Shown here one piece after another: positions 1 through 64,000 of a stretch of DNA of 64,000 bases (its first letter is position 1; each line of letters opens with the position of its first letter). The position numbers and the translations under genes are program-made. The notes beneath the pieces were generated by a model. It saw only the letters and a program-made list of their open reading frames with translations, had not been told where the DNA came from and did no database searches. Origin of the DNA: Cyanobacteriota bacterium. Its GTDB lineage: Bacteria; Cyanobacteriota; Cyanobacteriia; CACIAM-69d. The DNA is taken from NCBI GenBank assembly GCA_022402445.1, contig JAKRSF010000010.1, positions 310,001-374,000 on the forward strand, written 5' to 3'.

Positions 1-390
1 GGATTTCCGGCAGGGCGCTTTGATTTGATTTCCGTGGCGCTGCTGTTCCATGAAACGCCCCCGGCGATCGCGAAGGCCATTTTGCGCGAGGCGTTCCGGC
101 TGCTGGTGCCCGGTGGTCAGATTGTGATCTTGGATGGGGCGCAACTGGTGCTGCGGCAGTTTTCGGCGCTCCAGCACATTTTCGAGGAGCCCTATATGGA
201 TGCCTATGCGCGCGGCAATTTGGATGCGTGGCTGGGGGCGGCGGGCTTTGAGGCGGTCCACAGTGATTTGCACTGGGGCATCCATCAGGTGTCGCGGGCG
301 ATGAAGCCGCACCCGGTGGCCGAAGGGCTGGGCGATCGCGCGGAGGGGTTTGGCTTTGCGCGGCCTCTGGCGACGCCGGCCTTGGGTTAA
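1..390 (+). CDS. Class I SAM-dependent methyltransferase, 3' end only
   Basis: The reading frame is open from the first base of the window, so the N-terminus and the SAM-binding glycine motif lie upstream. The visible 129 residues look like the C-terminal half of a class I methyltransferase. They include the strand/turn LVPGGQIVILDG that follows motif II, and the late motif GAAGFEAV typical of UbiE/arsenite-methyltransferase-like folds. The last 25 residues are a poorly conserved tail. The substrate cannot be told from this fragment. The family assignment is reasonable, and the specific function is unknown. Confidence 0.75.
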   Translation, partial: GFPAGRFDLISVALLFHETPPAIAKAILREAFRLLVPGGQIVILDGAQLVLRQFSALQHIFEEPYMDAYARGNLDAWLGAAGFEAVHSDLHWGIHQVSRAMKPHPVAEGLGDRAEGFGFARPLATPALG

Positions 391-491
391 GGCTTGGTTC
401 GGTTCCGGGGAAAGACTCGTTTAAAATGGGGGGCAATTTTTTAGGCCGATGGCCGCCGCGATCGCCCCCTTGCCGTTGCTGCCCGCATCCT

Positions 492-1226
492 ATGACCCTA
501 AAAGCCGTCTTTTTCGATTTCAACGGCACGATCATCAATGATGAGGCCATCCACCGGGAGTTGCTCCAGGGGGTGCTCGTCAGCGAAAATTTGCGGCCTG
601 ATATTGAAGAATTTCGCGAAATTTGCCTCGGGCGGCGCGATCGCGACTGCCTGCGGGAGGTCCTGGCCCGTCGGGGGCGCGTGGCGGATGAAGTGACGCT
701 GGATCGCCTGGTGGCCCAAAAGTCCGCCGCCTATCTCCACTGGCTCGAGACCCAGCCCAAGGTGCCCATCTATCCCGGCGTCGAGGATTTGATGTATCGC
801 CTCACGGCGGATCATGTGCCCATCGCGATCGTCACCGGTGCGCCGCGCCAGGAGGTGGAGCGCGTCCTCCGCCGCACGAAGCTGGGCGATCGCGTGCGGT
901 TCATCGTCAGCGGCGAGGATGTGGCCCAGGGCAAACCCAGCCCAGAGGGCTACCAGCGGGCGATCGCCACCATGGCCACCGTCACGGGGGACGCCACCCT
1001 CACCGCCGCCAACTGCGCCGCGATCGAAGATACCTACCCCGGCCTCACCGCCGCCAAAGCCGCTGGCCTCGTGGCGATCGGCGTCGCCAACAGCCACCCC
1101 TTCCAGATGATGCAGCGCCACGCCAACTGGGCCGTTGATTTTCTGCACCAGCTCGAAGTTGAACGGCTGAGATTTTATTTCGAGGGGCGCGAACGGGAAA
1201 ATGATGCTACTATAGATGTCGCTTAA
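492..1226 (+). CDS. HAD-IA family hydrolase-like protein with DxN active site
   Basis: This 244-residue protein has all four HAD motifs: FDFNGT at residues 8-13, the TGAPR Thr of motif II, the Lys in KPSPEGY, and IEDTYPGL for motif IV. The nucleophile Asp9 is present. The second motif-I Asp, the usual general acid/base, is Asn11 (DFNGT instead of DxDGT). From memory, a DFNG form recurs in cyanobacterial members, so it need not be an error, but ordinary phosphatase activity is doubtful. An in-frame upstream extension from 426 is Pro/Cys-rich and unlike HAD proteins, so I start at the ATG at 492. The gene ends 10 bases before a tRNA gene. The substrate is unknown. Confidence 0.85.
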   Translation: MTLKAVFFDFNGTIINDEAIHRELLQGVLVSENLRPDIEEFREICLGRRDRDCLREVLARRGRVADEVTLDRLVAQKSAAYLHWLETQPKVPIYPGVEDLMYRLTADHVPIAIVTGAPRQEVERVLRRTKLGDRVRFIVSGEDVAQGKPSPEGYQRAIATMATVTGDATLTAANCAAIEDTYPGLTAAKAAGLVAIGVANSHPFQMMQRHANWAVDFLHQLEVERLRFYFEGRERENDATIDVA

Positions 1227-1236
1227 ACGGCGGACC

Positions 1237-1309
1237 GGGGAATTAGCTCAGTTGGTAGAGCGCTGCAATCGCACTGCAGAGGTCAGGAGTTCGAATCTCC
1301 TATTCTCCA
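1237..1309 (+). tRNA. tRNA-Ala (anticodon CGC)
   Basis: The 73-base gene folds into a full cloverleaf. The acceptor stem GGGGAAT/ATTCTCC has one G-U pair, the D arm contains AGCTCAGTTGGTAGAGC, and the anticodon stem is CTGCA/TGCAG around loop ATCGCAC. The T arm is AGGAG-TTCGAAT-CTCCT. The anticodon CGC reads GCG (Ala). The discriminator base is A, and the 3' CCA is not encoded. Confidence 0.95.
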
Positions 1310-1725
1310 TTTTCAATCCATAGCCCGCGCGATCGCGCGACACCCCCATACGGCCCTAGGAACTCCCCAGGCGATGGACCTCATCCGGGGGACCAAATCG
1401 GGGCGGCCCCGCGATCGCCCCCACCCCATCCCCAACTCACCAGGGGGAAGTGACCTCAATCACAGCCCCCCTAAATTCCCTTCAGACCCCCCACAAGTTC
1501 ACCCCAAATTCCCCTCAAAGACGCCCTGCAAAACGCAAAATTTAAATCTTGAAACCCTTGCGTACAAAGGAATTCGGCCAGGTTTACGCAAGCTTCAAAT
1601 ATGAACAAGCAATCTTCAACGACCCTTCACCTATTCCCCCTAGGCATCCTGATAGCCTGAGTACAGAAAGCTTGGAACGGGATTGCCCCACCAACCAGCC
1701 CACCGAACTCAGCACGTTAAGCACC
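1310..1725. other. Intergenic region between tRNA-Ala and PEP-CTERM gene
   Basis: There is no convincing gene in these 416 bases. A C-rich stretch at about 1420-1520 contains loosely repeated CCCC(T/A)AAATTCCC-like runs. It is followed by an AT-richer segment (1530-1610) that holds an inverted repeat, CTTGCGTA (1557-1564) and TACGCAAG (1585-1592). The promoter and leader of the downstream PEP-CTERM gene most likely lie here. Confidence 0.6.
1557..1592. promoter_or_regulatory. Inverted repeat upstream of the PEP-CTERM gene
   Basis: CTTGCGTA and TACGCAAG form a perfect 8-bp dyad with a 20-base spacer, in the AT-rich part of the gap about 135 bases upstream of the start codon. It could be a regulator site or a leader stem. 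There is no direct evidence for either. Confidence 0.3.
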
Positions 1726-2508
1726 ATGAACACCTCCATCGTTTCCAAATTAACCGCCGCCGCCCTGAGCCTAGGGGCCATCACCCTCCTCGCCCCCAGC
1801 GCCATGGCCGGTTCCCTGGTCCCCACCAAAGAAGGGGAAGTGAACGTGGGCCTTGGCCTCGTGGATCCGGCCCAGGCGGTCTCCCTCAACGGCTTCTCGA
1901 TCACCAGCCTCAGCAGCGCTGATCTAGGCCGCTCGGACAACATCACCCGCAGCCGCCTGTTCGTGGATGAAACCAGCACGGCCAACTACTACTCCGAAGG
2001 CTACCAATTTGACGCCAAGGACGTGGGCACCAACGGCCAAGGGCTGTGGTTCCGCGCCTCTGACCCGGAAGAAAAGGGCCAGCTAGAAACGGGCCTATTC
2101 AAGGTGGACTTCGCGCAGGCGGTGGCATCCCTGACGGTGGACTTCTTTGATGTGGAATTCTCCGGTAAGACTGGAATCCTGTCCTACGTGCGGGGTGACG
2201 GCACGGTGGTCAACGCCAACGACATGATCGGCTGGCGCGAGATCCAGTACGATGCGCGCGGTGCTTCCGTTGACGGTCAGCTCCACCAACGTATCTACAG
2301 CGACGTGAAGTCCATCATCCTGAAGATCGGTGATGATGTGCAGACCATGGGCGCGAATGGCAAGGAACTGAGCGGCGACGGGGTACTGTTCCGCCTGACG
2401 GCCCAGGGGATGCCTTCGGCGGATGTGCCGGAACCGGGGATGGTTCTGGGTCTGTCGGGTCTGGCCTTTGCGGCGATGCTCAAGGGTGGCAAGAAGCGCG
2501 CCATCTAG
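1726..2508 (+). CDS. LEVG-like PEP-CTERM sorted secreted protein
   Basis: This 260-residue protein has a Sec signal peptide at residues 1-28 (hydrophobic AAALSLGAITLL, then AMA-GS as a plausible cleavage site). A beta-rich body carries the phrase TVDFFDVEF seen in PEP-CTERM proteins of the LEVG type. The C-terminal sorting signal is VPEPG, then a hydrophobic segment (MVLGLSGLAFAAML), then a basic end (KGGKKRAI). Such proteins are exported and processed by an exosortase-type system; no exosortase is in this window. The start at 1726 is the ATG immediately before the signal peptide. A longer in-frame extension from 1549 lacks a signal sequence and was not used. The role at the cell surface is unknown. 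Confidence 0.85.
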   Translation: MNTSIVSKLTAAALSLGAITLLAPSAMAGSLVPTKEGEVNVGLGLVDPAQAVSLNGFSITSLSSADLGRSDNITRSRLFVDETSTANYYSEGYQFDAKDVGTNGQGLWFRASDPEEKGQLETGLFKVDFAQAVASLTVDFFDVEFSGKTGILSYVRGDGTVVNANDMIGWREIQYDARGASVDGQLHQRIYSDVKSIILKIGDDVQTMGANGKELSGDGVLFRLTAQGMPSADVPEPGMVLGLSGLAFAAMLKGGKKRAI

Positions 2509-2700
2509 GATGACTGGGGGATTGGGGTTGCGCCGCTGGGTTCGCCCGGACGGCATGGCACCTCAATCCCGCGCTGGGGTCTTCGGCGATGCCTCCTGAT
2601 GGGCGGCTAGTCCGAGACCCTGCGGCCACCGCACGGTTTGCTCGCCTCTGGAGTGGTGCCCTGGAGGTGGGGCGGGTGGCAAGTCCCTAAGCTTTTTCAT

Positions 2701-2922
2701 GTGAGTTTGATTGGCGGGTCGCTTTGGCGGCTCGCTTTTTTGTGGGGATTGCGCGGCGGCGGGGAATCTGGCGGCGCAGCGGATATCCTTGGAGCGCTCT
2801 TTGGCCTATCGGGCACCGTCACCGCTGGAGGGTTTAAGGTGGCCTATACTGCCCTGACCAAAAGCCGCCGCAAGCGCAACGAACTGCCCGCTGATTACGA
2901 AAATCCCTTTGGTTTGTTCTAG
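2701..2922 (+). CDS. Small hypothetical protein (uncertain)
   Basis: The frame is open from a GTG at 2701 to 2922 (73 residues) and ends in a protein-like sequence, KSRRKRNELPADYENPFGLF, preceded by a Gly/Ala-rich stretch. I do not recognise the family. Against the call, the first codons run through the rho-independent terminator at 2714-2741, so any real gene must start later, probably at a non-ATG codon, and I see no clear ribosome-binding site. Only the last 45 or so residues look credible. Confidence 0.3.
   Translation: MSLIGGSLWRLAFLWGLRGGGESGGAADILGALFGLSGTVTAGGFKVAYTALTKSRRKRNELPADYENPFGLF
2714..2741 (+). terminator. Rho-independent terminator
   Basis: A 9-bp stem, GCGGGTCGC/GCGGCTCGC with two G-U pairs, encloses the loop TTTG and runs directly into six Ts. 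It lies about 205 bases after the PEP-CTERM stop codon. It ends either that transcript, with a long 3' UTR, or a separate short RNA encoded at 2509-2741. Confidence 0.75.
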
Positions 2923-3073
2923 GAGTCGCGCCCCGACAATTCCCCCGATCGCGGCGATCGCCACGGAAATTGGGCAGATTGAGCGCCTAAAATGACACCA
3001 TACTGTTGAAGCCATCGGTGCAACTGCCCTGTGGGCTGATGGCCGCCGCCGCCCCCTCCCCCTCCCAGACCCC

Positions 3074-5053
3074 ATGGTCGCCCCCGATCCATCCCCTGCA
3101 TCTCCGCCCATCCGGCGACGCCAGGGCCTTTTGCTTGGCATTGTGATTGCAGGCGGCATTGCCATGTTGCTGGCGTTGCTGTTTGCGATCGCTACCTTCT
3201 TCCTATTCCAGGGGCTCAATGACCTGGAAGCCTCGATCATCCGGCAAGATACCCGCCGCGCCCTCGACGCGATCGCGGCGGAACGGAACCAAGTGCGGGC
3301 CAATGTGTGCGACTACGCCCGCTGGGATTCGCCCTATGACTACATGGTCAATGGACGACCGGGCAGCGGCAACCATGAATTTGAACGCAGCAGCCTCGTC
3401 CTCGCCACCCAGAAAAACCTGGACCTCAACGTCCTCGCCGTCCTCACCCCCAACGGCACCTACTATTACGGCCAGCAGCGCACCGCCACGGGCGATCGCC
3501 TCGAACCCCTGGCCCCTAGCCTAGAGCGCTACCTCACCGCATGGCCCCAGCGCCAGCAACCCCTACGGCCCGACAGCGAAGCCGCCGGTTGGCTCCAGAC
3601 CGAACGCGGCCCCATGCTCCTTGGCCTCTGCGCCATCACCACCCGCAATGTCGATGCACCCCCGCGCGGTGTCCTCGTGATGGGCCGATATGTGAACCAA
3701 GCCCGCCTCGCCGCCATTGAACGGCAACTGCGTGTTTCCGTCTCCCTGATTCCCCTCAATCCCGCCCAGGCGTTGCCCCCCGCCGTCCAGGTCATCCGCG
3801 ATCGCCTGCGCAGCCAGCCCAGCTATGGCAACTCCGCCATCCCCGATCGCGCGATCATCATCATCCCCGACGGGAGCGATCGCCTCACCAGCTACATCCG
3901 CCAGGATGACCTCAACGGCAACCCCCTCGCCCTGATCCAAGTCGCCACCGGGCGATCGCTCCACCGGGAAGGCATCCTCGCCAGCCGCACCTTCGGCTGG
4001 GTGTTGCTCATGGCCGGGAGCCTGTTTGGGGGCGTCAGTTGGTGGCTATTGCAGCGGTTCTGGGCCGAGAGCGAACGGCGCGCCCGCACCGAAGAAGCCC
4101 TCGCCCGCGAAAGCGCCCTGCGGGAAACCAATGCGCGCTACCGGGAAAAGGCCATTGAACTCGAACAGGCCCTCGATGACCTGCGCCAGACCCAGGGGCA
4201 GCTCATCCACACGGAAAAAATGTCCGCCCTCGGGCGACTGGTGGCCGGGGTGGCCCATGAAATCAATAACCCCGCCTCCTTCATCATGGGGAATCTCGCC
4301 TACCTCCAAGAGTCCTGGCTCCAGGCGATCGCCTACCTCCAGCGGGCCGCCGCTGAATCTCCCCCCTTTGCGGAAACCCTGCGGCATTGGGACGACGAGC
4401 TAGGCTTCGAGGACGCGATCGCCGAGGTCGAAGAAGCTTTTCAGTCTGCCCAGAACGGCACCAACCGCATCCGCAACATCGTCCTGTCCCTGCGCACCTT
4501 CGCCCACCTCGATCGCGAGCCGCGCCAGTCCGTCCCCCTCGACCAGGGGCTCGACAGCGCCCTCGACCTCCTCCAGCACCGCACCAGTGTCCAGGGCGAT
4601 CGCCCCGCCGTGCGCATCGTCCGCCACTACGACCCCATCCCCCCCGTCCCCTGCAACGTGCGGGACATTCACCAGGTCTTTGCCCACCTGCTCGAAAACG
4701 CCCTTGATGCCTTTGATCGCGCCCCTTGGGACGGCCCCCCCGACGGCGGCAGCTCCCACCCCACCCTCACCCTGCGGCTCCAGCAACGGGAGGATCACGC
4801 CCTCATCGCGATCGCCAACAACGGCCCCCCCATCCCCCCCCACCTGATCCCCAAACTGTTCGACCCCTTCTTCACCACCAAACCCGTCGGCCAGGGCACC
4901 GGCCTCGGCCTCTTCAGCAGCCACCAGATCGTGCGGCAACATGGGGGCACCCTCACGGTCACCTCCGTGGCCCACTGCACTGAATTCACGATCGCCCTAC
5001 CCCTGCAAGCTGCCGTCACCCGCCCACAAAAAACGGCTGCCATAGGCCCCTAG
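3074..5053 (+). CDS. Membrane-bound sensor histidine kinase
   Basis: This 659-residue orphan sensor kinase has a transmembrane segment at about 18-47. A periplasmic domain of about 255 residues follows, with the CHASE4-like opening (CDYARWDSPYDYM). A second transmembrane segment at about 306-325 leads into a coiled-coil linker. The phospho-acceptor His395 lies in the H-box (VAGVAHEINNPASF). The ATPase domain shows the N-box Asn at about 540 (LLENALDAF), the G1 box (IANNGPP), the F-box (FDPFFTTK) and the G2 box (GTGLGL, about 608). All key residues are present. No response regulator is adjacent, so its partner and signal are unknown. The GVAHEINNP H-box and compact G2 resemble ATP-binding HisKA proteins with multi-target cyanobacterial phosphorelays. 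The start is the first ATG before the Pro-rich N-terminus. Confidence 0.9.
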   Translation: MVAPDPSPASPPIRRRQGLLLGIVIAGGIAMLLALLFAIATFFLFQGLNDLEASIIRQDTRRALDAIAAERNQVRANVCDYARWDSPYDYMVNGRPGSGNHEFERSSLVLATQKNLDLNVLAVLTPNGTYYYGQQRTATGDRLEPLAPSLERYLTAWPQRQQPLRPDSEAAGWLQTERGPMLLGLCAITTRNVDAPPRGVLVMGRYVNQARLAAIERQLRVSVSLIPLNPAQALPPAVQVIRDRLRSQPSYGNSAIPDRAIIIIPDGSDRLTSYIRQDDLNGNPLALIQVATGRSLHREGILASRTFGWVLLMAGSLFGGVSWWLLQRFWAESERRARTEEALARESALRETNARYREKAIELEQALDDLRQTQGQLIHTEKMSALGRLVAGVAHEINNPASFIMGNLAYLQESWLQAIAYLQRAAAESPPFAETLRHWDDELGFEDAIAEVEEAFQSAQNGTNRIRNIVLSLRTFAHLDREPRQSVPLDQGLDSALDLLQHRTSVQGDRPAVRIVRHYDPIPPVPCNVRDIHQVFAHLLENALDAFDRAPWDGPPDGGSSHPTLTLRLQQREDHALIAIANNGPPIPPHLIPKLFDPFFTTKPVGQGTGLGLFSSHQIVRQHGGTLTVTSVAHCTEFTIALPLQAAVTRPQKTAAIGP

Positions 5054-5126
5054 GACCCCTGGACAACCGCCCTCCCCGGCCCCTGGGATATGCCTACCCA
5101 GCACCGGCTTTAGCCATCGACGTGAA

Positions 5127-5357
5127 CTATCGATAGATAAAACAAGCGTTGGGCACATCCTCGACGACGACGACCTTGCCACGGCGCACCAATCGCAGCA
5201 GGCGATCAATGGATGCCCGCTCTTCTGGGTTCAGCGAGTCGTCCAGCAGGGCGGCCAACAGGCCGTAACGGTCGGCCACCGTTAAACGGCCCGAGGAGGA
5301 AGACTGGGCAAACAGTTCAGAGAGTGCTGAGGGGAGAAGCAGGATCGGCGGTTCCAT
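5127..5357 (-). CDS. Small conserved cyanobacterial protein, paralogue of 6459-6659
   Basis: This 76-residue soluble protein has the core LTVADRYGLLAALLD followed by EERASIDRLLRLVRRGKVVV. It aligns over about 50 residues with the protein at 6459-6659 (same spacing of DR..L..ALL, ER..IDRLL..VRRG). I recall similar small proteins as widespread in cyanobacteria but know no function. The two helices rich in Leu/Arg/Asp look like a small helical bundle. It is divergent from the secreted-protein gene at 5700, and a possible CRP site (5456-5471) lies about 100 bases upstream. The start is the ATG at 5357. Confidence 0.75.
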   Translation of the reverse strand: MEPPILLLPSALSELFAQSSSSGRLTVADRYGLLAALLDDSLNPEERASIDRLLRLVRRGKVVVVEDVPNACFIYR

Positions 5358-5699
5358 GGCAATGCAGCGGACCGGATGATCTCCAGTCTGGGCTATTGCT
5401 GGGGGCTCCCTTGCGATCGCGGCGTAGGTCTGCGGTGATTGTTGCCCTTTGTTAAGGTGATTTATGTCACAGCGGTCCAGGTTACATTTTTCCGTATCCG
5501 CTGGGGGGCTGCGTCCTGGGCCGTGGGCTGGCGGATTGGTGAGCTTCTTTGGCTATCGATGGGGCCTGGGGGGCGATCGCGGCGTTCCGTGAAATTCCTT
5601 AGGGCTTATCCCGGAAGCTGGCCGGGAATGGGGCCGATGGAGGGGGGTGGGGCGACGTATCATCGTTGCCGTAGGTTCTGGAATGGAGGGAGGGAATCG
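5358..5699. other. Divergent intergenic region
   Basis: This is 342 bases between two divergent genes. Apart from the CRP-like dyad at 5456-5471 I see no gene, RNA or repeat. The in-frame extension of the downstream gene through this region has no protein-like character. Confidence 0.5.
5456..5471. promoter_or_regulatory. Candidate CRP (SyCRP1-type) binding site
   Basis: GGTGATTTATGTCACA matches the CRP pattern TGTGA-N6-TCACA with one mismatch. It lies about 100 bases upstream of the small protein at 5127-5357 (minus) and 230 bases upstream of the secreted protein at 5700. This is a motif match only. Confidence 0.35.
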
Positions 5700-6299
5700 A
5701 TGCCGATCGCGGGGACAAGGCGGCGGGTGTGGCAGGGGGCGATCGCGGGGGTGATCCTGTGGGGTTTGGTTTGGGGTGGGGGCAGGGCCGCTGGGCGATC
5801 GCCGGTGGAGACGGAGACCTTTCGGGTGCAGTTTCCAAGTCCGCCCCGCCCGATTCGCCATCCGTTGCCCTGGGGCGATCGCGTGATCGAGGTGCAGGGC
5901 TACCAGTGGGAAAGCGCCCACCTCGCCTTGGGGGTGACCTATATGGATCTACCCCAGGGGATCGATGCCCCGGACCCGCGCAGCCCTGGGCCGCTGCGAT
6001 CGCAGCCCTCCGAGGCCAATCCTGAGCCCATGGAAGGGATGGTGCGGGGTTGGCTGGAGCGGCTGGGGCCGACCGGGGCGGTGGAGTCTTGGCCCGCGTG
6101 GGGGGGCAACGGCCAGCGCATTACGGGCACCTCCGGGGCGGGTTTGGCGGTGGAGGCGCGGCTGGTGCGGCTGGGCGATCGCGTCTATGTGCTGACGGCG
6201 TTGGCGGCTCCGGAGGGGCGGGCGGATGCGGCAACGGCGATCGCAATCCAGCAGTTTTTTGAATCCTTCGAGCCGCAAATGGCCCCCCTCGGCCGATGA
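5700..6299 (+). CDS. Secreted or lipid-anchored hypothetical protein
   Basis: The protein has 199 residues. An N-terminal basic and hydrophobic stretch at residues 6-27 (RRRVWQGAIAGVILWGLVWGGG) forms a signal peptide or anchor. The mature part begins with VETETFRVQFPSPP, has alternating beta-type segments, and ends in a helix (IAIQQFFESFEPQ) characteristic of small cyanobacterial periplasmic proteins of unknown role. I do not recognise a named family. The ATG at 5700 is chosen because a strong GGAGGGAGGG ribosome-binding sequence lies just upstream and because the signal peptide begins there. Confidence 0.7.
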   Translation: MPIAGTRRRVWQGAIAGVILWGLVWGGGRAAGRSPVETETFRVQFPSPPRPIRHPLPWGDRVIEVQGYQWESAHLALGVTYMDLPQGIDAPDPRSPGPLRSQPSEANPEPMEGMVRGWLERLGPTGAVESWPAWGGNGQRITGTSGAGLAVEARLVRLGDRVYVLTALAAPEGRADAATAIAIQQFFESFEPQMAPLGR

Positions 6300-6458
6300 T
6301 CGCGATCGTGACCCCCTGCGATCGCGATCGCACCCCAACCCCCCCCGCGATCGCTCAATCGGGAGAGCGCGATCGCCCCGCGCCGCCACAACCATCACAG
6401 TGCCCCAAGGCCCCAGAGTCGATACTAGAGGTGGCAATACATCGCCCCGGAAACCAGT

Positions 6459-6659
6459 ATGCGACTCCCCCTTGAAGCCCCCCCCAACCCCATCGCAGAC
6501 CTGTTCTCAACCGTCTGGAGTTCCGGCTGCGTGACCCGCAAAGATCGCTTTCAACTCATGAATGCCCTGCTCCAGGGCCAACTGGGCGACGACGAACGGG
6601 CCGCCATCGATCGCCTGCTCTATGCCGTGCGGCGCGGCTGGCTCAACCTCGTGGATTAG
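6459..6659 (+). CDS. Small conserved cyanobacterial protein, paralogue of 5127-5357
   Basis: This 66-residue protein carries the same core as the product of 5127-5357: CVTRKDRFQLMNALLQ then DERAAIDRLLYAVRRGWLNLVD. The pair flanks the secreted protein at 5700-6299, one on each strand. This suggests a local duplication followed by inversion or gene insertion. Function unknown; no membrane segment or signal peptide. The ATG at 6459 is the only reasonable start. Confidence 0.75.
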   Translation: MRLPLEAPPNPIADLFSTVWSSGCVTRKDRFQLMNALLQGQLGDDERAAIDRLLYAVRRGWLNLVD

Positions 6660-6739
6660 CCCGAGCCTCGCACCGACCGCCCCCGCGATCGCGCGCCGAC
6701 CGGGGGGTATGCCCAAAACCAACCAACGCCTTACCCCAC

Positions 6740-8395
6740 CTAGGCCACGGGTTTCACCAACGCCCCGCTGCTGCTGCCCATGCCCGCCCGCGCCGCGATC
6801 GGAGCCGACAGGGCCGCCTCCAGGGGCGATCGCCCCACCCGCCGTTCCAGAATCCGCATCACCTCGCGGCCAAAATCATTCGGATTCGTGCGCCACGCCT
6901 CCAGGCAAACGGACCCAAAAAATGACCCCATCGGCTCCGGATTCCACAGCAACTTCCGGGCCGTCCAGGGCATCAAACTCATGGGATTGTAGCCCCGCTT
7001 CAGGATCTGCCGCTCCAGGGCATAGTCCTCTAGGTGGGTGTGGGGCTGGAGGCCAATGAAGAAGATGGCAGGCTCCACCTTATCCTCCCCAAAAATTGCC
7101 TCTAATTCCCGGTGATAGGCGATCGTTTGACGGATCGTTTCCTCCGTTTCATCAATCACATTGAAGGAATAATTGACGGACACCACATCGTCAAACCCCG
7201 CCGCCCGCAAATCCCGGCAGTTTTGCAGCACCGTCCGCAGGTTATAGCCCATCCGCATCTTGCGCACCAGCTCCTGGGAGCCGCTGGTGATGCCGATTTC
7301 AAAATAATTCATGCCCGTCTGCACCATCAGATCGCACAGTTCCGGGTCCAGATTATCGGCGCGAATATAGGCCGCCCAATGGATATCCCCCATGCCCGCC
7401 GCCACGATCGCCCGCAGCAGGTCCTTCGCATCTTCAATGAAGCGTTTTGCCGGAATAAATTGGGCATCGGTGAACCAAAAATTCCGCACCCCCAACTGAT
7501 AAAGCTGGCGTATTTCCGCCACCACCTCCTCAGCGGGATTAATGCGCACCTGCTTCCCTTCAATGACCGTATAAACGCAGTAGCAGCAGTTGTGGGGGCA
7601 GCCGCGCTTGGTCTGTACGCCGATATAAAAATCGCGATCGCGGAAATAGTAATCAAACGCCGGCCAAATTTGTTGGATATAGCCGTAATCACAGGCCGTC
7701 TTCTCGATCGGCGCGGGCGGCTCGTGGATCAACCCCGATCGCGGAACCTCCTGACCCACCACATAGCAGCGCTCCTGGGCCAAATCCTCCCCGCGCAGGA
7801 GCTTTTCCAGCAGGGCCTCCCCCTCCCCCACGGACACGATCGTCCCCTTGGGCAGCGACCCGGCCAACTGCTCATAGAACACACTCACGGCCCCGCCCCC
7901 CACCACCGCCCGCGCCTGGGGAGCGTAGCGCCGCGCCCGCCGCAGGCCCCGCTTAATCAAGCCCTCATTGCGCCACAGCTCCGTGTAGTAGGCCAGCAGC
8001 ACCCGCAACCCGCCGATCGCCCCGCGCAATTTAATGAACGGATTTTTGGCGTAATAGACCTCGAAGGCATTCTGGAGCGGATTGCCCCCGCGCCCGCCCA
8101 CCGGCGCATAGATCTGAATATCGCGCCAGGAAAACACCAGCAGCGTGGGCCGAAAGGCATCAATCTCCGCATCCAGCGCCCGCCGAAAATCCAGCGGCGG
8201 CACCGTCCCCAGGTCAAAAATCCGCTGCTCCACCGTCGGAAACTGCTTGTGGATATGGTCCGACAGGTACACCACCCCAATCGGAAAGATCGGATTGCAC
8301 GGCAGCCGCACATAAAGGATGCGTTCCAGGGCGGTGCGATCAGAACGCACCCCAGGGGCGGCGGGGGAACTCGGGTCAAGGGTCCGGTTTGCCAT
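6740..8395 (-). CDS. B12-binding-type radical SAM protein, PSII high-light-acclimation family
   Basis: This 551-residue protein has an N-terminal cobalamin-binding-like Rossmann region (about 30-240, with VVGGGAVSVFYE). The radical SAM core follows, with Cys266, Cys270 and Cys273 (RGCPHNCCYC) as ligands of the 4Fe-4S cluster. Downstream barrel motifs include YIRADNLDPELCDLM and GITSGSQELVRKMRMGY. The whole architecture matches the cyanobacterial family annotated as photosystem II high light acclimation radical SAM protein; that name is from memory, and the chemical reaction of the family is not established. The start at 8395 (MANRTLDP) is preferred over an upstream TTG because AGGA lies 8 bases ahead of it. 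It is convergent with the small gene at 6459. Confidence 0.85.
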   Translation of the reverse strand: MANRTLDPSSPAAPGVRSDRTALERILYVRLPCNPIFPIGVVYLSDHIHKQFPTVEQRIFDLGTVPPLDFRRALDAEIDAFRPTLLVFSWRDIQIYAPVGGRGGNPLQNAFEVYYAKNPFIKLRGAIGGLRVLLAYYTELWRNEGLIKRGLRRARRYAPQARAVVGGGAVSVFYEQLAGSLPKGTIVSVGEGEALLEKLLRGEDLAQERCYVVGQEVPRSGLIHEPPAPIEKTACDYGYIQQIWPAFDYYFRDRDFYIGVQTKRGCPHNCCYCVYTVIEGKQVRINPAEEVVAEIRQLYQLGVRNFWFTDAQFIPAKRFIEDAKDLLRAIVAAGMGDIHWAAYIRADNLDPELCDLMVQTGMNYFEIGITSGSQELVRKMRMGYNLRTVLQNCRDLRAAGFDDVVSVNYSFNVIDETEETIRQTIAYHRELEAIFGEDKVEPAIFFIGLQPHTHLEDYALERQILKRGYNPMSLMPWTARKLLWNPEPMGSFFGSVCLEAWRTNPNDFGREVMRILERRVGRSPLEAALSAPIAARAGMGSSSGALVKPVA

Positions 8396-8910
8396 GGGAA
8401 ATCCTGCGGCGATCTGCAAACTAGGCGGGGCAACGCACGATGCCAGGATCCGGGGCGGGGGAATTCTGATATCGCGTCATATATCTTTACAGATCTTAGG
8501 ATACCATCGATTCCGGTGGGGCTGCGATCGCGGCGGATCCGCCCTCTCGGTTGCGGGGCCTAGGTTTGGGGAAGATGCCCCTGGGCCAAAGCACGGTTCC
8601 ATGGCTGCCCTGGGACTCCCCCGAGGGCCGTGGCCCATCCCCTCCCAGGTTCACCGGCGCGCAGGTCAGAACTTCAGCGTCCGATGGCGCGATCGTTGTC
8701 TTTCTTTGGCCCTTGAGAACTCAGGCTTAGCTACCGCAAATCCGGGCGGAATGTTGCGATCTATCGACGGTTCCTCGCCCATTTTTTAGGGCCATGGTTT
8801 CAAGGTCCGCCACACCCCGAGGCGATCGGTAATCGCGTTTACAGCCGATCTGGATTTATCAGTGTTACGGTGGGATCACATCGCCCAATATATGACGCTC
8901 CTCTTAACAT
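8396..8910. other. Divergent intergenic region upstream of radical SAM gene and DUF1830
   Basis: These 515 bases separate two divergent genes. AT-rich pockets at 8470-8505 and 8870-8910 are likely promoter zones for the minus- and plus-strand genes respectively. I see no RNA gene, repeat or supported small gene here. Confidence 0.5.
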
Positions 8911-9237
8911 ATGGCTCAGATTCTTGATCCGATCCCTTCAGATAGCTCAAAGCATCTGCTGTGCTGCTACGTAAATGCCACGAGCAAGATTCAGGTTGCT
9001 CGCATTACGAATATTCCCAATTGGTATTTTGAGCGGGTTGTGTTTCCGGGCCAACGGCTGGTCTTTGAGGCATTGCCGGAAGCGCAGCTCGAAATTCATT
9101 CGGGCATGATGGCCAGCGCAATTTTGTCAGATCGCATTCCCTGTCCCCAATTGGCCATGCAGGAGGATTTGAATGTGACCCTAGAGATCCCATCGGAAGA
9201 ACGCCAAGAAACGCCGATCGCGTCATCTAAGGTGTAA
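8911..9237 (+). CDS. DUF1830 domain-containing protein
   Basis: This 108-residue protein contains the signature of the cyanobacteria-restricted DUF1830 family almost verbatim: CCYVNATSKIQVARI, IPNWYFERVVFPGQ, and E(A)LPEAQLEIHSG. The fold is predicted to be small and beta-rich. No function is established. The first ATG is used. The gene stands alone and is followed by a strong terminator at 9342-9369. Confidence 0.92.
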   Translation: MAQILDPIPSDSSKHLLCCYVNATSKIQVARITNIPNWYFERVVFPGQRLVFEALPEAQLEIHSGMMASAILSDRIPCPQLAMQEDLNVTLEIPSEERQETPIASSKV

Positions 9238-9341
9238 GCGGGCTGTGATTTGAGGGCGATCGCGATGATCCTGTCCGTGATTTAGGATAATCCTGCGGTT
9301 TCCAGTGTAGGGGCTCGGGTGCATTCCCAAGCCGCCATGAG

Positions 9342-9369
9342 ATCGCTCCCGATGGGGGCGATTTTTTTT
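9342..9369 (+). terminator. Rho-independent terminator of the DUF1830 gene
   Basis: ATCGCTCCC, loop GAT, GGGGGCGAT (one G-U pair) is followed by an eight-T run. It is 105 bases after the DUF1830 stop codon. Confidence 0.85.
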
Positions 9370-9893
9370 ATGGGAACTATGGATCAGGGGAAATAAGATC
9401 AAAGGGGAGAGATGGGGCTCGCCTTGATGGATTGACGGTGGCTTGAAGGGGGATAAGGGACAGATTTTTCAAGGGATTTGGTGGCGCTGTTTTCCGAGGC
9501 TGGGGCTGGGGTCAATGGTCGGAAATGGGAGTTGTTACGGCTGCGCTGGATTCTAAGAAATTCCTGACGATCATAAATGTTTAACCTGAACAGTTGATGG
9601 CTGGACTGTCCCATGAATCGGTGCCATTGGTGGAGGATTGGAGATCGGTTCCGGTGAACTTTTTGGGGTATGGAGAAATGCGCTAGGGCCAATGCGGAAG
9701 TTGCGATCGCGGTGGGGGTTCCCCCTTGACGGATGGCCTTGGTAATGTCATGGCCGAGGGGTGGGGTGCCTAAGGTTCTAGGTCCTTGGATTCGAGGGCG
9801 GCGGATCGTTTGGGGGCGGATGGGGGGCAGAACTTTTTATGATGGAGCCGATGGCCTGGGCGCAGGGTCCAGGGGCGATCGCCGAGGGGGCGC
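9370..9893. other. Intergenic region without recognised features
   Basis: In these 524 bases between the DUF1830 terminator and the DUF4079 gene I see no supported gene, tRNA or repeat. Open frames here, such as a minus-strand one at 9399-9692, have compositions unlike the neighbouring proteins. A promoter for the DUF4079/pgsA pair should lie near the 3' end. Confidence 0.45.
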
Positions 9894-10328
9894 GTGAATT
9901 TACCGGATTTTATTTGGCTGTGGCGGATTGCGGCCTGGTCCATGGGCCTGGCGATCGCGACCTATGGGCTGCTGGCGGCGGTGGGGTTGACGATCCGATC
10001 GCGGCGATCGCGGGGGCTGCCCTGGGGGCCGTGGGGCTGGGTCCATCGGGGGCTGGGGGTGGCCCTGGTGCTGCTGGTGCTGCTGCTGCTGGCGATCGGC
10101 ATTGTGGGCACCCTGGGGCACTTCGGTAGCCTGGGCCATTCGCCGCACCTGCTGGCGGGGCTGGTGGTGGTGACCCTGACCCTGGGGGCGGCCCTGAGCG
10201 GTTGGTCCATTGGCCTGGGGACGGATGAGGACGCGCGATCGCGCCATGGGGCCGTGGTGCTGCTGCTGGGGCTGGCCCTGGCGTGGGTGGGGGCCTCCGG
10301 CTGGATTGTGGTGCAGAAATATCTTTAG
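9894..10328 (+). CDS. DUF4079 family membrane protein
   Basis: This 144-residue integral membrane protein has four hydrophobic helices, at about 8-32, 49-75, 84-106 and 118-143. It has the N-terminal phrase LPDFIWLWRIAAW and the cytochrome-b561-like spacing seen in the cyanobacterial DUF4079 family. Function unknown. The start is a GTG at 9894; the next in-frame Met would cut into helix 1. It is 105 bases upstream of pgsA on the same strand. Confidence 0.75.
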   Translation: MNLPDFIWLWRIAAWSMGLAIATYGLLAAVGLTIRSRRSRGLPWGPWGWVHRGLGVALVLLVLLLLAIGIVGTLGHFGSLGHSPHLLAGLVVVTLTLGAALSGWSIGLGTDEDARSRHGAVVLLLGLALAWVGASGWIVVQKYL

Positions 10329-10433
10329 ATAGGCAAGGGCTTGGCGAGGTTGCGATCGCCCACCCTAACCGGGTGACACCGCCGCCACGGCCCCCGCGAT
10401 CGCCCATCCCCTCAACTCCCCCCCCTTCAACCC

Positions 10434-10964
10434 ATGAACTTACCAACCTGGATCACGGTCTCGCGGCTGCTGGGGGTACCGGCGGTGCTGGCGCTGCTGA
10501 CGTCCCCCACGGCAGAGCATCGCTGGTGGGCCTTGGGCATTTTTCTGGTGGCGGCGGGCACCGACTGGCTCGATGGCTTCCTGGCGCGGCGGCTGAACCA
10601 GGTGACGGATTTGGGCAAATTCCTCGACCCGCTGGTGGATAAATTGCTGGTGGTGGCCCCGCTGCTGGTGGTGGTGGCCTGGGGTCGGGTGGCTCCGTGG
10701 CTGGCCTTTGTGATCATTGGCCGGGAACTGACGGTGGCGGGCTGGCGGGTCAATCAAACCACCATTTCGGGGGCCAACTGGCTGGGCAAGCTCAAAACCG
10801 TGGTGCAGATTGCCGCGATCGCGGTGCTCCTGGCCCCAGCCTTTGATGATCTTCCCGCCCTGGGGGATGGGGCGATCGCCCTGGCGGCCCTGCTCTCGGT
10901 GGTGTCTGGGGCTGTGTATCTGCGGCCCGCGCGATCGGCGAGTTCCCTCGACCTTGGGGGCTAA
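10434..10964 (+). CDS. pgsA: CDP-diacylglycerol--glycerol-3-phosphate 3-phosphatidyltransferase
   Basis: This enzyme makes phosphatidylglycerol phosphate, the precursor of PG. In cyanobacteria PG is the only phospholipid of thylakoids and is needed by photosystems I and II. The 176-residue membrane protein contains the CDP-alcohol phosphotransferase motif D-x2-D-G-x2-A-R-x8-G-x3-D-x3-D, seen as DWLDGFLARRL, then DLGKFLDPLVDK. About five hydrophobic helices follow. Its length is normal for the family. The ATG at 10434 begins MNLPTWITVSR, the canonical N-terminus. It is a likely partner of the DUF4079 gene upstream by position only. Confidence 0.95.
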   Translation: MNLPTWITVSRLLGVPAVLALLTSPTAEHRWWALGIFLVAAGTDWLDGFLARRLNQVTDLGKFLDPLVDKLLVVAPLLVVVAWGRVAPWLAFVIIGRELTVAGWRVNQTTISGANWLGKLKTVVQIAAIAVLLAPAFDDLPALGDGAIALAALLSVVSGAVYLRPARSASSLDLGG

Positions 10965-11100
10965 TGGGGGCGTAATTTTGAGAACCTTTGATTTTTAAGG
11001 GGGGTTACCGGAGCCGTTCCCAGATCAGGCTAAATTCAGACTAATCTTGATTCAACCTAAACCCTGACCCCAGTCCCTCGGGACTCGCAACCGTCGGTCC

Positions 11101-12015
11101 ATGGAACAAGCTGCATCTGCAATGAAGGCGATCGACCGAGCCCGCAGGGGAGATGTCCGCGCGATCGAAGCGATGATGGCCCGCAAGCTACAGGCCAAGA
11201 AAATTGCCGTGGCGGTGCAGCTTGACCACCGGGGGTTGCTGGAGGTGCGCCTCGACTGCAAGCGATCGCTCCCCGAAGGCCCGATGATCGACTGGCTGCG
11301 CCGCTGGTTCAAGGCCCTCAAAGCGCCCATGGTGCAGGAATTGCGGGTCTATGCGTGGCGACCGGGCCAGCTCTTCCCCACCTGGATTCACCAAACCACC
11401 CTTGAGGTGCCCTCGGCGGCGGAAACGGCGGCTATTTTTCGGGCAAACCCGGCGGAGCCCATCGTCAGCCCCCCGCCGCCCCCCGATGCCGAAGCCCTGC
11501 CCGATGATTCACCCGCCGCTGCCCCCCCGACGGCCCCCTTCGCTGCGGGGGGGGATGGGGGGGCCGGTACCCTGGATCTGGCGGGGGTGCCCGAGGCCGA
11601 TCGCCTGGCCTACTACGGAGCCCTCTACGCGATCGCCCATGCGGATGGGGAAATTGACGAGCGGGAAGCCTCCGCGATCGCCGCGATCGTCGATCTCAGC
11701 GGCCTGTCCACCGCCGCCCGCGACCAGCTTGACAGCTACCGCCACGCCCCGCCCCCCCTGGTGGACTGCCTCGCGCGGCTGGCGGAGGCGGACGAGTCCC
11801 TGCGCTTTGGCCTGATGGTGAACCTGGTGGACACCTCCTGGGCCAATGAGGAACTGGACCCGATGGAACTGGCCGCCCTCAAACTGGCCCAGCGATCGCT
11901 CAACATCAGCGACACGGAAATGCAGACCATTGAAGGGGTGGTGCGGGAAATGCGCGCCCTCGAGGATCGCCCCTTTGGATCCTTCGCGTCCCTGGATCTG
12001 CCCCTCTCCCCCTAG
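11101..12015 (+). CDS. Protein with N-terminal cyanobacterial domain and C-terminal TerB-like domain
   Basis: This 304-residue soluble protein has residues 1-110 forming a basic alpha/beta domain (IDRARRGDVRAIEAMMARKL, then KIAVAVQLDHRGLLEVRLD). I have seen this type in cyanobacterial proteins of unknown role. Residues 118-160 are a Pro/Ala linker. Residues 165-300 form a TerB-like helical domain with the acidic turn IAHADGEIDEREASAI, which in TerB proteins binds divalent metal. No tel/ter gene cluster is nearby, so tellurite resistance is not implied. A possible role is in stress or metal sensing. The first ATG is used. Confidence 0.7.
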   Translation: MEQAASAMKAIDRARRGDVRAIEAMMARKLQAKKIAVAVQLDHRGLLEVRLDCKRSLPEGPMIDWLRRWFKALKAPMVQELRVYAWRPGQLFPTWIHQTTLEVPSAAETAAIFRANPAEPIVSPPPPPDAEALPDDSPAAAPPTAPFAAGGDGGAGTLDLAGVPEADRLAYYGALYAIAHADGEIDEREASAIAAIVDLSGLSTAARDQLDSYRHAPPPLVDCLARLAEADESLRFGLMVNLVDTSWANEELDPMELAALKLAQRSLNISDTEMQTIEGVVREMRALEDRPFGSFASLDLPLSP

Positions 12016-12049
12016 GGAAGAACTGCGCGGCTACCGCTATTCGCGGCTA

Positions 12050-13438
12050 CTAACGGATGGGCACCGTCGGCGGCGTGGGCAGTTTGGCGGGCACCGCGAT
12101 CGCCCCGTCCGCTACCCCCGTCGCCCCATTCGCGCCCGGAGCCGCCGCCGTCGGAGAATCATACTGCTCCACATAGGATTCCTTCGCCGCCGCGATCAGA
12201 CTCGCCAGCCAATCATCCAGGGTCATTTCCCCCGGTTTCGCGGGAGTGGCCGTCGCTAGAGTCGCCAACGGCCCCGCCGGGGTCGTCTCCTTCAGAAAAT
12301 CCTTCGGGTTGAGGGCCATCCACTGGCCGTTGCGATATTCCCGCACCTCAAAGTGCAGGTGTGGCCCCGTCGAAAGGCCCGTACTGCCCACGCGGCCGAT
12401 CACTTCTCCCTGACGCACCACCTCTCCGGGCTTCACAAAGGTTTCCGAAAGGTGGGCATAGAGGGTTTTTTGGGTGCCGTCCCCGTGGCTGAGCACCACC
12501 GACAGGCCATAGCCCCCCAGGAAGCTCGCCACCGTCACCCGCCCGGACAGGGGGGCCACCACGGGGGTGCCCATGGGGGCGGGAATGTCGGAGCCGGCGT
12601 GGAACCGCCGGTAGCCCAGGATCGGATGGGTGCGCCAGCCGAAGGAGGAGGAGATGGCCGCCGGGGCCGTCAGGGGGAACAGCATGGCGCGATCGCCATT
12701 GCCCTGGACCGCCCTAGGCCGCTCGGAGCGGAAAAAGAAATTGGTATTGAGGGTGACGCCGCTGGCGCTGACGCTCAGGGGACCGATGCGAATGGCCGCC
12801 GCCTCCCGCACGGGGGCACCTCCGAAGGCGCTGCCGCCACCGCTGGGGCCGCCACTGACCCTTTGGGGGCCGCTGCGGCTGGCGCTGACATTACCGGCGG
12901 GACCGGTGGCATCGGGGGGGGGCACTACTCCCGGCTGGCTGGGGCCACAGGACGCGATCGCGGCTCCGCTGGCCGTGGCGGTGCAGCCCTTACCGCGCTG
13001 GGAAAACTGAATTTCGCTGGGGGCCGCAGGTCGCGTGGCCCCGAGGTCGTAGTCCTTGGTGTTATCGATGGTGCCTGCGCCGACGGTGGGGCTAAAGGTG
13101 GGCACCTCCGGCAGGGGGGCGCGTTCCGCCGCTGGGGCACTGGGGGCCGGTTGGGGCCGCACCTGGGGAGTGGCCGGGGCCGCTGGACGCACGGGCTCAG
13201 CGCGGATGGGGGCCGGGGGTGCCTTGGGGGCGGGGGCTTCTGGAGCTGCCTGGGGTGCTGGGGCTTCAATTTGTAGCGCTTCGGCCCCGGCGCTCTCCGT
13301 CACCTCTTGAGCCCGCAGGGGAGCCGCAAGACCGAGAATCAGGGGACTGGCGATCGCGACTGTGGTGCTGCCCCACCCGAGACCGGTTAGCCAAGTCATC
13401 CAGAAGGAAGCGGCGGTGGGTCGATTGGGTCGATTCAT
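12050..13438 (-). CDS. M23 family metallopeptidase (envelope peptidoglycan hydrolase)
   Basis: This 462-residue secreted protein has a signal peptide at about residues 12-43 (ending APLRA). A long Pro/Ala-rich low-complexity linker (50-120) and a divergent middle region follow. The C-terminal LytM/M23 domain at about 245-380 has zinc ligands HAGSD (about 280) and HLHFE (about 360), and the adjacent GSTGLSTGPH loop. Both metal motifs are intact, so an active endopeptidase is likely. The family hydrolyses peptide cross-links in peptidoglycan and functions in growth or cell separation. The start at 13438 (MNRPNRP) is chosen; an upstream in-frame start adds 12 basic residues. It is convergent with the TerB-like gene. 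Confidence 0.9.
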   Translation of the reverse strand: MNRPNRPTAASFWMTWLTGLGWGSTTVAIASPLILGLAAPLRAQEVTESAGAEALQIEAPAPQAAPEAPAPKAPPAPIRAEPVRPAAPATPQVRPQPAPSAPAAERAPLPEVPTFSPTVGAGTIDNTKDYDLGATRPAAPSEIQFSQRGKGCTATASGAAIASCGPSQPGVVPPPDATGPAGNVSASRSGPQRVSGGPSGGGSAFGGAPVREAAAIRIGPLSVSASGVTLNTNFFFRSERPRAVQGNGDRAMLFPLTAPAAISSSFGWRTHPILGYRRFHAGSDIPAPMGTPVVAPLSGRVTVASFLGGYGLSVVLSHGDGTQKTLYAHLSETFVKPGEVVRQGEVIGRVGSTGLSTGPHLHFEVREYRNGQWMALNPKDFLKETTPAGPLATLATATPAKPGEMTLDDWLASLIAAAKESYVEQYDSPTAAAPGANGATGVADGAIAVPAKLPTPPTVPIR

Positions 13439-13721
13439 GGTTTTCTGACGGCGTGGATTTAGGAAAAATTTCAACTGGACTGGGGCGCGATCGCCTAAGG
13501 CCCCCCGAACAACTCAGCCATAATAACAAGGGACCTGGGGGATTGATGCGAACCCTGGGGGGAGGGGCGGGCGGTGTCCTAGTCTCCAATACTAAGAAAT
13601 ATTACGGGAGATGGGGCCATTGGCCCGTGTTTTTTTTGACGGGTTTTGGGGGCTTGGTTGCGGGGGATGGGTTAGGGTTTCGTCGCCGCCCGGTCGGTTT
13701 CAGGATGGCGACGCGGGATGG

Positions 13722-14564
13722 CTAGGGGGTGGGACGGCCATAGCCGAGGCTGAGGCTGCCCGGAGGGAAGGGGGTGTCGGCGGTGGGATCGTCGGGGAAG
13801 CGCACCCGCAGTTCCCCCTGGGGGGTGATGCCGATGACGAGGCCGGTGCGATCGCCCACGGTTACGGGACGGCCCCGGTGGGCGAGCAGTTCCAAATAGT
13901 CCGCCAGGAAGCCGCCGATCCCTTGCTGTTCCCAGGTTTGGTAGCCGTGCCACAGGCCATGCCACACGATCGCGGCGATCGCGGCGAGGCTGTCGAGGCT
14001 GGGGATCGGGCCGTTGTCCTTAAGCCACTGATCGAGGGAGATGCCCGTTTCGGGGGTGGGGTTTTGCCAGTTGAGGCCGATGCCAATGACGGCGCGATCA
14101 ATTCTGCCGTTGCGCCCCAGCCGGGTTTCCGTGAGGATGCCGCCGAGTTTGCGATCGCCCAGGAGCAGATCATTGGGCCATTTGATCCAGACGGGAATGC
14201 CGCGATCGCGCAGGGCCGCCGCCACGCCCCAGATGGCGCAGAGGGTGAGCTGGGGGGCGTTGTCCGCTGGGGTTTGGGGCCGCACGAACCAGGACAGATA
14301 TAACCCCCCCTCGGGGGACTGCCACTGGCGACCCCACTGGCCGCGACCGGCGCTCTGGCTCAGGGCGATCGCCGTGGTGCCGTCCGGGAGGGGGCCGACG
14401 GTGCGATCAAGGTGCCACAGCCACTCATTGGTGGATGGCAAATGCTCGTAAATCCGCAGGGCCGGGGTTCCGGGGGAGCCATGGCCTTGGTGGACCTGGG
14501 CAAAGGCGTCTAAAAACTGGCGGTGCAGGGCCGCAGGGGCGATCGCGGGGGCGTCGGTGGACAT
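13722..14564 (-). CDS. birA: Biotin--[acetyl-CoA-carboxylase] ligase
   Basis: The enzyme activates biotin with ATP and transfers it to the biotin carboxyl carrier subunit of acetyl-CoA carboxylase, the entry to fatty acid synthesis. The 280-residue protein shows the adenylate-binding loop GRGQWGRQW, the biotin-pocket segment IKWPNDLLLGDRKLGGIL, and the C-terminal SH3-like domain (about 235-275). There is no N-terminal helix-turn-helix, so it is the monofunctional form and not a repressor. The ATG at 14564 (MSTDAPAI) is preferred to an upstream start inside the preceding gene. It is the third gene of a minus-strand operon, 37 bases after the HD-NDT gene. Confidence 0.92.
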   Translation of the reverse strand: MSTDAPAIAPAALHRQFLDAFAQVHQGHGSPGTPALRIYEHLPSTNEWLWHLDRTVGPLPDGTTAIALSQSAGRGQWGRQWQSPEGGLYLSWFVRPQTPADNAPQLTLCAIWGVAAALRDRGIPVWIKWPNDLLLGDRKLGGILTETRLGRNGRIDRAVIGIGLNWQNPTPETGISLDQWLKDNGPIPSLDSLAAIAAIVWHGLWHGYQTWEQQGIGGFLADYLELLAHRGRPVTVGDRTGLVIGITPQGELRVRFPDDPTADTPFPPGSLSLGYGRPTP

Positions 14565-14601
14565 GGATATCAAACTCAAGATCTCAGAACTGCGGCGATC
14601 G

Positions 14602-15663
14602 CTAGCGACCATCCCGGAGGGGCGGCGGCAACGTTGCTTCCGTATTCAGGGCCGTGGCGATCGCCCCCAACAGCCGCGCCTCCAGGCGATCGGTCCCCAC
14701 TACCACGGACGATGCGCCGCCCGCCAGCATGGCATTAAATCCCCCCGCGTCACCGCTGAGGCGAAAATCCGTCCGCACCGCCACCACGGGAATCCCGGCC
14801 CCATAGCCGTAGCCACATTCCCAGCAGGTGCCCGAGTCCGCATCGGCCCCGTCGAGGATTGCCACGATCGCGGCGGATTCCTTGAGACCACTGAGGCAGC
14901 AGCGGAAAATCGCCCCCCGATCCTTGAGGGTGGCGGCCTCATCCTGGGGCAAAAAGACCTGGTAGCCGCGATCGCGCAGCATACTCGCCACCTTGGCATT
15001 AAAGGCCCGTTCGGCGGCGGAAAACAGCGGCGCAGCCACATAGAGCTTCTGGGTTGCCGTGGGGGAAGGGGGTTCGCGATCGAGCAGCGACAGGCCCGTG
15101 TGGTAGGCACGCTCGAAGCGATCGCCCAGGGGACCATTCACCGGCCCGAGGGCATCCACCACCGCCTTGGCCCAGTCGAGGTACTGCCGCCGCCGCTCCA
15201 CGGGCCAGGTGGTGGGCGGCGCGTGGGTCACATCTTCGATATTGCAAATCTTGTCCGCGAGTTTCACCAGCTTGGCGCGATCGCTCAGGTTCGCCGCCCG
15301 TTCGATCTGGATTTGCTTGCGCTTGAGCTTGGGGAAATTTTTGTTATCGGTCACCTCCGCCACCACGGCGGCCACCTCGACGCCGAAGCGATTGACGAGA
15401 TCCGTGGCGGTGGTGGGGGTATCTTCCACCGTGTCGTGGAGCAGGGCCGCCGCTAGGGTAATCGAGTCGCGCACGCCGCCCACGGTCCAGAGCAGGTGCA
15501 GCAGGGCGATGGGGTGGTTGATGTAGGGGGCATGGTCGGCCCCCTTGCGCCGCTGATCCCGGTGTTGCCGCGCCGCAAACTCCAGCGCCGCGATCGTCAG
15601 GCCAAAGTCCAGCGGTCCCGCCGCACCCCGGCCCGGATCCGCCTGAACACCCTGCTTTGCCAT
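14602..15663 (-). CDS. HD-domain (SpoT/MESH1-like) hydrolase fused to nucleoside 2-deoxyribosyltransferase-like domain
   Basis: This 353-residue two-domain protein begins with an HD domain (about 20-200). It carries the metal and substrate residues of the (p)ppGpp hydrolase class: His34 in QHRDQRRKG, HP at 50-51, His76-Asp77 (LLHDTVED, with Glu80/Asp81), and LADKICNI with Asp137 and Asn141. Residues 206-345 form a nucleoside 2-deoxyribosyltransferase-type Rossmann domain. It starts LYVAAPLFSAAERAFN and carries the catalytic signature D-x4-D-x5-E (Asp271, Asp276, Glu282 in GADADSGTCWECG). Glu282 would be the nucleophile. No synthetase domain is present. The fusion suggests hydrolysis or salvage of a nucleotide, possibly an alarmone or a modified deoxynucleotide, by two coupled steps; that is inference. 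It is 2 bases from the HAD gene upstream. Confidence 0.88.
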   Translation of the reverse strand: MAKQGVQADPGRGAAGPLDFGLTIAALEFAARQHRDQRRKGADHAPYINHPIALLHLLWTVGGVRDSITLAAALLHDTVEDTPTTATDLVNRFGVEVAAVVAEVTDNKNFPKLKRKQIQIERAANLSDRAKLVKLADKICNIEDVTHAPPTTWPVERRRQYLDWAKAVVDALGPVNGPLGDRFERAYHTGLSLLDREPPSPTATQKLYVAAPLFSAAERAFNAKVASMLRDRGYQVFLPQDEAATLKDRGAIFRCCLSGLKESAAIVAILDGADADSGTCWECGYGYGAGIPVVAVRTDFRLSGDAGGFNAMLAGGASSVVVGTDRLEARLLGAIATALNTEATLPPPLRDGR

Positions 15664-15665
15664 CC

Positions 15666-16337
15666 CTATGCCTCCCGTTCATCCAGTCGCCGCCAGAGGG
15701 CCGGATCATGAAAATCCGCGATCGCCAGTGTTGCCCCCGCTCCATACAATTGTGCCGCTGGATGGCTGGTGGTGAGGGCGATCGTTTCAATTCCTGCCGC
15801 CACGGCGGAGCGGATCCCGGCGGGGGAGTCTTCAAAGGCGATCGCCTGTTCCGCCGCCACATTCACCCGCTCCAGGGCGATGCGATAGGGGGCTGGATCC
15901 GGTTTGCCCGCCGGACAGTCCTCCGCCAAAATGACTGGCCCTAGGGATTGGAAAGCGCGATCGCCGGCCCCCACCACCGACAGCACCAGTTCCGCATTGG
16001 CCCGTGGGGCATTGGTCACCACCGCCGATCGCCAGCCGCGATCGCCCAGCCGCTGCCACAGCCGATCAAATCCCGCCAACGGTGCCAAGGTTTCCCGCGC
16101 CCAGTCGCGGTAGCACTGTTCCTTGTGATCGCTCAGGGCGGCCCCTTCGGCAACGGATAGCTGGGGCAACAGGTCCGCCACGATTTCTGCATTGGTGCGG
16201 CCACTGATCTGGCGATCGTAGGTGGGCTGATCTAGATCAATGCCAAACTCCGTCAGGATTTGTTTCCAGGCGCGGTAGTGGACCGGATTGCTATCCACCA
16301 GCGTGCCATCGAGATCAAACAACAGGGCGCTCAGCAT
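15666..16337 (-). CDS. HAD-IA phosphatase (beta-phosphoglucomutase/phosphatase-like)
   Basis: This 223-residue protein contains all HAD motifs with standard residues: FDLDGTLVDSN (Asp nucleophile and Asp acid/base), VTNAP (motif II), Lys in CPAGKPDPAPY, and FEDSPAGIRSA (motif IV). A helical cap between motifs I and II gives the subclass IA fold. Such enzymes dephosphorylate small sugar phosphates or nucleotides. The neighbouring HD-NDT gene, 2 bases downstream, makes a nucleotide or deoxyribose phosphate plausible, but the sequence alone does not decide. The ATG at 16337 gives the family N-terminus MLSALLFDLDG. A longer reading would run into a repeat element at 16411-16440. Confidence 0.88.
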   Translation of the reverse strand: MLSALLFDLDGTLVDSNPVHYRAWKQILTEFGIDLDQPTYDRQISGRTNAEIVADLLPQLSVAEGAALSDHKEQCYRDWARETLAPLAGFDRLWQRLGDRGWRSAVVTNAPRANAELVLSVVGAGDRAFQSLGPVILAEDCPAGKPDPAPYRIALERVNVAAEQAIAFEDSPAGIRSAVAAGIETIALTTSHPAAQLYGAGATLAIADFHDPALWRRLDEREA

Positions 16338-16410
16338 CGGGGATTCGTCTAAAAATTCAGGACCAACCCCCAAACTGTAGGCCATGGCCCCGACGATCTC
16401 GCGATCGACC

Positions 16411-16440
16411 CCGTAGGGGCGGGGTTTCCCCGCCCAGCCA
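16411..16440. repeat. GTAGGGG-type REP-like palindrome
   Basis: CCGTAGGGGCGGGGTTTCCC, then CGCCCAGCC. This single half-element of the repeat family described at 40052-40190 sits between the Ca2+/H+ antiporter and HAD genes. Confidence 0.8.
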
Positions 16441-16487
16441 GCCGATGCACAATGCAGCAAGGGTTTTAGCCTGATTGACGACAGAGC

Positions 16488-17615
16488 CTAGGTCGCCACC
16501 GGCAAAAAGAAAAACGTCAGGGCCAGCACCGCATAGGCCGACAGCAGCAGCAGCCCTTCGAGCCAATTGGACTTGCCATCGGAACTAATGGAATTGGCAA
16601 TCAGCACCGAAACCGCCACCGCCACCAGCTCAAACGGCTGAAAACTCAGATCCATCGGCTGCCCAAACACCCAGCCCGCCAGCACCAGCACCGGCGCGAC
16701 GAACAGGGCAATCTGCAAACTCGACCCCAACGCCACCGACACGGACAGGTCCATCTTGTTCTTCATGGCCACCGTCACCGCCGTGGCGTGCTCCGCCGCG
16801 TTGCCAATGATCGGCAGCAAAATCACCCCGGTGAACAGGTCCGTCAGGCCCAACTGCTCCGTCGCCACCTCCAGGGACTTCACCAGCAGTTCCGACTCGA
16901 CGGCAACGAGAACCGTCGCCCCCAGCAGGATCCCCGTCCATAGCCAGAGGTTGGGTTTTTCGTGGCCCCCTTCCCCGTGGCCCCCTTCCGCGATCGCGCC
17001 CCCCTCCGGCACCATCTCATCCACCACCGCCGCCTCATAGAGATAGGCGTGGGTTTTCATGGAAAACAGCAGCGTCATGGCATAGACCGCCATCAGCACC
17101 ACCGCCACCGCCGTGGACAGGTTCCGCAAAATCTCCGGCGCAACGCCGACGGAACTGAAATTCATGGCCGTGGGCAGCAGCAGGGCAATCACCGCCAAAT
17201 TCATCAGGGAGGCGTTCATGCGGGCGGCATCGGGCTTAAAGACCTGTTCCTTAAACCGCAGGCCCCCCAAAAACATCGCCAGCCCCATCACCAGCAGCAG
17301 ATTGCCGATGATCGACCCGGTGAGGCTGGCCTTGACGACGCCCACGTAGCCTTCCTTGAGGGCGACGATCGCCACGATCAATTCCGTCGCATTACCAAAC
17401 GTGGCATTGAGCAACCCCCCGAGGGACGGCCCCGCCATGCCCGCAATTTCCTCCGTCGCGGTGCCCATCCAGGCCGCTAGGGGTACGATCGCCAGGGCCG
17501 CCGCCCCAAAAATCAGCAGGGCATCCCACTCCAGCCACTCCGCCGCGATCGAGAGGGGCACAAAAATCAGCAGTCCAAAGAAGATTAGATTTTTGACGAT
17601 TCCGGAACCATTCAT
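16488..17615 (-). CDS. Calcium/proton antiporter, CaCA superfamily (CAX)
   Basis: This 375-residue membrane protein has about eleven hydrophobic segments. Both internal cation-binding repeats of the CAX family are visible: GNATELIVAIVALKEG (first half) and GNAAEHATAVTVAMKNKMD (second half). They carry the paired acidic residues that bind Ca2+. An acidic, His/Gly-rich cytoplasmic loop (GGAIAEGGHGEGGHE) separates the halves, as usual. It should export Ca2+ (or another divalent cation) in exchange for protons. The start at 17615 (MNGSGIVKN) is chosen because upstream in-frame sequence is not membrane-protein-like. No regulatory motif seen. Confidence 0.93.
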   Translation of the reverse strand: MNGSGIVKNLIFFGLLIFVPLSIAAEWLEWDALLIFGAAALAIVPLAAWMGTATEEIAGMAGPSLGGLLNATFGNATELIVAIVALKEGYVGVVKASLTGSIIGNLLLVMGLAMFLGGLRFKEQVFKPDAARMNASLMNLAVIALLLPTAMNFSSVGVAPEILRNLSTAVAVVLMAVYAMTLLFSMKTHAYLYEAAVVDEMVPEGGAIAEGGHGEGGHEKPNLWLWTGILLGATVLVAVESELLVKSLEVATEQLGLTDLFTGVILLPIIGNAAEHATAVTVAMKNKMDLSVSVALGSSLQIALFVAPVLVLAGWVFGQPMDLSFQPFELVAVAVSVLIANSISSDGKSNWLEGLLLLSAYAVLALTFFFLPVAT

Positions 17616-17703
17616 CAGGGCATTTCCCAGGGTGAAGTCAAGGGCTACTCCACCGTATTGTCGGGGAGAGTGTGGATCGCTGTAGACAATCCTGATCGCC
17701 GTT

Positions 17704-18114
17704 CTAGCGGTCGGATTCATCCATGTCAATAACGAAGGCTTCCGCTTCGATCTCCACCAGCAGGGCCGGATCAATCAAGGCCCGGACTTCGACCATACTC
17801 GTCGCTGGACGGATGGCCCCAAAGACTGATCCATGGGCACGGCCCACCGCTTCCCAGTCGGCGGCGATGTTCACGACGTAGATGCGGGTTCGCACCACGT
17901 CCCCTAGGCAAGCGCCTGCCTTGAGGAGGGCCGCTTCAATGTTGTTGAGGGCCTGAATCGTTTGGGCGTAGGGGTCGTCTCGCCCGAGAATTTCTCCGGT
18001 TCCCGTGGTGGCCGTGGTGCCCGAGACCCAGATGTGGCGGCCTATGCGGACTGCGCGAGAGTAGCCAACGATGGGTTCCCAGGGGGCTCCACTCGAAAAG
18101 TTGTTGCGCTCCAT
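17704..18114 (-). CDS. RidA family protein (YjgF/YER057c/UK114)
   Basis: This 136-residue member of the RidA superfamily has the conserved start [15 protein letters not shown] and VSGTTATT, the Arg in [10 protein letters not shown] that binds carboxylates, and the C-terminal VEIEAEAFV with the conserved Glu. Archetypal RidA deaminates reactive enamine/imine intermediates. The presence of [11 protein letters not shown] suggests the subgroup typified by Rid4-Rid7, whose activity is less certain. Its length and start (ATG at 18114) fit the family. It is transcribed away from the GH57 gene. Confidence 0.85.
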
Positions 18115-18404
18115 GCGGGCCTCCGGGGGGCTCTGGACAGTTCGATTTACCCTGAGGCTACGTCCTCCGGGGCCGATGGGGGAGAACCAGGAAAATTTCA
18201 GTGGGCGGGCGGGCGATCGCGGGGGCCTCGAACCATGAAGTTTTGTGGCAGTTTAGCGCCCTCCGGCGGGGATCAAGGGAGTTTGCTACCGTGGGGGCGA
18301 CTGGGGCCGACTGGGGGGGAGCCGATGGCCCAATAGCCCCGAGGGCCGCCCTAAATGCCAGCCCTTGCCCCCTGCCCCAGCGTTCTTTAGCTTTTCTTTG
18401 ACCT

Positions 18405-21173
18405 ATGACGGTTTCTGCGAATCGTTCAGCGGACGGTAGCGCCCTCGATCGGCCCCTTGGGGCGGCGGATCTGGCCCTGGCCCTTGGGTCATCGGGCTCC
18501 GGGGCGGGGCTGGCGAGTTCCCAATCTCCCCCGGCGACGGCCCAGCAAATGGCGGACTGGTGGGCGATCGCCACGGGCAACGAAGCGCCGACGGGGGTGC
18601 ATGTGGTGGTCCACGGGCATTTTTATCAGCCGCCCCGGGAAAATCCCTACCTGGAAACGGTGGTGCGTCAGCCCAGCGCCGCCCCCTGCCATGACTGGAA
18701 TGAGCGGGTCCATCGGGAATGCTATCGCCCCAATGCCTTCGCGCGGCTGTTCAACGATCGCGGCAACCTGGTGGGCATTGTCAATACGTTTGAGTTCATG
18801 AGCTTCAATGTGGGGCCGACGCTGATGAGTTGGCTGGAGCGCCATGATCCGCGCACCTACCAGCGCATCCTCCAGGCCGATCGCCGCAGTTGTGACCGGT
18901 TGGCGGGCTGCGGCAACGCGATCGCCCAGGTCTATAACCACATCATCATGCCCCTGGCGAGCGATCGCGATAAGCGGACCCAGGTGCGGTGGGGGGTGGC
19001 GGACTTCCGGGCGCGCTTTGGCCGCGATCCCCAGGGGCTGTGGCTGGCGGAGGCGGCGGTGGACTACGCCACGCTGGAGGTGCTGGCGGACGAGGGCATT
19101 GAATTTATCATTTTGGCCCCGTCCCAGGCGTTGCGCTGTCGGCCTTTGCCCACGGAGGATGCCCCGGAACCGGAGTGGCTGGAGGTGGGCGGCGGCCAGA
19201 TCGACCCGACCCAGCCCTACCGCTGCTACCTACCCCAGGGGGAAACGGGCAGCGATCGCCACGTTGATCTGTTTTTCTATGACGGCCCCATTTCCGGCGA
19301 GATTGGCTTTGGGGATGTGCTGATTTCGTCGGAAACCTTCGCGGCGCGGATCGGGCAGGCGGTGCGGGGCGATCGCGACACCCAGGTGATTTCCCTGGCG
19401 ACGGACGGCGAAACCTTCGGCCACCACAAAAAAGATAAGGAAAAATGCTTGGCCTACGCCCTCATCGCCGAATTTCCCAAGCGGGGCTGGCTGCCGAGCA
19501 ATTTTGCCTACTATCTCCACCAAAATCCCCCCACCTGGGAGGTGCAAATCAAACCCGTCACCGCCTGGAGCTGTATGCACGGGGTCGATCGCTGGCAGGA
19601 TGACTGCGGCTGTGGGGGCGGCGGCGAGTGGCACCAGCGCTGGCGCAAACCCCTGCGGGAAACCCTGGACTGGCTGCGCGATCGCTTGGCGGCCCTGTTC
19701 GAGACCCAGGGGCGGGAGTATTTCCGCGATCCCTGGGCGGCGCGGGATGCCTATGGGGATGTGATCCGCGATCGCACCCGCACGGACGAGTTTTTAGCCG
19801 ATCATCAGGGGCGATCGCTCACGGCCAAGGAGCGGGTTTTAGCCTTGCAACTGCTGGAAATGCAGCGCTATGGCCTGCTGATGTTCACGAGCTGCGGCTG
19901 GTTTTTTGAGGAACTGTCCCGGCCCGAGGGCACGCAAATTCTGCGCTATGCGGGGCGGGCCATGGAGTTGGCGGCGGAGGTAACCGGCATCTCCCTGGAG
20001 CAGGAATTTATTAAACGGCTCGAAGATGCCCCGAGCAATGTGCCGGAGTATGGCGACGGGGCGACGATCTATCAAAAGCTGGTGGTGAGCGATCGCGTGA
20101 CCCTCGAACAGGTGGCCGCCGCCTACGCGATCGAGTCCCTCCTGGGGGGCAATGCCCGTCAGCAGCCAATCTATTGCTACCAGGCCAATTTGCAGGACTA
20201 TCGCCTCCAGCGCATGGGGGATTTAGCGTTGGCGGTGGGCCATCTGGAACTCACCTCGGACATTACCCAGGAAACCACCGCCTTCACCGTGGCGGTCCTG
20301 CATCTGGGGGGCTGGGATTTCCACGGGCGCATCGAGCCCTTCCGCAGCCGCCTGCACTACACCCAAACGAAGGAAAAGCTGTTCGCCGCGATCGCCCAGG
20401 CCAGCACCGCCAGCGCCGTCCTCACCCTCAATCGGGAATTGACCGGCCCCTGCTTTGGCCTCGATGATCTGTTTTGTGAGGATCGCCAGCGCATTACTAA
20501 ATTGCTGTTGCGGGACACCCTGGCGGGGCTCGATCGCCTCTACGATCGCGTCTACCGCAACAATTACGGCGTCCTGCTCGGGTTCAATCGCGACGAGCTG
20601 CCCGTACCCCAGGAATTGCAGGTGGCGGCGGACATTTCCCTGGGTCAGCGGGCGATCGCGGCCTTCGAGGCCCTAGAGCGGGATTTGAGTGACCCGAGGG
20701 GCAGTGATCTCCTGTTGCGGAACGGCCACCTGGCGGAGTTGGAGGCGATCGCCGATGAGGCCGCCCGACTCCACTGCACGCTCAACCTCACGGCGGCGCG
20801 GCCCCACGGGGAACGGGCGATCGCCACCCTGGTGAATCGATTGCTGGCGGCGAGTCAGGGGGCGATCGCGGCCCTCGAAACCGATCACCCCCTCCCGGAG
20901 GTGCCGCCGATCCACCTGGAGGAATTGGACGCGGTGGAACGGCTCGTGGAATTGGGCGATCGCTTTGGCCTGGACCTGTGGCTAGAGCCGTCCCAGGAAC
21001 AGTGGTTCAGCTACCTCCACGGGGAACTGATCCCCACCGGCCTGCCGCTGCTGGGGCCGCGCGATCGCCGAAGCGCCACCTGGGGGGCCACCGTCAGCCT
21101 GCTGCGCCAAACGGTCCAGCGGCTCGGGGCATCCCTGAAGGTGGAAGTGACCCCCATCTTGATGTCGTTGTGA
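18405..21173 (+). CDS. Glycoside hydrolase family 57-like protein with DUF3536
   Basis: The protein has 922 residues. Residues 65-400 form a GH57-type catalytic barrel: VVHGHFYQPPRENPYLE near the start, QGLWLAEAAVDY with the candidate nucleophile Glu, and SLATDGETFGHHKK with the candidate acid/base Asp. The C-terminal half (about 480-900) is the DUF3536 region characteristic of large GH57 proteins in cyanobacteria and proteobacteria. A conserved HGVDRWQDDCGC segment carries clustered Cys. GH57 enzymes act on alpha-glucans, so a role in glycogen or polysaccharide metabolism is likely, but the substrate of DUF3536 proteins is not known to me. The ATG at 18405 is used; the first 60 residues are disordered Ala/Gly-rich and may be dispensable. 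Confidence 0.9.
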   Translation: MTVSANRSADGSALDRPLGAADLALALGSSGSGAGLASSQSPPATAQQMADWWAIATGNEAPTGVHVVVHGHFYQPPRENPYLETVVRQPSAAPCHDWNERVHRECYRPNAFARLFNDRGNLVGIVNTFEFMSFNVGPTLMSWLERHDPRTYQRILQADRRSCDRLAGCGNAIAQVYNHIIMPLASDRDKRTQVRWGVADFRARFGRDPQGLWLAEAAVDYATLEVLADEGIEFIILAPSQALRCRPLPTEDAPEPEWLEVGGGQIDPTQPYRCYLPQGETGSDRHVDLFFYDGPISGEIGFGDVLISSETFAARIGQAVRGDRDTQVISLATDGETFGHHKKDKEKCLAYALIAEFPKRGWLPSNFAYYLHQNPPTWEVQIKPVTAWSCMHGVDRWQDDCGCGGGGEWHQRWRKPLRETLDWLRDRLAALFETQGREYFRDPWAARDAYGDVIRDRTRTDEFLADHQGRSLTAKERVLALQLLEMQRYGLLMFTSCGWFFEELSRPEGTQILRYAGRAMELAAEVTGISLEQEFIKRLEDAPSNVPEYGDGATIYQKLVVSDRVTLEQVAAAYAIESLLGGNARQQPIYCYQANLQDYRLQRMGDLALAVGHLELTSDITQETTAFTVAVLHLGGWDFHGRIEPFRSRLHYTQTKEKLFAAIAQASTASAVLTLNRELTGPCFGLDDLFCEDRQRITKLLLRDTLAGLDRLYDRVYRNNYGVLLGFNRDELPVPQELQVAADISLGQRAIAAFEALERDLSDPRGSDLLLRNGHLAELEAIADEAARLHCTLNLTAARPHGERAIATLVNRLLAASQGAIAALETDHPLPEVPPIHLEELDAVERLVELGDRFGLDLWLEPSQEQWFSYLHGELIPTGLPLLGPRDRRSATWGATVSLLRQTVQRLGASLKVEVTPILMSL

Positions 21174-21191
21174 GGTTGTATAAAACGTCCC

Positions 21192-21710
21192 ATGTTTCCC
21201 CCCAGCGTCTCCCTAGGGTTGCGGCGTGGGGCCTTGGCCGCCGCGATCGCCCTGCTGACCCCGATGATCCACAGCAACCCTAGCTGGGCCACCGACGACG
21301 ACGCCCCCGCCCCCCGGCCCCAATGTTTCGACGGCGAGGCGATCGCCACGGACGCCGACATCCGCCAGGACGACCTCACCGCCCCCAGCCTGTGGTTCAC
21401 CCGTGACCTCTTCGGGCGCAAGGTCGTTCACCATTGGCGCGTCTATGGATCCGATGGCCCGCGATCGCCCCAGGTGGACGTGGTGGTGAACCAACAAATG
21501 TGGAGAACCCTCGAATACCTCGGCCAGTACGACTTTCTGAGCGAATTTGGCCGTGTCGCCCACCAATACGGCTACAGCGTCCGCATCTGCAACTTTCGCG
21601 GCGATATCCTCGGTTCCCATGCCTGCACCAGCAACGGCGACGAAACGGACTGCCATCTCTACCTACCCGGTGGCGTCTCCGCGCGATCGCGCCCAGAACT
21701 CTTCTTCTAG
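21192..21710 (+). CDS. Secreted hypothetical protein with four conserved-looking cysteines
   Basis: This 172-residue protein has an N-terminal signal peptide (basic RR at 11-12, hydrophobic ALAAAIALLTPMI, predicted cleavage near SWA-TDD at about 33). The mature part is acidic at first, then beta-rich (VVHHWRVYGSDG, QVDVVVNQQMWRTLEYLGQYDFL). It has four Cys (in PQCFDGE, VRICNF, HACTS, DCHLY) that could form two disulfides. The family is reminiscent of cyanobacterial periplasmic proteins of unknown function. It begins 18 bases after the GH57 stop codon, so the two are probably cotranscribed. Confidence 0.7.
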   Translation: MFPPSVSLGLRRGALAAAIALLTPMIHSNPSWATDDDAPAPRPQCFDGEAIATDADIRQDDLTAPSLWFTRDLFGRKVVHHWRVYGSDGPRSPQVDVVVNQQMWRTLEYLGQYDFLSEFGRVAHQYGYSVRICNFRGDILGSHACTSNGDETDCHLYLPGGVSARSRPELFF

Positions 21711-21727
21711 ACAGCCAGGAAAACGCC

Positions 21728-21823
21728 GTATGGTCGGGGTTTCCCCGCCCAGCCCTCGTCATCCCTGATGGTCCCCAGGTTGAACGGGTTTGGGGCGATC
21801 GCTTGGGAGACCCAACCCCTACG
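21728..21823. repeat. Composite REPIN-like element in a convergent gap
   Basis: The left end GTATGGTCGGGGTTTCCCCG, then CCCAGCCC, is a slightly decayed GC-type half. The right end TTGGGAGACCCAACCCCTAC, then GG, is the TTGGG-type half in inverse orientation. Together they are a reversed copy of the composite at 40052-40190. It lies between the stop codons of two convergent genes. Confidence 0.7.
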
Positions 21824-21882
21824 GTGACGGAATTGATGACATGCTCTAGCCCCCAGAGGTTTTCTGGGGAATTCAGGGTTCA

Positions 21883-22779
21883 TTAAGCGTGCTTACTGCC
21901 GTCCGGCATAATCGCCTCATCAAAATTCGCCCCCTCCAGATTCGCCGACCACAGGTTCGCCTTGTGCAAATTCGCCCCCTCCAGGTTCGCCCCCAGGAAA
22001 TTCGCCTCCCTTAGGTTCGCCATACTCAAATTACTTAAACTTAAATTGGCGCGGGTTAGATCCGCCTGACTCAGGGTCACCTCTCGCAGATCCGCCTCCT
22101 TGAGAATCGTGTCGTGGAGCTTGGCGGTATAGAGATTCGCGCCGATGAGGTTCGCGCCGATCAGCGTCGCCTCCGATAGATCCGTCCCCATCAGGCTTGC
22201 CATGCAAAGGTTCGCCAGACTCATATTGGCCAGACACAGGTTGGCGCGGTAGAGGTTGGCCCCCACCATATTGGCCATGCACAGGATCGACAGGCTCAGG
22301 TTCGCTTCCCGCAGGTTGGCCTCCCGCAGGTCCGTCATGCAGAGGTTGGCTTCCCGCAGGTCCGCCTTACTAAAGTCCGCCTCGCGCATCCGCACACTTT
22401 TGAGCATGGCGGTGTAGAGGTTGGCTTCCCGCAGGTCGGCGCGGCTCAGGTCCGACTGGCGCACGGTGGTCATGCACAGGTCCGCTTGGCGCAGGCTGGC
22501 TTCCCGCAGGTCCACCTGGTTGAGGGTGGCTTCGCGGAGGTTGACGTGGCTGAGGTTGGCGGTGTAGAGGTTGGCCTTGCGGATGTTGGCCTTGTGGAGG
22601 TTGGCCCGTTCGAGGTTGGCCATGCACAGGTCAGCGCGGCTCAAGTCCATGTGGTTGAGGGCCGCGCCGCTGAGTTCGGCTTCGCGTAGGTTGGGCTCGA
22701 TCGCGGGATTGGCGCGCCGCCATCGGTTCCAAACCTCTGCCCCCTGTTGAATGAGAGCGAGGTGCTCCGGGTTTGCCAT
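21883..22779 (-). CDS. Pentapeptide-repeat protein with recurring Leu-Cys-Met positions
   Basis: In this 298-residue protein almost all of residues 28-290 are tandem pentapeptides of the A(D/N)LXX type, about 50 units, which should fold as a right-handed quadrilateral beta-helix. Several registers read (A)DLCM or (A)NLCM (for example ADLCMANL, ANLCMTDL, ANLCMASL), which would stack Cys and Met side chains along one face. There is no signal peptide, and the N-terminus MANPEHLALIQQGAEVWNRW is a short helical cap common in cyanobacterial pentapeptide proteins. Function unknown; DNA mimicry or scaffolding is known for some members. The start is the ATG at 22779. Confidence 0.9.
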   Translation of the reverse strand: MANPEHLALIQQGAEVWNRWRRANPAIEPNLREAELSGAALNHMDLSRADLCMANLERANLHKANIRKANLYTANLSHVNLREATLNQVDLREASLRQADLCMTTVRQSDLSRADLREANLYTAMLKSVRMREADFSKADLREANLCMTDLREANLREANLSLSILCMANMVGANLYRANLCLANMSLANLCMASLMGTDLSEATLIGANLIGANLYTAKLHDTILKEADLREVTLSQADLTRANLSLSNLSMANLREANFLGANLEGANLHKANLWSANLEGANFDEAIMPDGSKHA

Positions 22780-23598
22780 TACTGGACCTTGCGCCTAAAT
22801 AGGGCTTACGTACAAGGATATCAAGAAGGTTTGGTGGGGAACGGGGGTAGAAGCCCTAATTGACGGGCTGGGGCGGATGGGTGCGGTTTTGGGGGTGGGG
22901 GTGAGGGCCTGGGGAATTGTAGCAATTTGTCCGGGGGGGCGCGATCGCGGTGGGTAAACCGATTTCAGTAGATGCACCCTGACGAAATTTTCCTCGGCTT
23001 TGGCTGGGGATTTTTTTTGCTGATTTTTGCTGGATGGTGCTTTGGCGGGGGCGGGGGGCGATGTGGGCTCATTTTTTGCCCTAGGTTCCGGGGGAGGGCG
23101 ATCGCGGCGAGTAAACCAAATCCAGTAGATGCACCCTGACGAATTTTCCTCGGCTTTGGCTGGGGATTTTTTTTGCTGATTTTTGCTGGATGGGGCTTTG
23201 GCGGGGGCGAGGGGTGATGTGGGCTCATTTTTTGCCCTAGGTTCCGGGGGAGGGCGATCGCGGGGGGTAAACCGATTTCAGTAGATGCACCCTGACGAAT
23301 TTTCCCCGGCTTTGGCTGGGGATTTTTTTGGATCCTATGGCCCCGATCGCCCCATCCCATTGCTGCACCGATCCTCCTGATCTCACCGCGATCGCCCCGT
23401 AGGAATTAGCTAAAGACAGGCTTCCCCCGAGCGAAGCGCGATCGCCCCATCGGAGCCCCGCGCGATCGCCCCTGGTCGGCCCGTGAGGTGTGAGCGGTTA
23501 ACAAAACGAGAAGGCCAGAAACCGGGTTTCCCCAAAAACTCGGTTTTTGTGCTGAAGGAACATGGCACCATAGAGCGAACCTCCTTAACCCCGTCGCC
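22780..23598. other. Long divergent intergenic region containing the tandem array
   Basis: This is 819 bases between divergent genes. It holds the tandem array (22937-23331) and, outside it, no supported gene. A minus-strand frame across the array repeats a Lys/Pro-rich unit but is broken by the single-base insertion and lacks a credible start. The last 190 bases contain GCGATCGC sites and the leader of the aminopeptidase gene. Confidence 0.6.
22937..23331. repeat. 156-157-bp tandem repeat, about 2.5 units, each with a hairpin plus T-tract
   Basis: The marker CAGTAGATGCACCCT starts at 22966, 23123 and 23279, giving spacings of 157 and 156 bases. Each unit begins near a GCGATCGC site with GTAAACC and passes CAGTAGATGCACCCTGACG. 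It then has a hairpin (C)CTCGGC-TTTG-GCTGGGG followed by seven or eight Ts, a second T-tract (TGATTTTTGCTGG), and GATGTGGGCTCATTTTTTGC. The third unit stops after the hairpin. Units differ by a few substitutions and one single-base insertion. The array lies in the gap between the divergent pentapeptide gene and the aminopeptidase gene. Confidence 0.9.
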
Positions 23599-24546
23599 AT
23601 GGACGTTCTCTTCAGCCCCATCGAACCCTACCGGCGCGACTACCTGGCCGTGAGCGATCGCCACACCCTCTATTTCGAGGAATGCGGCAATCCCAACGGC
23701 AAACCCCTCGTCTTCCTGCATGGGGGACCGGGCGGCGGGCTCCAAACGGGCTACCGGCAATACTTTGACCCCAAACGCTGGCGCGTCGTCCTCTTCGAGC
23801 AGCGCGGCTGTGGCCGCAGCACCCCCCACGCGGACCTGACGGACAACACCACCTGGGATCTCGTCGCCGACATCGAAAAACTGCGCACCCACCTGGGCAT
23901 CGATCAATGGTTCGTCCTGGGGGGCAGTTGGGGCAGCACCCTCGCCCTGGCCTACGCGGAAACCCACCCGGAGCGCTGTCTGGGCCTGATTTTGCGGGGC
24001 ATTTTCATGCTGCGCCGCCAGGAAATCCACTGGTTCTACCAGGAGGGGGCCAGCCATATCTTTCCCGACGCCTGGGAGCATTATCTTGCGCCAATTCCGC
24101 CGGAGGAGCGGGGGGATCTGGTGGCGGCCTACTATCGCCGTTTGACGGACCCGGATCCCGCCGTGCGCCACGAGGCTGCTCGGGCCTGGGCCATTTGGGA
24201 AGGCAGCACCAGTCAACTGATCCCCGATCGCGATGCGAAGGATCGGTTTGGGGAGGTGAGTTTTGCGGAGGCGTTTGCCCGCATTGAGTGCCACTACTTC
24301 GTCAATGGGGGATTTTTTGATCGCGATGACTACCTGCTGCACCACGTTGATCGCATCCGCCACCTACCGGCGGTGATTGTCCAGGGGCGCTATGACATGG
24401 TGTGCCCCATGCGATCGGCCTGGGATTTGCACCGGGCGTGGCCGGAGGCGGAGTTTCAGATCATTCCCAATGCGGGCCATTCCATGGGGGAGTTGGGCAT
24501 TACGAAGGCGCTGTTGGGGGCGGTGGAGCGGTTCTCGAAACTGTAG
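23599..24546 (+). CDS. pip: Prolyl aminopeptidase (proline iminopeptidase)
   Basis: The enzyme releases N-terminal proline from peptides in the cytoplasm. The 315-residue alpha/beta hydrolase has the oxyanion region HGGPGGG, the nucleophile Ser in GGSWGSTLAL, the Asp in QGRYDMVCP and the His in NAGHSMGE. The family signature also shows in LFEQRGCGRSTPH. Length and all catalytic residues match family S33. The first ATG (MDVLFSPIEPY) fits the known N-terminus. Confidence 0.94.
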   Translation: MDVLFSPIEPYRRDYLAVSDRHTLYFEECGNPNGKPLVFLHGGPGGGLQTGYRQYFDPKRWRVVLFEQRGCGRSTPHADLTDNTTWDLVADIEKLRTHLGIDQWFVLGGSWGSTLALAYAETHPERCLGLILRGIFMLRRQEIHWFYQEGASHIFPDAWEHYLAPIPPEERGDLVAAYYRRLTDPDPAVRHEAARAWAIWEGSTSQLIPDRDAKDRFGEVSFAEAFARIECHYFVNGGFFDRDDYLLHHVDRIRHLPAVIVQGRYDMVCPMRSAWDLHRAWPEAEFQIIPNAGHSMGELGITKALLGAVERFSKL

Positions 24547-24574
24547 GGAAGGGTCCACCGCGATCGCGCCGATC

Positions 24575-25435
24575 CTAGGCGGTTGTTTGATGGGGATGGT
24601 GCCCTTGAAATTGCTCCTGGAAGAAGGTGGCGATCGCGCGGCTGACCTCGGGGCCACAGACATCGAGGGGCATGACGTGGCCGGAGCGATCGAACCATTG
24701 GGTTTCCAGCGGCCCCGCCACGCGATCGCGCAGCCAATCCACCACGATCGGCGAGATGGTGCGGTCGTTGCGGGAATGGGCGACGAAGGTGGGGCAGGTG
24801 ACGCGATCGAGGCAGCGGCGCGCCTGGTTCGAGAGTTTGAGGAGTGCCCGCCCCGCCCTGGAATTTTCAAAGGGATAGCAGGGGGCATAGAATCGCATTT
24901 CCCGCCGCTTCGGAATCGAGAAATTGAGCCAGCCAAATAGGGCGCACAGGACTTCTCCCCGGAAGGGCAATTTCAGGGCCGGGGCGGTGGTGGCGCAGGC
25001 GTCGATGAGCCCTTCGCTGGCTAGGATTAGGGCGATCGCGCCCCCCATGGAATCCCCATAGAGCCCCACCCAGCCGTAGCGATCGCGGGCGCGTTTCACC
25101 TCCTCCCGAGCCGCCGCCAGCATAGCCGCCGCCGTCATGCGCGAAAATTCCCGCCCCTGATCCGCCGCCGCCGCAAATCCATGGCCCGGTTGCAGGGGCA
25201 CAATCACGTCAAATCCCTGGCCATGGCACGCCTCCGCCACGGGCCGCACGCCGTAGGGCATGGCCGTGAATCCGTGCAGGCAGACGATCGCCCCCCGCTT
25301 TTCCTGGGGATTTTCGGTCTGGGAAGAAGAATTCCCGTGCAGCAGGGCAAAGGGCACCGCGTCCGCCATCAACCGGGCGCGATCGGTCGGGGCGATCGCA
25401 TCAAAGCCAGAAAAATAACTCAGGGGGGCAGCCAT
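24575..25435 (-). CDS. Alpha/beta hydrolase (carboxylesterase/lysophospholipase-like)
   Basis: This 286-residue protein has the nucleophile elbow GLYGDSMGGAIAL, an oxyanion loop VCLHGFTAMPYGVRP, the catalytic Asp in HSRNDRTISP and the His in DRSGHVMPLD. These match the serine aminopeptidase/monoglyceride lipase-like group (carboxylesterase Est30 type). The substrate is probably an ester or acylglycerol; it is not determined by sequence. The start at 25435 (MAAPLSYF) is uncertain: an alternative ATG at 25516 adds 27 residues without clear homology. It is convergent with pip. Confidence 0.85.
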   Translation of the reverse strand: MAAPLSYFSGFDAIAPTDRARLMADAVPFALLHGNSSSQTENPQEKRGAIVCLHGFTAMPYGVRPVAEACHGQGFDVIVPLQPGHGFAAAADQGREFSRMTAAAMLAAAREEVKRARDRYGWVGLYGDSMGGAIALILASEGLIDACATTAPALKLPFRGEVLCALFGWLNFSIPKRREMRFYAPCYPFENSRAGRALLKLSNQARRCLDRVTCPTFVAHSRNDRTISPIVVDWLRDRVAGPLETQWFDRSGHVMPLDVCGPEVSRAIATFFQEQFQGHHPHQTTA

Positions 25436-25583
25436 GGCAGGGCAGCGGGCCTTCACACCCGCCTTCGCGCTAAAGGAATCTACGGTTACGCTACCCGAGA
25501 TGCGCCCGTCCGCCATGGCCCCGGTCACCAGTTCCGCGATCGCCTATCGCCCATCCCCACCAGTCTTCCCAAAAACCGTTAGA

Positions 25584-25603
25584 CAAGGGGTTTAAACCCC
25601 TTG
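25584..25603. repeat. CAAGGGG-type 20-bp palindrome
   Basis: CAAGGGGTTTAAACCCCTTG is a perfect palindrome. Related copies occur at 28101, 33053, 46506 and 52246, all intergenic. Confidence 0.85.
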
Positions 25604-25735
25604 CCCCAGCCGGTTTAGTAATTCCAGCGCCAAGGGGGCAGCTCCTGAAGTTACCCGCCCCGATCTCCGTGGGGAGGGCCACCGAAAAAACTGGCCCAAG
25701 CTCCCCTCGCCACGGTTCAAAATATGCGGCCTAGG

Positions 25736-26134
25736 CTACGCCGCCCCCAACTGGCCGCGATATTCCTCCGGCGACAGCAGTTCATCGAGATCCCCCGGAT
25801 CCTCCACCTTCACCCGCAGCAGCCAGCCATCTCCGTAGGGATCATCGGCAATCTGCTCCGGCGACTCGATCAACGTCTCATTGCGCGCCAACACCGTCCC
25901 CGTCACGGGCGAATAGAGGGTCGCCACCGCCTTCACGGATTCCACCGTGCCGCACTCTTCCCCCTTTTCGACGGCGCTATCGACCTCCGGCAACTCCAGA
26001 AACACCAGATCGCCCAACTCATCGATGGCATAGGCCGTAATGCCAATGGTGACCACCCCATCGTCTTCGTCCTCCACACGCACATACTCGTGGGAGTCCT
26101 GGTAGAGCAGGGTATCGGGAAACTCTAAAGCCAT
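25736..26134 (-). CDS. gcvH: Glycine cleavage system H protein
   Basis: This is the lipoyl carrier of the glycine cleavage complex, which shuttles the aminomethyl group between P, T and L proteins. In cyanobacteria it contributes to photorespiration. The 132-residue protein matches the family over its whole length. The lipoylation lysine is Lys68 in ESVKAVATLYSP, and EYVRVEDEDDGVVTIGITAYA and GDGWLLRVK are also typical. The ATG at 26134 is used. The upstream gap carries 12-bp direct repeats next to a TATAAT box (26208-26240). No other gcv gene is in the window. Confidence 0.96.
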   Translation of the reverse strand: MALEFPDTLLYQDSHEYVRVEDEDDGVVTIGITAYAIDELGDLVFLELPEVDSAVEKGEECGTVESVKAVATLYSPVTGTVLARNETLIESPEQIADDPYGDGWLLRVKVEDPGDLDELLSPEEYRGQLGAA

Positions 26135-26207
26135 GGTGAGCCGCCTCGCTGGATGGCGCGATCGCAGGGAATCAAGTCACTTAGCCGAACTGTCGAACTA
26201 AGTTGGG

Positions 26208-26240
26208 CCAATTGTTGAACCAATTGTCGAACCAATTATA
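26208..26240 (-). promoter_or_regulatory. Candidate gcvH promoter with 12-bp direct repeats
   Basis: Two full and one partial 12-base units (CCAATTGTTGAA, CCAATTGTCGAA, CCAATTATA on the plus strand) lie 75-105 bases upstream of the gcvH start. Read on the minus strand, the array begins with TATAAT, a good -10 hexamer, so the repeats would cover the transcription start. No convincing -35 box is seen. Confidence 0.4.
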
Positions 26241-26294
26241 GGAGCCCGATCGCCCCGTCTTGTGGAACAGCGGCAGGATTTGGGCGGTTGGGAT

Positions 26295-26789
26295 TTAGGC
26301 GGAGGTCTCCCCGAACCGTTGCAGCCGGTGCAGGAGATCCTGGACGGGGGCGGGGGGACGGCGCATGACCCGGCCCGTGGCGCGATCGACCGGCGTGAGG
26401 GTGAGCTCCGCCGAGAGGTACTGCACCTGGCGATCGCGCGATTCGATCCGCTGCTGCCACCGCCAGCGCACCCCCCGCGTTTCCGTCGGCCGCGATCGCA
26501 CCACCGCCACCTCCCCCAGCCGCAGGGGCATGTGATAGTGCAGATTCAGGGTGACCACCGGCAGATCACAGCCCGCCGCCACGATCGCCCCGTAGGGAAT
26601 GCCCACCGCCTCTAGGGCCTCCAGGCGCGCCTCCTCCAGCCAGCCCACATAGGCCCCGTGCCACACCACTCCGGCGTAGTCCGTCTGCTGCGGATGGACC
26701 CGCACCTGATGCTCAAACCACGGCATTGCTTGATCCGCCTGATCCGCCGCGATCGCCCCTGATGATTGCTCGATTGGTTCCCTTGCCAT
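26295..26789 (-). CDS. Acyl-CoA thioesterase, hot-dog fold (4HBT/YbgC-like)
   Basis: This 164-residue hot-dog-fold protein carries the 4HBT signature HPQQTDYAGVVWHGAYVGWLEEARLEAL, in which Asp (TDYAG) is the usual catalytic acid. YHMPLRLGEVAVV and the C-terminal LTPVDRATGRVMRRPP follow. Such enzymes cleave acyl-CoA or acyl-ACP thioesters. A DHNA-CoA hydrolase role in phylloquinone synthesis is possible in cyanobacteria but cannot be decided here. The ATG at 26789 is used; a later Met (MPWFEHQ) is also possible. It reads toward gcvH, 160 bases away. Confidence 0.85.
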   Translation of the reverse strand: MAREPIEQSSGAIAADQADQAMPWFEHQVRVHPQQTDYAGVVWHGAYVGWLEEARLEALEAVGIPYGAIVAAGCDLPVVTLNLHYHMPLRLGEVAVVRSRPTETRGVRWRWQQRIESRDRQVQYLSAELTLTPVDRATGRVMRRPPAPVQDLLHRLQRFGETSA

Positions 26790-27120
26790 GGCCCTGCCCC
26801 GCCTCCGTACACCGAATCCATACGCCGAATCCTTAAGCAGGGTACGGCACCGGCCCGTGGTTTTGTAACTGTTCATGAATGTTCGTTTCTAAACCCATCG
26901 CGGCGGCGGCGCGATCGCCTAGGGGGCGGTGGCTGGGTGCCATAATGGGCGTCAATCTCGCTACGAAACGGCCCTGATTTTGGGCAAAATTTCGGCGCGA
27001 TCGCCCCGGCAGCCCCTAGCTTCAGGAGTGGCTCTGATCCCCACCGCCGGATCCAGGGCCAATTCCACCACACCATAAAATTCCATCTAGTCCATCGAGC
27101 GTTTTTAAGGCCGTATCCCA
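26790..27120. other. Divergent intergenic region
   Basis: These 331 bases lie between the thioesterase and USP genes. I see only GCGATCGC sites and a short AT-rich stretch (27075-27110) that could hold the USP promoter. Confidence 0.45.
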
Positions 27121-27969
27121 ATGATCAACAAAATTCTCCTCGCCGATTCCGGAGCCGGCAACTCGGAAGAGATGCTCAAATTCCTCCTGGAATTGCCCGC
27201 CCTCAAGGACGTGAAGGTGACCGTTCTGCACGTGGTGCCCGAGCGGGTGTCCTCCGATGAAATGGCCGAGCGCATCCAGCAGGGGGGCAAACTCCTGGCG
27301 CGGGCGGTGGAGTCGCTGGGGCTCAAGGGGGAGCAGGTGTCGCCCCGCCTCAAGCAGGGGGATCCGAAAACCGTGGTCTGCGATGTGGCCGAGGAGGAGA
27401 AGACGGACCTGATCATCATGGGGTCGCGGGGCCTGAAGCGGCTCCAGTCGATCCTCGAAAATTCCGTCAGCCAGTATGTGTTCCAGCTTTCGGCGCGGCC
27501 CATGCTGCTGGTGAAGGATGATATCTACGTCAAGCGCCTGAATCGGGTGATGGTGGCGATCGATAAGTCCGAGGCGGCGGCGGATGCCCTGGAACAGGCC
27601 CTGTTCTTTGCCCGCAATATCCCCAATGGGCAGCTTTATTTGCTCCATGTGGATCCGTCGAAGGGGGCGGATGATGCGATCGCCGGTCCCGCCGCGGAAT
27701 CGGATCCGGTGCTGGCTACCGCGATCGCCAAGGCCAAGCAATTGGGCATTCAATACACGGCCATCTCCTCCGGCGGCAAACCCGGCCCCACCATCTGCCG
27801 CCTCGCCGAGGAGAAAAATATTGACCTGCTGATGCTGGGTTCGCCCGATCGCCGCCCCTCGATCGCCAAGGGTCTCCCGGATCTCGATCGCCTCCTGGGC
27901 ACCTCCCTGTCGGATTATGTGCGGGTCTATACCCCCTGCCCCGTCCTGCTGACCCGCACCGCCGGATAG
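27121..27969 (+). CDS. Tandem universal stress protein
   Basis: This 282-residue protein is made of two USP (UspA-type) domains, at about 1-140 and 141-280. The first ends DLIIMGSRGLKRLQSILENSVSQYV and has the ATP-binding signature G-x2-G-x9-GS/N only partly (GSRGLKRL, NSVSQ). The second has MVAIDKSEAAADAL, VYTPCPVLLTR and LMLGSPDRR. Cyanobacterial tandem USPs are soluble and associated with stress and long-term survival. Its exact role is unknown. The first ATG is used, and a rho-independent terminator follows. Confidence 0.9.
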   Translation: MINKILLADSGAGNSEEMLKFLLELPALKDVKVTVLHVVPERVSSDEMAERIQQGGKLLARAVESLGLKGEQVSPRLKQGDPKTVVCDVAEEEKTDLIIMGSRGLKRLQSILENSVSQYVFQLSARPMLLVKDDIYVKRLNRVMVAIDKSEAAADALEQALFFARNIPNGQLYLLHVDPSKGADDAIAGPAAESDPVLATAIAKAKQLGIQYTAISSGGKPGPTICRLAEEKNIDLLMLGSPDRRPSIAKGLPDLDRLLGTSLSDYVRVYTPCPVLLTRTAG

Positions 27970-28007
27970 GGCGCGATCGCCCAGCCCTCCAGTCGCCCCC
28001 AAGAAAA

Positions 28008-28048
28008 TCGCCGGTCCCTGGAAAGGAAACCGGCGACTTTTGGTTTTT
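28008..28048 (+). terminator. Rho-independent terminator of the USP gene
   Basis: An 8-bp perfect stem TCGCCGGT/ACCGGCGA has a 13-base loop and is followed by CTTTTGGTTTTT. It is about 40 bases after the stop codon. Confidence 0.8.
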
Positions 28049-28100
28049 GAACTAATCGCGTAACGGTTGGTCTTGACGGTCGTGCTTAATGGTGAGGGGG

Positions 28101-28120
28101 CAAGGGGCTGAATCCCCTTG
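28101..28120. repeat. CAAGGGG-type palindrome
   Basis: CAAGGGGCTGAATCCCCTTG, flanked by GTGAG/CTCAC that extends the dyad, lies in the gap between the convergent USP and DUF4912 genes. Confidence 0.85.
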
Positions 28121-28156
28121 TCTCACTGGATTGGAGCCAGATGTTTGATTAACCCC

Positions 28157-29509
28157 CTAGCTAAACCACTCCAGCACCGCCTCGTCCTTCGTATTCGTAT
28201 TGCGCGACGGCGTTTCCCGCTCGAAGGTCATATGCACCGATCGCGTCTGCTCCCCATCCGACGCCACCGCCACGATCGGGTAATCAATCACCCCATCCTG
28301 GAACGACATCTGGAAGCGGAACGTGCCATCGGGATTCAGTTGAATCGGACGACCCCCCACGGTCACCGTCGCATCCGGCTCGGTGGCCCCGTAAACAATC
28401 AACTCCGCATCCGCCACCAGCCAGAACTTGCGGGGGCGCGGCGGCGCAGCGGAAGCACTCCAGCCCGCGCCGGATTCGGTGTAGAGCATCCCCGCCCCGG
28501 ACAGGTTGATGCCGGAGGCCGTCGGCACCGCCCACTGGCCCACCCCGGACGGGAAGACGTAGGAGCTGAGGCTTTCCAGGTGCTGGATCGAGGCGGGAAC
28601 CGACGCGGGCACATGCTGCATCGACCCGAACAGGGAACCGGCCACCCGCTGGGACTCGACGCCCGCAGCCATGCCAAAGATTTGTTCGTAGATGGTGCTT
28701 TCCATGCCGGGGGCCGCTGCCTTCTGGCTCGGGGGCACCAGCTTGGCGACGGTGACGCCCCGCAGGTCGCGCTCCCAGGGCACGGTCACAAAAATGTCTT
28801 CCACCCAATCGGAGGGGTAGACGGGGGGAATGCGGACGGGGGCCGATCGCGCCAGCAGCAGCCAACGGCCGTCATAGGCCCGGTAGCCCACCTCGGCCAC
28901 ATAGTCGCGATCGCTCACGGGAATCGGCAGGTACCACTCCCGAGCCAGTTCATCGCAGGGATATTCCTGGACGCTGTGGGGGCGCTGATGATTGACATCA
29001 ATGTCCGTCACATCGCACAGGCGCAGGGCGAGCTGCTGACCCCCCTGGCGGCGCAGGTCTTCCTTATGCTCGTTCGGCACATCCCAGTAGGCGTAGGCCC
29101 ATTGCGGATCGCGGGGCAATAGGGCAATCCGACTTTCGCCGTAGCCCCCCGGAAGATCCGGTAGCCCTTCATCGACCGATGCTAGGACTTCGGGATCGAG
29201 GGTCTTGTCATCCTGGCCGAGATTGAACTTTGCCGCTTCCACTTGCTCCTGAGCCTCCACGATTTGAGGTTGTTCGGGTATGTCTTGCGAAGGGGTGATC
29301 ACCACCTCCACCGGGTCGCTGACCGCCGGGGCGCTAGGCCCTGGGTCGCTGACCGCCGGGGTGCTGACGGGGGCCGGACTTTTCGCCATGATCGCCGCCA
29401 GTAGCTGGTCTTTACGCATTCGGCTATAGCGGGAGATTTCTAGCTCGCTAGCCACCCGACGGAGTTGGCGGAGGGTCATCTCTTCAAGAGGCGGCCGGTC
29501 TAAACTCAT
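28157..29509 (-). CDS. DUF4912 domain-containing protein
   Basis: The protein has 450 residues. Residues 1-45 form an SAP/Rho-N-like helical hairpin (MTLRQLRRVASELEISRYSRMRKDQLLAAI). Residues 46-95 are a disordered Pro/Ser/Val linker with a short direct repeat (PAVSDP twice). The DUF4912 core (about 115-260) includes RIALLPRDPQWAYAYWDVPNEHKEDLRRQGG, and a beta-sandwich-like C-terminal part follows (about 375-440). DUF4912 proteins are common in cyanobacteria and firmicutes, and the function is unknown. The SAP-like end suggests nucleic-acid association. The ATG at 29509 is used. Confidence 0.88.
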   Translation of the reverse strand: MSLDRPPLEEMTLRQLRRVASELEISRYSRMRKDQLLAAIMAKSPAPVSTPAVSDPGPSAPAVSDPVEVVITPSQDIPEQPQIVEAQEQVEAAKFNLGQDDKTLDPEVLASVDEGLPDLPGGYGESRIALLPRDPQWAYAYWDVPNEHKEDLRRQGGQQLALRLCDVTDIDVNHQRPHSVQEYPCDELAREWYLPIPVSDRDYVAEVGYRAYDGRWLLLARSAPVRIPPVYPSDWVEDIFVTVPWERDLRGVTVAKLVPPSQKAAAPGMESTIYEQIFGMAAGVESQRVAGSLFGSMQHVPASVPASIQHLESLSSYVFPSGVGQWAVPTASGINLSGAGMLYTESGAGWSASAAPPRPRKFWLVADAELIVYGATEPDATVTVGGRPIQLNPDGTFRFQMSFQDGVIDYPIVAVASDGEQTRSVHMTFERETPSRNTNTKDEAVLEWFS

Positions 29510-29989
29510 AAGTCGCTTTCTCCTGGTGCGTCATCACATCACACAGCCTATTGGCGTACCGAGGCGGAAGAGGCCCCCGCGATCGCCGGACCTGGGGGGG
29601 CAGGGATCGCGTTCCGAGCCCGTTGGCTCCATATCCTAACGGAGCTATCCCGATGGATCGAGGCCGCAGGGGCGCTTTCTGCAACGGATTTCTTAGGGGG
29701 TGACGAGGTTTGGCGCGATCGCGAGATCGCTGTGTCATGAGTCTATGACATTGTGGGGAGCGTGGCGGGCGGCGCTGGGTAGCTTTGTCAAGGTTTGATG
29801 ACTTTTGGGATATGGTTTGCTCCCCGCCGCGATCGCGCCTGTTTTGGATGGGTTTGGGGTGGGTTGGGGAGGGGTCAAAGAGGGGGTTTCCTGGGGGGCG
29901 ATCGGGGGCGGCCACAAAAAAACCGCCGGAGCTGGGGCCAGCGGGGTGGGGGCGATCGCCGCGATCGCGCAATGGCTAGGCAAGAATGC
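29510..29989. other. Intergenic region between DUF4912 and CysQ-like genes
   Basis: These 480 bases are GC-rich, with several GCGATCGC sites and a perfect 6-6-6 dyad at 29733-29750. I see no supported gene. Plus-strand open frames here are composed of Gly/Arg/Trp-rich shadow sequence. Confidence 0.45.
29733..29750. promoter_or_regulatory. Inverted repeat, candidate operator upstream of DUF4912
   Basis: TGTCAT-GAGTCT-ATGACA is a perfect 6-bp dyad with a 6-base spacer, 224 bases upstream of the DUF4912 start. No regulator is known for it. Confidence 0.25.
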
Positions 29990-30859
29990 CTAGGGGGCTA
30001 GGGAATCCAGGAGGGCTTGGGCGCGATCGGCCAGGAGGTCATGGCAGGGGCCGTTGGTGGCGATGCGTCCGCCCCATTGGCTGATGTCCCCTTGGTTGTA
30101 GCGGAGGGGTTGGCCGTCGAAGTGGGTGAAGCGTCCGCCCGCTTCGGTCAGGATCAGTTCCGGGGCGGCCATGTCCCAGTCCTTGGGGGCGGATTTGCCG
30201 GAGAGGGAAAGGTAGACGTCGGCGCGGCGATCGACGATCGCGGCGATTTTGCCCCCGATGCTGCCCACGGCGGTTTGGTGCTGGCAGGGCAGGGCGGCGA
30301 GGAGTTTATTGAAACGCTCATCCCGGTGGGTGCGGCTGACCACGACGGCGAGGCTGCTGGCGTCGGCGCGATCGCTCACCCGGCCCGGTTCGATGCGGCC
30401 ATCGCGATGGTAGATTTCCGTGCCGCTGCCCCGGACGGCGCAGTAGAGTTTGTCGGCTTCGGGGCAGGCGACGACGGCGACGACGGGGCGGCCCTGGTGG
30501 ACGAGGGCGATGTGGAGGGCGTATTCGCCGGTCTGATCAATAAAATCGCGGGTGCCGTCGAGGGGATCGATGATCCACACCCAGTCGCGATCGATGGGGA
30601 CGGGGCCGTGCTGCTGGAGGTGCTGTTGATAGGTTTCTTCGCTGAGATACCCAAAGTCCTGGTGGCCTAGTTCCCCCACGAGCCGCTCAAGGATGTGGTG
30701 GTTGGCGGCGCGATCGGCGGCGGTGACGGGGCCGTCGGCCTTTTCGTTGGCATCGAGGGTGAGGCCAAATTCCTCCGCCCGGTAGTAGCGATGGAGGATG
30801 TCGGCGGCTTCCCAACCCACGGCGCGGGCGAGGTCGGCGAGGGTTTCGGGGGATTTCAT
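29990..30859 (-). CDS. Inositol monophosphatase superfamily, 3'(2'),5'-bisphosphate nucleotidase (CysQ-like)
   Basis: This 289-residue Mg2+-dependent, Li+-sensitive phosphatase-fold protein shows the metal sites EETY (about 74), WIIDPLDGTRDF (Asp-Pro-Leu-Asp-Gly-Thr) and KDWDMAAPELILTEAGG near the C-terminus. GSGTEIYHRDG and SRTHRDERF are typical of cyanobacterial CysQ-type enzymes. These remove the 3' phosphate of PAP during sulfate assimilation, though inositol phosphates remain possible substrates. It is divergent from the zinc-ribbon gene at 30969. The ATG at 30859 begins the family N-terminus. Confidence 0.9.
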   Translation of the reverse strand: MKSPETLADLARAVGWEAADILHRYYRAEEFGLTLDANEKADGPVTAADRAANHHILERLVGELGHQDFGYLSEETYQQHLQQHGPVPIDRDWVWIIDPLDGTRDFIDQTGEYALHIALVHQGRPVVAVVACPEADKLYCAVRGSGTEIYHRDGRIEPGRVSDRADASSLAVVVSRTHRDERFNKLLAALPCQHQTAVGSIGGKIAAIVDRRADVYLSLSGKSAPKDWDMAAPELILTEAGGRFTHFDGQPLRYNQGDISQWGGRIATNGPCHDLLADRAQALLDSLAP

Positions 30860-30968
30860 GGGCGTTTGGATTGGTTAAGCTCGATCGCGGGGCCGGATCT
30901 TTAGAAAATGCGGATTCGGGCGGCTCCGGTAGGTTTCAAGTCTATCGACGTTTGGGGGCGATCGCGGG

Positions 30969-31559
30969 ATGGCAGCGGCATATGGAGCAAGTTTCGGGGC
31001 CGGGTGGCGGCTGAGCTTGGTGGCCCTGGGGGATGGCACGCAGACGGGGGTGACCCTGTCGCAGACCTCGGCGGGTAGCCAGCAGCAGCAAACGGTGACG
31101 GTGCAGACGGGGCCGTGGCGATCGCCGCCGGAGTTGTTTTGCTTGGCGGATCAGCACTATGGCCTGCGGATTCTGGGGCGCGATCGCGAGGTGTGGCTCG
31201 ACTGCCGCCCCGGTCAGCTCCGCCAATGTCCCCAGCCGCCCCTGTTGCTCGGCGCGATCGCGGTGCCCCTCACCCCAGAGAGTTCCCCGGCCCCAGCCCC
31301 CCCAATGGAGCCCATGAGGCCGATGGGGCCGATGAAACCCATGGAGCCCATGGCCCCCCTACCGCCCATGACCCTGGGGAACATGACCATGGATCTCAAC
31401 GCTATGACCATGAATATCGGCGATCGCACCCTGAGCCTGAATCAACCGGAGCAACCGGGCGATCGCGCGGCAAAACGCCCCAACTTCTGCCCCCAGTGCG
31501 GTCATCGGCTGGAGGGCCGCGATCGCTACTGTAGCCAATGCGGCACCGCCCTCAGTTAG
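30969..31559 (+). CDS. Zinc-ribbon protein with Met/Pro-rich linker
   Basis: The protein has 196 residues. The N-terminal part (about 14-65) resembles small cyanobacterial beta proteins with the phrase QQQQTVTVQTGPWRSPPELF. A linker (about 104-140) is built from PM-type dipeptide-tripeptide repeats (MEPMRPMGPMKPMEPM). A short NMTMDLNAMTMNIGDRTLSLN region follows. It ends in a double-Cys zinc ribbon (FCPQCGHRLEGRDRYCSQCGTAL, four Cys). The function is unknown; the ribbon suggests protein or nucleic-acid binding. The ATG at 30969 is chosen, though a downstream start is possible since the first 12 residues look unstructured. Confidence 0.75.
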   Translation: MAAAYGASFGAGWRLSLVALGDGTQTGVTLSQTSAGSQQQQTVTVQTGPWRSPPELFCLADQHYGLRILGRDREVWLDCRPGQLRQCPQPPLLLGAIAVPLTPESSPAPAPPMEPMRPMGPMKPMEPMAPLPPMTLGNMTMDLNAMTMNIGDRTLSLNQPEQPGDRAAKRPNFCPQCGHRLEGRDRYCSQCGTALS

Positions 31560-31588
31560 GGTGGGGGTTGGGGCGATCGCGGGGGGCT

Positions 31589-31613
31589 GGGTTGGGAGAC
31601 CCAACCCCTACGG
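31589..31613. repeat. REP-like half element in a convergent gap
   Basis: TTGGGAGACCCAACCCCTAC, then GG, is a TTGGG-type half element (inverse orientation). It lies in the short gap between the zinc-ribbon and cyclophilin-RTX stop codons. Confidence 0.8.
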
Positions 31614-31638
31614 GGACTCCGGTTGATTGCGCGGGGAT

Positions 31639-32961
31639 CTAGAGGCGCAGGGCCGCATCATTGGTCCCCGTCACAAAGAGGCCCGCCTGCACATCCGCCA
31701 CCACCGCATTCTGCACCCGCGCCAGCACCGAACTGGCCGCTCGCACCAGCACATCACTGCCGCTGGCCTCCGCCGTCAGATCCGCTAGGGTCAAATTCCC
31801 CACGATCGCGATGCGATCGCCCTCGGTGCGGCTGAAATCCGCAATCACATCCGCCGTTTCCGCCGTGCTGCCCACGACCGTCGCCACCCGGATCGCGAAC
31901 ACATCCGCCCCCAGGCCACCGGTCAGGGTATCGGAGCCAAAGTCGCCGCAGAGCACATCATCGCCCGCGCCCCCCAGGAGCTGATCGTTCCCCTGGCCGC
32001 CGCGCACGAAATCATTGCCCGCGCCCCCCGACACCAGATCATCGCCCTGGTTGCCGTTGACGAAATCGCTGCCTTCGCCACCGTTGAGCGCGTCATTGCC
32101 CTCGTTGCCGCGCAGGTAATCATTGCCTGCGCCGCCGGTGATGGAGTCGTTGCCCCCGTCGCCCCAGATGATGTCGGCCCCGTCGGACCCGGCGATCGTG
32201 TCATCCCCCGCGAGGGCGCGCAGGCCGTTGGGCGCATTCGCCAGTTCCCCGGCGGCCACCTGCTTGGTTTCGGCCCCATCGCCCAGGAAGGCGAAACCGC
32301 CCGCCACCGGCAGATCCGCCCGGTTCAGAAAATTGGTGGCCGCATTCAGCAGGGCCGTATCCCCCAAGATCGCGGAGCGCCGGGTTGCTAGGGTGCCATC
32401 CACCACCTTGGCGAACTCGATGCGATCGCCCTGCTGCACAGAGTCAATGGCACCGAGGCCGCCCACCACCTGACCGAAGGGGGCGTACTGACCATCCAAA
32501 GACGGCTGGGGCGCGAGGGCAATATAAAACTGCGACGAGGCGGAATCCAGCGCCTGGGCACGGGCCATGGCGATCGTCCCTCGCTGGTGGGTCAGGGCCA
32601 GGGGCACGCCGGACACCGCTTGGCTATAGGTGGGCGCTGCGGCCCCCTGGGGTTTGATTTCGAGGGGAATGCGGCGCTCGGTGCCCGTCAGCGGATCAAT
32701 AAAACCACCGGCCCCGAGGCGATTGAGGGGCACATTGGGATCTTTCCCCGCCGGGTCGCCCGCCTGGATCACAAAGGGCGACGGATCCCGCACAACCCGA
32801 TGGAAAGGGATGCCGTCATAGAAACCCGAATCCACGAGTTCGGCAAAGTTGCCCGCCGTGATCGGGGCGTTGTCCCCATCTAGGGCGATTTCGAGGACGT
32901 TGCCGCCGATGCGCATCAGGACCGTGGCACGACCGGCGAGGGGCTGGATTTCGGTGGACAT
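31639..32961 (-). CDS. Cyclophilin-type peptidylprolyl isomerase fused to RTX calcium-binding repeats
   Basis: The protein has 440 residues. Residues 10-195 are a cyclophilin domain (FAELVDSGFYDGIPFHRVV, FVIQAGDP, SASSQFYIALAPQPSLDGQYAPFGQVVGG), which would catalyse prolyl cis-trans isomerisation. Residues about 245-370 hold around ten RTX nonapeptides of the GGxGxDxUx type (GGAGNDYLRGNEGNDALNGG and following), which bind Ca2+. The last 70 residues (DVIADFSRTEGDRIAI) resemble the C-terminal serralysin-like cap used for type I secretion. There is no N-terminal signal, in keeping with type I export. RTX-linked PPIases have been seen in cyanobacteria, but I know no characterised one. It is probably a surface or secreted folding factor. 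Confidence 0.88.
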   Translation of the reverse strand: MSTEIQPLAGRATVLMRIGGNVLEIALDGDNAPITAGNFAELVDSGFYDGIPFHRVVRDPSPFVIQAGDPAGKDPNVPLNRLGAGGFIDPLTGTERRIPLEIKPQGAAAPTYSQAVSGVPLALTHQRGTIAMARAQALDSASSQFYIALAPQPSLDGQYAPFGQVVGGLGAIDSVQQGDRIEFAKVVDGTLATRRSAILGDTALLNAATNFLNRADLPVAGGFAFLGDGAETKQVAAGELANAPNGLRALAGDDTIAGSDGADIIWGDGGNDSITGGAGNDYLRGNEGNDALNGGEGSDFVNGNQGDDLVSGGAGNDFVRGGQGNDQLLGGAGDDVLCGDFGSDTLTGGLGADVFAIRVATVVGSTAETADVIADFSRTEGDRIAIVGNLTLADLTAEASGSDVLVRAASSVLARVQNAVVADVQAGLFVTGTNDAALRL

Positions 32962-33266
32962 GATTCCTTCTGGAGCTATTACAAAAACGGGCGAAAAGAC
33001 GGGCGGACAGCGATCGCGGGCGTGTCGTCAAATTTTTTTAGATCCGCTGAAGCAAGGGTCTTGATCCCCTTGCCCCCGATCGGCCCCATGGGGCGATCGC
33101 CACGGGAGTTCTGGGATTTTAGGGTAGATTGTCTGGTTTTGGTGGACGACTGGCCTGGGGGTTGGGACTGATCCCGGTGGCGTCCGGTTCCGTGGATCCC
33201 CGAGTGCGCCGTGGGCCTCCTAGAATTATGCACGGCGATTTGATCTCCGGTGGGCGGGGGGTGGTC
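32962..33266. other. Divergent intergenic region
   Basis: This is 305 bases between divergent genes. It contains the CAAGGGT-type palindrome at 33053-33072 and GCGATCGC sites. No gene seen. If the DUF362 gene starts at the alternative ATG at 33228, the gap is shorter. Confidence 0.45.
33053..33072. repeat. CAAGGGG-type palindrome (imperfect)
   Basis: CAAGGGTCTTGATCCCCTTG is a one-arm variant of the family also found at 25584 and 52246. Confidence 0.75.
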
Positions 33267-34118
33267 ATGGGTGATGGTTTGCGCGGTGGGGTGGGGGATG
33301 GGGCGGTGCGGGCGATCGCGGTGCCGTCGTCGGAGTTTTTGAGCGAGGGGAGTTGTTATACGCCGCCGCCCTGCGCGATCGGAGCGACGCGGATTTTGGT
33401 GAAGCCGAACCTGGGCTATCCCGTGGGGCCGCCGGTGACGGTGGGCATGGGGGTGCTGGGGGCGGTGGTGCGATCGCTCCGAACGGCGAGCCCTGGGGCA
33501 GAAATTTTGATCGTGGAGGGGGTGTGCTCACCGGTGCCGCTGGAGGTGATCGCGGCGAAGCTGGGGGTCCATGGCCTGCTCGATGAGGGGGTGCGGCTCC
33601 TAGATGCGGATACGCTGCCCATGGCGGACTATGAAAATGTCCTACCTACGCCGACGCGCTATCGCACCATGGTGGCCCCGCGCCTGCTCCAGGAGGTGGA
33701 CTGCCGCATTTCCGTGGGGGCGTTCAAGCAAACGAGCCTCAAGGCTACGCCCCTGCTGTCGGCGTCCCTCAAAAATCTCTACGGTCTGTTCCCGCGCGAT
33801 CGCTACCGAGCCCGCAGCGCCCACTCCAGGGGGCAGTTGCATCGCCCGTCGGTACCCGCGATTTTGCGGGATGTTTACGGCTGCATCGGCCATTGGTTCG
33901 ACGGCGGCGTGGTGGATGCCACCTATCTCTACGACAGCCCCGATTGGAAGCCCGATCGCGCCAAGGCGGGCATTGCTAAAAATCAAGTGGCCTTCGGGTC
34001 CGAGCTGGTGGCGGTGGATCTGGCGGCCTGTGCAGCGACGGGGCTAGGGCCGGCTCCCTATTTGCTGGATCTCAAAACCCTTCAGGAGCAAGGATTGTTG
34101 CCCTATGGCCGCGCCTGA
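33267..34118 (+). CDS. DUF362 domain-containing protein
   Basis: This 283-residue protein contains the DUF362 core: ATRILVKPNLGYPVGPPVTV, GAEILIVEG, VDCRISVGAFKQTSLKATPLLSASLKNLYGLFP and SAHSRGQLH. The family has a nucleotide-binding-like fold and often carries iron-sulfur domains; here no ferredoxin motif is present, and its activity is unknown. The start at 33267 (MGDGLRG) has a GGGGGG stretch 5-10 bases upstream; an earlier ATG at 33228 is possible. It overlaps the next gene by 14 bases, so the two are translationally coupled. It may be linked to NAD(P)H metabolism by position only. Confidence 0.85.
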   Translation: MGDGLRGGVGDGAVRAIAVPSSEFLSEGSCYTPPPCAIGATRILVKPNLGYPVGPPVTVGMGVLGAVVRSLRTASPGAEILIVEGVCSPVPLEVIAAKLGVHGLLDEGVRLLDADTLPMADYENVLPTPTRYRTMVAPRLLQEVDCRISVGAFKQTSLKATPLLSASLKNLYGLFPRDRYRARSAHSRGQLHRPSVPAILRDVYGCIGHWFDGGVVDATYLYDSPDWKPDRAKAGIAKNQVAFGSELVAVDLAACAATGLGPAPYLLDLKTLQEQGLLPYGRA

Positions 34119-35688
34119 TGATCTGCTGCTGCCCCAGGCCATGACGCCGGGGACTGCCCTGGTGACGGCGGCCCAGATGCGGGCGATCGAAGGGCGGATT
34201 TTTGCGGCGGGGATGCCCGTGGCGGCGCTGATGGAAAAGGTGGGCGGGGCGATCGCGCGGCAACTGCGGCGGGACTATCCCACGGTGCGGTCCTGGGGGG
34301 TGTTGGTGGGGCCGGGGCACAATGGCGGCGATGCCCTGGTGGTGGCGCGGGAGCTGCATTTGGCGGGCGATCGCGTGGTGCTGCATCACCCCTTCGAGCG
34401 GCGCAAACCCTTGACCGATGACCATTGGCGCTATGCCCTCAGTCTGGGCCTCGCGATCGCGCCGACGGTCGAGGATGCCCTGGCCGCTGGGCCGGAGGTG
34501 TGGATTGATGGGCTGTTTGGCTTTGGGCTGGAGCGGGCGATCGCGGGGGATTTGCTCCTAAAAACCTTCGAGGGATTGAATGAAAGTGGGCGATCGGTGG
34601 TGGCGATCGACCTGCCGTCGGGCCTGCACACGGACAGCGGCGAGGTGTTGGGGGCGGCCCTGCGGGCGGAGCGGACCTACTGCTTGGGCCTGTGGAAACG
34701 GGGGCTGCTCCAGGATGGGGCGTTGCCCTGGTGCGGTGCGGCGCGGCTGATTGACTTTGGCATTCCGGCGGCGGATATCCGGGCGGTTTTGGGGGAAACG
34801 CCGGAGCTGGTGCGGGTGTCGCCCGACGCGATCGCCTATCCCACGGCGCGATCACCCCTGACCCACAAATATCAGCAGGGCCATGGGCTGTTGGTTGTGG
34901 GGTCGCGAGCCTATCCAGGGGCGGCGATTTTGGCGGGCCTCGGGGCCATGGGCAGCGGCGTGGGGCTGCTGTCGCTGGCGGTGCCGGAACCGTTGCAGTT
35001 GCCTTTGTTAAACCATTTGCCCGAGGCGATCGCCCACCCCTGCCCGATGGATGATCAGGGGGCGATCGCGGATTTATCAGCCCTGGACCTGGCCCGGTAT
35101 GACGCGATCGCCGTGGGCTGCGGCCTCAGCACCGCCGCCGTGGAACCGGTGATGGCCCTGGTGGCGAGCGATCGCCCCTTGGTTTTGGACGCAGACGCCC
35201 TCACGGTTCTGGCCCGCCGGGATGGGGGGGTGGAAATCCTGCGCGATCGGGCCGCCCCAACGGTTCTGTTGCCCCACGGGGGGGAATTTGCGCGGCTTTT
35301 CCCGGATCTCGATCCCCAGGGCGATCGCCTCACCGCCGCCGCGATCGCCGCCCAACGGTCCCGCGCGATCGTCCTGCTCAAGGGAGCCCGCACCGCGATC
35401 GCGTCGCCCACGGGCCGCACCTGGGTCGTTGCCGACAGCACCCCCGCCCTTGCACGCGGTGGCAGTGGCGATGTGTTGGCTGGTCTCGTGGCCGGTCGCC
35501 TCGCCACCCGATGCCGCCAGGAACGGGATCATCTCAACTCCGACGCGATCGCCGCCACCGTGGCCCACTGCGCCGCATGGCACGCCCAGGCCGCCCGCCT
35601 TGCTGAAGGCGATCGCACCGCCCTCGGCGTCAGCGCCCGCACCGTGGCGGAGTATCTCGCGATCGCCGCCCACCGCCAGTCCCCCTAG
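34105..35688 (+). CDS. nnr: Bifunctional NAD(P)H-hydrate epimerase / ADP-dependent dehydratase
   Basis: This enzyme repairs NAD(P)HX, the hydrated and damaged form of NAD(P)H, by epimerisation followed by ADP- or ATP-dependent dehydration. The 527-residue fusion has an N-terminal YjeF_N epimerase domain (about 20-245: VLVGPGHNGGDALVVARELHL, AIDLPSGLHTDSG). A C-terminal ribokinase-like dehydratase domain follows (about 250-525: HKYQQGHGLLVVGSRAYPGAAILA, LDADALTVLA, LLPHGGEFARLF, and the catalytic NTPA-like ADSTPALARGGSGDVLAG). Both domains are complete. It overlaps DUF362 upstream and is followed 44 bases later by a GNAT gene. Confidence 0.94.
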   Translation: MAAPDDLLLPQAMTPGTALVTAAQMRAIEGRIFAAGMPVAALMEKVGGAIARQLRRDYPTVRSWGVLVGPGHNGGDALVVARELHLAGDRVVLHHPFERRKPLTDDHWRYALSLGLAIAPTVEDALAAGPEVWIDGLFGFGLERAIAGDLLLKTFEGLNESGRSVVAIDLPSGLHTDSGEVLGAALRAERTYCLGLWKRGLLQDGALPWCGAARLIDFGIPAADIRAVLGETPELVRVSPDAIAYPTARSPLTHKYQQGHGLLVVGSRAYPGAAILAGLGAMGSGVGLLSLAVPEPLQLPLLNHLPEAIAHPCPMDDQGAIADLSALDLARYDAIAVGCGLSTAAVEPVMALVASDRPLVLDADALTVLARRDGGVEILRDRAAPTVLLPHGGEFARLFPDLDPQGDRLTAAAIAAQRSRAIVLLKGARTAIASPTGRTWVVADSTPALARGGSGDVLAGLVAGRLATRCRQERDHLNSDAIAATVAHCAAWHAQAARLAEGDRTALGVSARTVAEYLAIAAHRQSP

Positions 35689-35732
35689 ACGGTTTCTGAA
35701 ACGATTTTTGAAATAACCATCGGGATCAATCC

Positions 35733-36260
35733 ATGTGCTCTACTGCTGCCCCGTCCCCCGCCCTCCAGCTCGTGCCCGCCGCCAAGCGCGATCGCGGCCC
35801 CCTTCTCCAATTCATTGCCCAACTCTACGACCACGAAACCATCCCCTTCGACGGCGATCGCGTGGGGGACTCCCTCGACCACCTGCTGCAATCCCCCCAC
35901 TGGGGCAGCGTCTTTTTGCTCCAGCGGCCCGCCGATAACCCCGCCGATCCGCCCATCACCGTGGGCTACAGCATTGTGGCCTACCTCTACAGCCTCGAAT
36001 TCGGCGGCCGCGTGGCCCTCATTGATGAACTCTGGATTGATCCAAATTGGCGCGGCCAGGGCCTCGGTCGCCAAGCCCTCGAACGGATCGAACAGGATTG
36101 CCGCGATCGCGCGATCGTCGCCCTACGCCTCGAGGTGGGCCGCACCAACCAAACCGCCCGCGCCCTCTACCAACGCATGGGCTTTCAGGATCTCGATCGC
36201 GACTTCTGGACCAAGCCCCTCAGCCCCGCCGCGATCGGCGACCCCACCCCCTCCCATTAA
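35733..36260 (+). CDS. GNAT family N-acetyltransferase
   Basis: This 175-residue protein has the acetyl-CoA-binding GNAT motif A (LIDELWIDPNWRGQGLGRQALERIE, with the Q/R-x-x-G-x-G/A loop RGQGLG). Motif B follows (LRLEVGRTNQTARALYQRMGFQDLDRDFW). The acceptor is unknown. It lies downstream of nnr on the same strand. The ATG at 35733 is used, and the first ten residues are poorly conserved. Confidence 0.88.
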   Translation: MCSTAAPSPALQLVPAAKRDRGPLLQFIAQLYDHETIPFDGDRVGDSLDHLLQSPHWGSVFLLQRPADNPADPPITVGYSIVAYLYSLEFGGRVALIDELWIDPNWRGQGLGRQALERIEQDCRDRAIVALRLEVGRTNQTARALYQRMGFQDLDRDFWTKPLSPAAIGDPTPSH

Positions 36261-36291
36261 TTCCCCCCTTCAAAAACGCCCCCGAAACGCA

Positions 36292-36367
36292 AACGCACCG
36301 CCCCCCAAAGCCATCAGCGATCGCCTCAATAAAGCGATCACCATGGAAATTAAAGGAGCGGTGCGTT
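36292..36367. repeat. Inverted repeat downstream of the GNAT gene
   Basis: AACGCACCGC (36292-36301) and GCGGTGCGTT (36358-36367) are perfect 10-bp arms around 56 bases. No T-tract follows, so it is not an ordinary terminator. Confidence 0.5.
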
Positions 36368-36472
36368 CAAATCGAAGAACGGGATTACAGGGGATCACTT
36401 AGGATTGCAACGGAACCGAATGCACCCCACGCAAAAAACGGTCGTGCGATTCATGGGCCGCCTTAATCAACC

Positions 36473-36622
36473 CTAGTCATCCCAGGCGGAACCATCATAG
36501 GGATCGCCATCAAAGGGCTGCATTCCCGTAGCGGGATAAAAATCATCGGTGGGGGAAAACAATCGACTCGCCGCTTCCATCAAGTACTGGGTGGCGTTGC
36601 GGAACCATTGCATCACTTTCAT
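36473..36622 (-). CDS. Small conserved cyanobacterial protein (49 aa)
   Basis: This 49-residue protein starts with an amphipathic helix (MKVMQWFRNATQYLMEAASRLF) and ends in an acidic tail (SPTDDFYPATGMQPFDGDPYDGSAWDD). I recall similar small proteins, with W-x2-N-A near the start and TG-x-Q-P-F-x-GDP near the end, in other cyanobacteria, with no assigned function. GAGG 8-11 bases upstream of the ATG at 36622 is a good ribosome-binding site. The upstream in-frame extension to 36730 is not protein-like. Confidence 0.7.
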   Translation of the reverse strand: MKVMQWFRNATQYLMEAASRLFSPTDDFYPATGMQPFDGDPYDGSAWDD

Positions 36623-36876
36623 GACCTCGACCTCCCTCGGCAGACATCTGGAGCGGTCCACCTGACCCAATAATAATCCTGAGCAATCAATGCAATAACC
36701 GTTGCTTAACAAAAAGTACGGCTTTTTCAAGGGGTCGGCGAGGGGTGTCGGCGGGGGGCGGGATTAGCAACTGGGGGATGGAACATATAACAATGGAAGG
36801 GCGCGGGAAGGGCGCGATCGCGCGGTTCCCTTCTGGCCTGATTATTTGGATGTCCTAGTTTCATTGCCCCTAGCCG

Positions 36877-39162
36877 ATGTCGTTCCCCCAGCCCGCTTCC
36901 CAAGCCCCGTCCGGGTCGCCCAAATCTCCGCCCAAGACTAGACTGGGCCGCGCGGCGAGCCGGTTCGCCCAGGTGACGCGGATCCACTTTTCGCGGCTGA
37001 AGATCAATCCCAATGCCCGCCCGCCCAAGCTGCGGGTGACGGATCCGCGCGAGCCCGGAGGGCCACGGGACTATGCCCTACTGGGGGACTATTACCTGCT
37101 GGGGCGATCGTCGAAGCTGGATATTACGGTGACCAATGAGTTGGTGAGCACCCAGCACCTGTCGCTGCTCAAGAAAAATCAACTGCTGCGGCCGACCTAT
37201 ATCCTCCAGGATGAGCGCTCCACCAATGGCACGTTTTGGGGCAAAAAGCGGGTGCGGGGGGTGATCCTGGCCCACGGCGATCGCGTGACCCTGGGGCCGC
37301 CGGATCTGGTGAATGCGCCGGTGCTGGAATACATTCACCCCTGGCCGCGCTGGGTGACGACGGTGCGCTATGGGGCGATCGCCCTGGCGGGGGTGTTGGT
37401 GCTGGTGGGGGCCGCGATCGCGGTGGAATGGACCAAATTTTCCGTCTATCCCATGCCCCAGGCGGTGCGCGGCCCGGTGATCGTGCGGGCGGGGGATGGC
37501 AAAACGCCGTTGCAGCCGCCCTTGACCCAATCCCACCGGGAACTGCGGAATTTGCGGGAATTTGGCCCCGCGTTGCCCACGGCCCTGCTGGCATCGGAGG
37601 ATGCGCGGTTCTATTGGCACTTTGGCGTGGATCCGATTGGCGTGGCGCGGGCGGCGGTGGTGAACCTGCGGGCGGGGGCGGCGCGGGAAGGGGCCAGTAC
37701 GATTACGCAACAGCTTGCCCGGACCCTCTATGGCACGTCCTATGTGGGGCGGGATAATTCGGCGGGGCGCAAACTGCGCGAGGCGATCGCGGCGCTGAAG
37801 CTGGAAACGTTTTACGGCAAAGATCGCATTTTGCTGGCCTACATGAACCAGGTGTTTATTGGCAATGGCCTAGCGGGATTCGAGGATGGGGCGCGGTTTT
37901 ATTTTGATAAATCGGCGGCGGAGTTAGATTTATCTGAAGCGGCGACGTTGGTGGGAATTTTGCCAGCCCCCAATGCGTTTAATCCGGCGGCGAATTACCA
38001 GAAGGCCCTGGAACGGCGCAATTTAGTGCTTGATCGCATGTTGGAGGAGGGCAGCATTTCCCTGGAGGAACGGAACCGGGCGCGGCGATCGCGGTTAAAT
38101 GTCAGTCCGGCGGCCCGCGATCGCCTGCGCAGTACGATCGCGCCCTATTTTTTCAACTATGTCTTTCAGGAACTCGAAGAACAGTTGGGGCCAGCGGTGG
38201 CGGCGGAGGGTAATTTCCTCATTGAAACCCAACTGAATTTAGGTCTACAGCGGGCGTCCGATGCGGCTTTGCGCTCAGCGATTGAGGGGACCGGCGCTCA
38301 ATTGAATTTTTCCCAGGGGGCGATCGTCACCCTCGATACGGGCAATGGCGCGATCGTGGCCATGAGCGGCGGCAAGGATTTTCAAGAAAGCCAGTTCAAC
38401 CGCGCTGCCAATGCCAAACGGCAGCCGGGATCGACCTTCAAACTGTTTGCCTATGCGGCGGCCTTGGGGGAGGGCATTTCCCCGGATACGGCCTACAGTT
38501 GCGCGCCGGTCACCTGGATGGGCCAGCGCTACCGGGGCTGTCGCAGCGGCGGCGGCAGTCTGAATATGTATGCGGGGGTGGCCCAGTCGGAGAATCCGAT
38601 CGCCCAGCGGGTGGCCCAGGCGGTGGGGATCGATCGCGTCATCGAGATGGCGAACCGTCTGGGGATTCAGTCGGACCTGCGGCGATCGCCGGGGTTGGTG
38701 CTGGGGGAAAGTGAGGTGACGCCCCTGGAAATCACTGGGGCCTATGGGACGATCGCCAATGGCGGCCAGCGGAATCGGCCCCACGCGATCACGCGGATTT
38801 TCGACACGAGCGACTGCGCCGAGCCCCAGGATCTGTCCACCTGCCGCCTGATCTATGACTATGCCCAGGATGATCCGGAGGCGAATCGCCCGGTGGTCAG
38901 TCCGGAGGTGGCCCGTACCATGACGGCGCTGCTGCGGGGGGCGGTGACGGGGGGGACGGCGCGGGGGGCCGCGATCGTGCCCGGTGCGGTGGGCAAGACC
39001 GGTACGACCGATCGCAATGTGGACCTGTGGTTCATCGGCTTTGTGCCGGATCGGGGCATTGTGGCGGGGGTCTGGTTGGGCAATGATGACAATAAGCCGA
39101 CCCGAGGCTCCAGCGGCAATGCGGCGACCCTCTGGGGGCAATACCTCAGCCGCGCCCTTTAA
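36877..39162 (+). CDS. FHA-domain class A penicillin-binding protein (PBP1)
   Basis: The enzyme builds and cross-links peptidoglycan. The 761-residue protein begins with a basic, Pro-rich cytoplasmic tail and an FHA domain (about 50-145: YYLLGRSSKLDITVTNELVSTQHL, ERSTNGTFWG), which binds phosphothreonine. A membrane anchor at about 166-188 comes next. The glycosyltransferase domain GT51 has the catalytic Glu241 in SEDARFYWHFGVDPIG and EGASTITQQLAR. The transpeptidase domain has Ser519-x-x-Lys522 (GSTFK), SEN, and Lys707-Thr-Gly. FHA fusions of this kind are known in cyanobacteria and suggest control by Ser/Thr kinases. Nothing is truncated. It is followed 136 bases later by pcyA. Confidence 0.93.
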   Translation: MSFPQPASQAPSGSPKSPPKTRLGRAASRFAQVTRIHFSRLKINPNARPPKLRVTDPREPGGPRDYALLGDYYLLGRSSKLDITVTNELVSTQHLSLLKKNQLLRPTYILQDERSTNGTFWGKKRVRGVILAHGDRVTLGPPDLVNAPVLEYIHPWPRWVTTVRYGAIALAGVLVLVGAAIAVEWTKFSVYPMPQAVRGPVIVRAGDGKTPLQPPLTQSHRELRNLREFGPALPTALLASEDARFYWHFGVDPIGVARAAVVNLRAGAAREGASTITQQLARTLYGTSYVGRDNSAGRKLREAIAALKLETFYGKDRILLAYMNQVFIGNGLAGFEDGARFYFDKSAAELDLSEAATLVGILPAPNAFNPAANYQKALERRNLVLDRMLEEGSISLEERNRARRSRLNVSPAARDRLRSTIAPYFFNYVFQELEEQLGPAVAAEGNFLIETQLNLGLQRASDAALRSAIEGTGAQLNFSQGAIVTLDTGNGAIVAMSGGKDFQESQFNRAANAKRQPGSTFKLFAYAAALGEGISPDTAYSCAPVTWMGQRYRGCRSGGGSLNMYAGVAQSENPIAQRVAQAVGIDRVIEMANRLGIQSDLRRSPGLVLGESEVTPLEITGAYGTIANGGQRNRPHAITRIFDTSDCAEPQDLSTCRLIYDYAQDDPEANRPVVSPEVARTMTALLRGAVTGGTARGAAIVPGAVGKTGTTDRNVDLWFIGFVPDRGIVAGVWLGNDDNKPTRGSSGNAATLWGQYLSRAL

Positions 39163-39206
39163 TGGGTTTAAATCCAATCCCCATCAACCGGTGGAGATGG
39201 GCCGGT

Positions 39207-39241
39207 GGGGGCTGGGCGGGGGGACCCCGCCCCTACGATGG
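39207..39241. repeat. REP-like half element (GC type)
   Basis: GGGGGCTGGGCGGGGGGACC, then CCGCCCCTACGATGG, is an isolated GC-type half element between the PBP1 and pcyA genes. Confidence 0.8.
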
Positions 39242-39298
39242 TTGATCGTTTTTTTCGATGCTTTGATTCTGCTGTAAACCTGTTTTTATTAATGTCCT

Positions 39299-40033
39299 AT
39301 GGCTACTCAAACGCCCCCGGAATCCCTCCGTTTTCGTCAGTTGGATACGATTCACCGGCTGGCCGATCGCATTGAATCGATCTGGAGGACGGAATTGGAT
39401 CTAGAGCCCTATGAAATGCCTGAGGATTTGGGCTATGTGGAGGGCACCCTAGAGGGGGAGCGGATCACGATTGAAAATTGCTGTTTCCAGACCCGCGAAT
39501 TCCGTAAGCTGCATCTGGAATTGGCGCAGGTGGGCCAAAGTTTAGATATTTTGCACTGTGTCATGTTTCCGCGATCGCAGTTTGAATTGCCCATGTTCGG
39601 GGCGGATCTGGTGGGCGGTCGGGGGCAACTGGGCATGGCGATCGCGGATCTGTCACCGATCGCGCGATCGGAGCAACTGCCGACCTATCGAGCGGCCCTC
39701 GATCAACTGCCGGAACTGACCTTTTCCCAGCCGCGCACCTTTCCCCAATGGGGCGATATTTTTTCGAGCGATTGCCTTTTTGTACGGCCCGCCGGTGCGG
39801 AAGAAGAACAGAAAATCATTGACCGCATTGGTGATTTCCTCACGATCCATTGCCGACAGGCCCAAGCCGCCCAGCCGGTAACCCGCGATCGCGAAGAAGA
39901 ACTCATGGCAGGCCAAAAACGCTACTGCCAACAACAGTTGCAGAACGACAAAACCCGCCGCGTCCTCGAAAAAGCCTTCGGGAATGAATGGGCAGAACGC
40001 TACATGACCCAAGTGCTGTTTGACGTGCTCTAG
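39299..40033 (+). CDS. pcyA: Phycocyanobilin:ferredoxin oxidoreductase
   Basis: The enzyme reduces biliverdin IXalpha by four electrons from ferredoxin to phycocyanobilin, the chromophore of phycobiliproteins. The 244-residue protein matches the FDBR family throughout. The catalytic residues correspond to Glu74 (LHLELAQ), His86 (LHCVMFPR) and Asp103 (PMFGADLV), two positions lower than the Synechocystis numbering. The ferredoxin-facing C-terminus RRVLEKAFGNEWAERYMTQVLFDVL is typical. The ATG at 39299 is the first in frame. Its presence shows that the organism makes bilins. Confidence 0.97.
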   Translation: MATQTPPESLRFRQLDTIHRLADRIESIWRTELDLEPYEMPEDLGYVEGTLEGERITIENCCFQTREFRKLHLELAQVGQSLDILHCVMFPRSQFELPMFGADLVGGRGQLGMAIADLSPIARSEQLPTYRAALDQLPELTFSQPRTFPQWGDIFSSDCLFVRPAGAEEEQKIIDRIGDFLTIHCRQAQAAQPVTRDREEELMAGQKRYCQQQLQNDKTRRVLEKAFGNEWAERYMTQVLFDVL

Positions 40034-40051
40034 GCCAAAGGTTTGATTCCT

Positions 40052-40190
40052 CGTAGGGGTTGGGTTTCCCAACCCTCGCCCAACCGATCAATCCCAACTT
40101 TTGCCCAATCGATCAACCCCAAACCCGTTCAATCTCGCGAATATCTAGGGATCCTGGGGGCTGGGCGGGAAAACCCCGCCCCTACGATGA
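40052..40190. repeat. Composite REPIN-like element
   Basis: The left half CGTAGGGGTTGGGTTTCCCA, then ACCC, is followed by about 75 bases containing CGCCCAACCGATCA and CAAACCCGTTCAA. The right half is GGGGGCTGGGCGGGAAAACC, then CCGCCCCTACG. The outer ends CGTAGGGG and CCCCTACG are inverted repeats of each other, and each half is itself a palindrome. It fills the gap between convergent pcyA and dxr. Related copies lie at 21728-21823, 42473-42786, 49479-49676 and 55949-56041. Confidence 0.85.
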
Positions 40191-40207
40191 CGGTTTTTGG
40201 GTGTTTT

Positions 40208-41377
40208 TTAAACCAGGGCCGCCGCCGTTTCCACAACGCATTGCCGCGCCCAGCGATCGGCCTCCAAAATATCCTCTAAACTCGGCGTCGCGCAGTTGTC
40301 CGCCCGGTGGCGATCGCAGGTCCGCGCGATCGTCCTCGGAATATCCAAAAAGCCAATCTTTTCCTCCAGGAACAGGGCCACCGCCTGCTCATTGGCCGCA
40401 TTCAGCACCGCTGGCATCGAGCCCCCTGCCCGCCCCGCCGCGTAGGCCAAATCCATGCAGGGATATTTATCGTGATCCGGCTCCCGGAAGGTCAAATTAC
40501 CCGCCTTCACCAGATCCAGCGGTTCCCAGGCCGTATACAGCCGCTCCGGGTAGGACAGGGTGTACAAAATCGGCAGGCGCATATCCGGCCAGCCCAACTG
40601 GGCCAGCACCGACGTATCCTGCAACTCGATCAGGGAATGAATGATGCTCTGGGGATGGATGACGATATCGATCGCGTCGTAGTCCATGCCAAAGAGGAAG
40701 TGGGCCTCAATCACCTCCAGCCCCTTATTCATCAGCGTGGCGGAATCCACCGTGATTTTTTTGCCCATGGACCAGTTGGGATGCTTGAGGGCGTCGGCGA
40801 CGGTTACCTCGGGCAGTTTTTCCACGGGCCAATCGCGGAATGCGCCGCCGGAGGCCGTCAGCAGAATCCGCCGCAGGCCGCCGCTGGGTACCCCCTGCAA
40901 ACATTGGAAAATGGCGGAATGTTCCGAATCGGCGGGCAACAGCCGCACGTTGTGTTTCTCCAGCAGGGGCAGAACGACGGGGCCGCCTGCGATCAGGGTT
41001 TCCTTGTTGGCGAGGGCGATATCTTTGCCCGCTTCGATCGCGGCGATCGTCGGCAGCAGCCCCGCACAGCCCACAATGCCCGTCACCACCACGTCCGAGT
41101 CGCCGTAGCGGGCCACCTCCACCACCCCATCGGCCCCCGTCAGCAGGATCGGTTGGGGATTTACGTCCGCGATCGCGGCCAGCAATTCCTCCCGCTTTGA
41201 TTCATCCCGCAGGGCCACAATTTCCGGCTTGAATTGGCGAATTTGCGCCGCCAGCAGGGGAATATTGCTGCCCGCCGCCAAACCGACAATGCGGAAGCGA
41301 TCGGGATATTCCGCCACGATGTCCAGGGTTTGGGTACCGATGGAGCCGGTGGAACCAAGGAGGGTAATTGCTTTCAC
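40208..41377 (-). CDS. dxr: 1-deoxy-D-xylulose 5-phosphate reductoisomerase
   Basis: This catalyses the first committed step of the MEP isoprenoid pathway, which in cyanobacteria supplies carotenoids, phytol and quinone tails. The 389-residue protein has the NADPH-binding start [16 protein letters not shown], and [11 protein letters not shown] and [15 protein letters not shown] with the metal-binding Asp/Glu. [17 protein letters not shown] forms the flexible substrate loop, and [22 protein letters not shown] is also typical. The start is a GTG at 41377, confirmed by the family N-terminus [11 protein letters not shown]. Confidence 0.97.
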
Positions 41378-41571
41378 GGGTTACCAGGGAAATGACTAGG
41401 GGTGGATAACGGACGGGGGCGGCGGCGCGATCGCGGATCCCATCGGGGCCAAGTTCCGGCCCGGTCTAGGCTAAATTCGCCAGTTCAGAGGGGACCAGAC
41501 GGGCCATGGGGTGGGATAATTTCCCCCAATCTTATGATGTGGCGGGCCGTGACCGTCATTGCAGCTTTTCT

Positions 41572-42483
41572 ATGAACCCACAGCAGGCGGTCATTCGCTA
41601 CTACGAAAACATCACGGCCACCTACCGCAAATATTGGTACGGCAAGTCCACGAGCTATGGGTTCCACTGCGGATTCTGGGAGCGGAATACCAAAACCCTC
41701 GACCAGGCCCTGAAAAATGCCGATCGCTTCCTGGCCACCTGTGCGGACATTGGACCGGGCGATCGCGTTCTGGATGCGGGCTGTGGGGTGGGGGGCAGTG
41801 TGCTGTGGCTGGCGTCGGCGATCGCGGCGTCCCCCACGGGCGTTTCCATCAGTCCCACGCAAATCGAAGAGGCCAAACGGCTGGCGGAACATCACCACCT
41901 GGGCGATCGCGTGCAATTCCTCTGCACGGACTATTGCCAAACCCCCTTCGCGGACGAATCCTTTGATGTGGTTTGGGCGCTAGAGAGCATGTGCCACGCC
42001 CCCAGCAAGGCCGCCTTTGTGGAAGAAGCCTATCGCCTGCTGGCTCCGGGGGGCCGGTTGGTGGTCAATGACGTATTTTTGAGCCGCACCACGCGATCGA
42101 AGCGGGAATGGCGGCAGGTCCACGACTTTGAAACGGGCATGGCGGTGCCGGATGTCCTGGAACTCAACAGTTTTCACGATTTGCTGACGGGGGCCGGGTT
42201 CGAGCAGGTGCGCGTCTGGGACAAGAGTAAATCGGTGCTGCCGTCCCTGCGGCGCATGTACTGGGTGTCTCACGTGCTCTATCCGCTCCTGCGCTACCCC
42301 GTCCGCTGGTGGAAGGATTGGCGCAGCGGTAAGCCATCGGATGCGGAACGGCTGGCGGTTCACGATGAGCATATCCAGGCGGGCCGGGTGCTCTATCCCT
42401 TGATTAGCAGTGGCCTCGGTCGCCATGTGGTGTTCTGTGCCATTAAGCCGCGATCGCCCCAAACCCCCATCCCGTCGTCGTAG
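41572..42483 (+). CDS. Class I SAM-dependent methyltransferase
   Basis: The protein has 303 residues. The N-terminus NPQQAVIRYYENITATYRKYWYG precedes the SAM-binding glycine loop VLDAGCGVGGSVLWLA (about 62-77). It continues with VSISPTQIEEAKRLAE, FDVVWALESMCHAPSKAAFVEEAYRLLAPGGRLVVND and the C-terminal GAGFEQVRVWDKSKSVLPSLRRM. The pattern is that of sterol/tocopherol-type C-methyltransferases and glycine/sarcosine methyltransferases; the substrate is undetermined. The start at 41572 is set by the family N-terminus. The stop codon falls in the first copy of an 83-bp repeat array, so the last few residues come from repeat sequence. Confidence 0.85.
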   Translation: MNPQQAVIRYYENITATYRKYWYGKSTSYGFHCGFWERNTKTLDQALKNADRFLATCADIGPGDRVLDAGCGVGGSVLWLASAIAASPTGVSISPTQIEEAKRLAEHHHLGDRVQFLCTDYCQTPFADESFDVVWALESMCHAPSKAAFVEEAYRLLAPGGRLVVNDVFLSRTTRSKREWRQVHDFETGMAVPDVLELNSFHDLLTGAGFEQVRVWDKSKSVLPSLRRMYWVSHVLYPLLRYPVRWWKDWRSGKPSDAERLAVHDEHIQAGRVLYPLISSGLGRHVVFCAIKPRSPQTPIPSS

Positions 42484-42690
42484 GGGTTAGGTCTCCCAAC
42501 CCGGCCCCCCGCGATCGCCCCAAAAAATCAGGGACTTGAGATCAGTCATCCATTCCGTCGTCGTAGGGGTTGGGTCTCCCAACCCGGCCCCCCGCGATCG
42601 CCTCAAAAAATCAGGGACTTGAGATCAGTCATCCATCCCGTCATCGTAGGGGTTGGGTCTCCCAACCCGGCCCCCCGCGATCGCCCCCAA
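42473..42690. repeat. 83-bp tandem array of REP-type units, 2.6 copies
   Basis: The unit TAGGGGTT(A/G)GGTCTCCC, then AACCCGGCCCCCCGCGATCG, then CC(C/T)CAAAAAATCAGGGACT, then TGAGATCAGTCATCC, recurs at 42481, 42564 and 42647 with an exact 83-base spacing. The third unit changes after CGCCCCC into the ordinary composite-element interior. The array starts over the stop codon of the methyltransferase gene. Confidence 0.92.
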
Positions 42691-42753
42691 CCCGTTCAAC
42701 CTTGGGAATATCAGGGATTGCGGGGGTGGGGATTTCGGGTTGAGGGTTGCGGG

Positions 42754-42786
42754 TGGGGGCTGGGCGGGAAAACCCCGCCCCTACGT
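42754..42786. repeat. REP-like right half (GC type) closing the 42473 composite
   Basis: GGGGGCTGGGCGGGAAAACC, then CCGCCCCTACG, forms the right boundary of the amplified composite element that starts at 42473. Confidence 0.85.
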
Positions 42787-42828
42787 GATTTGTGGTTTAG
42801 GGAAAAGGGAGATCATAAGGGTTGCGGG

Positions 42829-45800
42829 CTAATGGGTGACGGGCTCTAAGCCTTTGGCCTCCGTCGGTAGCGCCCCCGCCATGGCCCCGAGCCAAGTAAT
42901 CAAATTCTCAAGCTGCTGATCCGGCTTGAGGATCCCGAGGCCGCGCACCATCACCTTTTTGCTTGTGTAGACGAAACGGCTGCGCAGGTGATCCGGCAGA
43001 TTTTCCGCCAGCAGTTTCCAGGCGGGTTCCTCCATGGGGGTTTCTAGGAGCACATGCTGTTTGCCCTCGGGGCGGATGCGCGCGACGCCAACCCGCTTGG
43101 CCACCTGCTTCAATTCCATCACCCGCAACAGTTGCTGCGCCGCCGTGGGCAAGGGGCCATAGCGATCGCTCCAGTCCGCCGCGATCGCCGCCAGCTCCTG
43201 CCGGGTATGGGCCGCCGCCACCGCCCGATAGGCCGCCACCTTGCGATCGAGATCCGGCATGTAATCACTGGGGATAAAGGCCGTCACCGGCAGATCAATT
43301 TGCGTATCATCCACCTGGGGAATTTCCTGGCCGCGCACCTCATTAATGGCCTCCTGGAGCATTTCCACATACAAATCAAAGCCAATTTCATTCATCTGGC
43401 CCGACTGCTCCGCCCCGAAAAGATTGCCCACGCCGCGAATTTCCATATCCCGCATGGCGAGCTGATAGCCTGACCCCAACTGAGAAAATTCTTGGATCGC
43501 CCGCAGCCGTTTGCGCGCCGCCTCGCTGAGGGTGCCTTTATTTTGATAAAACAGCCACGCATGGGCCTGAATGCCCGATCGCCCCACCCGCCCGCGCAGT
43601 TGATACAGTTGCGACAGGCCAAATAGTTCCGCCTGTTCAATCAGAATCGTATTCACGCGGGGAATATCTAACCCCGATTCGACAATGGTGGTACAGACCA
43701 AAATGTCCGCCTCCCCGTTGCCAAAGGCGAGCATGGTTGCTTCCAAATCCCCCTCGTCCATCTGCCCATGGGCGATCGCGAGGCGCACACCGGGCACCAT
43801 TTCCCGCAACTGTTCCGTAATTTTTTCGATGCCTTCTACCCGAGGCACCACATAAAAAATCTGGCCGCCGCGATCGAGTTCCTGGCGGATGGCCGATCGC
43901 ACCGCCTCGGGATCGTAGGGCACCAAATGGGTTTGGATGGGCCGACGGGCTGGGGGCGGCGTGGCGATGACGCTCATTTCCCGAATGCCGGACAGGGCCA
44001 TGTAGAGGGTCCGGGGGATGGGCGTGGCGCTGAGGGTCAGGACATCTAGTTGGGTTTTGATGGCCTTAATTTTCTCCTTTTGATTGACGCCAAAGCGCTG
44101 CTCTTCATCGACGACTAATAGGCCCAAATCCTTGAATTTGACGGTTTTGCCGAGGAGGGAATGGGTGCCCACCACGATATCTAATTCCCCGCTGGCGAGC
44201 CGCTGCTGCACCTCTTTCCGTTCCGTGGCGGTGCGGAATCGATTGAGCAAACCAATCTGGATTGGATAGGGGGCAAATCGTTCCTTGAGGGTGTGGTAAT
44301 GCTGTTGGGTGAGAATTGTGGTGGGGGCCAGGAGGGCGCATTGTTTCCCGGCGGTGACGGCTTTAAAAATGGCCCGCACGGCCACTTCGGTTTTGCCAAA
44401 GCCCACGTCCCCACAAACCAGGCGATCCATGGGGCGATCGCTCTCCATGTCGCGCTTGACCTCTTGGATCGATTTGAGTTGATCGGGGGTGGGTTGATAG
44501 GGGAAGGATTCTTCGAGTTCCTGCTGCCAGGGCATGTCCGGCGGGAAGGGAAAACCGATCTGTTCGGCGCGGGCGGCGTAGAGTTTGAGGAGATCGAGGG
44601 CAACTTTTTTGAGGCCCTTCTGGACCTTGGCCTTGGCCTTTTCCCAGGCTTTGCCGGTCATTTTATGCAGTTGCGGCGGCCCTTCTTTTGTGGCGCGGTA
44701 CCGGGAAAGGCTGCCCATTTGATCGGCGGCGACGCGCAAAAGTCCATCGGCATATTGCAGGACTAAATATTCGCGGGTTTCGCCATTGACGCTGAGTTTT
44801 TCGAGTTTGAGGAAGCGCCCAATGCCGTGGTTGCGGTGAACAATGAAATCGCCCGGACTGAGTTTGTCGGGATCGACCTGCTTTGAGGCGGCGCGGCGGC
44901 GTTTGCGGACGTAGCTGGGGGTGGCGAGGGTGTGCTGGCCGAAAAATTCGCGATCGGTGATGACGGCGATGCGATAGGTGGGCAGGCTGAACCCTTCGAG
45001 TTCCGCGAGGCCGGAGTATTTGACGGCGATCGCCTGGCGCTGGCGCTGGAGCCGTTCGATCGCGGGAATATCCTTGGGGCTGGGGACGAATTGGGCGGGG
45101 CAATCGTGCTCCTGCAGGAGGGCGACGGCGCGGCTGGGCTGGACGGACACGAGCCACACGGCAAATTTGCGCTCGATTTCGTCGCGGATGGTGGCGGCCA
45201 GTTTGCCGAACTGGTGGGGGATGGCGGGGACGGGGCGCGAGGCGAGGTTCACGGGACGCCCCTGATCGGCGGGGGCGATCGCGGCGTCCGTGGCCAGTTC
45301 CGCGAGGGTCAGGTACGGGAACGCGGCCAACCGATCGAGGCTGTCCTGGAAGGGGCGATGGAGGACCGGCGGCGCGATCTGCAAGGGGTCGGTTCCAGGG
45401 CCGTAGAGACTCTGCCAATGGTCCTGGGCGTGGGTGACCCAGCGATCGCTGTGGGCGGCGCATTGGTCCAGTTCATCGAGGGCGATGAGGGCGTGGTCCG
45501 GCAGATAGTCCAGGAGGGAGGCCGGGGATGCGAAGGCGAGGCCCAGGAAACGCCGCAGGCCGTCGGGGCGTAGGCTGGTGCGGCCCCCGTCATCATCGTC
45601 CCCCAGGTCATCGAGGCCCAGGAGGGTTTGCGGATCGAGATCCCGCTCGGCCAGGGCATCGCGGATGAGGGCTTCGTAGCCGGTGGGGGTGAGCTTGACC
45701 CGCGCGATCGCGTCGAGGGACCGCTGGGTATTGGGGTCAAATTCCCGCAGGTGCTCGAGCTCGTCGCCGAACCATTCCAGACGCACGGGGAATTCGGACG

Positions 45801-46410
45801 AAACGGGGAAAATATCGACGATATCGCCCCGCTGACTCCATTGGCCTTCGGTTTCAACTAAATTCACCCGCTCATAGCCCAGGTTCGCCAGCGATCGCCC
45901 CAGGTCCGCCAGATTCCAGGTGACCCCCGGTTGCAGGGTCAGGCATTGGCCCTCGAACACCGCCGGGGGGGGGAGGTGAGGTTGCAGCGATCGCTCCGTC
46001 GCCACGATCACCATGGGTTTATGGGCTTTGCTGTCCTTGGCCTCCTCGTCGGGGGTGGCGATCGCCCGCCGCCGCTCCAGCAGATCCACCAGCACCTGCA
46101 ACTGGCCCCACAGCATTTCCGATTCCGGATCGAAGGGCTCGTAGGGGGACGATTCCGTGGTGGGATAAAACTGCACCGTGGCCCAGTCCATGGCCTCTAG
46201 CTGCGCCGCCCAGCGCCCCGCCTCCTCTAGGGTGGCCGTCACCACCAGCAAGTCGCGATCGCGGGCCTTCGCCAATGCCGACGCCACCAATCCCTTAGGC
46301 AACCGCGCCAAGCCCGACAGGTCCAGCCGCCCCTGGCGATCGCATTTGCTCAGCAATTCCTCGGTGAGGGGCGATCGTTTGAGGGCGTGGATGACGGACG
46401 AAAAAGCCAT
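42829..46410 (-). CDS. mfd: Transcription-repair coupling factor
   Basis: Mfd removes RNA polymerase stalled at DNA lesions and recruits UvrA. The 1193-residue protein has UvrB-homology domains at the N-terminus ([34 protein letters not shown]) and an RNA polymerase interaction domain ([23 protein letters not shown]). The RecG-like helicase has Walker A ([16 protein letters not shown]), DEEQ (VVDEEQRFG), [16 protein letters not shown] and QLRGRVGRS, followed by a TRCF C-terminal domain ([14 protein letters not shown]). All motifs are intact. The start at 46410 gives [11 protein letters not shown], as in cyanobacterial homologues. Confidence 0.97.
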
Positions 46411-46505
46411 GGGAAATGCGGGGGAAGTTTTTGTTAGAAATAGTCTTTAGAAGATATCTAAAAAAGTGCTTCTGGGGCCTTGGATTTCCTTTGGATGCCG
46501 GTGGG

Positions 46506-46526
46506 ACAAGGGGCTTAAAGCTCCTC
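46506..46526. repeat. CAAGGGG-type palindrome, decayed
   Basis: ACAAGGGGCTTAAAGCTCCT, then CG, is an imperfect copy of the 20-bp family, in the gap between mfd and the GH3 gene. Confidence 0.6.
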
Positions 46527-46659
46527 GTCTCTGGCGCGGGCGGCGGGGAATTTTTAGATCAAGACCATCGTTACTTTTTTAGATATTCTCCCAGGAATGG
46601 CGATGGTGGACCAAAGGGGGAACCGAAGGGGGCGATCGGGTCCATTTAAGGGGATTAGT

Positions 46660-48387
46660 CTAGCATTTGGCCCTAGGGGCGGCGGGGTTGAGGGTTGCCA
46701 GGGCGATCGTCTGGGCCTGGGGGGTTTGGCTGTAGCTGAACACGTAGGGGCAGTTGGGTCGGAGGCGATCGAGTAGGTAGGGGCTGCCGTAGATGAGGAG
46801 GGCCAAGAGGCGATCGCGGCGCACCAGGGTTTCATAGCAGGCGATCGCGCGATCGGCGGCATTGGCGCTGCCCCGGAAGGGATTCCCCCGCACGAACAGT
46901 TGCAGGAGGGTGGGGCGATCGCCCAGGGTTTTCATCGGTTCGTTCCCGTCGGGGCTGGCGCGGTCCATTAATGTGAGGCGCGAAAATCCCCACTGGCGCG
47001 GCAGGGCGATCGCGGGGGTGTGCTGGCCCAGCATGTCGGCGCTGAGGGCATCGTCGAGCAGGATCAAATTTTGGGCACCGTCCGGCGGCGCGTCCGGGGC
47101 CAGGGTGCCCAGGTTCACGGCGTCTTCCCCGGCCAGCCTTAGGCCAGCGGGCGATCGCGCTCCATCGGCGGGGCTGCCGTAGCTCAAAACCCCGTTGCCC
47201 GCACGGTTCGACTGGACCGCGATCGCGGCGGCCAAGTCCAAGGATTTTTGGGTGGCGAGGGTTTCACTGAGATCATGGGCGACCGTTGCCGCATCGGGAG
47301 AAGCTTGCCCCGCATCCAGCAGCCCCAAATGTTGTTTTGCTCGCCAAATGCGCCCTAACGATTCGTTGATGCGGTCTTCACTGACGCGACCGGTTTCGAC
47401 GGCCTCGACGATCGCGGCGATCGCCCCGCTCGGATCGGCGGGCATCAGCAAAATATCCGCCCCCGCCTCCAGGGCCAGCAGCGGCGCGTCCTGGGCACCG
47501 TAGCGGTTGGCGATCGCCCCCATCACCAGGGCATCGGTGACGATCAACCCCCCAAAGTGCAACTGATGGCGCAGGCGATCAGTCAAAATCGCGCGGGACA
47601 AGGTAGCGGGGTACTCCCGATCCCAGGCGGGAATCTGCAAATGGGCGCTCATGACCGCATCCACCCCCGCCGCGATCGCCCGCCGGAACGGGACCAACTC
47701 AAGGCTTTGGAGGCGATCGTCCCCATGGTCAATCACCGGCAACTCCAGGTGGGAATCCGTCGCCGTGTCCCCATGGCCGGGAAAATGCTTCGCCGCCGTC
47801 AGTACCCCGCCCGAGCGCGCCCCCGCCACAAACGCCGCCGCCAACTCCGCCACCACCGCCGGCGTTTCCCCAAAGGCCCGCACATTAATCACCGGATTTT
47901 CGGGATTGTTATTCACATCCACCACCGGCCCCAGGAGCCAATTGAGCCCCACGGCGCGGCATTCCCCGGCGATCGCGGCCCCCATCTGTTCTGCTAAGGC
48001 GATCGCGCGATCGCAATCCGTCCGGGCAATTTCCCCCAAGGCCATCAGGGGCGGGAACCACGTCCCCCCCACAAACCGTTGACCAACCCCCTCCTCCACA
48101 TCCGCTGCGAGCAACAGGGGAATTCCCGCCGAATTATCGCCAAACTTGCCAGAAATGGCCCAGCTTTGCAGTTCCGCCGTCCGCAGGGCCAACTCCGGCG
48201 CACTGGCCCCCAGCAGAATGACGCCCCCCACCCCCTCCGTTTGCACCAGATGCCGCAGGCGATCGCGGGTCGGCTCCCAGACCGGGTAGCGGATTTGACC
48301 ATCCAGCAAAAAGCCCGACGCCCGCACCACCAGCAGTTGCGCCACCCGCCGCCGCAGCGGCCACCCGAGCCAATCCGCAAACTCCAT
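46660..48387 (-). CDS. Glycoside hydrolase family 3 (beta-N-acetylhexosaminidase, NagZ-like)
   Basis: The protein has 575 residues. The GH3 barrel (about 1-350) shows LLLAADVEEGVGQRF, LGPVVDVNNNPENPVINVRAFGE, the NagZ-type histidine loop GGVLTAAKHFPGHGDTATDSH and the nucleophile Asp in GLIVTDALVMGAI. The KHFPGHGDT His is the general acid typical of beta-N-acetylglucosaminidases. A C-terminal GH3_C-like domain (about 385-570) follows, so it is larger than single-domain E. coli NagZ. It probably acts in peptidoglycan recycling or turnover. No signal peptide is evident. The ATG at 48387 is used. Confidence 0.9.
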   Translation of the reverse strand: MEFADWLGWPLRRRVAQLLVVRASGFLLDGQIRYPVWEPTRDRLRHLVQTEGVGGVILLGASAPELALRTAELQSWAISGKFGDNSAGIPLLLAADVEEGVGQRFVGGTWFPPLMALGEIARTDCDRAIALAEQMGAAIAGECRAVGLNWLLGPVVDVNNNPENPVINVRAFGETPAVVAELAAAFVAGARSGGVLTAAKHFPGHGDTATDSHLELPVIDHGDDRLQSLELVPFRRAIAAGVDAVMSAHLQIPAWDREYPATLSRAILTDRLRHQLHFGGLIVTDALVMGAIANRYGAQDAPLLALEAGADILLMPADPSGAIAAIVEAVETGRVSEDRINESLGRIWRAKQHLGLLDAGQASPDAATVAHDLSETLATQKSLDLAAAIAVQSNRAGNGVLSYGSPADGARSPAGLRLAGEDAVNLGTLAPDAPPDGAQNLILLDDALSADMLGQHTPAIALPRQWGFSRLTLMDRASPDGNEPMKTLGDRPTLLQLFVRGNPFRGSANAADRAIACYETLVRRDRLLALLIYGSPYLLDRLRPNCPYVFSYSQTPQAQTIALATLNPAAPRAKC

Positions 48388-48429
48388 CGCCTTTCCCCGT
48401 TTCCCTATGGATCGACCCGCGATCGCGTC

Positions 48430-49398
48430 CTAGCAGCAGCCATCCCCCTGGTAATGCCAGGTGGCGGGCGTAATCAAAATATTTTCGTCGCAGGCTGCCA
48501 ACGCCGCCGCCGTCTTGTCGCACACCCCCGCCGGAATCCCCCGCTGGAGTCGGTGCCCCTTGCCGTCGTCATAGGCCGCGTCGGGGCCGCCATAGATCGC
48601 CGTTTTGCCCGTGAAAATACAGGGGCCATCGGCGGGCATGGGCACCTTGAAGGCGGCGCAGTCGAGGCTTTCCAGCAACAAATCCTCGTCCAAGCCATAG
48701 GTGGCCCGATCCAGCAGGCGATAGGGCCGACGGGCGCGCACCTCCACCTGCCCAAACCCCACGCCGGTCAAGTGGCCCACGTATTCGTCATAGGTCAGCG
48801 CCCCGGATAAACACATGGCCCGCAGGCGATCGTCCCGCCGCAACGACTCGGGAATGGGCCGCGTCGCGATCGGGTCACTCATCAGCAGCCGCCCGCCACA
48901 GCGCAGCACCCGGTACGCCTCCCGCAAGGCCCGCGTCAAATCGTCCGGCTCAAAGATATTGAACAGGCAGTTTTGGGCGAACACCCCCGACACCCCATCG
49001 GCCACGGGCAGCTCAAAGGCATCCCCCGCGCGAATTTCCACGAAGGACGGATCAAACCAATCGTTGAGCCGCGCCGCCTCTTGCAGATTTTCCAGGGCCG
49101 CCGATCGCATTTCCGCCACCGGTTCGATCGCGATGATGGCCCCCGGCCGTCGGCAGAAGTAGGCAAATTGCAAAGCCTCCAGGCCGCCCCCCACGCCCAC
49201 ATACACCACCGTCGGCTCGTCCATCAATTCCTGGGGTTGCACCGTCGTACCGCAGCCGTAGTTCATGGCCACCATGCGATCGGGCAGGGTGAGACCGGGC
49301 ATTTTGAACGCGCCGCTCTGGACGCAGCACAGGCCCACGTCCGGGGTTTCGGCGACTTCGCGGTAGAACTCGGCGGCGGCGTCAAGGTAGGTAGCCAT
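48430..49398 (-). CDS. arsM: Arsenite S-adenosylmethionine methyltransferase, arsenosugar type
   Basis: ArsM methylates trivalent arsenic with SAM; in cyanobacteria this form feeds arsenosugar synthesis. The 322-residue protein closely fits the cyanobacterial subfamily. It begins with YLDAAAEFYREVAETPDVGLCCVQS. MNYGCGTTV, YVGVGGGLEALQFAYF (SAM loop), AQNCLFNIFEPDDLTRALREAYRVLRCGGRLLMSDPIATRPIPE and MCLSGALTYDEYV follow. The C-terminal part has CIFTGKTAIY and TPATWHYQGDGCC, giving several conserved Cys for As(III). The start at 49398 (MATYLDAAAE) fits the family. No arsS (radical SAM partner) is adjacent. Confidence 0.93.
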   Translation of the reverse strand: MATYLDAAAEFYREVAETPDVGLCCVQSGAFKMPGLTLPDRMVAMNYGCGTTVQPQELMDEPTVVYVGVGGGLEALQFAYFCRRPGAIIAIEPVAEMRSAALENLQEAARLNDWFDPSFVEIRAGDAFELPVADGVSGVFAQNCLFNIFEPDDLTRALREAYRVLRCGGRLLMSDPIATRPIPESLRRDDRLRAMCLSGALTYDEYVGHLTGVGFGQVEVRARRPYRLLDRATYGLDEDLLLESLDCAAFKVPMPADGPCIFTGKTAIYGGPDAAYDDGKGHRLQRGIPAGVCDKTAAALAACDENILITPATWHYQGDGCC

Positions 49399-49478
49399 GG
49401 GGATTGCTCTGATAAGGACGGGCAACGGAACCGGAAAAATTAGGGCCTGTTATCAATGTTGTTCAGCCATCCCACCAC

Positions 49479-49676
49479 CGTAGGGGTTGGGTTTCCCAAC
49501 CCTCGCCCAACCGATCACCCTAAAACCGTTCAACCTTGAGGCGGCATGGGACGTTTTTTATCAGGAATCCTGGGGGCTGGGCGGGCTCTTCGGTGGGGGC
49601 TGGGTGGGCTCTTCGGTGGGGGCTGGGCGGGCTCTTCGGTGGGGGCTGGGCGGGGAAACCCCGCCCCTACGACGGT
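49479..49676. repeat. Composite REPIN-like element with internal 23-bp amplification
   Basis: The left half CGTAGGGGTTGGGTTTCCCA, then ACCC, starts at 49479, and the interior includes CCCAACCGATCA and AAAACCGTTCAACC. A 23-bp unit (GGGGGCTGGGCGGGCTCTTC, then GGT) is then repeated three times at 49572, 49595 and 49618. A right half, GGGGGCTGGGCGGGGAAACC, then CCGCCCCTACG, follows. It lies between arsM and rbfA. Confidence 0.88.
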
Positions 49677-49679
49677 GGG

Positions 49680-50138
49680 TTATTCTTCGTCATCGTCCTC
49701 GAATTCGTCGTCGTATTCGTCTTCGTCGTCATCATCGTCCGAGGGGTCGAGGTCCGCCGCCGCGATCGCATCCCCCTGCAATTCCCGCTTGGCCTCTAGC
49801 TGACTGAGCAGGGACAGCACCTCCGCCCCCCGCGCGATCGATAGATCTTCGACAAACAGCACCTCCGGCGTCCGACGCAGGCGCACCCGCTGGCCCAGTT
49901 CCCGGCGCACATAGCCCGTAGCGGACTGGAGCCCCTCCATGGTTTGGGTGCGGGCCTCGTCGGAACCGTAGATACTCACAAAAACCTTGACGTGCTGGAG
50001 GTCGCCGGACACGCGCACATCCGTCACGCTCACCATGCCCATCCCCACGCGATCGTCCTTGATGCCCCCCATGAGCATCTGGCTGACTTCCCGGCGGATC
50101 AGTTCCGCCACCCGCGCCACTCGGCGATTGGTTGCCAT
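49680..50138 (-). CDS. rbfA: Ribosome-binding factor A
   Basis: RbfA assists late maturation of the 30S subunit and 16S rRNA 5'-end processing, and is important in the cold. The 152-residue protein has the KH-like domain through residue about 120: [60 protein letters not shown]. The C-terminus (about 128-152) is unusually acidic (25 residues, almost all Asp/Glu with a few Tyr/Phe). Such tails vary within the family. It is downstream of DUF751 on the same strand, an arrangement frequent in cyanobacteria. Confidence 0.95.
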
Positions 50139-50318
50139 TGATTTGTCCTCCCTTGCCCCCTGTGGGGCCGCTGGTTCCGGGCGATCGCGATCGCCGCGAA
50201 GGTATGTTCAGCCGCACGAAACCGTTAGACCAGAAAGCTTAGGCTTGGGGCAACGGGCGACCCCCTGCGACAGAGTGCGCAAGACCCCCGATGATAGCCC
50301 GAAGATCGCCCCTCGGCC

Positions 50319-50522
50319 CTAAACGGTACTCAAGCCCAACATGCCGCGCAGGGTGAAGATCACAAAGACCAGGATGGAAATGAACAGGGCCGCCACGGCC
50401 ACGGCGCTTTTGCGATCCTTGACGATGCTGGTGAAGGGGGACAGCAGGGTCAACACCACCCCAAGGCTGAAGCTGATCAAAAAGCGCGGGTAGCGCAGGA
50501 CGTTGTTAAAAAAGTCGCTCAT
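50319..50522 (-). CDS. DUF751 (Ycf33-like) membrane protein
   Basis: This 67-residue protein has two hydrophobic segments (about 11-29 and 40-62). Its pattern DFFNNVLRYPRFLISFSLGVVLTLLSPF, then IVKDRKSAVAVAALFISILVFVIFTLRGMLGL, matches the DUF751/Ycf33 family, found in cyanobacteria and plastids. Function unknown. It is followed 180 bases later by rbfA on the same strand. Confidence 0.9.
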   Translation of the reverse strand: MSDFFNNVLRYPRFLISFSLGVVLTLLSPFTSIVKDRKSAVAVAALFISILVFVIFTLRGMLGLSTV

Positions 50523-50642
50523 CTAAAAAACTCCTCCGCAAACCCCCACATTTTAAGGGGGCTTGGCCTTGATTCTGTGGGTTTGAGTTGGGTCTAAAGG
50601 GGATTGTTCTCGAATTTTTTGGGGCTTCTGACGCGATCGCCC

Positions 50643-50969
50643 CTACCCGAGGACGGCCCGCAGGGCAGCGAGCTGTTCCTGCACGAGGCGGTAATAGATG
50701 GCGGTGCCGCGCCGTTCCTTGGCTAGAAGGCCCGCTTCAAACATGAGTTTCAGGTGATAGCTCACGGTGGGTTGCGCCAAACCGAGGGATTCCACCAGTT
50801 CGCAGGCGCGCACCTCTTGAGCGGGCTGGGCGGCGATCGCGCTGAGGATTTGCAGGCGCGCGGGTTCCCCCAAAACGCGAAAGACCGGCGCGATCGCCTG
50901 GGATTCGGCAATGGTGAGGCGACCGGCCAACAGGGGCCGACAGCAGGTGACGGCGGTGCGGGATTCCAT
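50643..50969 (-). CDS. arsR: ArsR family arsenite-responsive repressor
   Basis: This 108-residue SmtB/ArsR-family winged-helix protein has the DNA-recognition region LVESLGLAQPTVSYHLKLMFEAGLLAKERRGTAIYYRL. The N-terminus holds adjacent Cys9-Cys10, and a third Cys56 is in VRACELVES. The classical CxCxxC of plasmid ArsR is absent. The Cys9/Cys10/Cys56 layout instead resembles the type known in Corynebacterium glutamicum ArsR1, which binds As(III) with three cysteines across the dimer. It is divergent from acr3, with a clear dyad operator in the 107-base gap. Confidence 0.92.
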   Translation of the reverse strand: MESRTAVTCCRPLLAGRLTIAESQAIAPVFRVLGEPARLQILSAIAAQPAQEVRACELVESLGLAQPTVSYHLKLMFEAGLLAKERRGTAIYYRLVQEQLAALRAVLG

Positions 50970-51005
50970 AGGCCCATCTTGACACGGCTACGGGATCTGA
51001 TAGCT

Positions 51006-51028
51006 TATTGATGAATATCAATATTGAT
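51006..51028. promoter_or_regulatory. ArsR operator candidate
   Basis: TATTGAT-GAAT-ATCAATA (51006-51023) is a perfect 7-bp dyad with a 4-base spacer. It is followed immediately by a third half-site, TTGAT (51024-51028), so that ATCAATATTGAT is a second, overlapping palindrome. It lies between divergent arsR (start 50969) and acr3 (start 51077), the expected place for autoregulation of both genes. Confidence 0.8.
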
Positions 51029-51076
51029 GATCGTCGATAAACTCAGAAATGGGCATCATCCCTTTGGGAGGCAGAG

Positions 51077-52213
51077 ATGGGCGAGGCTAGGGCGGTGCGG
51101 GCGGGGGGTGGTCTGTCGTTTTTTGAGCGCTATTTGACCCTGTGGGTGGTGCTGTGTATTGGGGTGGGTATTGGTTTGGGGCGGGCGTTTCCGGATCTCG
51201 CGATCGCCCTGGATCGGTTCAGTGTGGCCCAGGTGTCGGTGCCCATTGCCATTTGTCTCTTTTTCATGATGTATCCCATCATGGTGAAGATTGATTTTAG
51301 TCGGGCGAAGGCGGCGGCCAAAACACCGAGGCCGGTACTATTAACCCTGGTGGTGAATTGGCTGATTAAACCCTTTACGATGGTGGCCATTTCCCAATTT
51401 TTTATTGGATGGCTGTTTCGCCAGTTGATTCAGGGTTCGGAGTTGATTAATGGGGTGTCGGTGCCCCTGGCGGATTCCTATATTGCCGGGACGATTCTAT
51501 TGGGCATTGCTCCCTGTACGGCGATGGTGCTGATGTGGGGCTATTTGTGCCATGGGAATCAGGGCCATACCCTGGTGATGGTGGCGATTAATTCCCTGGC
51601 GATGCTGTTTCTCTATGCGCCTTTGGGGCGGTGGCTTTTGGCGTCGAATAATTTGACGGTGCCCTGGGAGACGATTGTTCTTTCGGTGTTGGTTTATGTG
51701 GGGTTGCCGCTGTTTTGTGGGGTGGTGTCCCGCCAGTGGATTTTGCGCCACCGGGGCCGGGAGTGGTTTGAGACCCATTTCCTTAAATATTTGAGCCCGA
51801 TCGCGATCGCGGCGATGTTGATTACTTTGGTGCTGCTGTTTGCGTTCAAGGGGGAATTGATTGTCAATAATCCGTTCCATATTGTGTTGATTGCGGTGCC
51901 GCTATTCATCCAAACTAATTTGATTTTCGCGATCGCCTATGCGGCTGCCCGCAAGCTGGGGTTGAGCTATGAGGATGCGGCCCCGGCGGCGTTGATTGGG
52001 GCGAGTAATCACTTTGAGGTGGCGATCGCGACGGCGGTGACCCTGTTTGGCCTCAATTCCGGGGCGGCGCTGGCGACGGTGGTGGGGGTGTTGATTGAGG
52101 TGCCGGTGATGCTGATGCTGGTGGAGGTGTGTCGCCGGACGGCCCCCTGGTTCCCTCGTCAGCCGGAAACCGCAACGTTGCCGGATCCCCGCTGTTTTCC
52201 CCTAGGAAATTAG
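51077..52213 (+). CDS. acr3: ACR3-family arsenite efflux transporter
   Basis: This protein extrudes As(III) (and perhaps Sb(III)) using the proton gradient. The 378-residue membrane protein has about ten transmembrane segments and the ACR3 signatures GIAPCTAMVLMWGYL (with the essential Cys), MYPIMVKIDFSRA, and GASNHFEVAIATAVTLFGLNSGAALATVVGVLIEVPVMLMLV. It starts at the ATG at 51077 after GGGAGG. It is divergent from arsR and followed 96 bases later by arsC. A CAAGGGG palindrome lies in the gap to arsC. Confidence 0.95.
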   Translation: MGEARAVRAGGGLSFFERYLTLWVVLCIGVGIGLGRAFPDLAIALDRFSVAQVSVPIAICLFFMMYPIMVKIDFSRAKAAAKTPRPVLLTLVVNWLIKPFTMVAISQFFIGWLFRQLIQGSELINGVSVPLADSYIAGTILLGIAPCTAMVLMWGYLCHGNQGHTLVMVAINSLAMLFLYAPLGRWLLASNNLTVPWETIVLSVLVYVGLPLFCGVVSRQWILRHRGREWFETHFLKYLSPIAIAAMLITLVLLFAFKGELIVNNPFHIVLIAVPLFIQTNLIFAIAYAAARKLGLSYEDAAPAALIGASNHFEVAIATAVTLFGLNSGAALATVVGVLIEVPVMLMLVEVCRRTAPWFPRQPETATLPDPRCFPLGN

Positions 52214-52245
52214 CAAGAATTTGCAAATCATTTCGCTGCCGGTAG

Positions 52246-52265
52246 CAAGGGGCTTAAGCCCCTTG
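52246..52265. repeat. CAAGGGG-type 20-bp palindrome between acr3 and arsC
   Basis: CAAGGGGCTTAAGCCCCTTG is perfect and followed by TCTTAT. In RNA it could form a 10-bp stem or tight hairpin between the acr3 stop and the arsC start, and may act as a weak attenuator or RNA-stability element. Confidence 0.85.
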
Positions 52266-52309
52266 TCTTATACCCTGATCTTGACGATTGACGTTACTTT
52301 CTGAACCCC

Positions 52310-52702
52310 ATGAAACGGATTTTATTTGTCTGCAAGAAAAATTCCCGCCGCTCCCAAATGGCGGAGGGCTTTGCGAAACAGATGGCGGGCGATCGCGCGA
52401 TCGTTGCCAGTGCCGGTTTAGCCGGGAGCGAAATTGATCCCCTGACCGTTGAAGTGATGGCGGAGGTGGGTGTGGATATTGCCGACCAGCGATCGCAGCC
52501 CCTCAGCGACTTTTCACCCGAGCAATTTAATGTGGTGATTTCCCTGTGCGGCTGTGGCGTTAATCTGCCGCCGGAATGGCTAGAAACCGAGCAATTTGAA
52601 GACTGGAATTTAGAGGATCCCGAAGGCGGAGATCTCGACACCTTCCGCACCATTCGCGATCAGGTGTACCAGCGGGTTGCCCAACTCCTCGCGGTCGATT
52701 AA
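52310..52702 (+). CDS. arsC: Arsenate reductase, glutathione/glutaredoxin-type (Synechocystis ArsC-like)
   Basis: The enzyme reduces arsenate to arsenite for export by Acr3. The 130-residue protein has the low-molecular-weight phosphatase fold with the active-site loop Cys8-x5-Arg14 (VCKKNSRRSQMAEGF). The two further catalytic cysteines, Cys80 and Cys82, are in SLCGCGVNLPPEW. The positions agree exactly with the hybrid cyanobacterial reductase I remember from Synechocystis (slr0946), and its C-terminal FEDWNLEDPEGGDLDTFRTIRDQV is also shared. The ATG at 52310 is used. Confidence 0.94.
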   Translation: MKRILFVCKKNSRRSQMAEGFAKQMAGDRAIVASAGLAGSEIDPLTVEVMAEVGVDIADQRSQPLSDFSPEQFNVVISLCGCGVNLPPEWLETEQFEDWNLEDPEGGDLDTFRTIRDQVYQRVAQLLAVD

Positions 52703-52814
52703 ACCGCCCCTCCGGCCAAGGCCGCCGCCCTTCGGATAGGATCGCACTACGATCGCGGTCAAGTTTCGCGTGATCGCGGCCCCGACCCCCCCCGCCTTTC
52801 CCCGCGCCAACGCC

Positions 52815-54368
52815 ATGCCCCTGCCCCGTCTCATTGCCCTGCTGGTGGGCCTTTGCGTCATCCTTGGCATGGTGCTGTGGCTCGTGCAGGCCATCCAACA
52901 GCTCTACTGGCAGGTCACCTGGACCGCCCCGTGGCTCGGGGGGCTCGTCGTGCTGCTGACGGTGGCCCTGCTGGCGGCCATGGTGGCGGCCTTTGTCTAT
53001 TACTTCAACTTTTTTGAGGTGGGAAAAGGGGGCAAGCGGCGATCGCGCCCCACCGTAAAAGTGTCGGAAGTGAAGGCGGAAGCGGCGGGGGAAACCCTCA
53101 AGGCGGTGCGGCAACAGGTGGACCGCATTCAGGATGAAATTGCCCGCAAGGCGCTGCTGGAAAAATCGCGGGAAATTGAAGAAAACCTGGCGCGCGGTGA
53201 ACTGCTCGTGGTCATTTTTGGCACCGGTTCGGCGGGCAAAACATCGCTAATTAATGCCCTCATTGGCCGCGTGGTGGGGGATGTGGGGGCACCCATGGGT
53301 ACCACGGAAGTTAGCACCACCTATACCCTGCGCATTCGCGGCTTGCAGCGGGAAATTTTGATTGCGGATACGCCTGGAATTCTAGAGCCTGGAACGGCGG
53401 GAACGCGGCGGGAACGGCTGGCGCGGCAGTTGGCAACGGAGGCGGATTTACTATTATTTGTGGTCGATGATGATCTGCGCCAGTCGGAATATGATCCCCT
53501 GAGAACTTTGGCGGAGATCGGTAAGCGATCGCTGGTGATTTTCAATAAGGTGGATCGCTATTTGCCGGAAGATCGAGATGCCATTCTAGAGCGGCTGCGA
53601 TCGCGCCTTGCGGACCTGATTCCCGCCGCCGATGTGGTGCCGATCGCCGCCAACCCCAGGGCCGTTGAACTGCCGGACGGGGAAGTGATCCAGCCGGATC
53701 CGGACATTTTGCCCCTCATCCGCCGCATGGCCGCCGTCCTGCGGGCCGAGGGGGAAGATCTCATCGCCGATAATATGTTGCTCCAGGCCCAGCGCCTCGG
53801 CAAACGGGCCAGAAAATTGATTGATGCCCAGCGGCGACGGCAGGCGGAAAAGATCGTGGAACGGTACCAGTGGGTGGGGGCCGGGGCCGTTGCCATGACC
53901 CCATTGCCCGGTTTAGATTTGTTGGCCGCCGCCGCCGTTAATGCCCAAATGATTATCGAATTGGGGCGCATTTATGGCTGCGATCTCAGCGGCGATCGCG
54001 CCCAGGAATTGGCCCTCTCGATCGCCAAAACCCTCACCAGCTTAGGCATCGTCAAAGGAGCCGCTGGCCTATTGAGCACCGCCCTGCAATTTAATATCGC
54101 CACCGCCATTTTTGGTAAGGCCATTCAAGGGGTCACCGCCGCCTACCTCACCCGCATCGCAGGCCGCAGTTTTATTGAATATTTCCGCAACGATCAGGAC
54201 TGGGGGGATGGGGGCATTGCCGAGGCGGTGCAAAAGCAATTTCAACTCAATCGCCGCGATCGCTTCGTTCAGCGGTTTGTGAAGGACGCGATCGCCAAGG
54301 TCGTGCAACCCCTCCAGGCCAGCCGCGACGAGCTACCGGCCGCCGAGCGCTCCGAGCCGGGATCCTAG
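52815..54368 (+). CDS. Membrane-associated Era-like GTPase with DUF697
   Basis: The protein has 517 residues. Two transmembrane segments (about 5-27 and 40-68) precede the GTPase domain. G1 is GTGSAGKTS (about 136-144), G2 is the GTTEVSTT threonines, G3 is ADTPG and G4 is FNKVD. The C-terminal 170 residues form the DUF697 region (VGAGAVAMTPLPGLDLLAAAAVNAQMIIELGRIYG). Such YcjF/YcfP-like GTPases are widespread in cyanobacteria and of unknown biological role, probably tied to the membrane or thylakoid. The ATG at 52815 is chosen; a GTG at 52770 would add 15 residues. It lies 112 bases after arsC, with no functional link evident. Confidence 0.88.
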   Translation: MPLPRLIALLVGLCVILGMVLWLVQAIQQLYWQVTWTAPWLGGLVVLLTVALLAAMVAAFVYYFNFFEVGKGGKRRSRPTVKVSEVKAEAAGETLKAVRQQVDRIQDEIARKALLEKSREIEENLARGELLVVIFGTGSAGKTSLINALIGRVVGDVGAPMGTTEVSTTYTLRIRGLQREILIADTPGILEPGTAGTRRERLARQLATEADLLLFVVDDDLRQSEYDPLRTLAEIGKRSLVIFNKVDRYLPEDRDAILERLRSRLADLIPAADVVPIAANPRAVELPDGEVIQPDPDILPLIRRMAAVLRAEGEDLIADNMLLQAQRLGKRARKLIDAQRRRQAEKIVERYQWVGAGAVAMTPLPGLDLLAAAAVNAQMIIELGRIYGCDLSGDRAQELALSIAKTLTSLGIVKGAAGLLSTALQFNIATAIFGKAIQGVTAAYLTRIAGRSFIEYFRNDQDWGDGGIAEAVQKQFQLNRRDRFVQRFVKDAIAKVVQPLQASRDELPAAERSEPGS

Positions 54369-54432
54369 GCACCGCCAGCCCCACGGCGGAACAGTGGCAA
54401 GATTGAGGGGGTTTGTCTTCCCCGTACCCCGC

Positions 54433-55920
54433 ATGGCCCGACCCATCTCTCCCCCCGTTCCGTCGCCCGCCCCGTCCACCGCAACCGTTCCCTGGCACTG
54501 GCGATCGCGGCCCCTGGGCGATCGCACCGGCGCGGCTATCTTTTTCGCCCTGTTTCGGGATGAGGCGATCGCGACGCTCCTGGAAAGCCCCTACCCCACC
54601 CACCAGTTTTGCGCCGCCGCCGCCGCCCTCTCGCGCTATTCCATCTGTGCCGGGTCGCCGCGATCGCACCGGGGCCGCGCGCAACTGTGGACGCCAACCT
54701 TGGGGGAAATTTTGCCCTTTTTGACGGGATTATTGGACGGGCAACCGGCGATCGCGGCGGATCTGGAGGACTTGCCCTTTCGCGGCGGCTGGCTGGGCTG
54801 GCTGGGCTATGACCTGGCCTGGGAAATCGAGCGGCTGCCGGTGCGCAATCCGGATCCGCTGCCCTTTCCGGTGGCCTATTGGTACGAGCCCGATCGCTTC
54901 GCGGTCCTAGATCACGGGCAACAGCGTCTGTGGCTGGCGGCGACGGATCCCAAAGATTTGGACGAGATGGATCGACAGTTGGCGCGATCGCCGGATCCAG
55001 ATCGATTGGATGCGCCAGAGTTGGCCCCATCAGTCCAGAATGCCGCAAATCCCAGCTTGATCGCCTATGGCCGCGATCGCGAGGACTATTGCGCCGCCGT
55101 GCGTCAGGCCCAGGAGCACATCCGGGCGGGGGATATTTTTCAGGCGAATCTCACCTTGCGCTTCAGTAGCCCCCTCGCCGCCAGCGGTTGGGACACCTAT
55201 CGCCGCTTGCGGGCCATCAATCCGTCCCCCTTCGGCAGCTACTGGCGATCGCCCTGGGGGGAGGTGGTGAGCTGTTCGCCGGAGCGGTTGCTGCACCTGG
55301 GGCCGGATGAAACGGGCCGCCCCGCGATCGCCAGTACGCGCCCGATCGCCGGAACCCGCCCCCGCAGCGCCGATGAAACCCGCGATCGCGCCCTGGCCGA
55401 TGAACTGCGCGCCGACCCCAAGGAACGGGCGGAACATACGATGCTGGTGGACCTAGAGCGCAACGACCTGGGGCGCGTGTGCGACTGGGGATCCGTGGTG
55501 GTGGATGAATTTTTCACCGTCGAGCGCTACAGCCACGTCATGCACCTGGTGAGCAATGTGACCGGACGGCTCCGGCGCGATCGCGGCCCCATCGACGCCC
55601 TGCGGGCCGTATTCCCTGGCGGCACCATCACCGGCTGCCCCAAGGTGCGCTGCATGGAAATCATTGAGCGGCTCGAACCGGTGCGCCGCAATCTGTTCTA
55701 CGGCTCCTGCGGCTATCTGGACCTGGCCGGACGGCTGGATCTCAATATCTTGATTCGGACCCTGCTGCTGCCCCGTCGCCCTACGCCCGATGTCCCCGCG
55801 ATCGCCTGGGGTCAGGTGGGGGCGGGCATCGTCGCCGACAGCGATCCCGACCGGGAATGGCACGAATCCCTCAGCAAAGCCGCCGCCCAAATCGCCGCCC
55901 TGTCCCCCCGACAAACCTAG
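54433..55920 (+). CDS. Chorismate-binding synthase, component I (anthranilate or aminodeoxychorismate synthase)
   Basis: The protein has 495 residues. The C-terminal chorismate-binding domain shows AGDIFQANLTLRF, SCSPERLL, ASTRPIAGTRPR, HTMLVDLERNDLGRVC, SHVMHLVSNVTG and PGGTITGCPKVRCMEIIERLEPVRRN. The lid motif reads PIAGT (Ala), as in TrpE and a group of PabB proteins lacking the Lys nucleophile, so anthranilate synthase or 4-amino-4-deoxychorismate synthase remain equally possible. The cyanobacterial placement with a separate glutaminase subunit (not in the window) suggests the pabB-like paralogue. The ATG at 54433 is chosen over an upstream GTG. Confidence 0.88.
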   Translation: MARPISPPVPSPAPSTATVPWHWRSRPLGDRTGAAIFFALFRDEAIATLLESPYPTHQFCAAAAALSRYSICAGSPRSHRGRAQLWTPTLGEILPFLTGLLDGQPAIAADLEDLPFRGGWLGWLGYDLAWEIERLPVRNPDPLPFPVAYWYEPDRFAVLDHGQQRLWLAATDPKDLDEMDRQLARSPDPDRLDAPELAPSVQNAANPSLIAYGRDREDYCAAVRQAQEHIRAGDIFQANLTLRFSSPLAASGWDTYRRLRAINPSPFGSYWRSPWGEVVSCSPERLLHLGPDETGRPAIASTRPIAGTRPRSADETRDRALADELRADPKERAEHTMLVDLERNDLGRVCDWGSVVVDEFFTVERYSHVMHLVSNVTGRLRRDRGPIDALRAVFPGGTITGCPKVRCMEIIERLEPVRRNLFYGSCGYLDLAGRLDLNILIRTLLLPRRPTPDVPAIAWGQVGAGIVADSDPDREWHESLSKAAAQIAALSPRQT

Positions 55921-55948
55921 GGCAAAGCATCGACAAACATGGGATCCC

Positions 55949-56041
55949 GTAGGGGTTGGGTCTCCCAACCCTGCCCCAACCGATCACCACAAACCCGTTC
56001 ACCCTTAGAACCGCGATCGCGGGGGCTGGGCGGGGAAAACC
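55949..56041. repeat. Composite REPIN-like element (right half decayed)
   Basis: The left half CGTAGGGGTTGGGTCTCCCA, then ACCCTGCCCC, and the interior CAACCGATCACCACAAACCC, then GTTCACCC, are followed by GGGGGCTGGGCGGGGAAAAC, then CC, which then breaks off without CCCCTACG. It lies between convergent genes. Confidence 0.8.
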
Positions 56042-56075
56042 CGATGGATGGGATGGCCGGAAACAACCTTGATCC

Positions 56076-57272
56076 CTAGAACCGTTCACCGATGTAGATC
56101 GTGCGGGTTTCGCCATCCTTGCGGATCTTGGCGGAATCCGCCGTTACTTCCACCAACGTCCAGCCGCTCCCGCCGACGGTCTCGCCGATATTGAACCGGC
56201 GGGTCACCCCATCGATCGCGAACAATGCCGCCGATCGCTCCCCGAGATCCAACAGCCCCACCAAGGATTGGGTCGGCCTCGGCGCGATCGCCACCGTATT
56301 GGCGGGCGGTTCCCCAGGGCTCGGCGAAGCGGTGGGCGCGGGGGACTCCATCGCCACCGGTCCGGGCGGGGGATTATTGCTCGGCGACGGCAGCGGTGCG
56401 CCGTTAGCCCCATTCCCAGGGTTTGCCCCATTGGCCACCCCAGGATTATTCGCAGGCATCCGTTCAATCAACGCCGTCAGCCGCTCGATCGCCTCCGTCA
56501 AATTACTCGCCAGGGGAATATCCAAACCCGCCGCCGTCCCAGGGGGCACCACCGCCGTCCCATTGGGCACCGGCAACGGTTGCAGCGCCGTCCCCGGCGG
56601 CATGGGCACCATGGGCAGCGGCACCACGGGCAATGGCTGACGGCTGCTCGATCCCCCGCTGCGGGCCTGCTCATTGGCGGCGATCGTATCGAGCGATCGC
56701 TGCATATAGTTCACAAAGGCCGTATCCACATTGGGATCCTGGGCCGCCGTGGCCGTGATCACCTCCGTTTCGCGGGCCGCCTGCTGAAGCTCGCCGCGCC
56801 GGTTGAGGTACCACAGGCCGACGGTTGCCACCAGCACCGCCAGGGCACCGCCCACCAGCAGGCGATCGTGGGATTGGCGGGACTGCTTCTGGCGCTCCTG
56901 CTCCCGGATGGCATCGGCGATCGCCTTTTCCCGGGCGGCGCGATCGACCCGGGGGGGCAGCAGGGACTCGGGCACCACCAATTGCGGCACTTCGAGGGGG
57001 GTCAAGGCCAGCACCTCGTCCTCCTCCATCGGTTCCGCCTCCACCATGGGCAGCACATCAACCCCCTCATCGAGCGATCGCTCCAGATCGTCGAACAGGT
57101 CATCCATCAACTGATCCGCATAATCCCCCACGAGGGAGCCGGAATTGAGGGTGCCTTGGCGGGGGGCGGCGGGGCCAGAACTGGCAGGGCCAGGATTCAT
57201 CGATAACTCGGGCGCGATCGCGGCGTCGTCGGCGTCGAGGGGTTTAGGGGAGGAGGAGACGCTAATGACCAT
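56076..57272 (-). CDS. Single-pass membrane protein with PilP/GspC-like C-terminal domain
   Basis: The protein has 398 residues. An acidic cytoplasmic N-terminal half includes DYADQLMDDLFDDLERSLDEG. A basic segment (REKAIADAIREQERQKQSRQ) and a transmembrane helix at about 139-158 (LLVGGALAVLVATVGLWYL) follow. A long Pro/Asn/Gly-rich periplasmic linker comes next. The compact beta domain at the end (SLVGLLDLGERSAALFAIDGVTRRFNIGETVGGSGWTLVEVTADSAKI) resembles the PDZ-less homology region of pilus or secretion proteins (PilP, GspC). The assignment is by pattern only. A role in type IV pilus or secretion assembly is possible but unproven; no pil gene is adjacent. The ATG at 57272 was chosen; a TTG 15 bases upstream is an alternative. 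Confidence 0.7.
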   Translation of the reverse strand: MVISVSSSPKPLDADDAAIAPELSMNPGPASSGPAAPRQGTLNSGSLVGDYADQLMDDLFDDLERSLDEGVDVLPMVEAEPMEEDEVLALTPLEVPQLVVPESLLPPRVDRAAREKAIADAIREQERQKQSRQSHDRLLVGGALAVLVATVGLWYLNRRGELQQAARETEVITATAAQDPNVDTAFVNYMQRSLDTIAANEQARSGGSSSRQPLPVVPLPMVPMPPGTALQPLPVPNGTAVVPPGTAAGLDIPLASNLTEAIERLTALIERMPANNPGVANGANPGNGANGAPLPSPSNNPPPGPVAMESPAPTASPSPGEPPANTVAIAPRPTQSLVGLLDLGERSAALFAIDGVTRRFNIGETVGGSGWTLVEVTADSAKIRKDGETRTIYIGERF

Positions 57273-57448
57273 GGCTGTTTCGCCCAAATTCCCGAAGTGA
57301 GTGCTGATGCGGAGGAGGCTGGCGCGGGGGGTGTCCCTGAGGTTGTGCGACGGTTGGTGGCCCCGAAATGGTCTGCGCCTGCGCCGGATTCTCTTGCGCC
57401 TGATTCTATTGAACCGCCTTTGGCTTCGTCAAATTGAGGCCCATGGCC

Positions 57449-57754
57449 CTAGGCGGTGGGGGCGTCGGTGGGGCGGGGCACCTTGAGCATATCCACCAGG
57501 ACCACATGGGCATCCTTGGCGGTGGCGAGGGGCGCGGCGAAGGGAATCCGCAGGGGGCGCGGCCCATCGTCCACCGTGGCGGTGATGTCCATGCCGTCGC
57601 AGTCGATCGCCTCCATGCGCGCTTCGGTGGCGGTGGGTTCGTTGCCGTAGTGGTGGACGTAGAACAGGACCGCATCCGGGTGATCGTCGTTCATGTGGCC
57701 GCAGATGCGATCGCTGACGGCGGGGGTGAAGGGATTTTCAGAAACGTCTGCCAT
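57449..57754 (-). CDS. DUF2470 domain-containing protein
   Basis: This 101-residue protein equals the DUF2470 domain alone: NPFTPAVSDRICGHMNDDHPDAVLFYVHHYG, then EARMEAIDCDGMDI and RIPFAAPLATAKDAHVVLVDML. The domain forms the C-terminus of HugZ/HutZ-type heme-utilisation proteins and occurs alone in cyanobacteria and plants (a helper of heme or tetrapyrrole handling). The stand-alone form has no proven activity. The ATG at 57754 is used. Confidence 0.9.
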   Translation of the reverse strand: MADVSENPFTPAVSDRICGHMNDDHPDAVLFYVHHYGNEPTATEARMEAIDCDGMDITATVDDGPRPLRIPFAAPLATAKDAHVVLVDMLKVPRPTDAPTA

Positions 57755-57935
57755 GGGTCTGAGCTAGGAAACGTGGGTCAAGGGTCGAGGGTGGGCCGGG
57801 GCCGCTGCCTGCGCTTTCTATCCTACTAGGGCGGCGGGGGCGGGTCGGGGCGGGCTGAATCTGAATTTTTGGGGGCAATGGGTTAGATTGATTACCCTAA
57901 AGTCCGTTCATTTGCGAGCGTTTGCGAGGATCCCC

Positions 57936-59438
57936 ATGGAATTTCAAGCGATTGGTGTGCCGCTGTTGGAGTGGTCGGGCGGCGGGCTGGCGATTGGCCT
58001 GTTCGAGGGGGAGGTGGCCCTGCGCGATGATCTGGCGGCCCTGAACGATCGCCTGGGGGGCGCGATCGCGGAATTGATCGAGGAGACAGGGTTTAAGGGG
58101 AAGGCGGGGTCGGCGGAGGCCATGCGGCTGGCGGGGGCTCCGATCCGTAAGCTGCAATTGATCGGCCTGGGGAAACCGGCGGCCCTGACCCTCGATGGGG
58201 TGCGGCAGGCGGCGGGGACGGCGGCGAAATTTGCCCGTCGCCACCGCTGTACGGATCTGGGCCTGTCGCTGCCGTTGGCGATCGCCGATCAAGCCGCCAC
58301 CACCCGCGCGATCGTGGAGGGGGTGGAACTGAGTCTGTACCGCGATCGCCGGTTCAAGTCCGAATCAAAGGACGATGAGGAGCGCCCGGACCTGACCACG
58401 GTGCAGATTCTGCCGTTCCGGGGGGCCGCTGAAGCTGAAGCTGACACCCTGACGGAGGCGATCGCCCTGGGGCAAAAGGTCGTCAGCGGCGTGGTCCTGG
58501 CGCGGGAACTGGTGGCCGCCCCGGCGAATGTGGTCACCCCCGTCACGTTGGCCCAGTTGGCGACGGAGCTGGCCCAGGACTATGGCCTCGATCTAGAAAT
58601 CCTGGAGCGGGAGCAGTGCGAAGCCCTGGGCATGGGGGCGTTCCTCGGCGTGGCGCAAGCGTCGGATCTGCCCCCCAAATTCATCCACCTGACCTATCGC
58701 CCCGAGGGGGAACCGCGCAAAAAACTGGCGATCATCGGTAAAGGGCTCACCTTCGACAGTGGCGGCCTGAACGTCAAAGCCGGTCCCGGCAGCAGCATCG
58801 AAATGATGAAAACGGACATGGGCGGCGCGGGGGCTACCTTTGGCGCGGCGAAGGCGATCGCCCAGATCCGCCCCGATGTGGAGGTGCATTTTATTAGTGC
58901 CGCCACGGAAAACATGATCAGTGGACGGGCCATGCATCCGGGGGATATCCTCACGGCCTCGAACGGCAAAACCATTGAGGTGAATAATACGGACGCGGAG
59001 GGTCGCCTCACGTTGGCCGATGCCCTGGTGTTTGCCGATAAGTTGGGGGTCGATGCCATGGTGGACCTGGCGACCCTGACGGGGGCGTGCGTGGTGGCCC
59101 TGGGGGGCAAGATTGCGGGGCTCTGGAGCAGCGACGAGGCCCTGGGGGCGGCCTTGCAACGGGCGGGGGAATCGGCGGGCGAAAAGTTCTGGCCCATGCC
59201 CCTGGAGGAGGACTACGCCAGCGGCCTGAAGTCCGTGGTGGCGGACATGAAAAATACGGGACCGCGCGGCGGCGGGGCGATTACGGCGGCCCTGTTCCTG
59301 AAAAAGTTCGTAGATAAAACCCCCTGGGCGCACCTGGACGTGGCGGGGCCGGTCTGGGTGGACAAGGAAAGCGGCATTGATCCGGCGGGGGCGACGGGTT
59401 TTGGGGTGCGGACCCTGGTGAATTGGGTGCTGAGCTAG
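57936..59438 (+). CDS. pepA: Leucyl aminopeptidase (family M17)
   Basis: The enzyme removes N-terminal residues from peptides using two divalent metals. The 500-residue protein has [17 protein letters not shown], the Lys in [16 protein letters not shown], the metal Asp/Glu residues in [11 protein letters not shown] and the family signature [25 protein letters not shown] and the C-terminal [31 protein letters not shown] are also typical. All catalytic residues are present. The ATG at 57936 follows GAGGA and matches the family N-terminus MEFQAIGV; an earlier in-frame start at 57888 is unlikely. It is 49 bases before ruvB. Confidence 0.96.
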
Positions 59439-59487
59439 GGGGCTGGCGAGGTCACCGCGATCGCGATCGCCCGCTAGGCTAGGGACC

Positions 59488-60669
59488 ATGGCTATCATTT
59501 CGTCCAAGTCACCGCCGCCCGATCGCGATCGCCGCCCATCCAAACCGGCCCCAGAATCGTTACTTGATCCCCTGGTGCAGCCGGAGGATGGTGAAACGCT
59601 GCCCACGGCCACGGGCGCAACGGGCACGAATCCCCAGGATCCGGACGGGCGCATCCGGCCCCAATGTTTGGCGGACTATGCGGGCCAACGGGCTTTGAAG
59701 GAGGTGTTGGCGATCGCGATCGCGGCGGCCCAGCACCGTCAGGAACCGCTGGATCATTTGTTGCTGTACGGTCCCCCCGGTTTGGGGAAAACCACCCTGG
59801 CCCTGATCCTGGCGGCGGAAATGGGCACCCAATGCAAAATCACCACGGCCCCGGCCCTGGAGCGGCCTCGGGATATCGCCGGATTGCTGGTCAATTTGCA
59901 GCCCGGAGATGTGCTGTTTATTGATGAAATCCACCGGCTGCCCCGCATGACCGAGGAGATTTTGTACCCGGCCATGGAGGATTTTCGCCTCGATATCACC
60001 ATCGGCAAGGGCCAGACGGCGCGGATCCGATCGCTCCCCATCGCCCGGTTTACCCTCGTGGGGGCCACCACCCGAGCCGGTGCCCTGAGTGCGCCCCTGC
60101 GCGATCGCTTTGGCCTGGTGCAGCGGCTGCGGTTCTATGACGTGGAGGAGTTGGCCGCGATCGTGTTGCGGACGGCGGCGATTTTGAAGGTGGATCTGCG
60201 GCCCGATGGGGCGGCGGAAATTGCGCGGCGATCGCGCGGCACCCCCCGGCTGGCGAATCGGCTCCTGCGGCGGGTGCGGGACTATGCCCAGGTGCGCCAT
60301 GACGGCACGATTAATCAGGCGATCGCGGCGGCGGCCCTAGAACTGTTCAGCGTGGATCCGCTGGGGTTGGATTGGACCGATCGCCGACTGTTGACCGTGG
60401 CGATCGAAGCCTTTGGGGGCGGGCCGGTGGGCCTCGAAACCCTGGCCGCCGCCACCGGGGAAGATGCCCAAACCATTGAAGAAGTGTATGAGCCTTACTT
60501 AATGCAGATTGGCTACTGGCAGCGGACCCCCCGGGGCCGGGTGGTGACCGCCGCCGCCTGGAGACATTTGGGCTATGAGCCGCCCCCCGCGATCGGGGCA
60601 AAGCCCCCACTCATCGCGGCCCAACTCACCCTACTGCCCGACCCTTCCCCACCGCCCCAAACCCCCTAG
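59488..60669 (+). CDS. ruvB: Holliday junction branch migration helicase RuvB
   Basis: RuvB is the AAA+ motor that drives branch migration of Holliday junctions with RuvA. The 393-residue protein starts with a 50-residue Pro-rich N-terminal extension usual in cyanobacteria. It then has [20 protein letters not shown], Walker A ([12 protein letters not shown]), Walker B ([11 protein letters not shown]), the arginine-containing [15 protein letters not shown] and the winged-helix end ([29 protein letters not shown]). ruvA is not in the window, as usual in cyanobacteria. Its 3' end overlaps the desaturase gene by 4 bases (convergent). Confidence 0.97.
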
Positions 60670-61556
60670 GCCGTTGGATCCTGGGTCGTCGTCGGGGGAT
60701 AGACAATCTGGCGCGCCAGCCCCAGCCACGCCAGCCCCTGGATCGCCCACCAGGTCACATCCACCTCCCACCAGCGCCAGCCGCATTTCGCCACCTGGGG
60801 ATAGGCGTGGTGATTATTATGCCAACCTTCCCCATAGGTGAGAAGCGCCGCCCACCAGAGGTTGCGGGTCGTGTCCGCCGTGCCGAAACTGCGGTAGCCG
60901 CCGTAGAGATGGGTGGCGGAGTTGATCAACCAGGTGGAGTGCCACAGGAGCACCGCCCGCCCAAAAATCCCATAAATCACATAGGACCACCCGCCGATCG
61001 CGTAGAGGGCGATCGCCAGGGGGATTTGCAGCAGCAGGAAATAGCGATCTAGCCAGCAATAGTAGCGATCGCGGGCCAGATCCGGCGCATAGCGACGATA
61101 GCGGTCAAATTCAAAAAATTCCGGCTTCGGGTACAGCATCCACAGCAGATGGCTCCACCAAAACCCCCGCCGTGCCGAATAGGGATCGCGCTCCTCATCC
61201 TCCGTGTAGGCATGGTGCAGCCGGTGGCCCGCCACCCAGAAAATTGGCCCCCCTTGCAGCGCCAACGCCCCCAAGGTCGCGATCGCATAGGCCAACGGTC
61301 GTGGCACCCGAAAACTGCGGTGGCTCAGCAGCCGGTGATAGCCCAGACAAATGCCCAAACTGCCAAAGCACCAGTGCAGCCCCACCAAAACCCCCAGCGC
61401 CCCCCAGGAAAAGTTCCAAACCATCAGCAGCGCCAGCCCGTGGAACGCCCCAAAAAATAGCGCCGTCCCCCAACTGAAACGCCCCCCGCGATCGGGGCAA
61501 AGCCCCCACTCATCGCGTTCATCCTGAAAACCTTGCGCAGAACTTGACCGATCCAT
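60666..61556 (-). CDS. desC: Acyl-lipid/acyl-CoA delta-9 desaturase (DesC-type)
   Basis: The enzyme introduces a double bond into membrane-bound acyl chains. The 296-residue integral membrane protein has the three histidine boxes that bind the di-iron centre: HRLLSHRSF (HxxxxH), [10 protein letters not shown] (HxxHH) and [12 protein letters not shown] (HxxHH). Hydrophobic pairs lie between them. The overall pattern ([25 protein letters not shown]) is that of the cyanobacterial DesC family; regiospecificity is inferred. The ATG at 61556 (MDRSSSAQ) is chosen; an upstream in-frame start is possible. Confidence 0.92.
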
Positions 61557-61737
61557 ACACACCTCACACCACATTCAAAGCCAGTTGAAAACCAATTCGT
61601 AATCCGTTCAAATCAGCCATGCTCGCAATAAAGGGGAGCCGCCACCCAATCGTGGAACGAACTCCCCATCCCTAGCAGCCAATTTCAAACAACAGCCCAA
61701 AGAGGTTTACGGAAAACCTTCTGAGCTAAGGGAATCC

Positions 61738-62874
61738 CTAGGAAAAATTGCCAACCCCAGACGCGGATTCAAAGTCCGCCGAACTGGCTTCTCCTAGGAT
61801 CGACGGAGCCAAGAAGCTAACGGATTCAAAGTCCGTCGAACTGGCCAGATCCAAAGGAAATTGGTGGGCATTACGCTCGTGCATCACCTCAATCCCCAAA
61901 TTTGCCCGGTTCAACAGATCCGCCCAGGTATTGATCGGATGCCCTTGGGTATCCAGAATCGACCCGTTGAAATTAAACCCATTCAAATTGAAGGCCATCG
62001 TCGCAATCCCCAAGGACGCAAACCAAATGCCCACCACCGGCCACGCCGCCAGAAAGAAATGGAGCGATCGCGAATTATTAAAACTCGCATATTGGAAAAT
62101 CAACCGACCGAAATAGCCATGGGCCGCCACGATATTGTAGGTTTCCTCCTCCTGGCCAAACCGATAGCCGTGGTTTTGGGACTCCGCCTCCGACGTTTCC
62201 CGAATCAACGAAGAGGTCACCAAGGACCCGTGCATCGCCGAAAAGAGCGCCCCGCCAAACACCCCCGCAACCCCCAACATATGGAATGGGTGCATCAGCA
62301 CATTGTGCTCCGGCGAAAACACCAGCATGAAATTAAACGTGCCAGAAATGCCCAGCATCATGCCATCGGAAAAGCTGCCCTGACCAATGGGATAGATCAG
62401 CAGCACCGCCGTCGCCGCCGCCACCGGAGCCGAAAAGGCCACCGGAATCCAAGGGCGCATCCCCAGGCGATAGCTCAACTCCCACTGGCGACCGAGATAG
62501 GCATAGATGGCAATCAAAAAGTGCAGGACGATCATCTCGTAGGGGCCGCCATTGTAGAGCCACTCATCCAAAGTCGCCGCTTCCCAAATGGGATAAAAGT
62601 GCAGGCCAATGGCCGCCGACGGGGGCACAACGGTGGCCGAAATGATGTTGTTGCCGTAGAGCAAAGATCCGGAAACCGGTTCACGAATGCCGTCAATATC
62701 CACCGGTGGCGCGGCCACAAAGGCCAACACAAACACGATCGCGGCCACCAGCATCGTCGGGATCATCAACACCCCAAACCAACCGATATACATGCGGTTC
62801 TGGGTACTGGTGATCCATTGGCAAAATCGCTCCCAGGCATTGGGGCCTCGGACCGAATAGAGGGCAGTGGTCAT
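61738..62874 (-). CDS. psbA: Photosystem II D1 protein, microaerobic D1' isoform with abnormal C-terminal tail
   Basis: D1 carries the Mn4CaO5 cluster, P680 and the QB site of photosystem II in the thylakoid. All functional residues keep standard numbering: Asp170, Glu189, His190, His198, His215, His272, His332, Glu333, His337, Asp342 and Ala344. Residue 130 is Gln. Ala80, Leu158 and Ala286 are the three replacements that define D1' forms induced by low oxygen, and Met173 is also found in the equivalent Thermosynechococcus protein. The protein is 378 residues instead of 360. The part after Ala344, normally a 16-residue tail removed by CtpA, is 34 residues of unrelated sequence with a repeated SS(T/A)DFES. 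It is divergent from an ArsR-family gene. Confidence 0.96.
61764..61845 (-). repeat. 25-bp direct repeat encoding the abnormal D1 tail
   Basis: Plus-strand copies lie at 61764-61788 and 61821-61845, 57 bases (19 codons) apart, differing at one base. Each contains a 5-bp stem around the loop CTTTGAA (minus strand): ACGGA/TCCGT in one copy and GCGGA/TCCGC in the other. Confidence 0.9.
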
Positions 62875-63223
62875 GGAAATTTACCTCGAATCAAGGAAGG
62901 AATTCATAACAGAAACCCGCAAGCGACGGAACTCAGCGCGGCCATCGGTAAGCCCTGGCTTCCCTCGGGGCGGGCTGGGGAGAACAGTAGCCCCAGCTTT
63001 GATTGATTTCGTGCTTGTTTTGATAACTATACAGCGATATATCTATAAAACGACAGGGGGAGGGCACAATAACTCATGATTTTCTGCTTTTGTATAGGTT
63101 TTGCTTATAATTTTGGCCAATGGGGCGGGGGTCTCAGGGGGCGATCGCGGGGATGGGGTAAGCTGCCATGGAGGGGCCGGGCGATCGCGCCGGTGCCGTT
63201 TTTAGTTGGATGTCGTACCTGGC
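62875..63223. promoter_or_regulatory. Divergent control region of psbA and the ArsR-family gene
   Basis: This is 349 bases. The psbA side (minus strand) contains a strong leader hairpin (62974-62997) and a possible promoter, TTGTGC-N16-TATAGA, around 63045-63070. The ArsR side has TATAAT at 63106-63111. An AT-rich block at 63019-63050 holds the palindrome GATATATC (63036-63043) flanked by TATA-containing arms and could be the operator. All of these are motif-level assignments. Confidence 0.45.
62974..62997 (-). promoter_or_regulatory. Hairpin in the psbA 5' leader
   Basis: GCTGGGG-N10-CCCCAGC is a perfect 7-bp stem about 100 bases upstream of the psbA start. It may affect mRNA stability or translation. 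No T-run follows it on the psbA strand, so it is not a terminator. Confidence 0.5.
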
Positions 63224-63577
63224 ATGTCCGAACCTGGTTTTTCACCGTTGCCCCCGGAGGTGCTGGCGTCGATCGCCGAGTACTTCAAAGTGTTGTCGGA
63301 GGTGAGCCGCTTGCAGATTCTCAACTGCCTGCGATCGGGGCCGATGAATGTGATGGAACTGACGGAGGCGACGGGCTACAGTCAGGCGAATTTGTCGAAA
63401 CATCTGAAAATCATGACCCAGGCGGGCATTCTCAGTCGCCAGCCTCGGGGGGTCAGTGCCTACTATGAAATTGCTGATCCAAAGGTGTTTCAGCTTTGCC
63501 ATACGGTGTGTGATGGCATTGGCGATCGCCTTCGGCAGCAGGCGCGGCAGTTTCAGGCGTTCCAGGGCGATCGCTAG
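63224..63577 (+). CDS. ArsR/SmtB family winged-helix regulator with redox-type cysteines
   Basis: This 117-residue protein of the ArsR fold has LSEVSRLQILNCLRSGPMNVMELTEATGYSQANLSKHLKIMTQAGILSRQPRGVSAYYEI as helices 2-5 and wing. Cys35 is in the alpha2 segment (ILNCL) and Cys92/Cys96 are near the C-terminal helix (LCHTVCDGI). This spacing recalls the thiol-based SqrR/BigR subgroup, which senses sulfide or oxidants through alpha2/alpha5 cysteines, more than metal-binding ArsR. Its divergent position next to D1'-type psbA suggests control of that gene by oxygen, sulfide or redox state; this is inference. The start at 63224 (MSEPGF) is chosen; an earlier start at 63206 adds 6 residues. Confidence 0.85.
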   Translation: MSEPGFSPLPPEVLASIAEYFKVLSEVSRLQILNCLRSGPMNVMELTEATGYSQANLSKHLKIMTQAGILSRQPRGVSAYYEIADPKVFQLCHTVCDGIGDRLRQQARQFQAFQGDR

Positions 63578-63687
63578 AGGTTTGGGCGGTTGCGATCGCG
63601 CTCAGTTGGTGTTGGTTTTTTTCAGCCATTTCAGGCTTTTTCAGCTATTCGTTTGACCTTCTCCCCAGGGTTTTCCTGACCGATGCC

Positions 63688-64000
63688 ATGGATATTGCGG
63701 ATGTGATTGCACAGTTAATCGAGCGCTATGGGGCGGGCGATCGCCACTTTGCCCGTCTGGTGTTGCGGGATGCGGATTTGACGAATGTGAATTTGGAGGG
63801 GGCGGATTTTGAGCGGGCGGATTTGCGCCAAATGCGTTTGGGTAAGGCGAATCTGAGGGGCTGCAATTTGCGGCGGGTGGATTTGAGTGAGGCGCTGCTG
63901 TGGGGGGTGGATCTGACGGGGGCGGATCTGGATCTGGCCCAGTTGCGGGAGGCGGATCTAACCGGTGCGATTCTGGCGGAGGCGCGGCTGGAGGGGGTGA
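63688..64000 (+). CDS. Pentapeptide-repeat protein, 5' part
   Basis: The frame starts at the ATG at 63688 (MDIADVIAQLIERYGAGDRHF) and is open to the window end (104 codons visible). From residue 25 it is an A(D/N)LXX repeat protein (DADLTNVNLEGADFERADLRQ and further), with at least 15 pentapeptides, so a right-handed beta-helix is expected. It lies 110 bases after the ArsR-family gene, same strand. It is unrelated in register detail to the protein at 21883-22779. The function and full length are unknown because the 3' end is outside the window. Confidence 0.8.
   Translation, partial: MDIADVIAQLIERYGAGDRHFARLVLRDADLTNVNLEGADFERADLRQMRLGKANLRGCNLRRVDLSEALLWGVDLTGADLDLAQLREADLTGAILAEARLEGV

Follow-up and report, generated by a model that had tools for sequence, protein, structure and literature searches.

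A Single Reading Frame Joins an HD Hydrolase to an NDT Domain

The window, by which we mean the whole stretch of 64,000 nucleotides analysed here, carries on its minus strand a gene that encodes an HD hydrolase domain followed by a domain of the nucleoside 2-deoxyribosyltransferase (NDT) superfamily. The gene, its parts and its neighbours are as follows.

15666..16337, minus strand: HAD-superfamily hydrolase (beta-PGM/HAD_2 type), directly upstream (Pfam HAD_2, E = 5.9e-27; NCBIfam)
15671..15676, minus strand: GGGAGG, lying in the tail of the HAD gene and probably serving as ribosome-binding site for the fusion gene (read directly)
14602..15663, minus strand: HD-NDT fusion gene, ATG at 15663, stop codon at 14602-14604, 353 aa
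15094..15606, minus strand: Mesh1-like (small alarmone hydrolase) HD domain, residues ~20-190 (Pfam HD_4, MESH1 matches, Foldseek, conservation in 48 homologues)
15049..15093, minus strand: interdomain linker, residues 191-205, sequence not conserved
14689..15048, minus strand: NDT-superfamily domain, residues 206-325 (PF05014, 7o62 at TM 0.84, alignments)
14896..14898, minus strand: codon of Cys256, which takes the place of the Asp/Asn in the NDT catalytic triad (Cys in 26/29 and Asp in 3/29 aligned homologues)
14818..14820, minus strand: codon of Glu282, the predicted covalent nucleophile (Glu in 28/29; aligned to CtNDT E88, PMC10913048)
13722..14612, minus strand: biotin-[acetyl-CoA-carboxylase] ligase (BirA), downstream, overlapping the fusion stop (TIGR00121, over cut-off)

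The fusion gene is one open reading frame with no internal stop, read from 15663 to 14602. In its product, Pfam finds an HD_4 domain at residues 26-153 (E = 3.7e-19, far over the cut-off) and a Nuc_deoxyrib_tr domain, PF05014, at residues 207-302 (E = 4.1e-20; 72.5 bits against a cut-off of 28.8), and nothing else; there is no synthetase domain. An AlphaFold model, computed as a monomer from 29 aligned sequences, has a mean pLDDT of 85.2 and a pTM of 0.68. Pfam, PDB matches and the model are concordant, and the fusion is real. An earlier note, made from this DNA alone, had proposed an HD-NDT fusion here, to which we add that it lies on the minus strand. The presence of the same two-domain frame in three other genomes rules out an error of sequencing or assembly.

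Both families are known, and the conserved architecture that unites them is apparently undescribed. We know of no description of an HD-NDT fusion from the open-licence literature, and a description that we have not seen is possible. The earlier note's views that the protein belongs to nucleotide metabolism and that no such enzyme has been described both hold up. The BirA gene is outside the fusion system.

The HD Half Is of the Mesh1 Type

By sequence, human and fly MESH1 come nearest to the HD half (phmmer, E = 2e-43 and 3e-38), far ahead of Rel and SpoT chains, and the MESH1 structures that it matches are 3nr1 and 5vxa (E = 2e-43). The model superposes on these with a TM score of 0.91 by target, and identity to human MESH1 in the Foldseek alignment is 44%. 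The metal ligands H50, H76, D77 and D137 are kept, corresponding to H35, H61, D62 and D122 of MESH1, as is the catalytic pair E80/D81; N141 and Y161 are also conserved among 48 homologues. The residues that the earlier note had listed as catalytic were thus largely correct (H76, D77, E80, D81, D137 and N141). The exception is H34, which is conserved yet is not a metal ligand, as H35 of MESH1 aligns with H50.

Judged by sequence and model, the HD half is of the Mesh1/Mesh1-L small alarmone hydrolase type, a narrower assignment than the SpoT/MESH1 class first given to it, and hydrolysis itself is predicted. It has the fold and all metal and catalytic residues in common with human MESH1 and with XccSAH, a bacterial Mesh1-L that hydrolyses pppApp, pppGpp, ppGpp and pGpp and, weakly, NADPH (PMC9765508). 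Mesh1-L is usual in cyanobacteria as a small, HD-only protein, in a survey from which the word ‘fusion’ is absent (PMC3153485). Whereas known Mesh1 and Mesh1-L proteins are small and single-domain, the fusion adds a C-terminal NDT-superfamily domain, and it has two unusual residues in the HD codons (15205-15588 of the window). Position 107 is Asn where 45 of 48 HD homologues have Asp, and position 143 is Glu where 36 of 48 have Arg. N107 and E143 could shift the substrate of the HD half.

The NDT Half Keeps All but One of the Functional Positions

The NDT half matches solved NDTs by sequence in a PDB profile search, and the model aligns with 7o62, the NDT of Desulfotalea psychrophila, at a TM score of up to 0.84. 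Structure prediction, which the earlier note had named as a check on the C-terminal domain, therefore finds the NDT fold present, a result that speaks for the fold only and comes from a monomer model.

Aligning the NDT half to CtNDT, the enzyme of Chroococcidiopsis thermalis, pairs Y208 with Y7, C256 with D62, D276 with D82, E282 with E88, D305 with D111, N310 with N118 and M312 with M120. Six of these seven functional positions are kept, and the exception is the third member of the triad, Cys256. In CtNDT, E88 is the nucleophile and Y7 its partner, D82 and N118 lie near the 5'-OH and D111 acts on the leaving base (PMC10913048). The position of E282 is Glu in 28 of 29 aligned NDT homologues, and D276 and N310 are invariant in the 29-row alignment. 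The earlier assignment of E282 fits the nucleophile position and that of D276 fits the 5'-OH aspartate; D271, also put forward, is a turn residue, and the triad position missing from that list is occupied by Cys256.

The fusion thus shares with CtNDT and 7o62 the fold, the Tyr, the Glu, the 5'-OH Asp/Asn pair, the Met and the D111-type acidic residue. Canonical NDTs have Asp (or Asn) in the triad, whereas the fusion has Cys256 and is joined to an HD hydrolase. This Cys is characteristic of a subgroup: the triad Asp position (D72 in LlNDT, D62 in CtNDT) is Cys in 26 of 29 homologues, stand-alone genes included, and Asp in the other three. Among 69 viral contigs in IMG/VR (L143-L211), which encode NDT-superfamily proteins matching the fusion NDT profile, most have Asp or Asn at this position, and a subset with DDGTAWE motifs has Cys.

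In CtNDT with ribose bound, D62 is 2.6 Å away from the sugar's 2'-OH and 3.2 Å away from its 3'-OH, and the D62N mutant retains ~50% efficiency (PMC10913048); the phage enzyme DmtZ naturally has Asn at this position (PMC12884076). Given these two cases, Cys256 need not mean an inactive enzyme. Cys at this position could lower or change activity, and since it replaces an Asp close to both hydroxyls, the subgroup may tolerate ribonucleosides better, which is a guess.

The same substitution raises the question of whether the NDT half is catalytic at all. It might instead sense nucleosides or form oligomers and in this way control the Mesh1-like hydrolase, a role that we regard as possible but doubtful. 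The Cys in place of the triad Asp fits such a role, as does L028, a stand-alone NDT relative from the same family (G003) that has Val at the E282 position; without the catalytic Glu, L028 indicates that non-catalytic members may exist. NDTs also need to dimerise, as each active site is common to two monomers (PMC10913048). However, all four fusions retain the Glu nucleophile with its Tyr partner, Met312 and the 5' site, and purifying selection acts on the whole domain (values given below).

The 5' site bears on the substrate. In NDTs, Asp and Asn stabilise a free 5'-OH, and enzymes acting on 5'-monophosphates have uncharged residues there (PMC12884076). The N-glycosidases DNPH1/Rcl, MilB and BlsM, whose substrates are 5'-nucleotides, belong to the same superfamily and give weak profile matches to the NDT half. 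Unlike the 5'-nucleotide hydrolases of the DNPH1/MilB/DmtZ type, which are uncharged at the 5'-OH positions, the fusion keeps D276 and N310. On these residues, the NDT half should act on nucleosides and not on the 5'-phosphorylated products of the HD half.

Retron-Eco1 has an NDT-like effector. Its filaments are reported to hydrolyse NAD+ in a title that PMC12548924 cites. By analogy, the fusion might clear NADP(H), with the HD half taking the 2'-phosphate off NADPH and the NDT half cleaving NAD as the retron effector does. Both MESH1 and XccSAH dephosphorylate NADPH (PMC9765508), although the efficiency of XccSAH on NADPH is ~1000 times below that on ppGpp (PMC9765508). A PDB search with the NDT profile at E <= 10 recovers no retron-effector structure, and the locus has no match in the defence library and no mobile or defence context, which makes this scheme very unlikely.

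We reject a role in defence, at which the earlier note had hinted. PADLOC has no match to its defence models at the fusion locus, the neighbours are housekeeping genes, and no retron-type NDT match was found. Neither a Mesh1-like HD gene nor a matching HAD gene lies within 4 kb of any of the 69 viral NDT-like genes.

A Lineage-Specific Fusion under Purifying Selection

Four of 390 sampled Cyanobacteriia genomes carry the fusion: that of the window (G000) and three others (G002, G004 and G005), all of one family, relatives of Limnothrix. Each of the three further copies has both Pfam domains and is 55-56% identical to the window's fusion. The G004 copy is identical to the protein at locus L032 of Limnothrix sp. 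CACIAM 69d. The family's remaining two genomes (g2) contain a stand-alone NDT and nothing else of the pair. The fusion was not found in the other 386 Cyanobacteriia genomes, in 251 genomes of the Anaerolinea phylum, in 395 of a proteobacterial phylum, or in 72,556 plasmids and 50,697 phage records, where no single place covered 80% of it. A scan of viral contigs with the fusion's own peptides gave no match.

Two further frames were considered as fusions and rejected. In L089, a 419-aa frame from the Anaerolinea phylum, Pfam finds NDT alone, and L106, a 353-aa frame from G896, is a Mesh1-type HD alone with an over-long start.

Outside these four genomes the halves are separate. At E <= 1e-25, ~52 unfused genomes have a Mesh1-like gene and 18 have an NDT of the fusion's type; two (G011 and G014) have both, on different contigs, with 2.4 expected by chance. 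Separate HD and NDT genes are found in one genome no more often than chance predicts. Among the fetched genome regions around nine stand-alone NDT genes and nine unfused Mesh1-like genes, no shared partner was found. With no shared neighbours and chance-level co-occurrence, we reject an operon or pathway link between the unfused genes. A fusion confined to one family, with halves that are elsewhere separate and unlinked, is a lineage-specific event and reveals no older conserved operon.

HD and NDT were aligned separately; a joint alignment was discarded because NDT rows fell on HD columns. The four fusions fall on one side of a branch in both trees, with support of 78/80 for HD and 93/77 for NDT. 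The trees are compatible with a single fusion, with support that is moderate and not decisive.

Both halves are under purifying selection, and the linker drifts freely. Between G002 and G004, dN/dS is near 0.09 for both domains (HD 0.020/0.221, NDT 0.015/0.171), and between G004 and G005 it is 0.18 and 0.14 for the two domains. Linker identity is 25% between G004 and G005 and 15-29% between genera, against 55-73% for the domains.

These patterns also speak to whether two unrelated genes were simply joined by chance, with each half keeping its former work and nothing gained in function. The unlinked state and chance-level co-occurrence of the halves elsewhere are what such an event would leave, as are its confinement to one family and the unconserved linker sequence. 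Yet two genera, at only ~55% identity between their copies, have kept the fusion, and in none of the four genomes has it been split or lost, so we hold a gainless joining to be quite improbable.

The Neighbouring HAD Gene and Sequential Action

We placed the start of the HAD gene at the Met preceding LSALLFDLDGT; 2 bases separate its stop (15666) from the ATG of the fusion, in agreement with the distance first noted. HAD directly adjoins the fusion in three of the four fusion genomes (G000, G002 and G004), and G005 has no HAD ortholog at E <= 1e-20. The HAD gene and an unfused Mesh1-like gene are both present in 27 cyanobacterial genomes and adjacent in only one of them. This is G015, where contig C138 (L140) has a Mesh1-like HD gene at 2521-3030 on the minus strand and, divergent from it, a HAD gene at 3238-3861 on the plus strand, orthologous to that of the window. 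In G896 (L106), a different HAD abuts an unfused Mesh1-type gene.

The nearest described design is NDT-Dut (DmtZ-DutZ) of phage Wayne, where dATP is processed in turn by a phosphohydrolase and an NDT-superfamily enzyme (PMC12884076). As in the fusion, a nucleotide phosphohydrolase shares its chain with a member of the NDT superfamily (PMC12884076). NDT-Dut differs in having a Dut fold and an N-terminal NDT, and in being a phage protein, whereas the fusion has a Mesh1 HD and a C-terminal NDT and is chromosomal. The substrates of DmtZ are 5'-monophosphates, and the enzyme has neither the Asp nor the Asn of the 5'-OH site, both of which the NDT half of the fusion keeps (PMC12884076).

The earlier note had thought a two-step route on one substrate plausible. 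The first step, hydrolysis of an alarmone or modified nucleotide, would fall to the HD half and the second, removal or exchange of the base, to the NDT half, with HAD possibly acting between them. The HAD/HD-NDT gene pair conserved in three genomes, with its 2-base gap in the window, argues for this, as do the gene pairs of G015 and G896 and the two consecutive steps of NDT-Dut. However, the products of the HD half (GDP/GTP, ATP, NADH) would keep their 5'-phosphates, and the NDT half keeps the 5'-OH-type D276 and N310, which disfavours a direct two-step route on one molecule unless a phosphatase intervenes. HAD could in principle be that phosphatase, removing 5'-phosphates between the HD and NDT steps. 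One fusion genome has no HAD ortholog, though, and the gene pair is adjacent in a single genome of the 27 that are unfused. We consider sequential action on one substrate unlikely.

A Model for the Fusion Protein

Two intact, selected domains lie on one chain. We favour, at roughly even odds (about 50%), a model in which they have two largely independent activities, any coupling between the two is indirect and the oligomer state, too, depends on the NDT half. The protein would be a bifunctional enzyme of nucleotide metabolism, born by fusion, probably once, of two genes that are separate in other bacteria.

In this model, the HD half would be a Mn-dependent hydrolase that takes the 3'-pyrophosphate off (p)ppGpp or (p)ppApp, and perhaps also a 2'- or 3'-phosphate off NADPH- or PAPS-like molecules. 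The NDT half would act separately on nucleosides with a free 5'-OH, forming a covalent (deoxy)ribosyl-Glu282 intermediate and transferring the sugar to a different base. The NDT half should also make the fusion protein a dimer or larger, since two monomers contribute to each NDT active site. Product would not pass directly between the sites, and coupling might arise through shared pools, an intermediate phosphatase or allostery.

A more specific form of coupling, which we think rather unlikely, is that nucleosides or bases at the Cys-type NDT site control the Mesh1-like hydrolysis of a 3'-phosphorylated signal nucleotide or are themselves processed alongside it. To our knowledge, no RelA/SpoT relative couples nucleosides to alarmone hydrolysis in this way.

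Should the pairing prove functional, one protein would connect stringent-response or NADPH turnover with nucleoside salvage, and would offer a simple handle on the substrates of bacterial Mesh1-like proteins, which are still poorly assigned. As the fusion is narrow and found in one family, its broader weight is limited. The Cys-for-Asp NDT subgroup, also present as stand-alone genes in cyanobacteria and other bacteria, poses a question of its own: are its members transferases, ribonucleoside enzymes or sensors?

Two other arrangements of Mesh1-like genes were seen in the cyanobacterial genomes. In G022, a genome 88% complete and the only one with this arrangement, a Mesh1-like HD and two SIS domains (GlmS isomerase-like) form one in-frame fusion of 573 aa (L017:221-1939, minus strand). 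In G011 (L058), a Mesh1-like gene (6699-7244, minus strand) starts directly after an ABC transporter gene (7245-8720, minus strand) that encodes two ATPase domains and, judged by eye, is of the sugar/nucleoside importer type.
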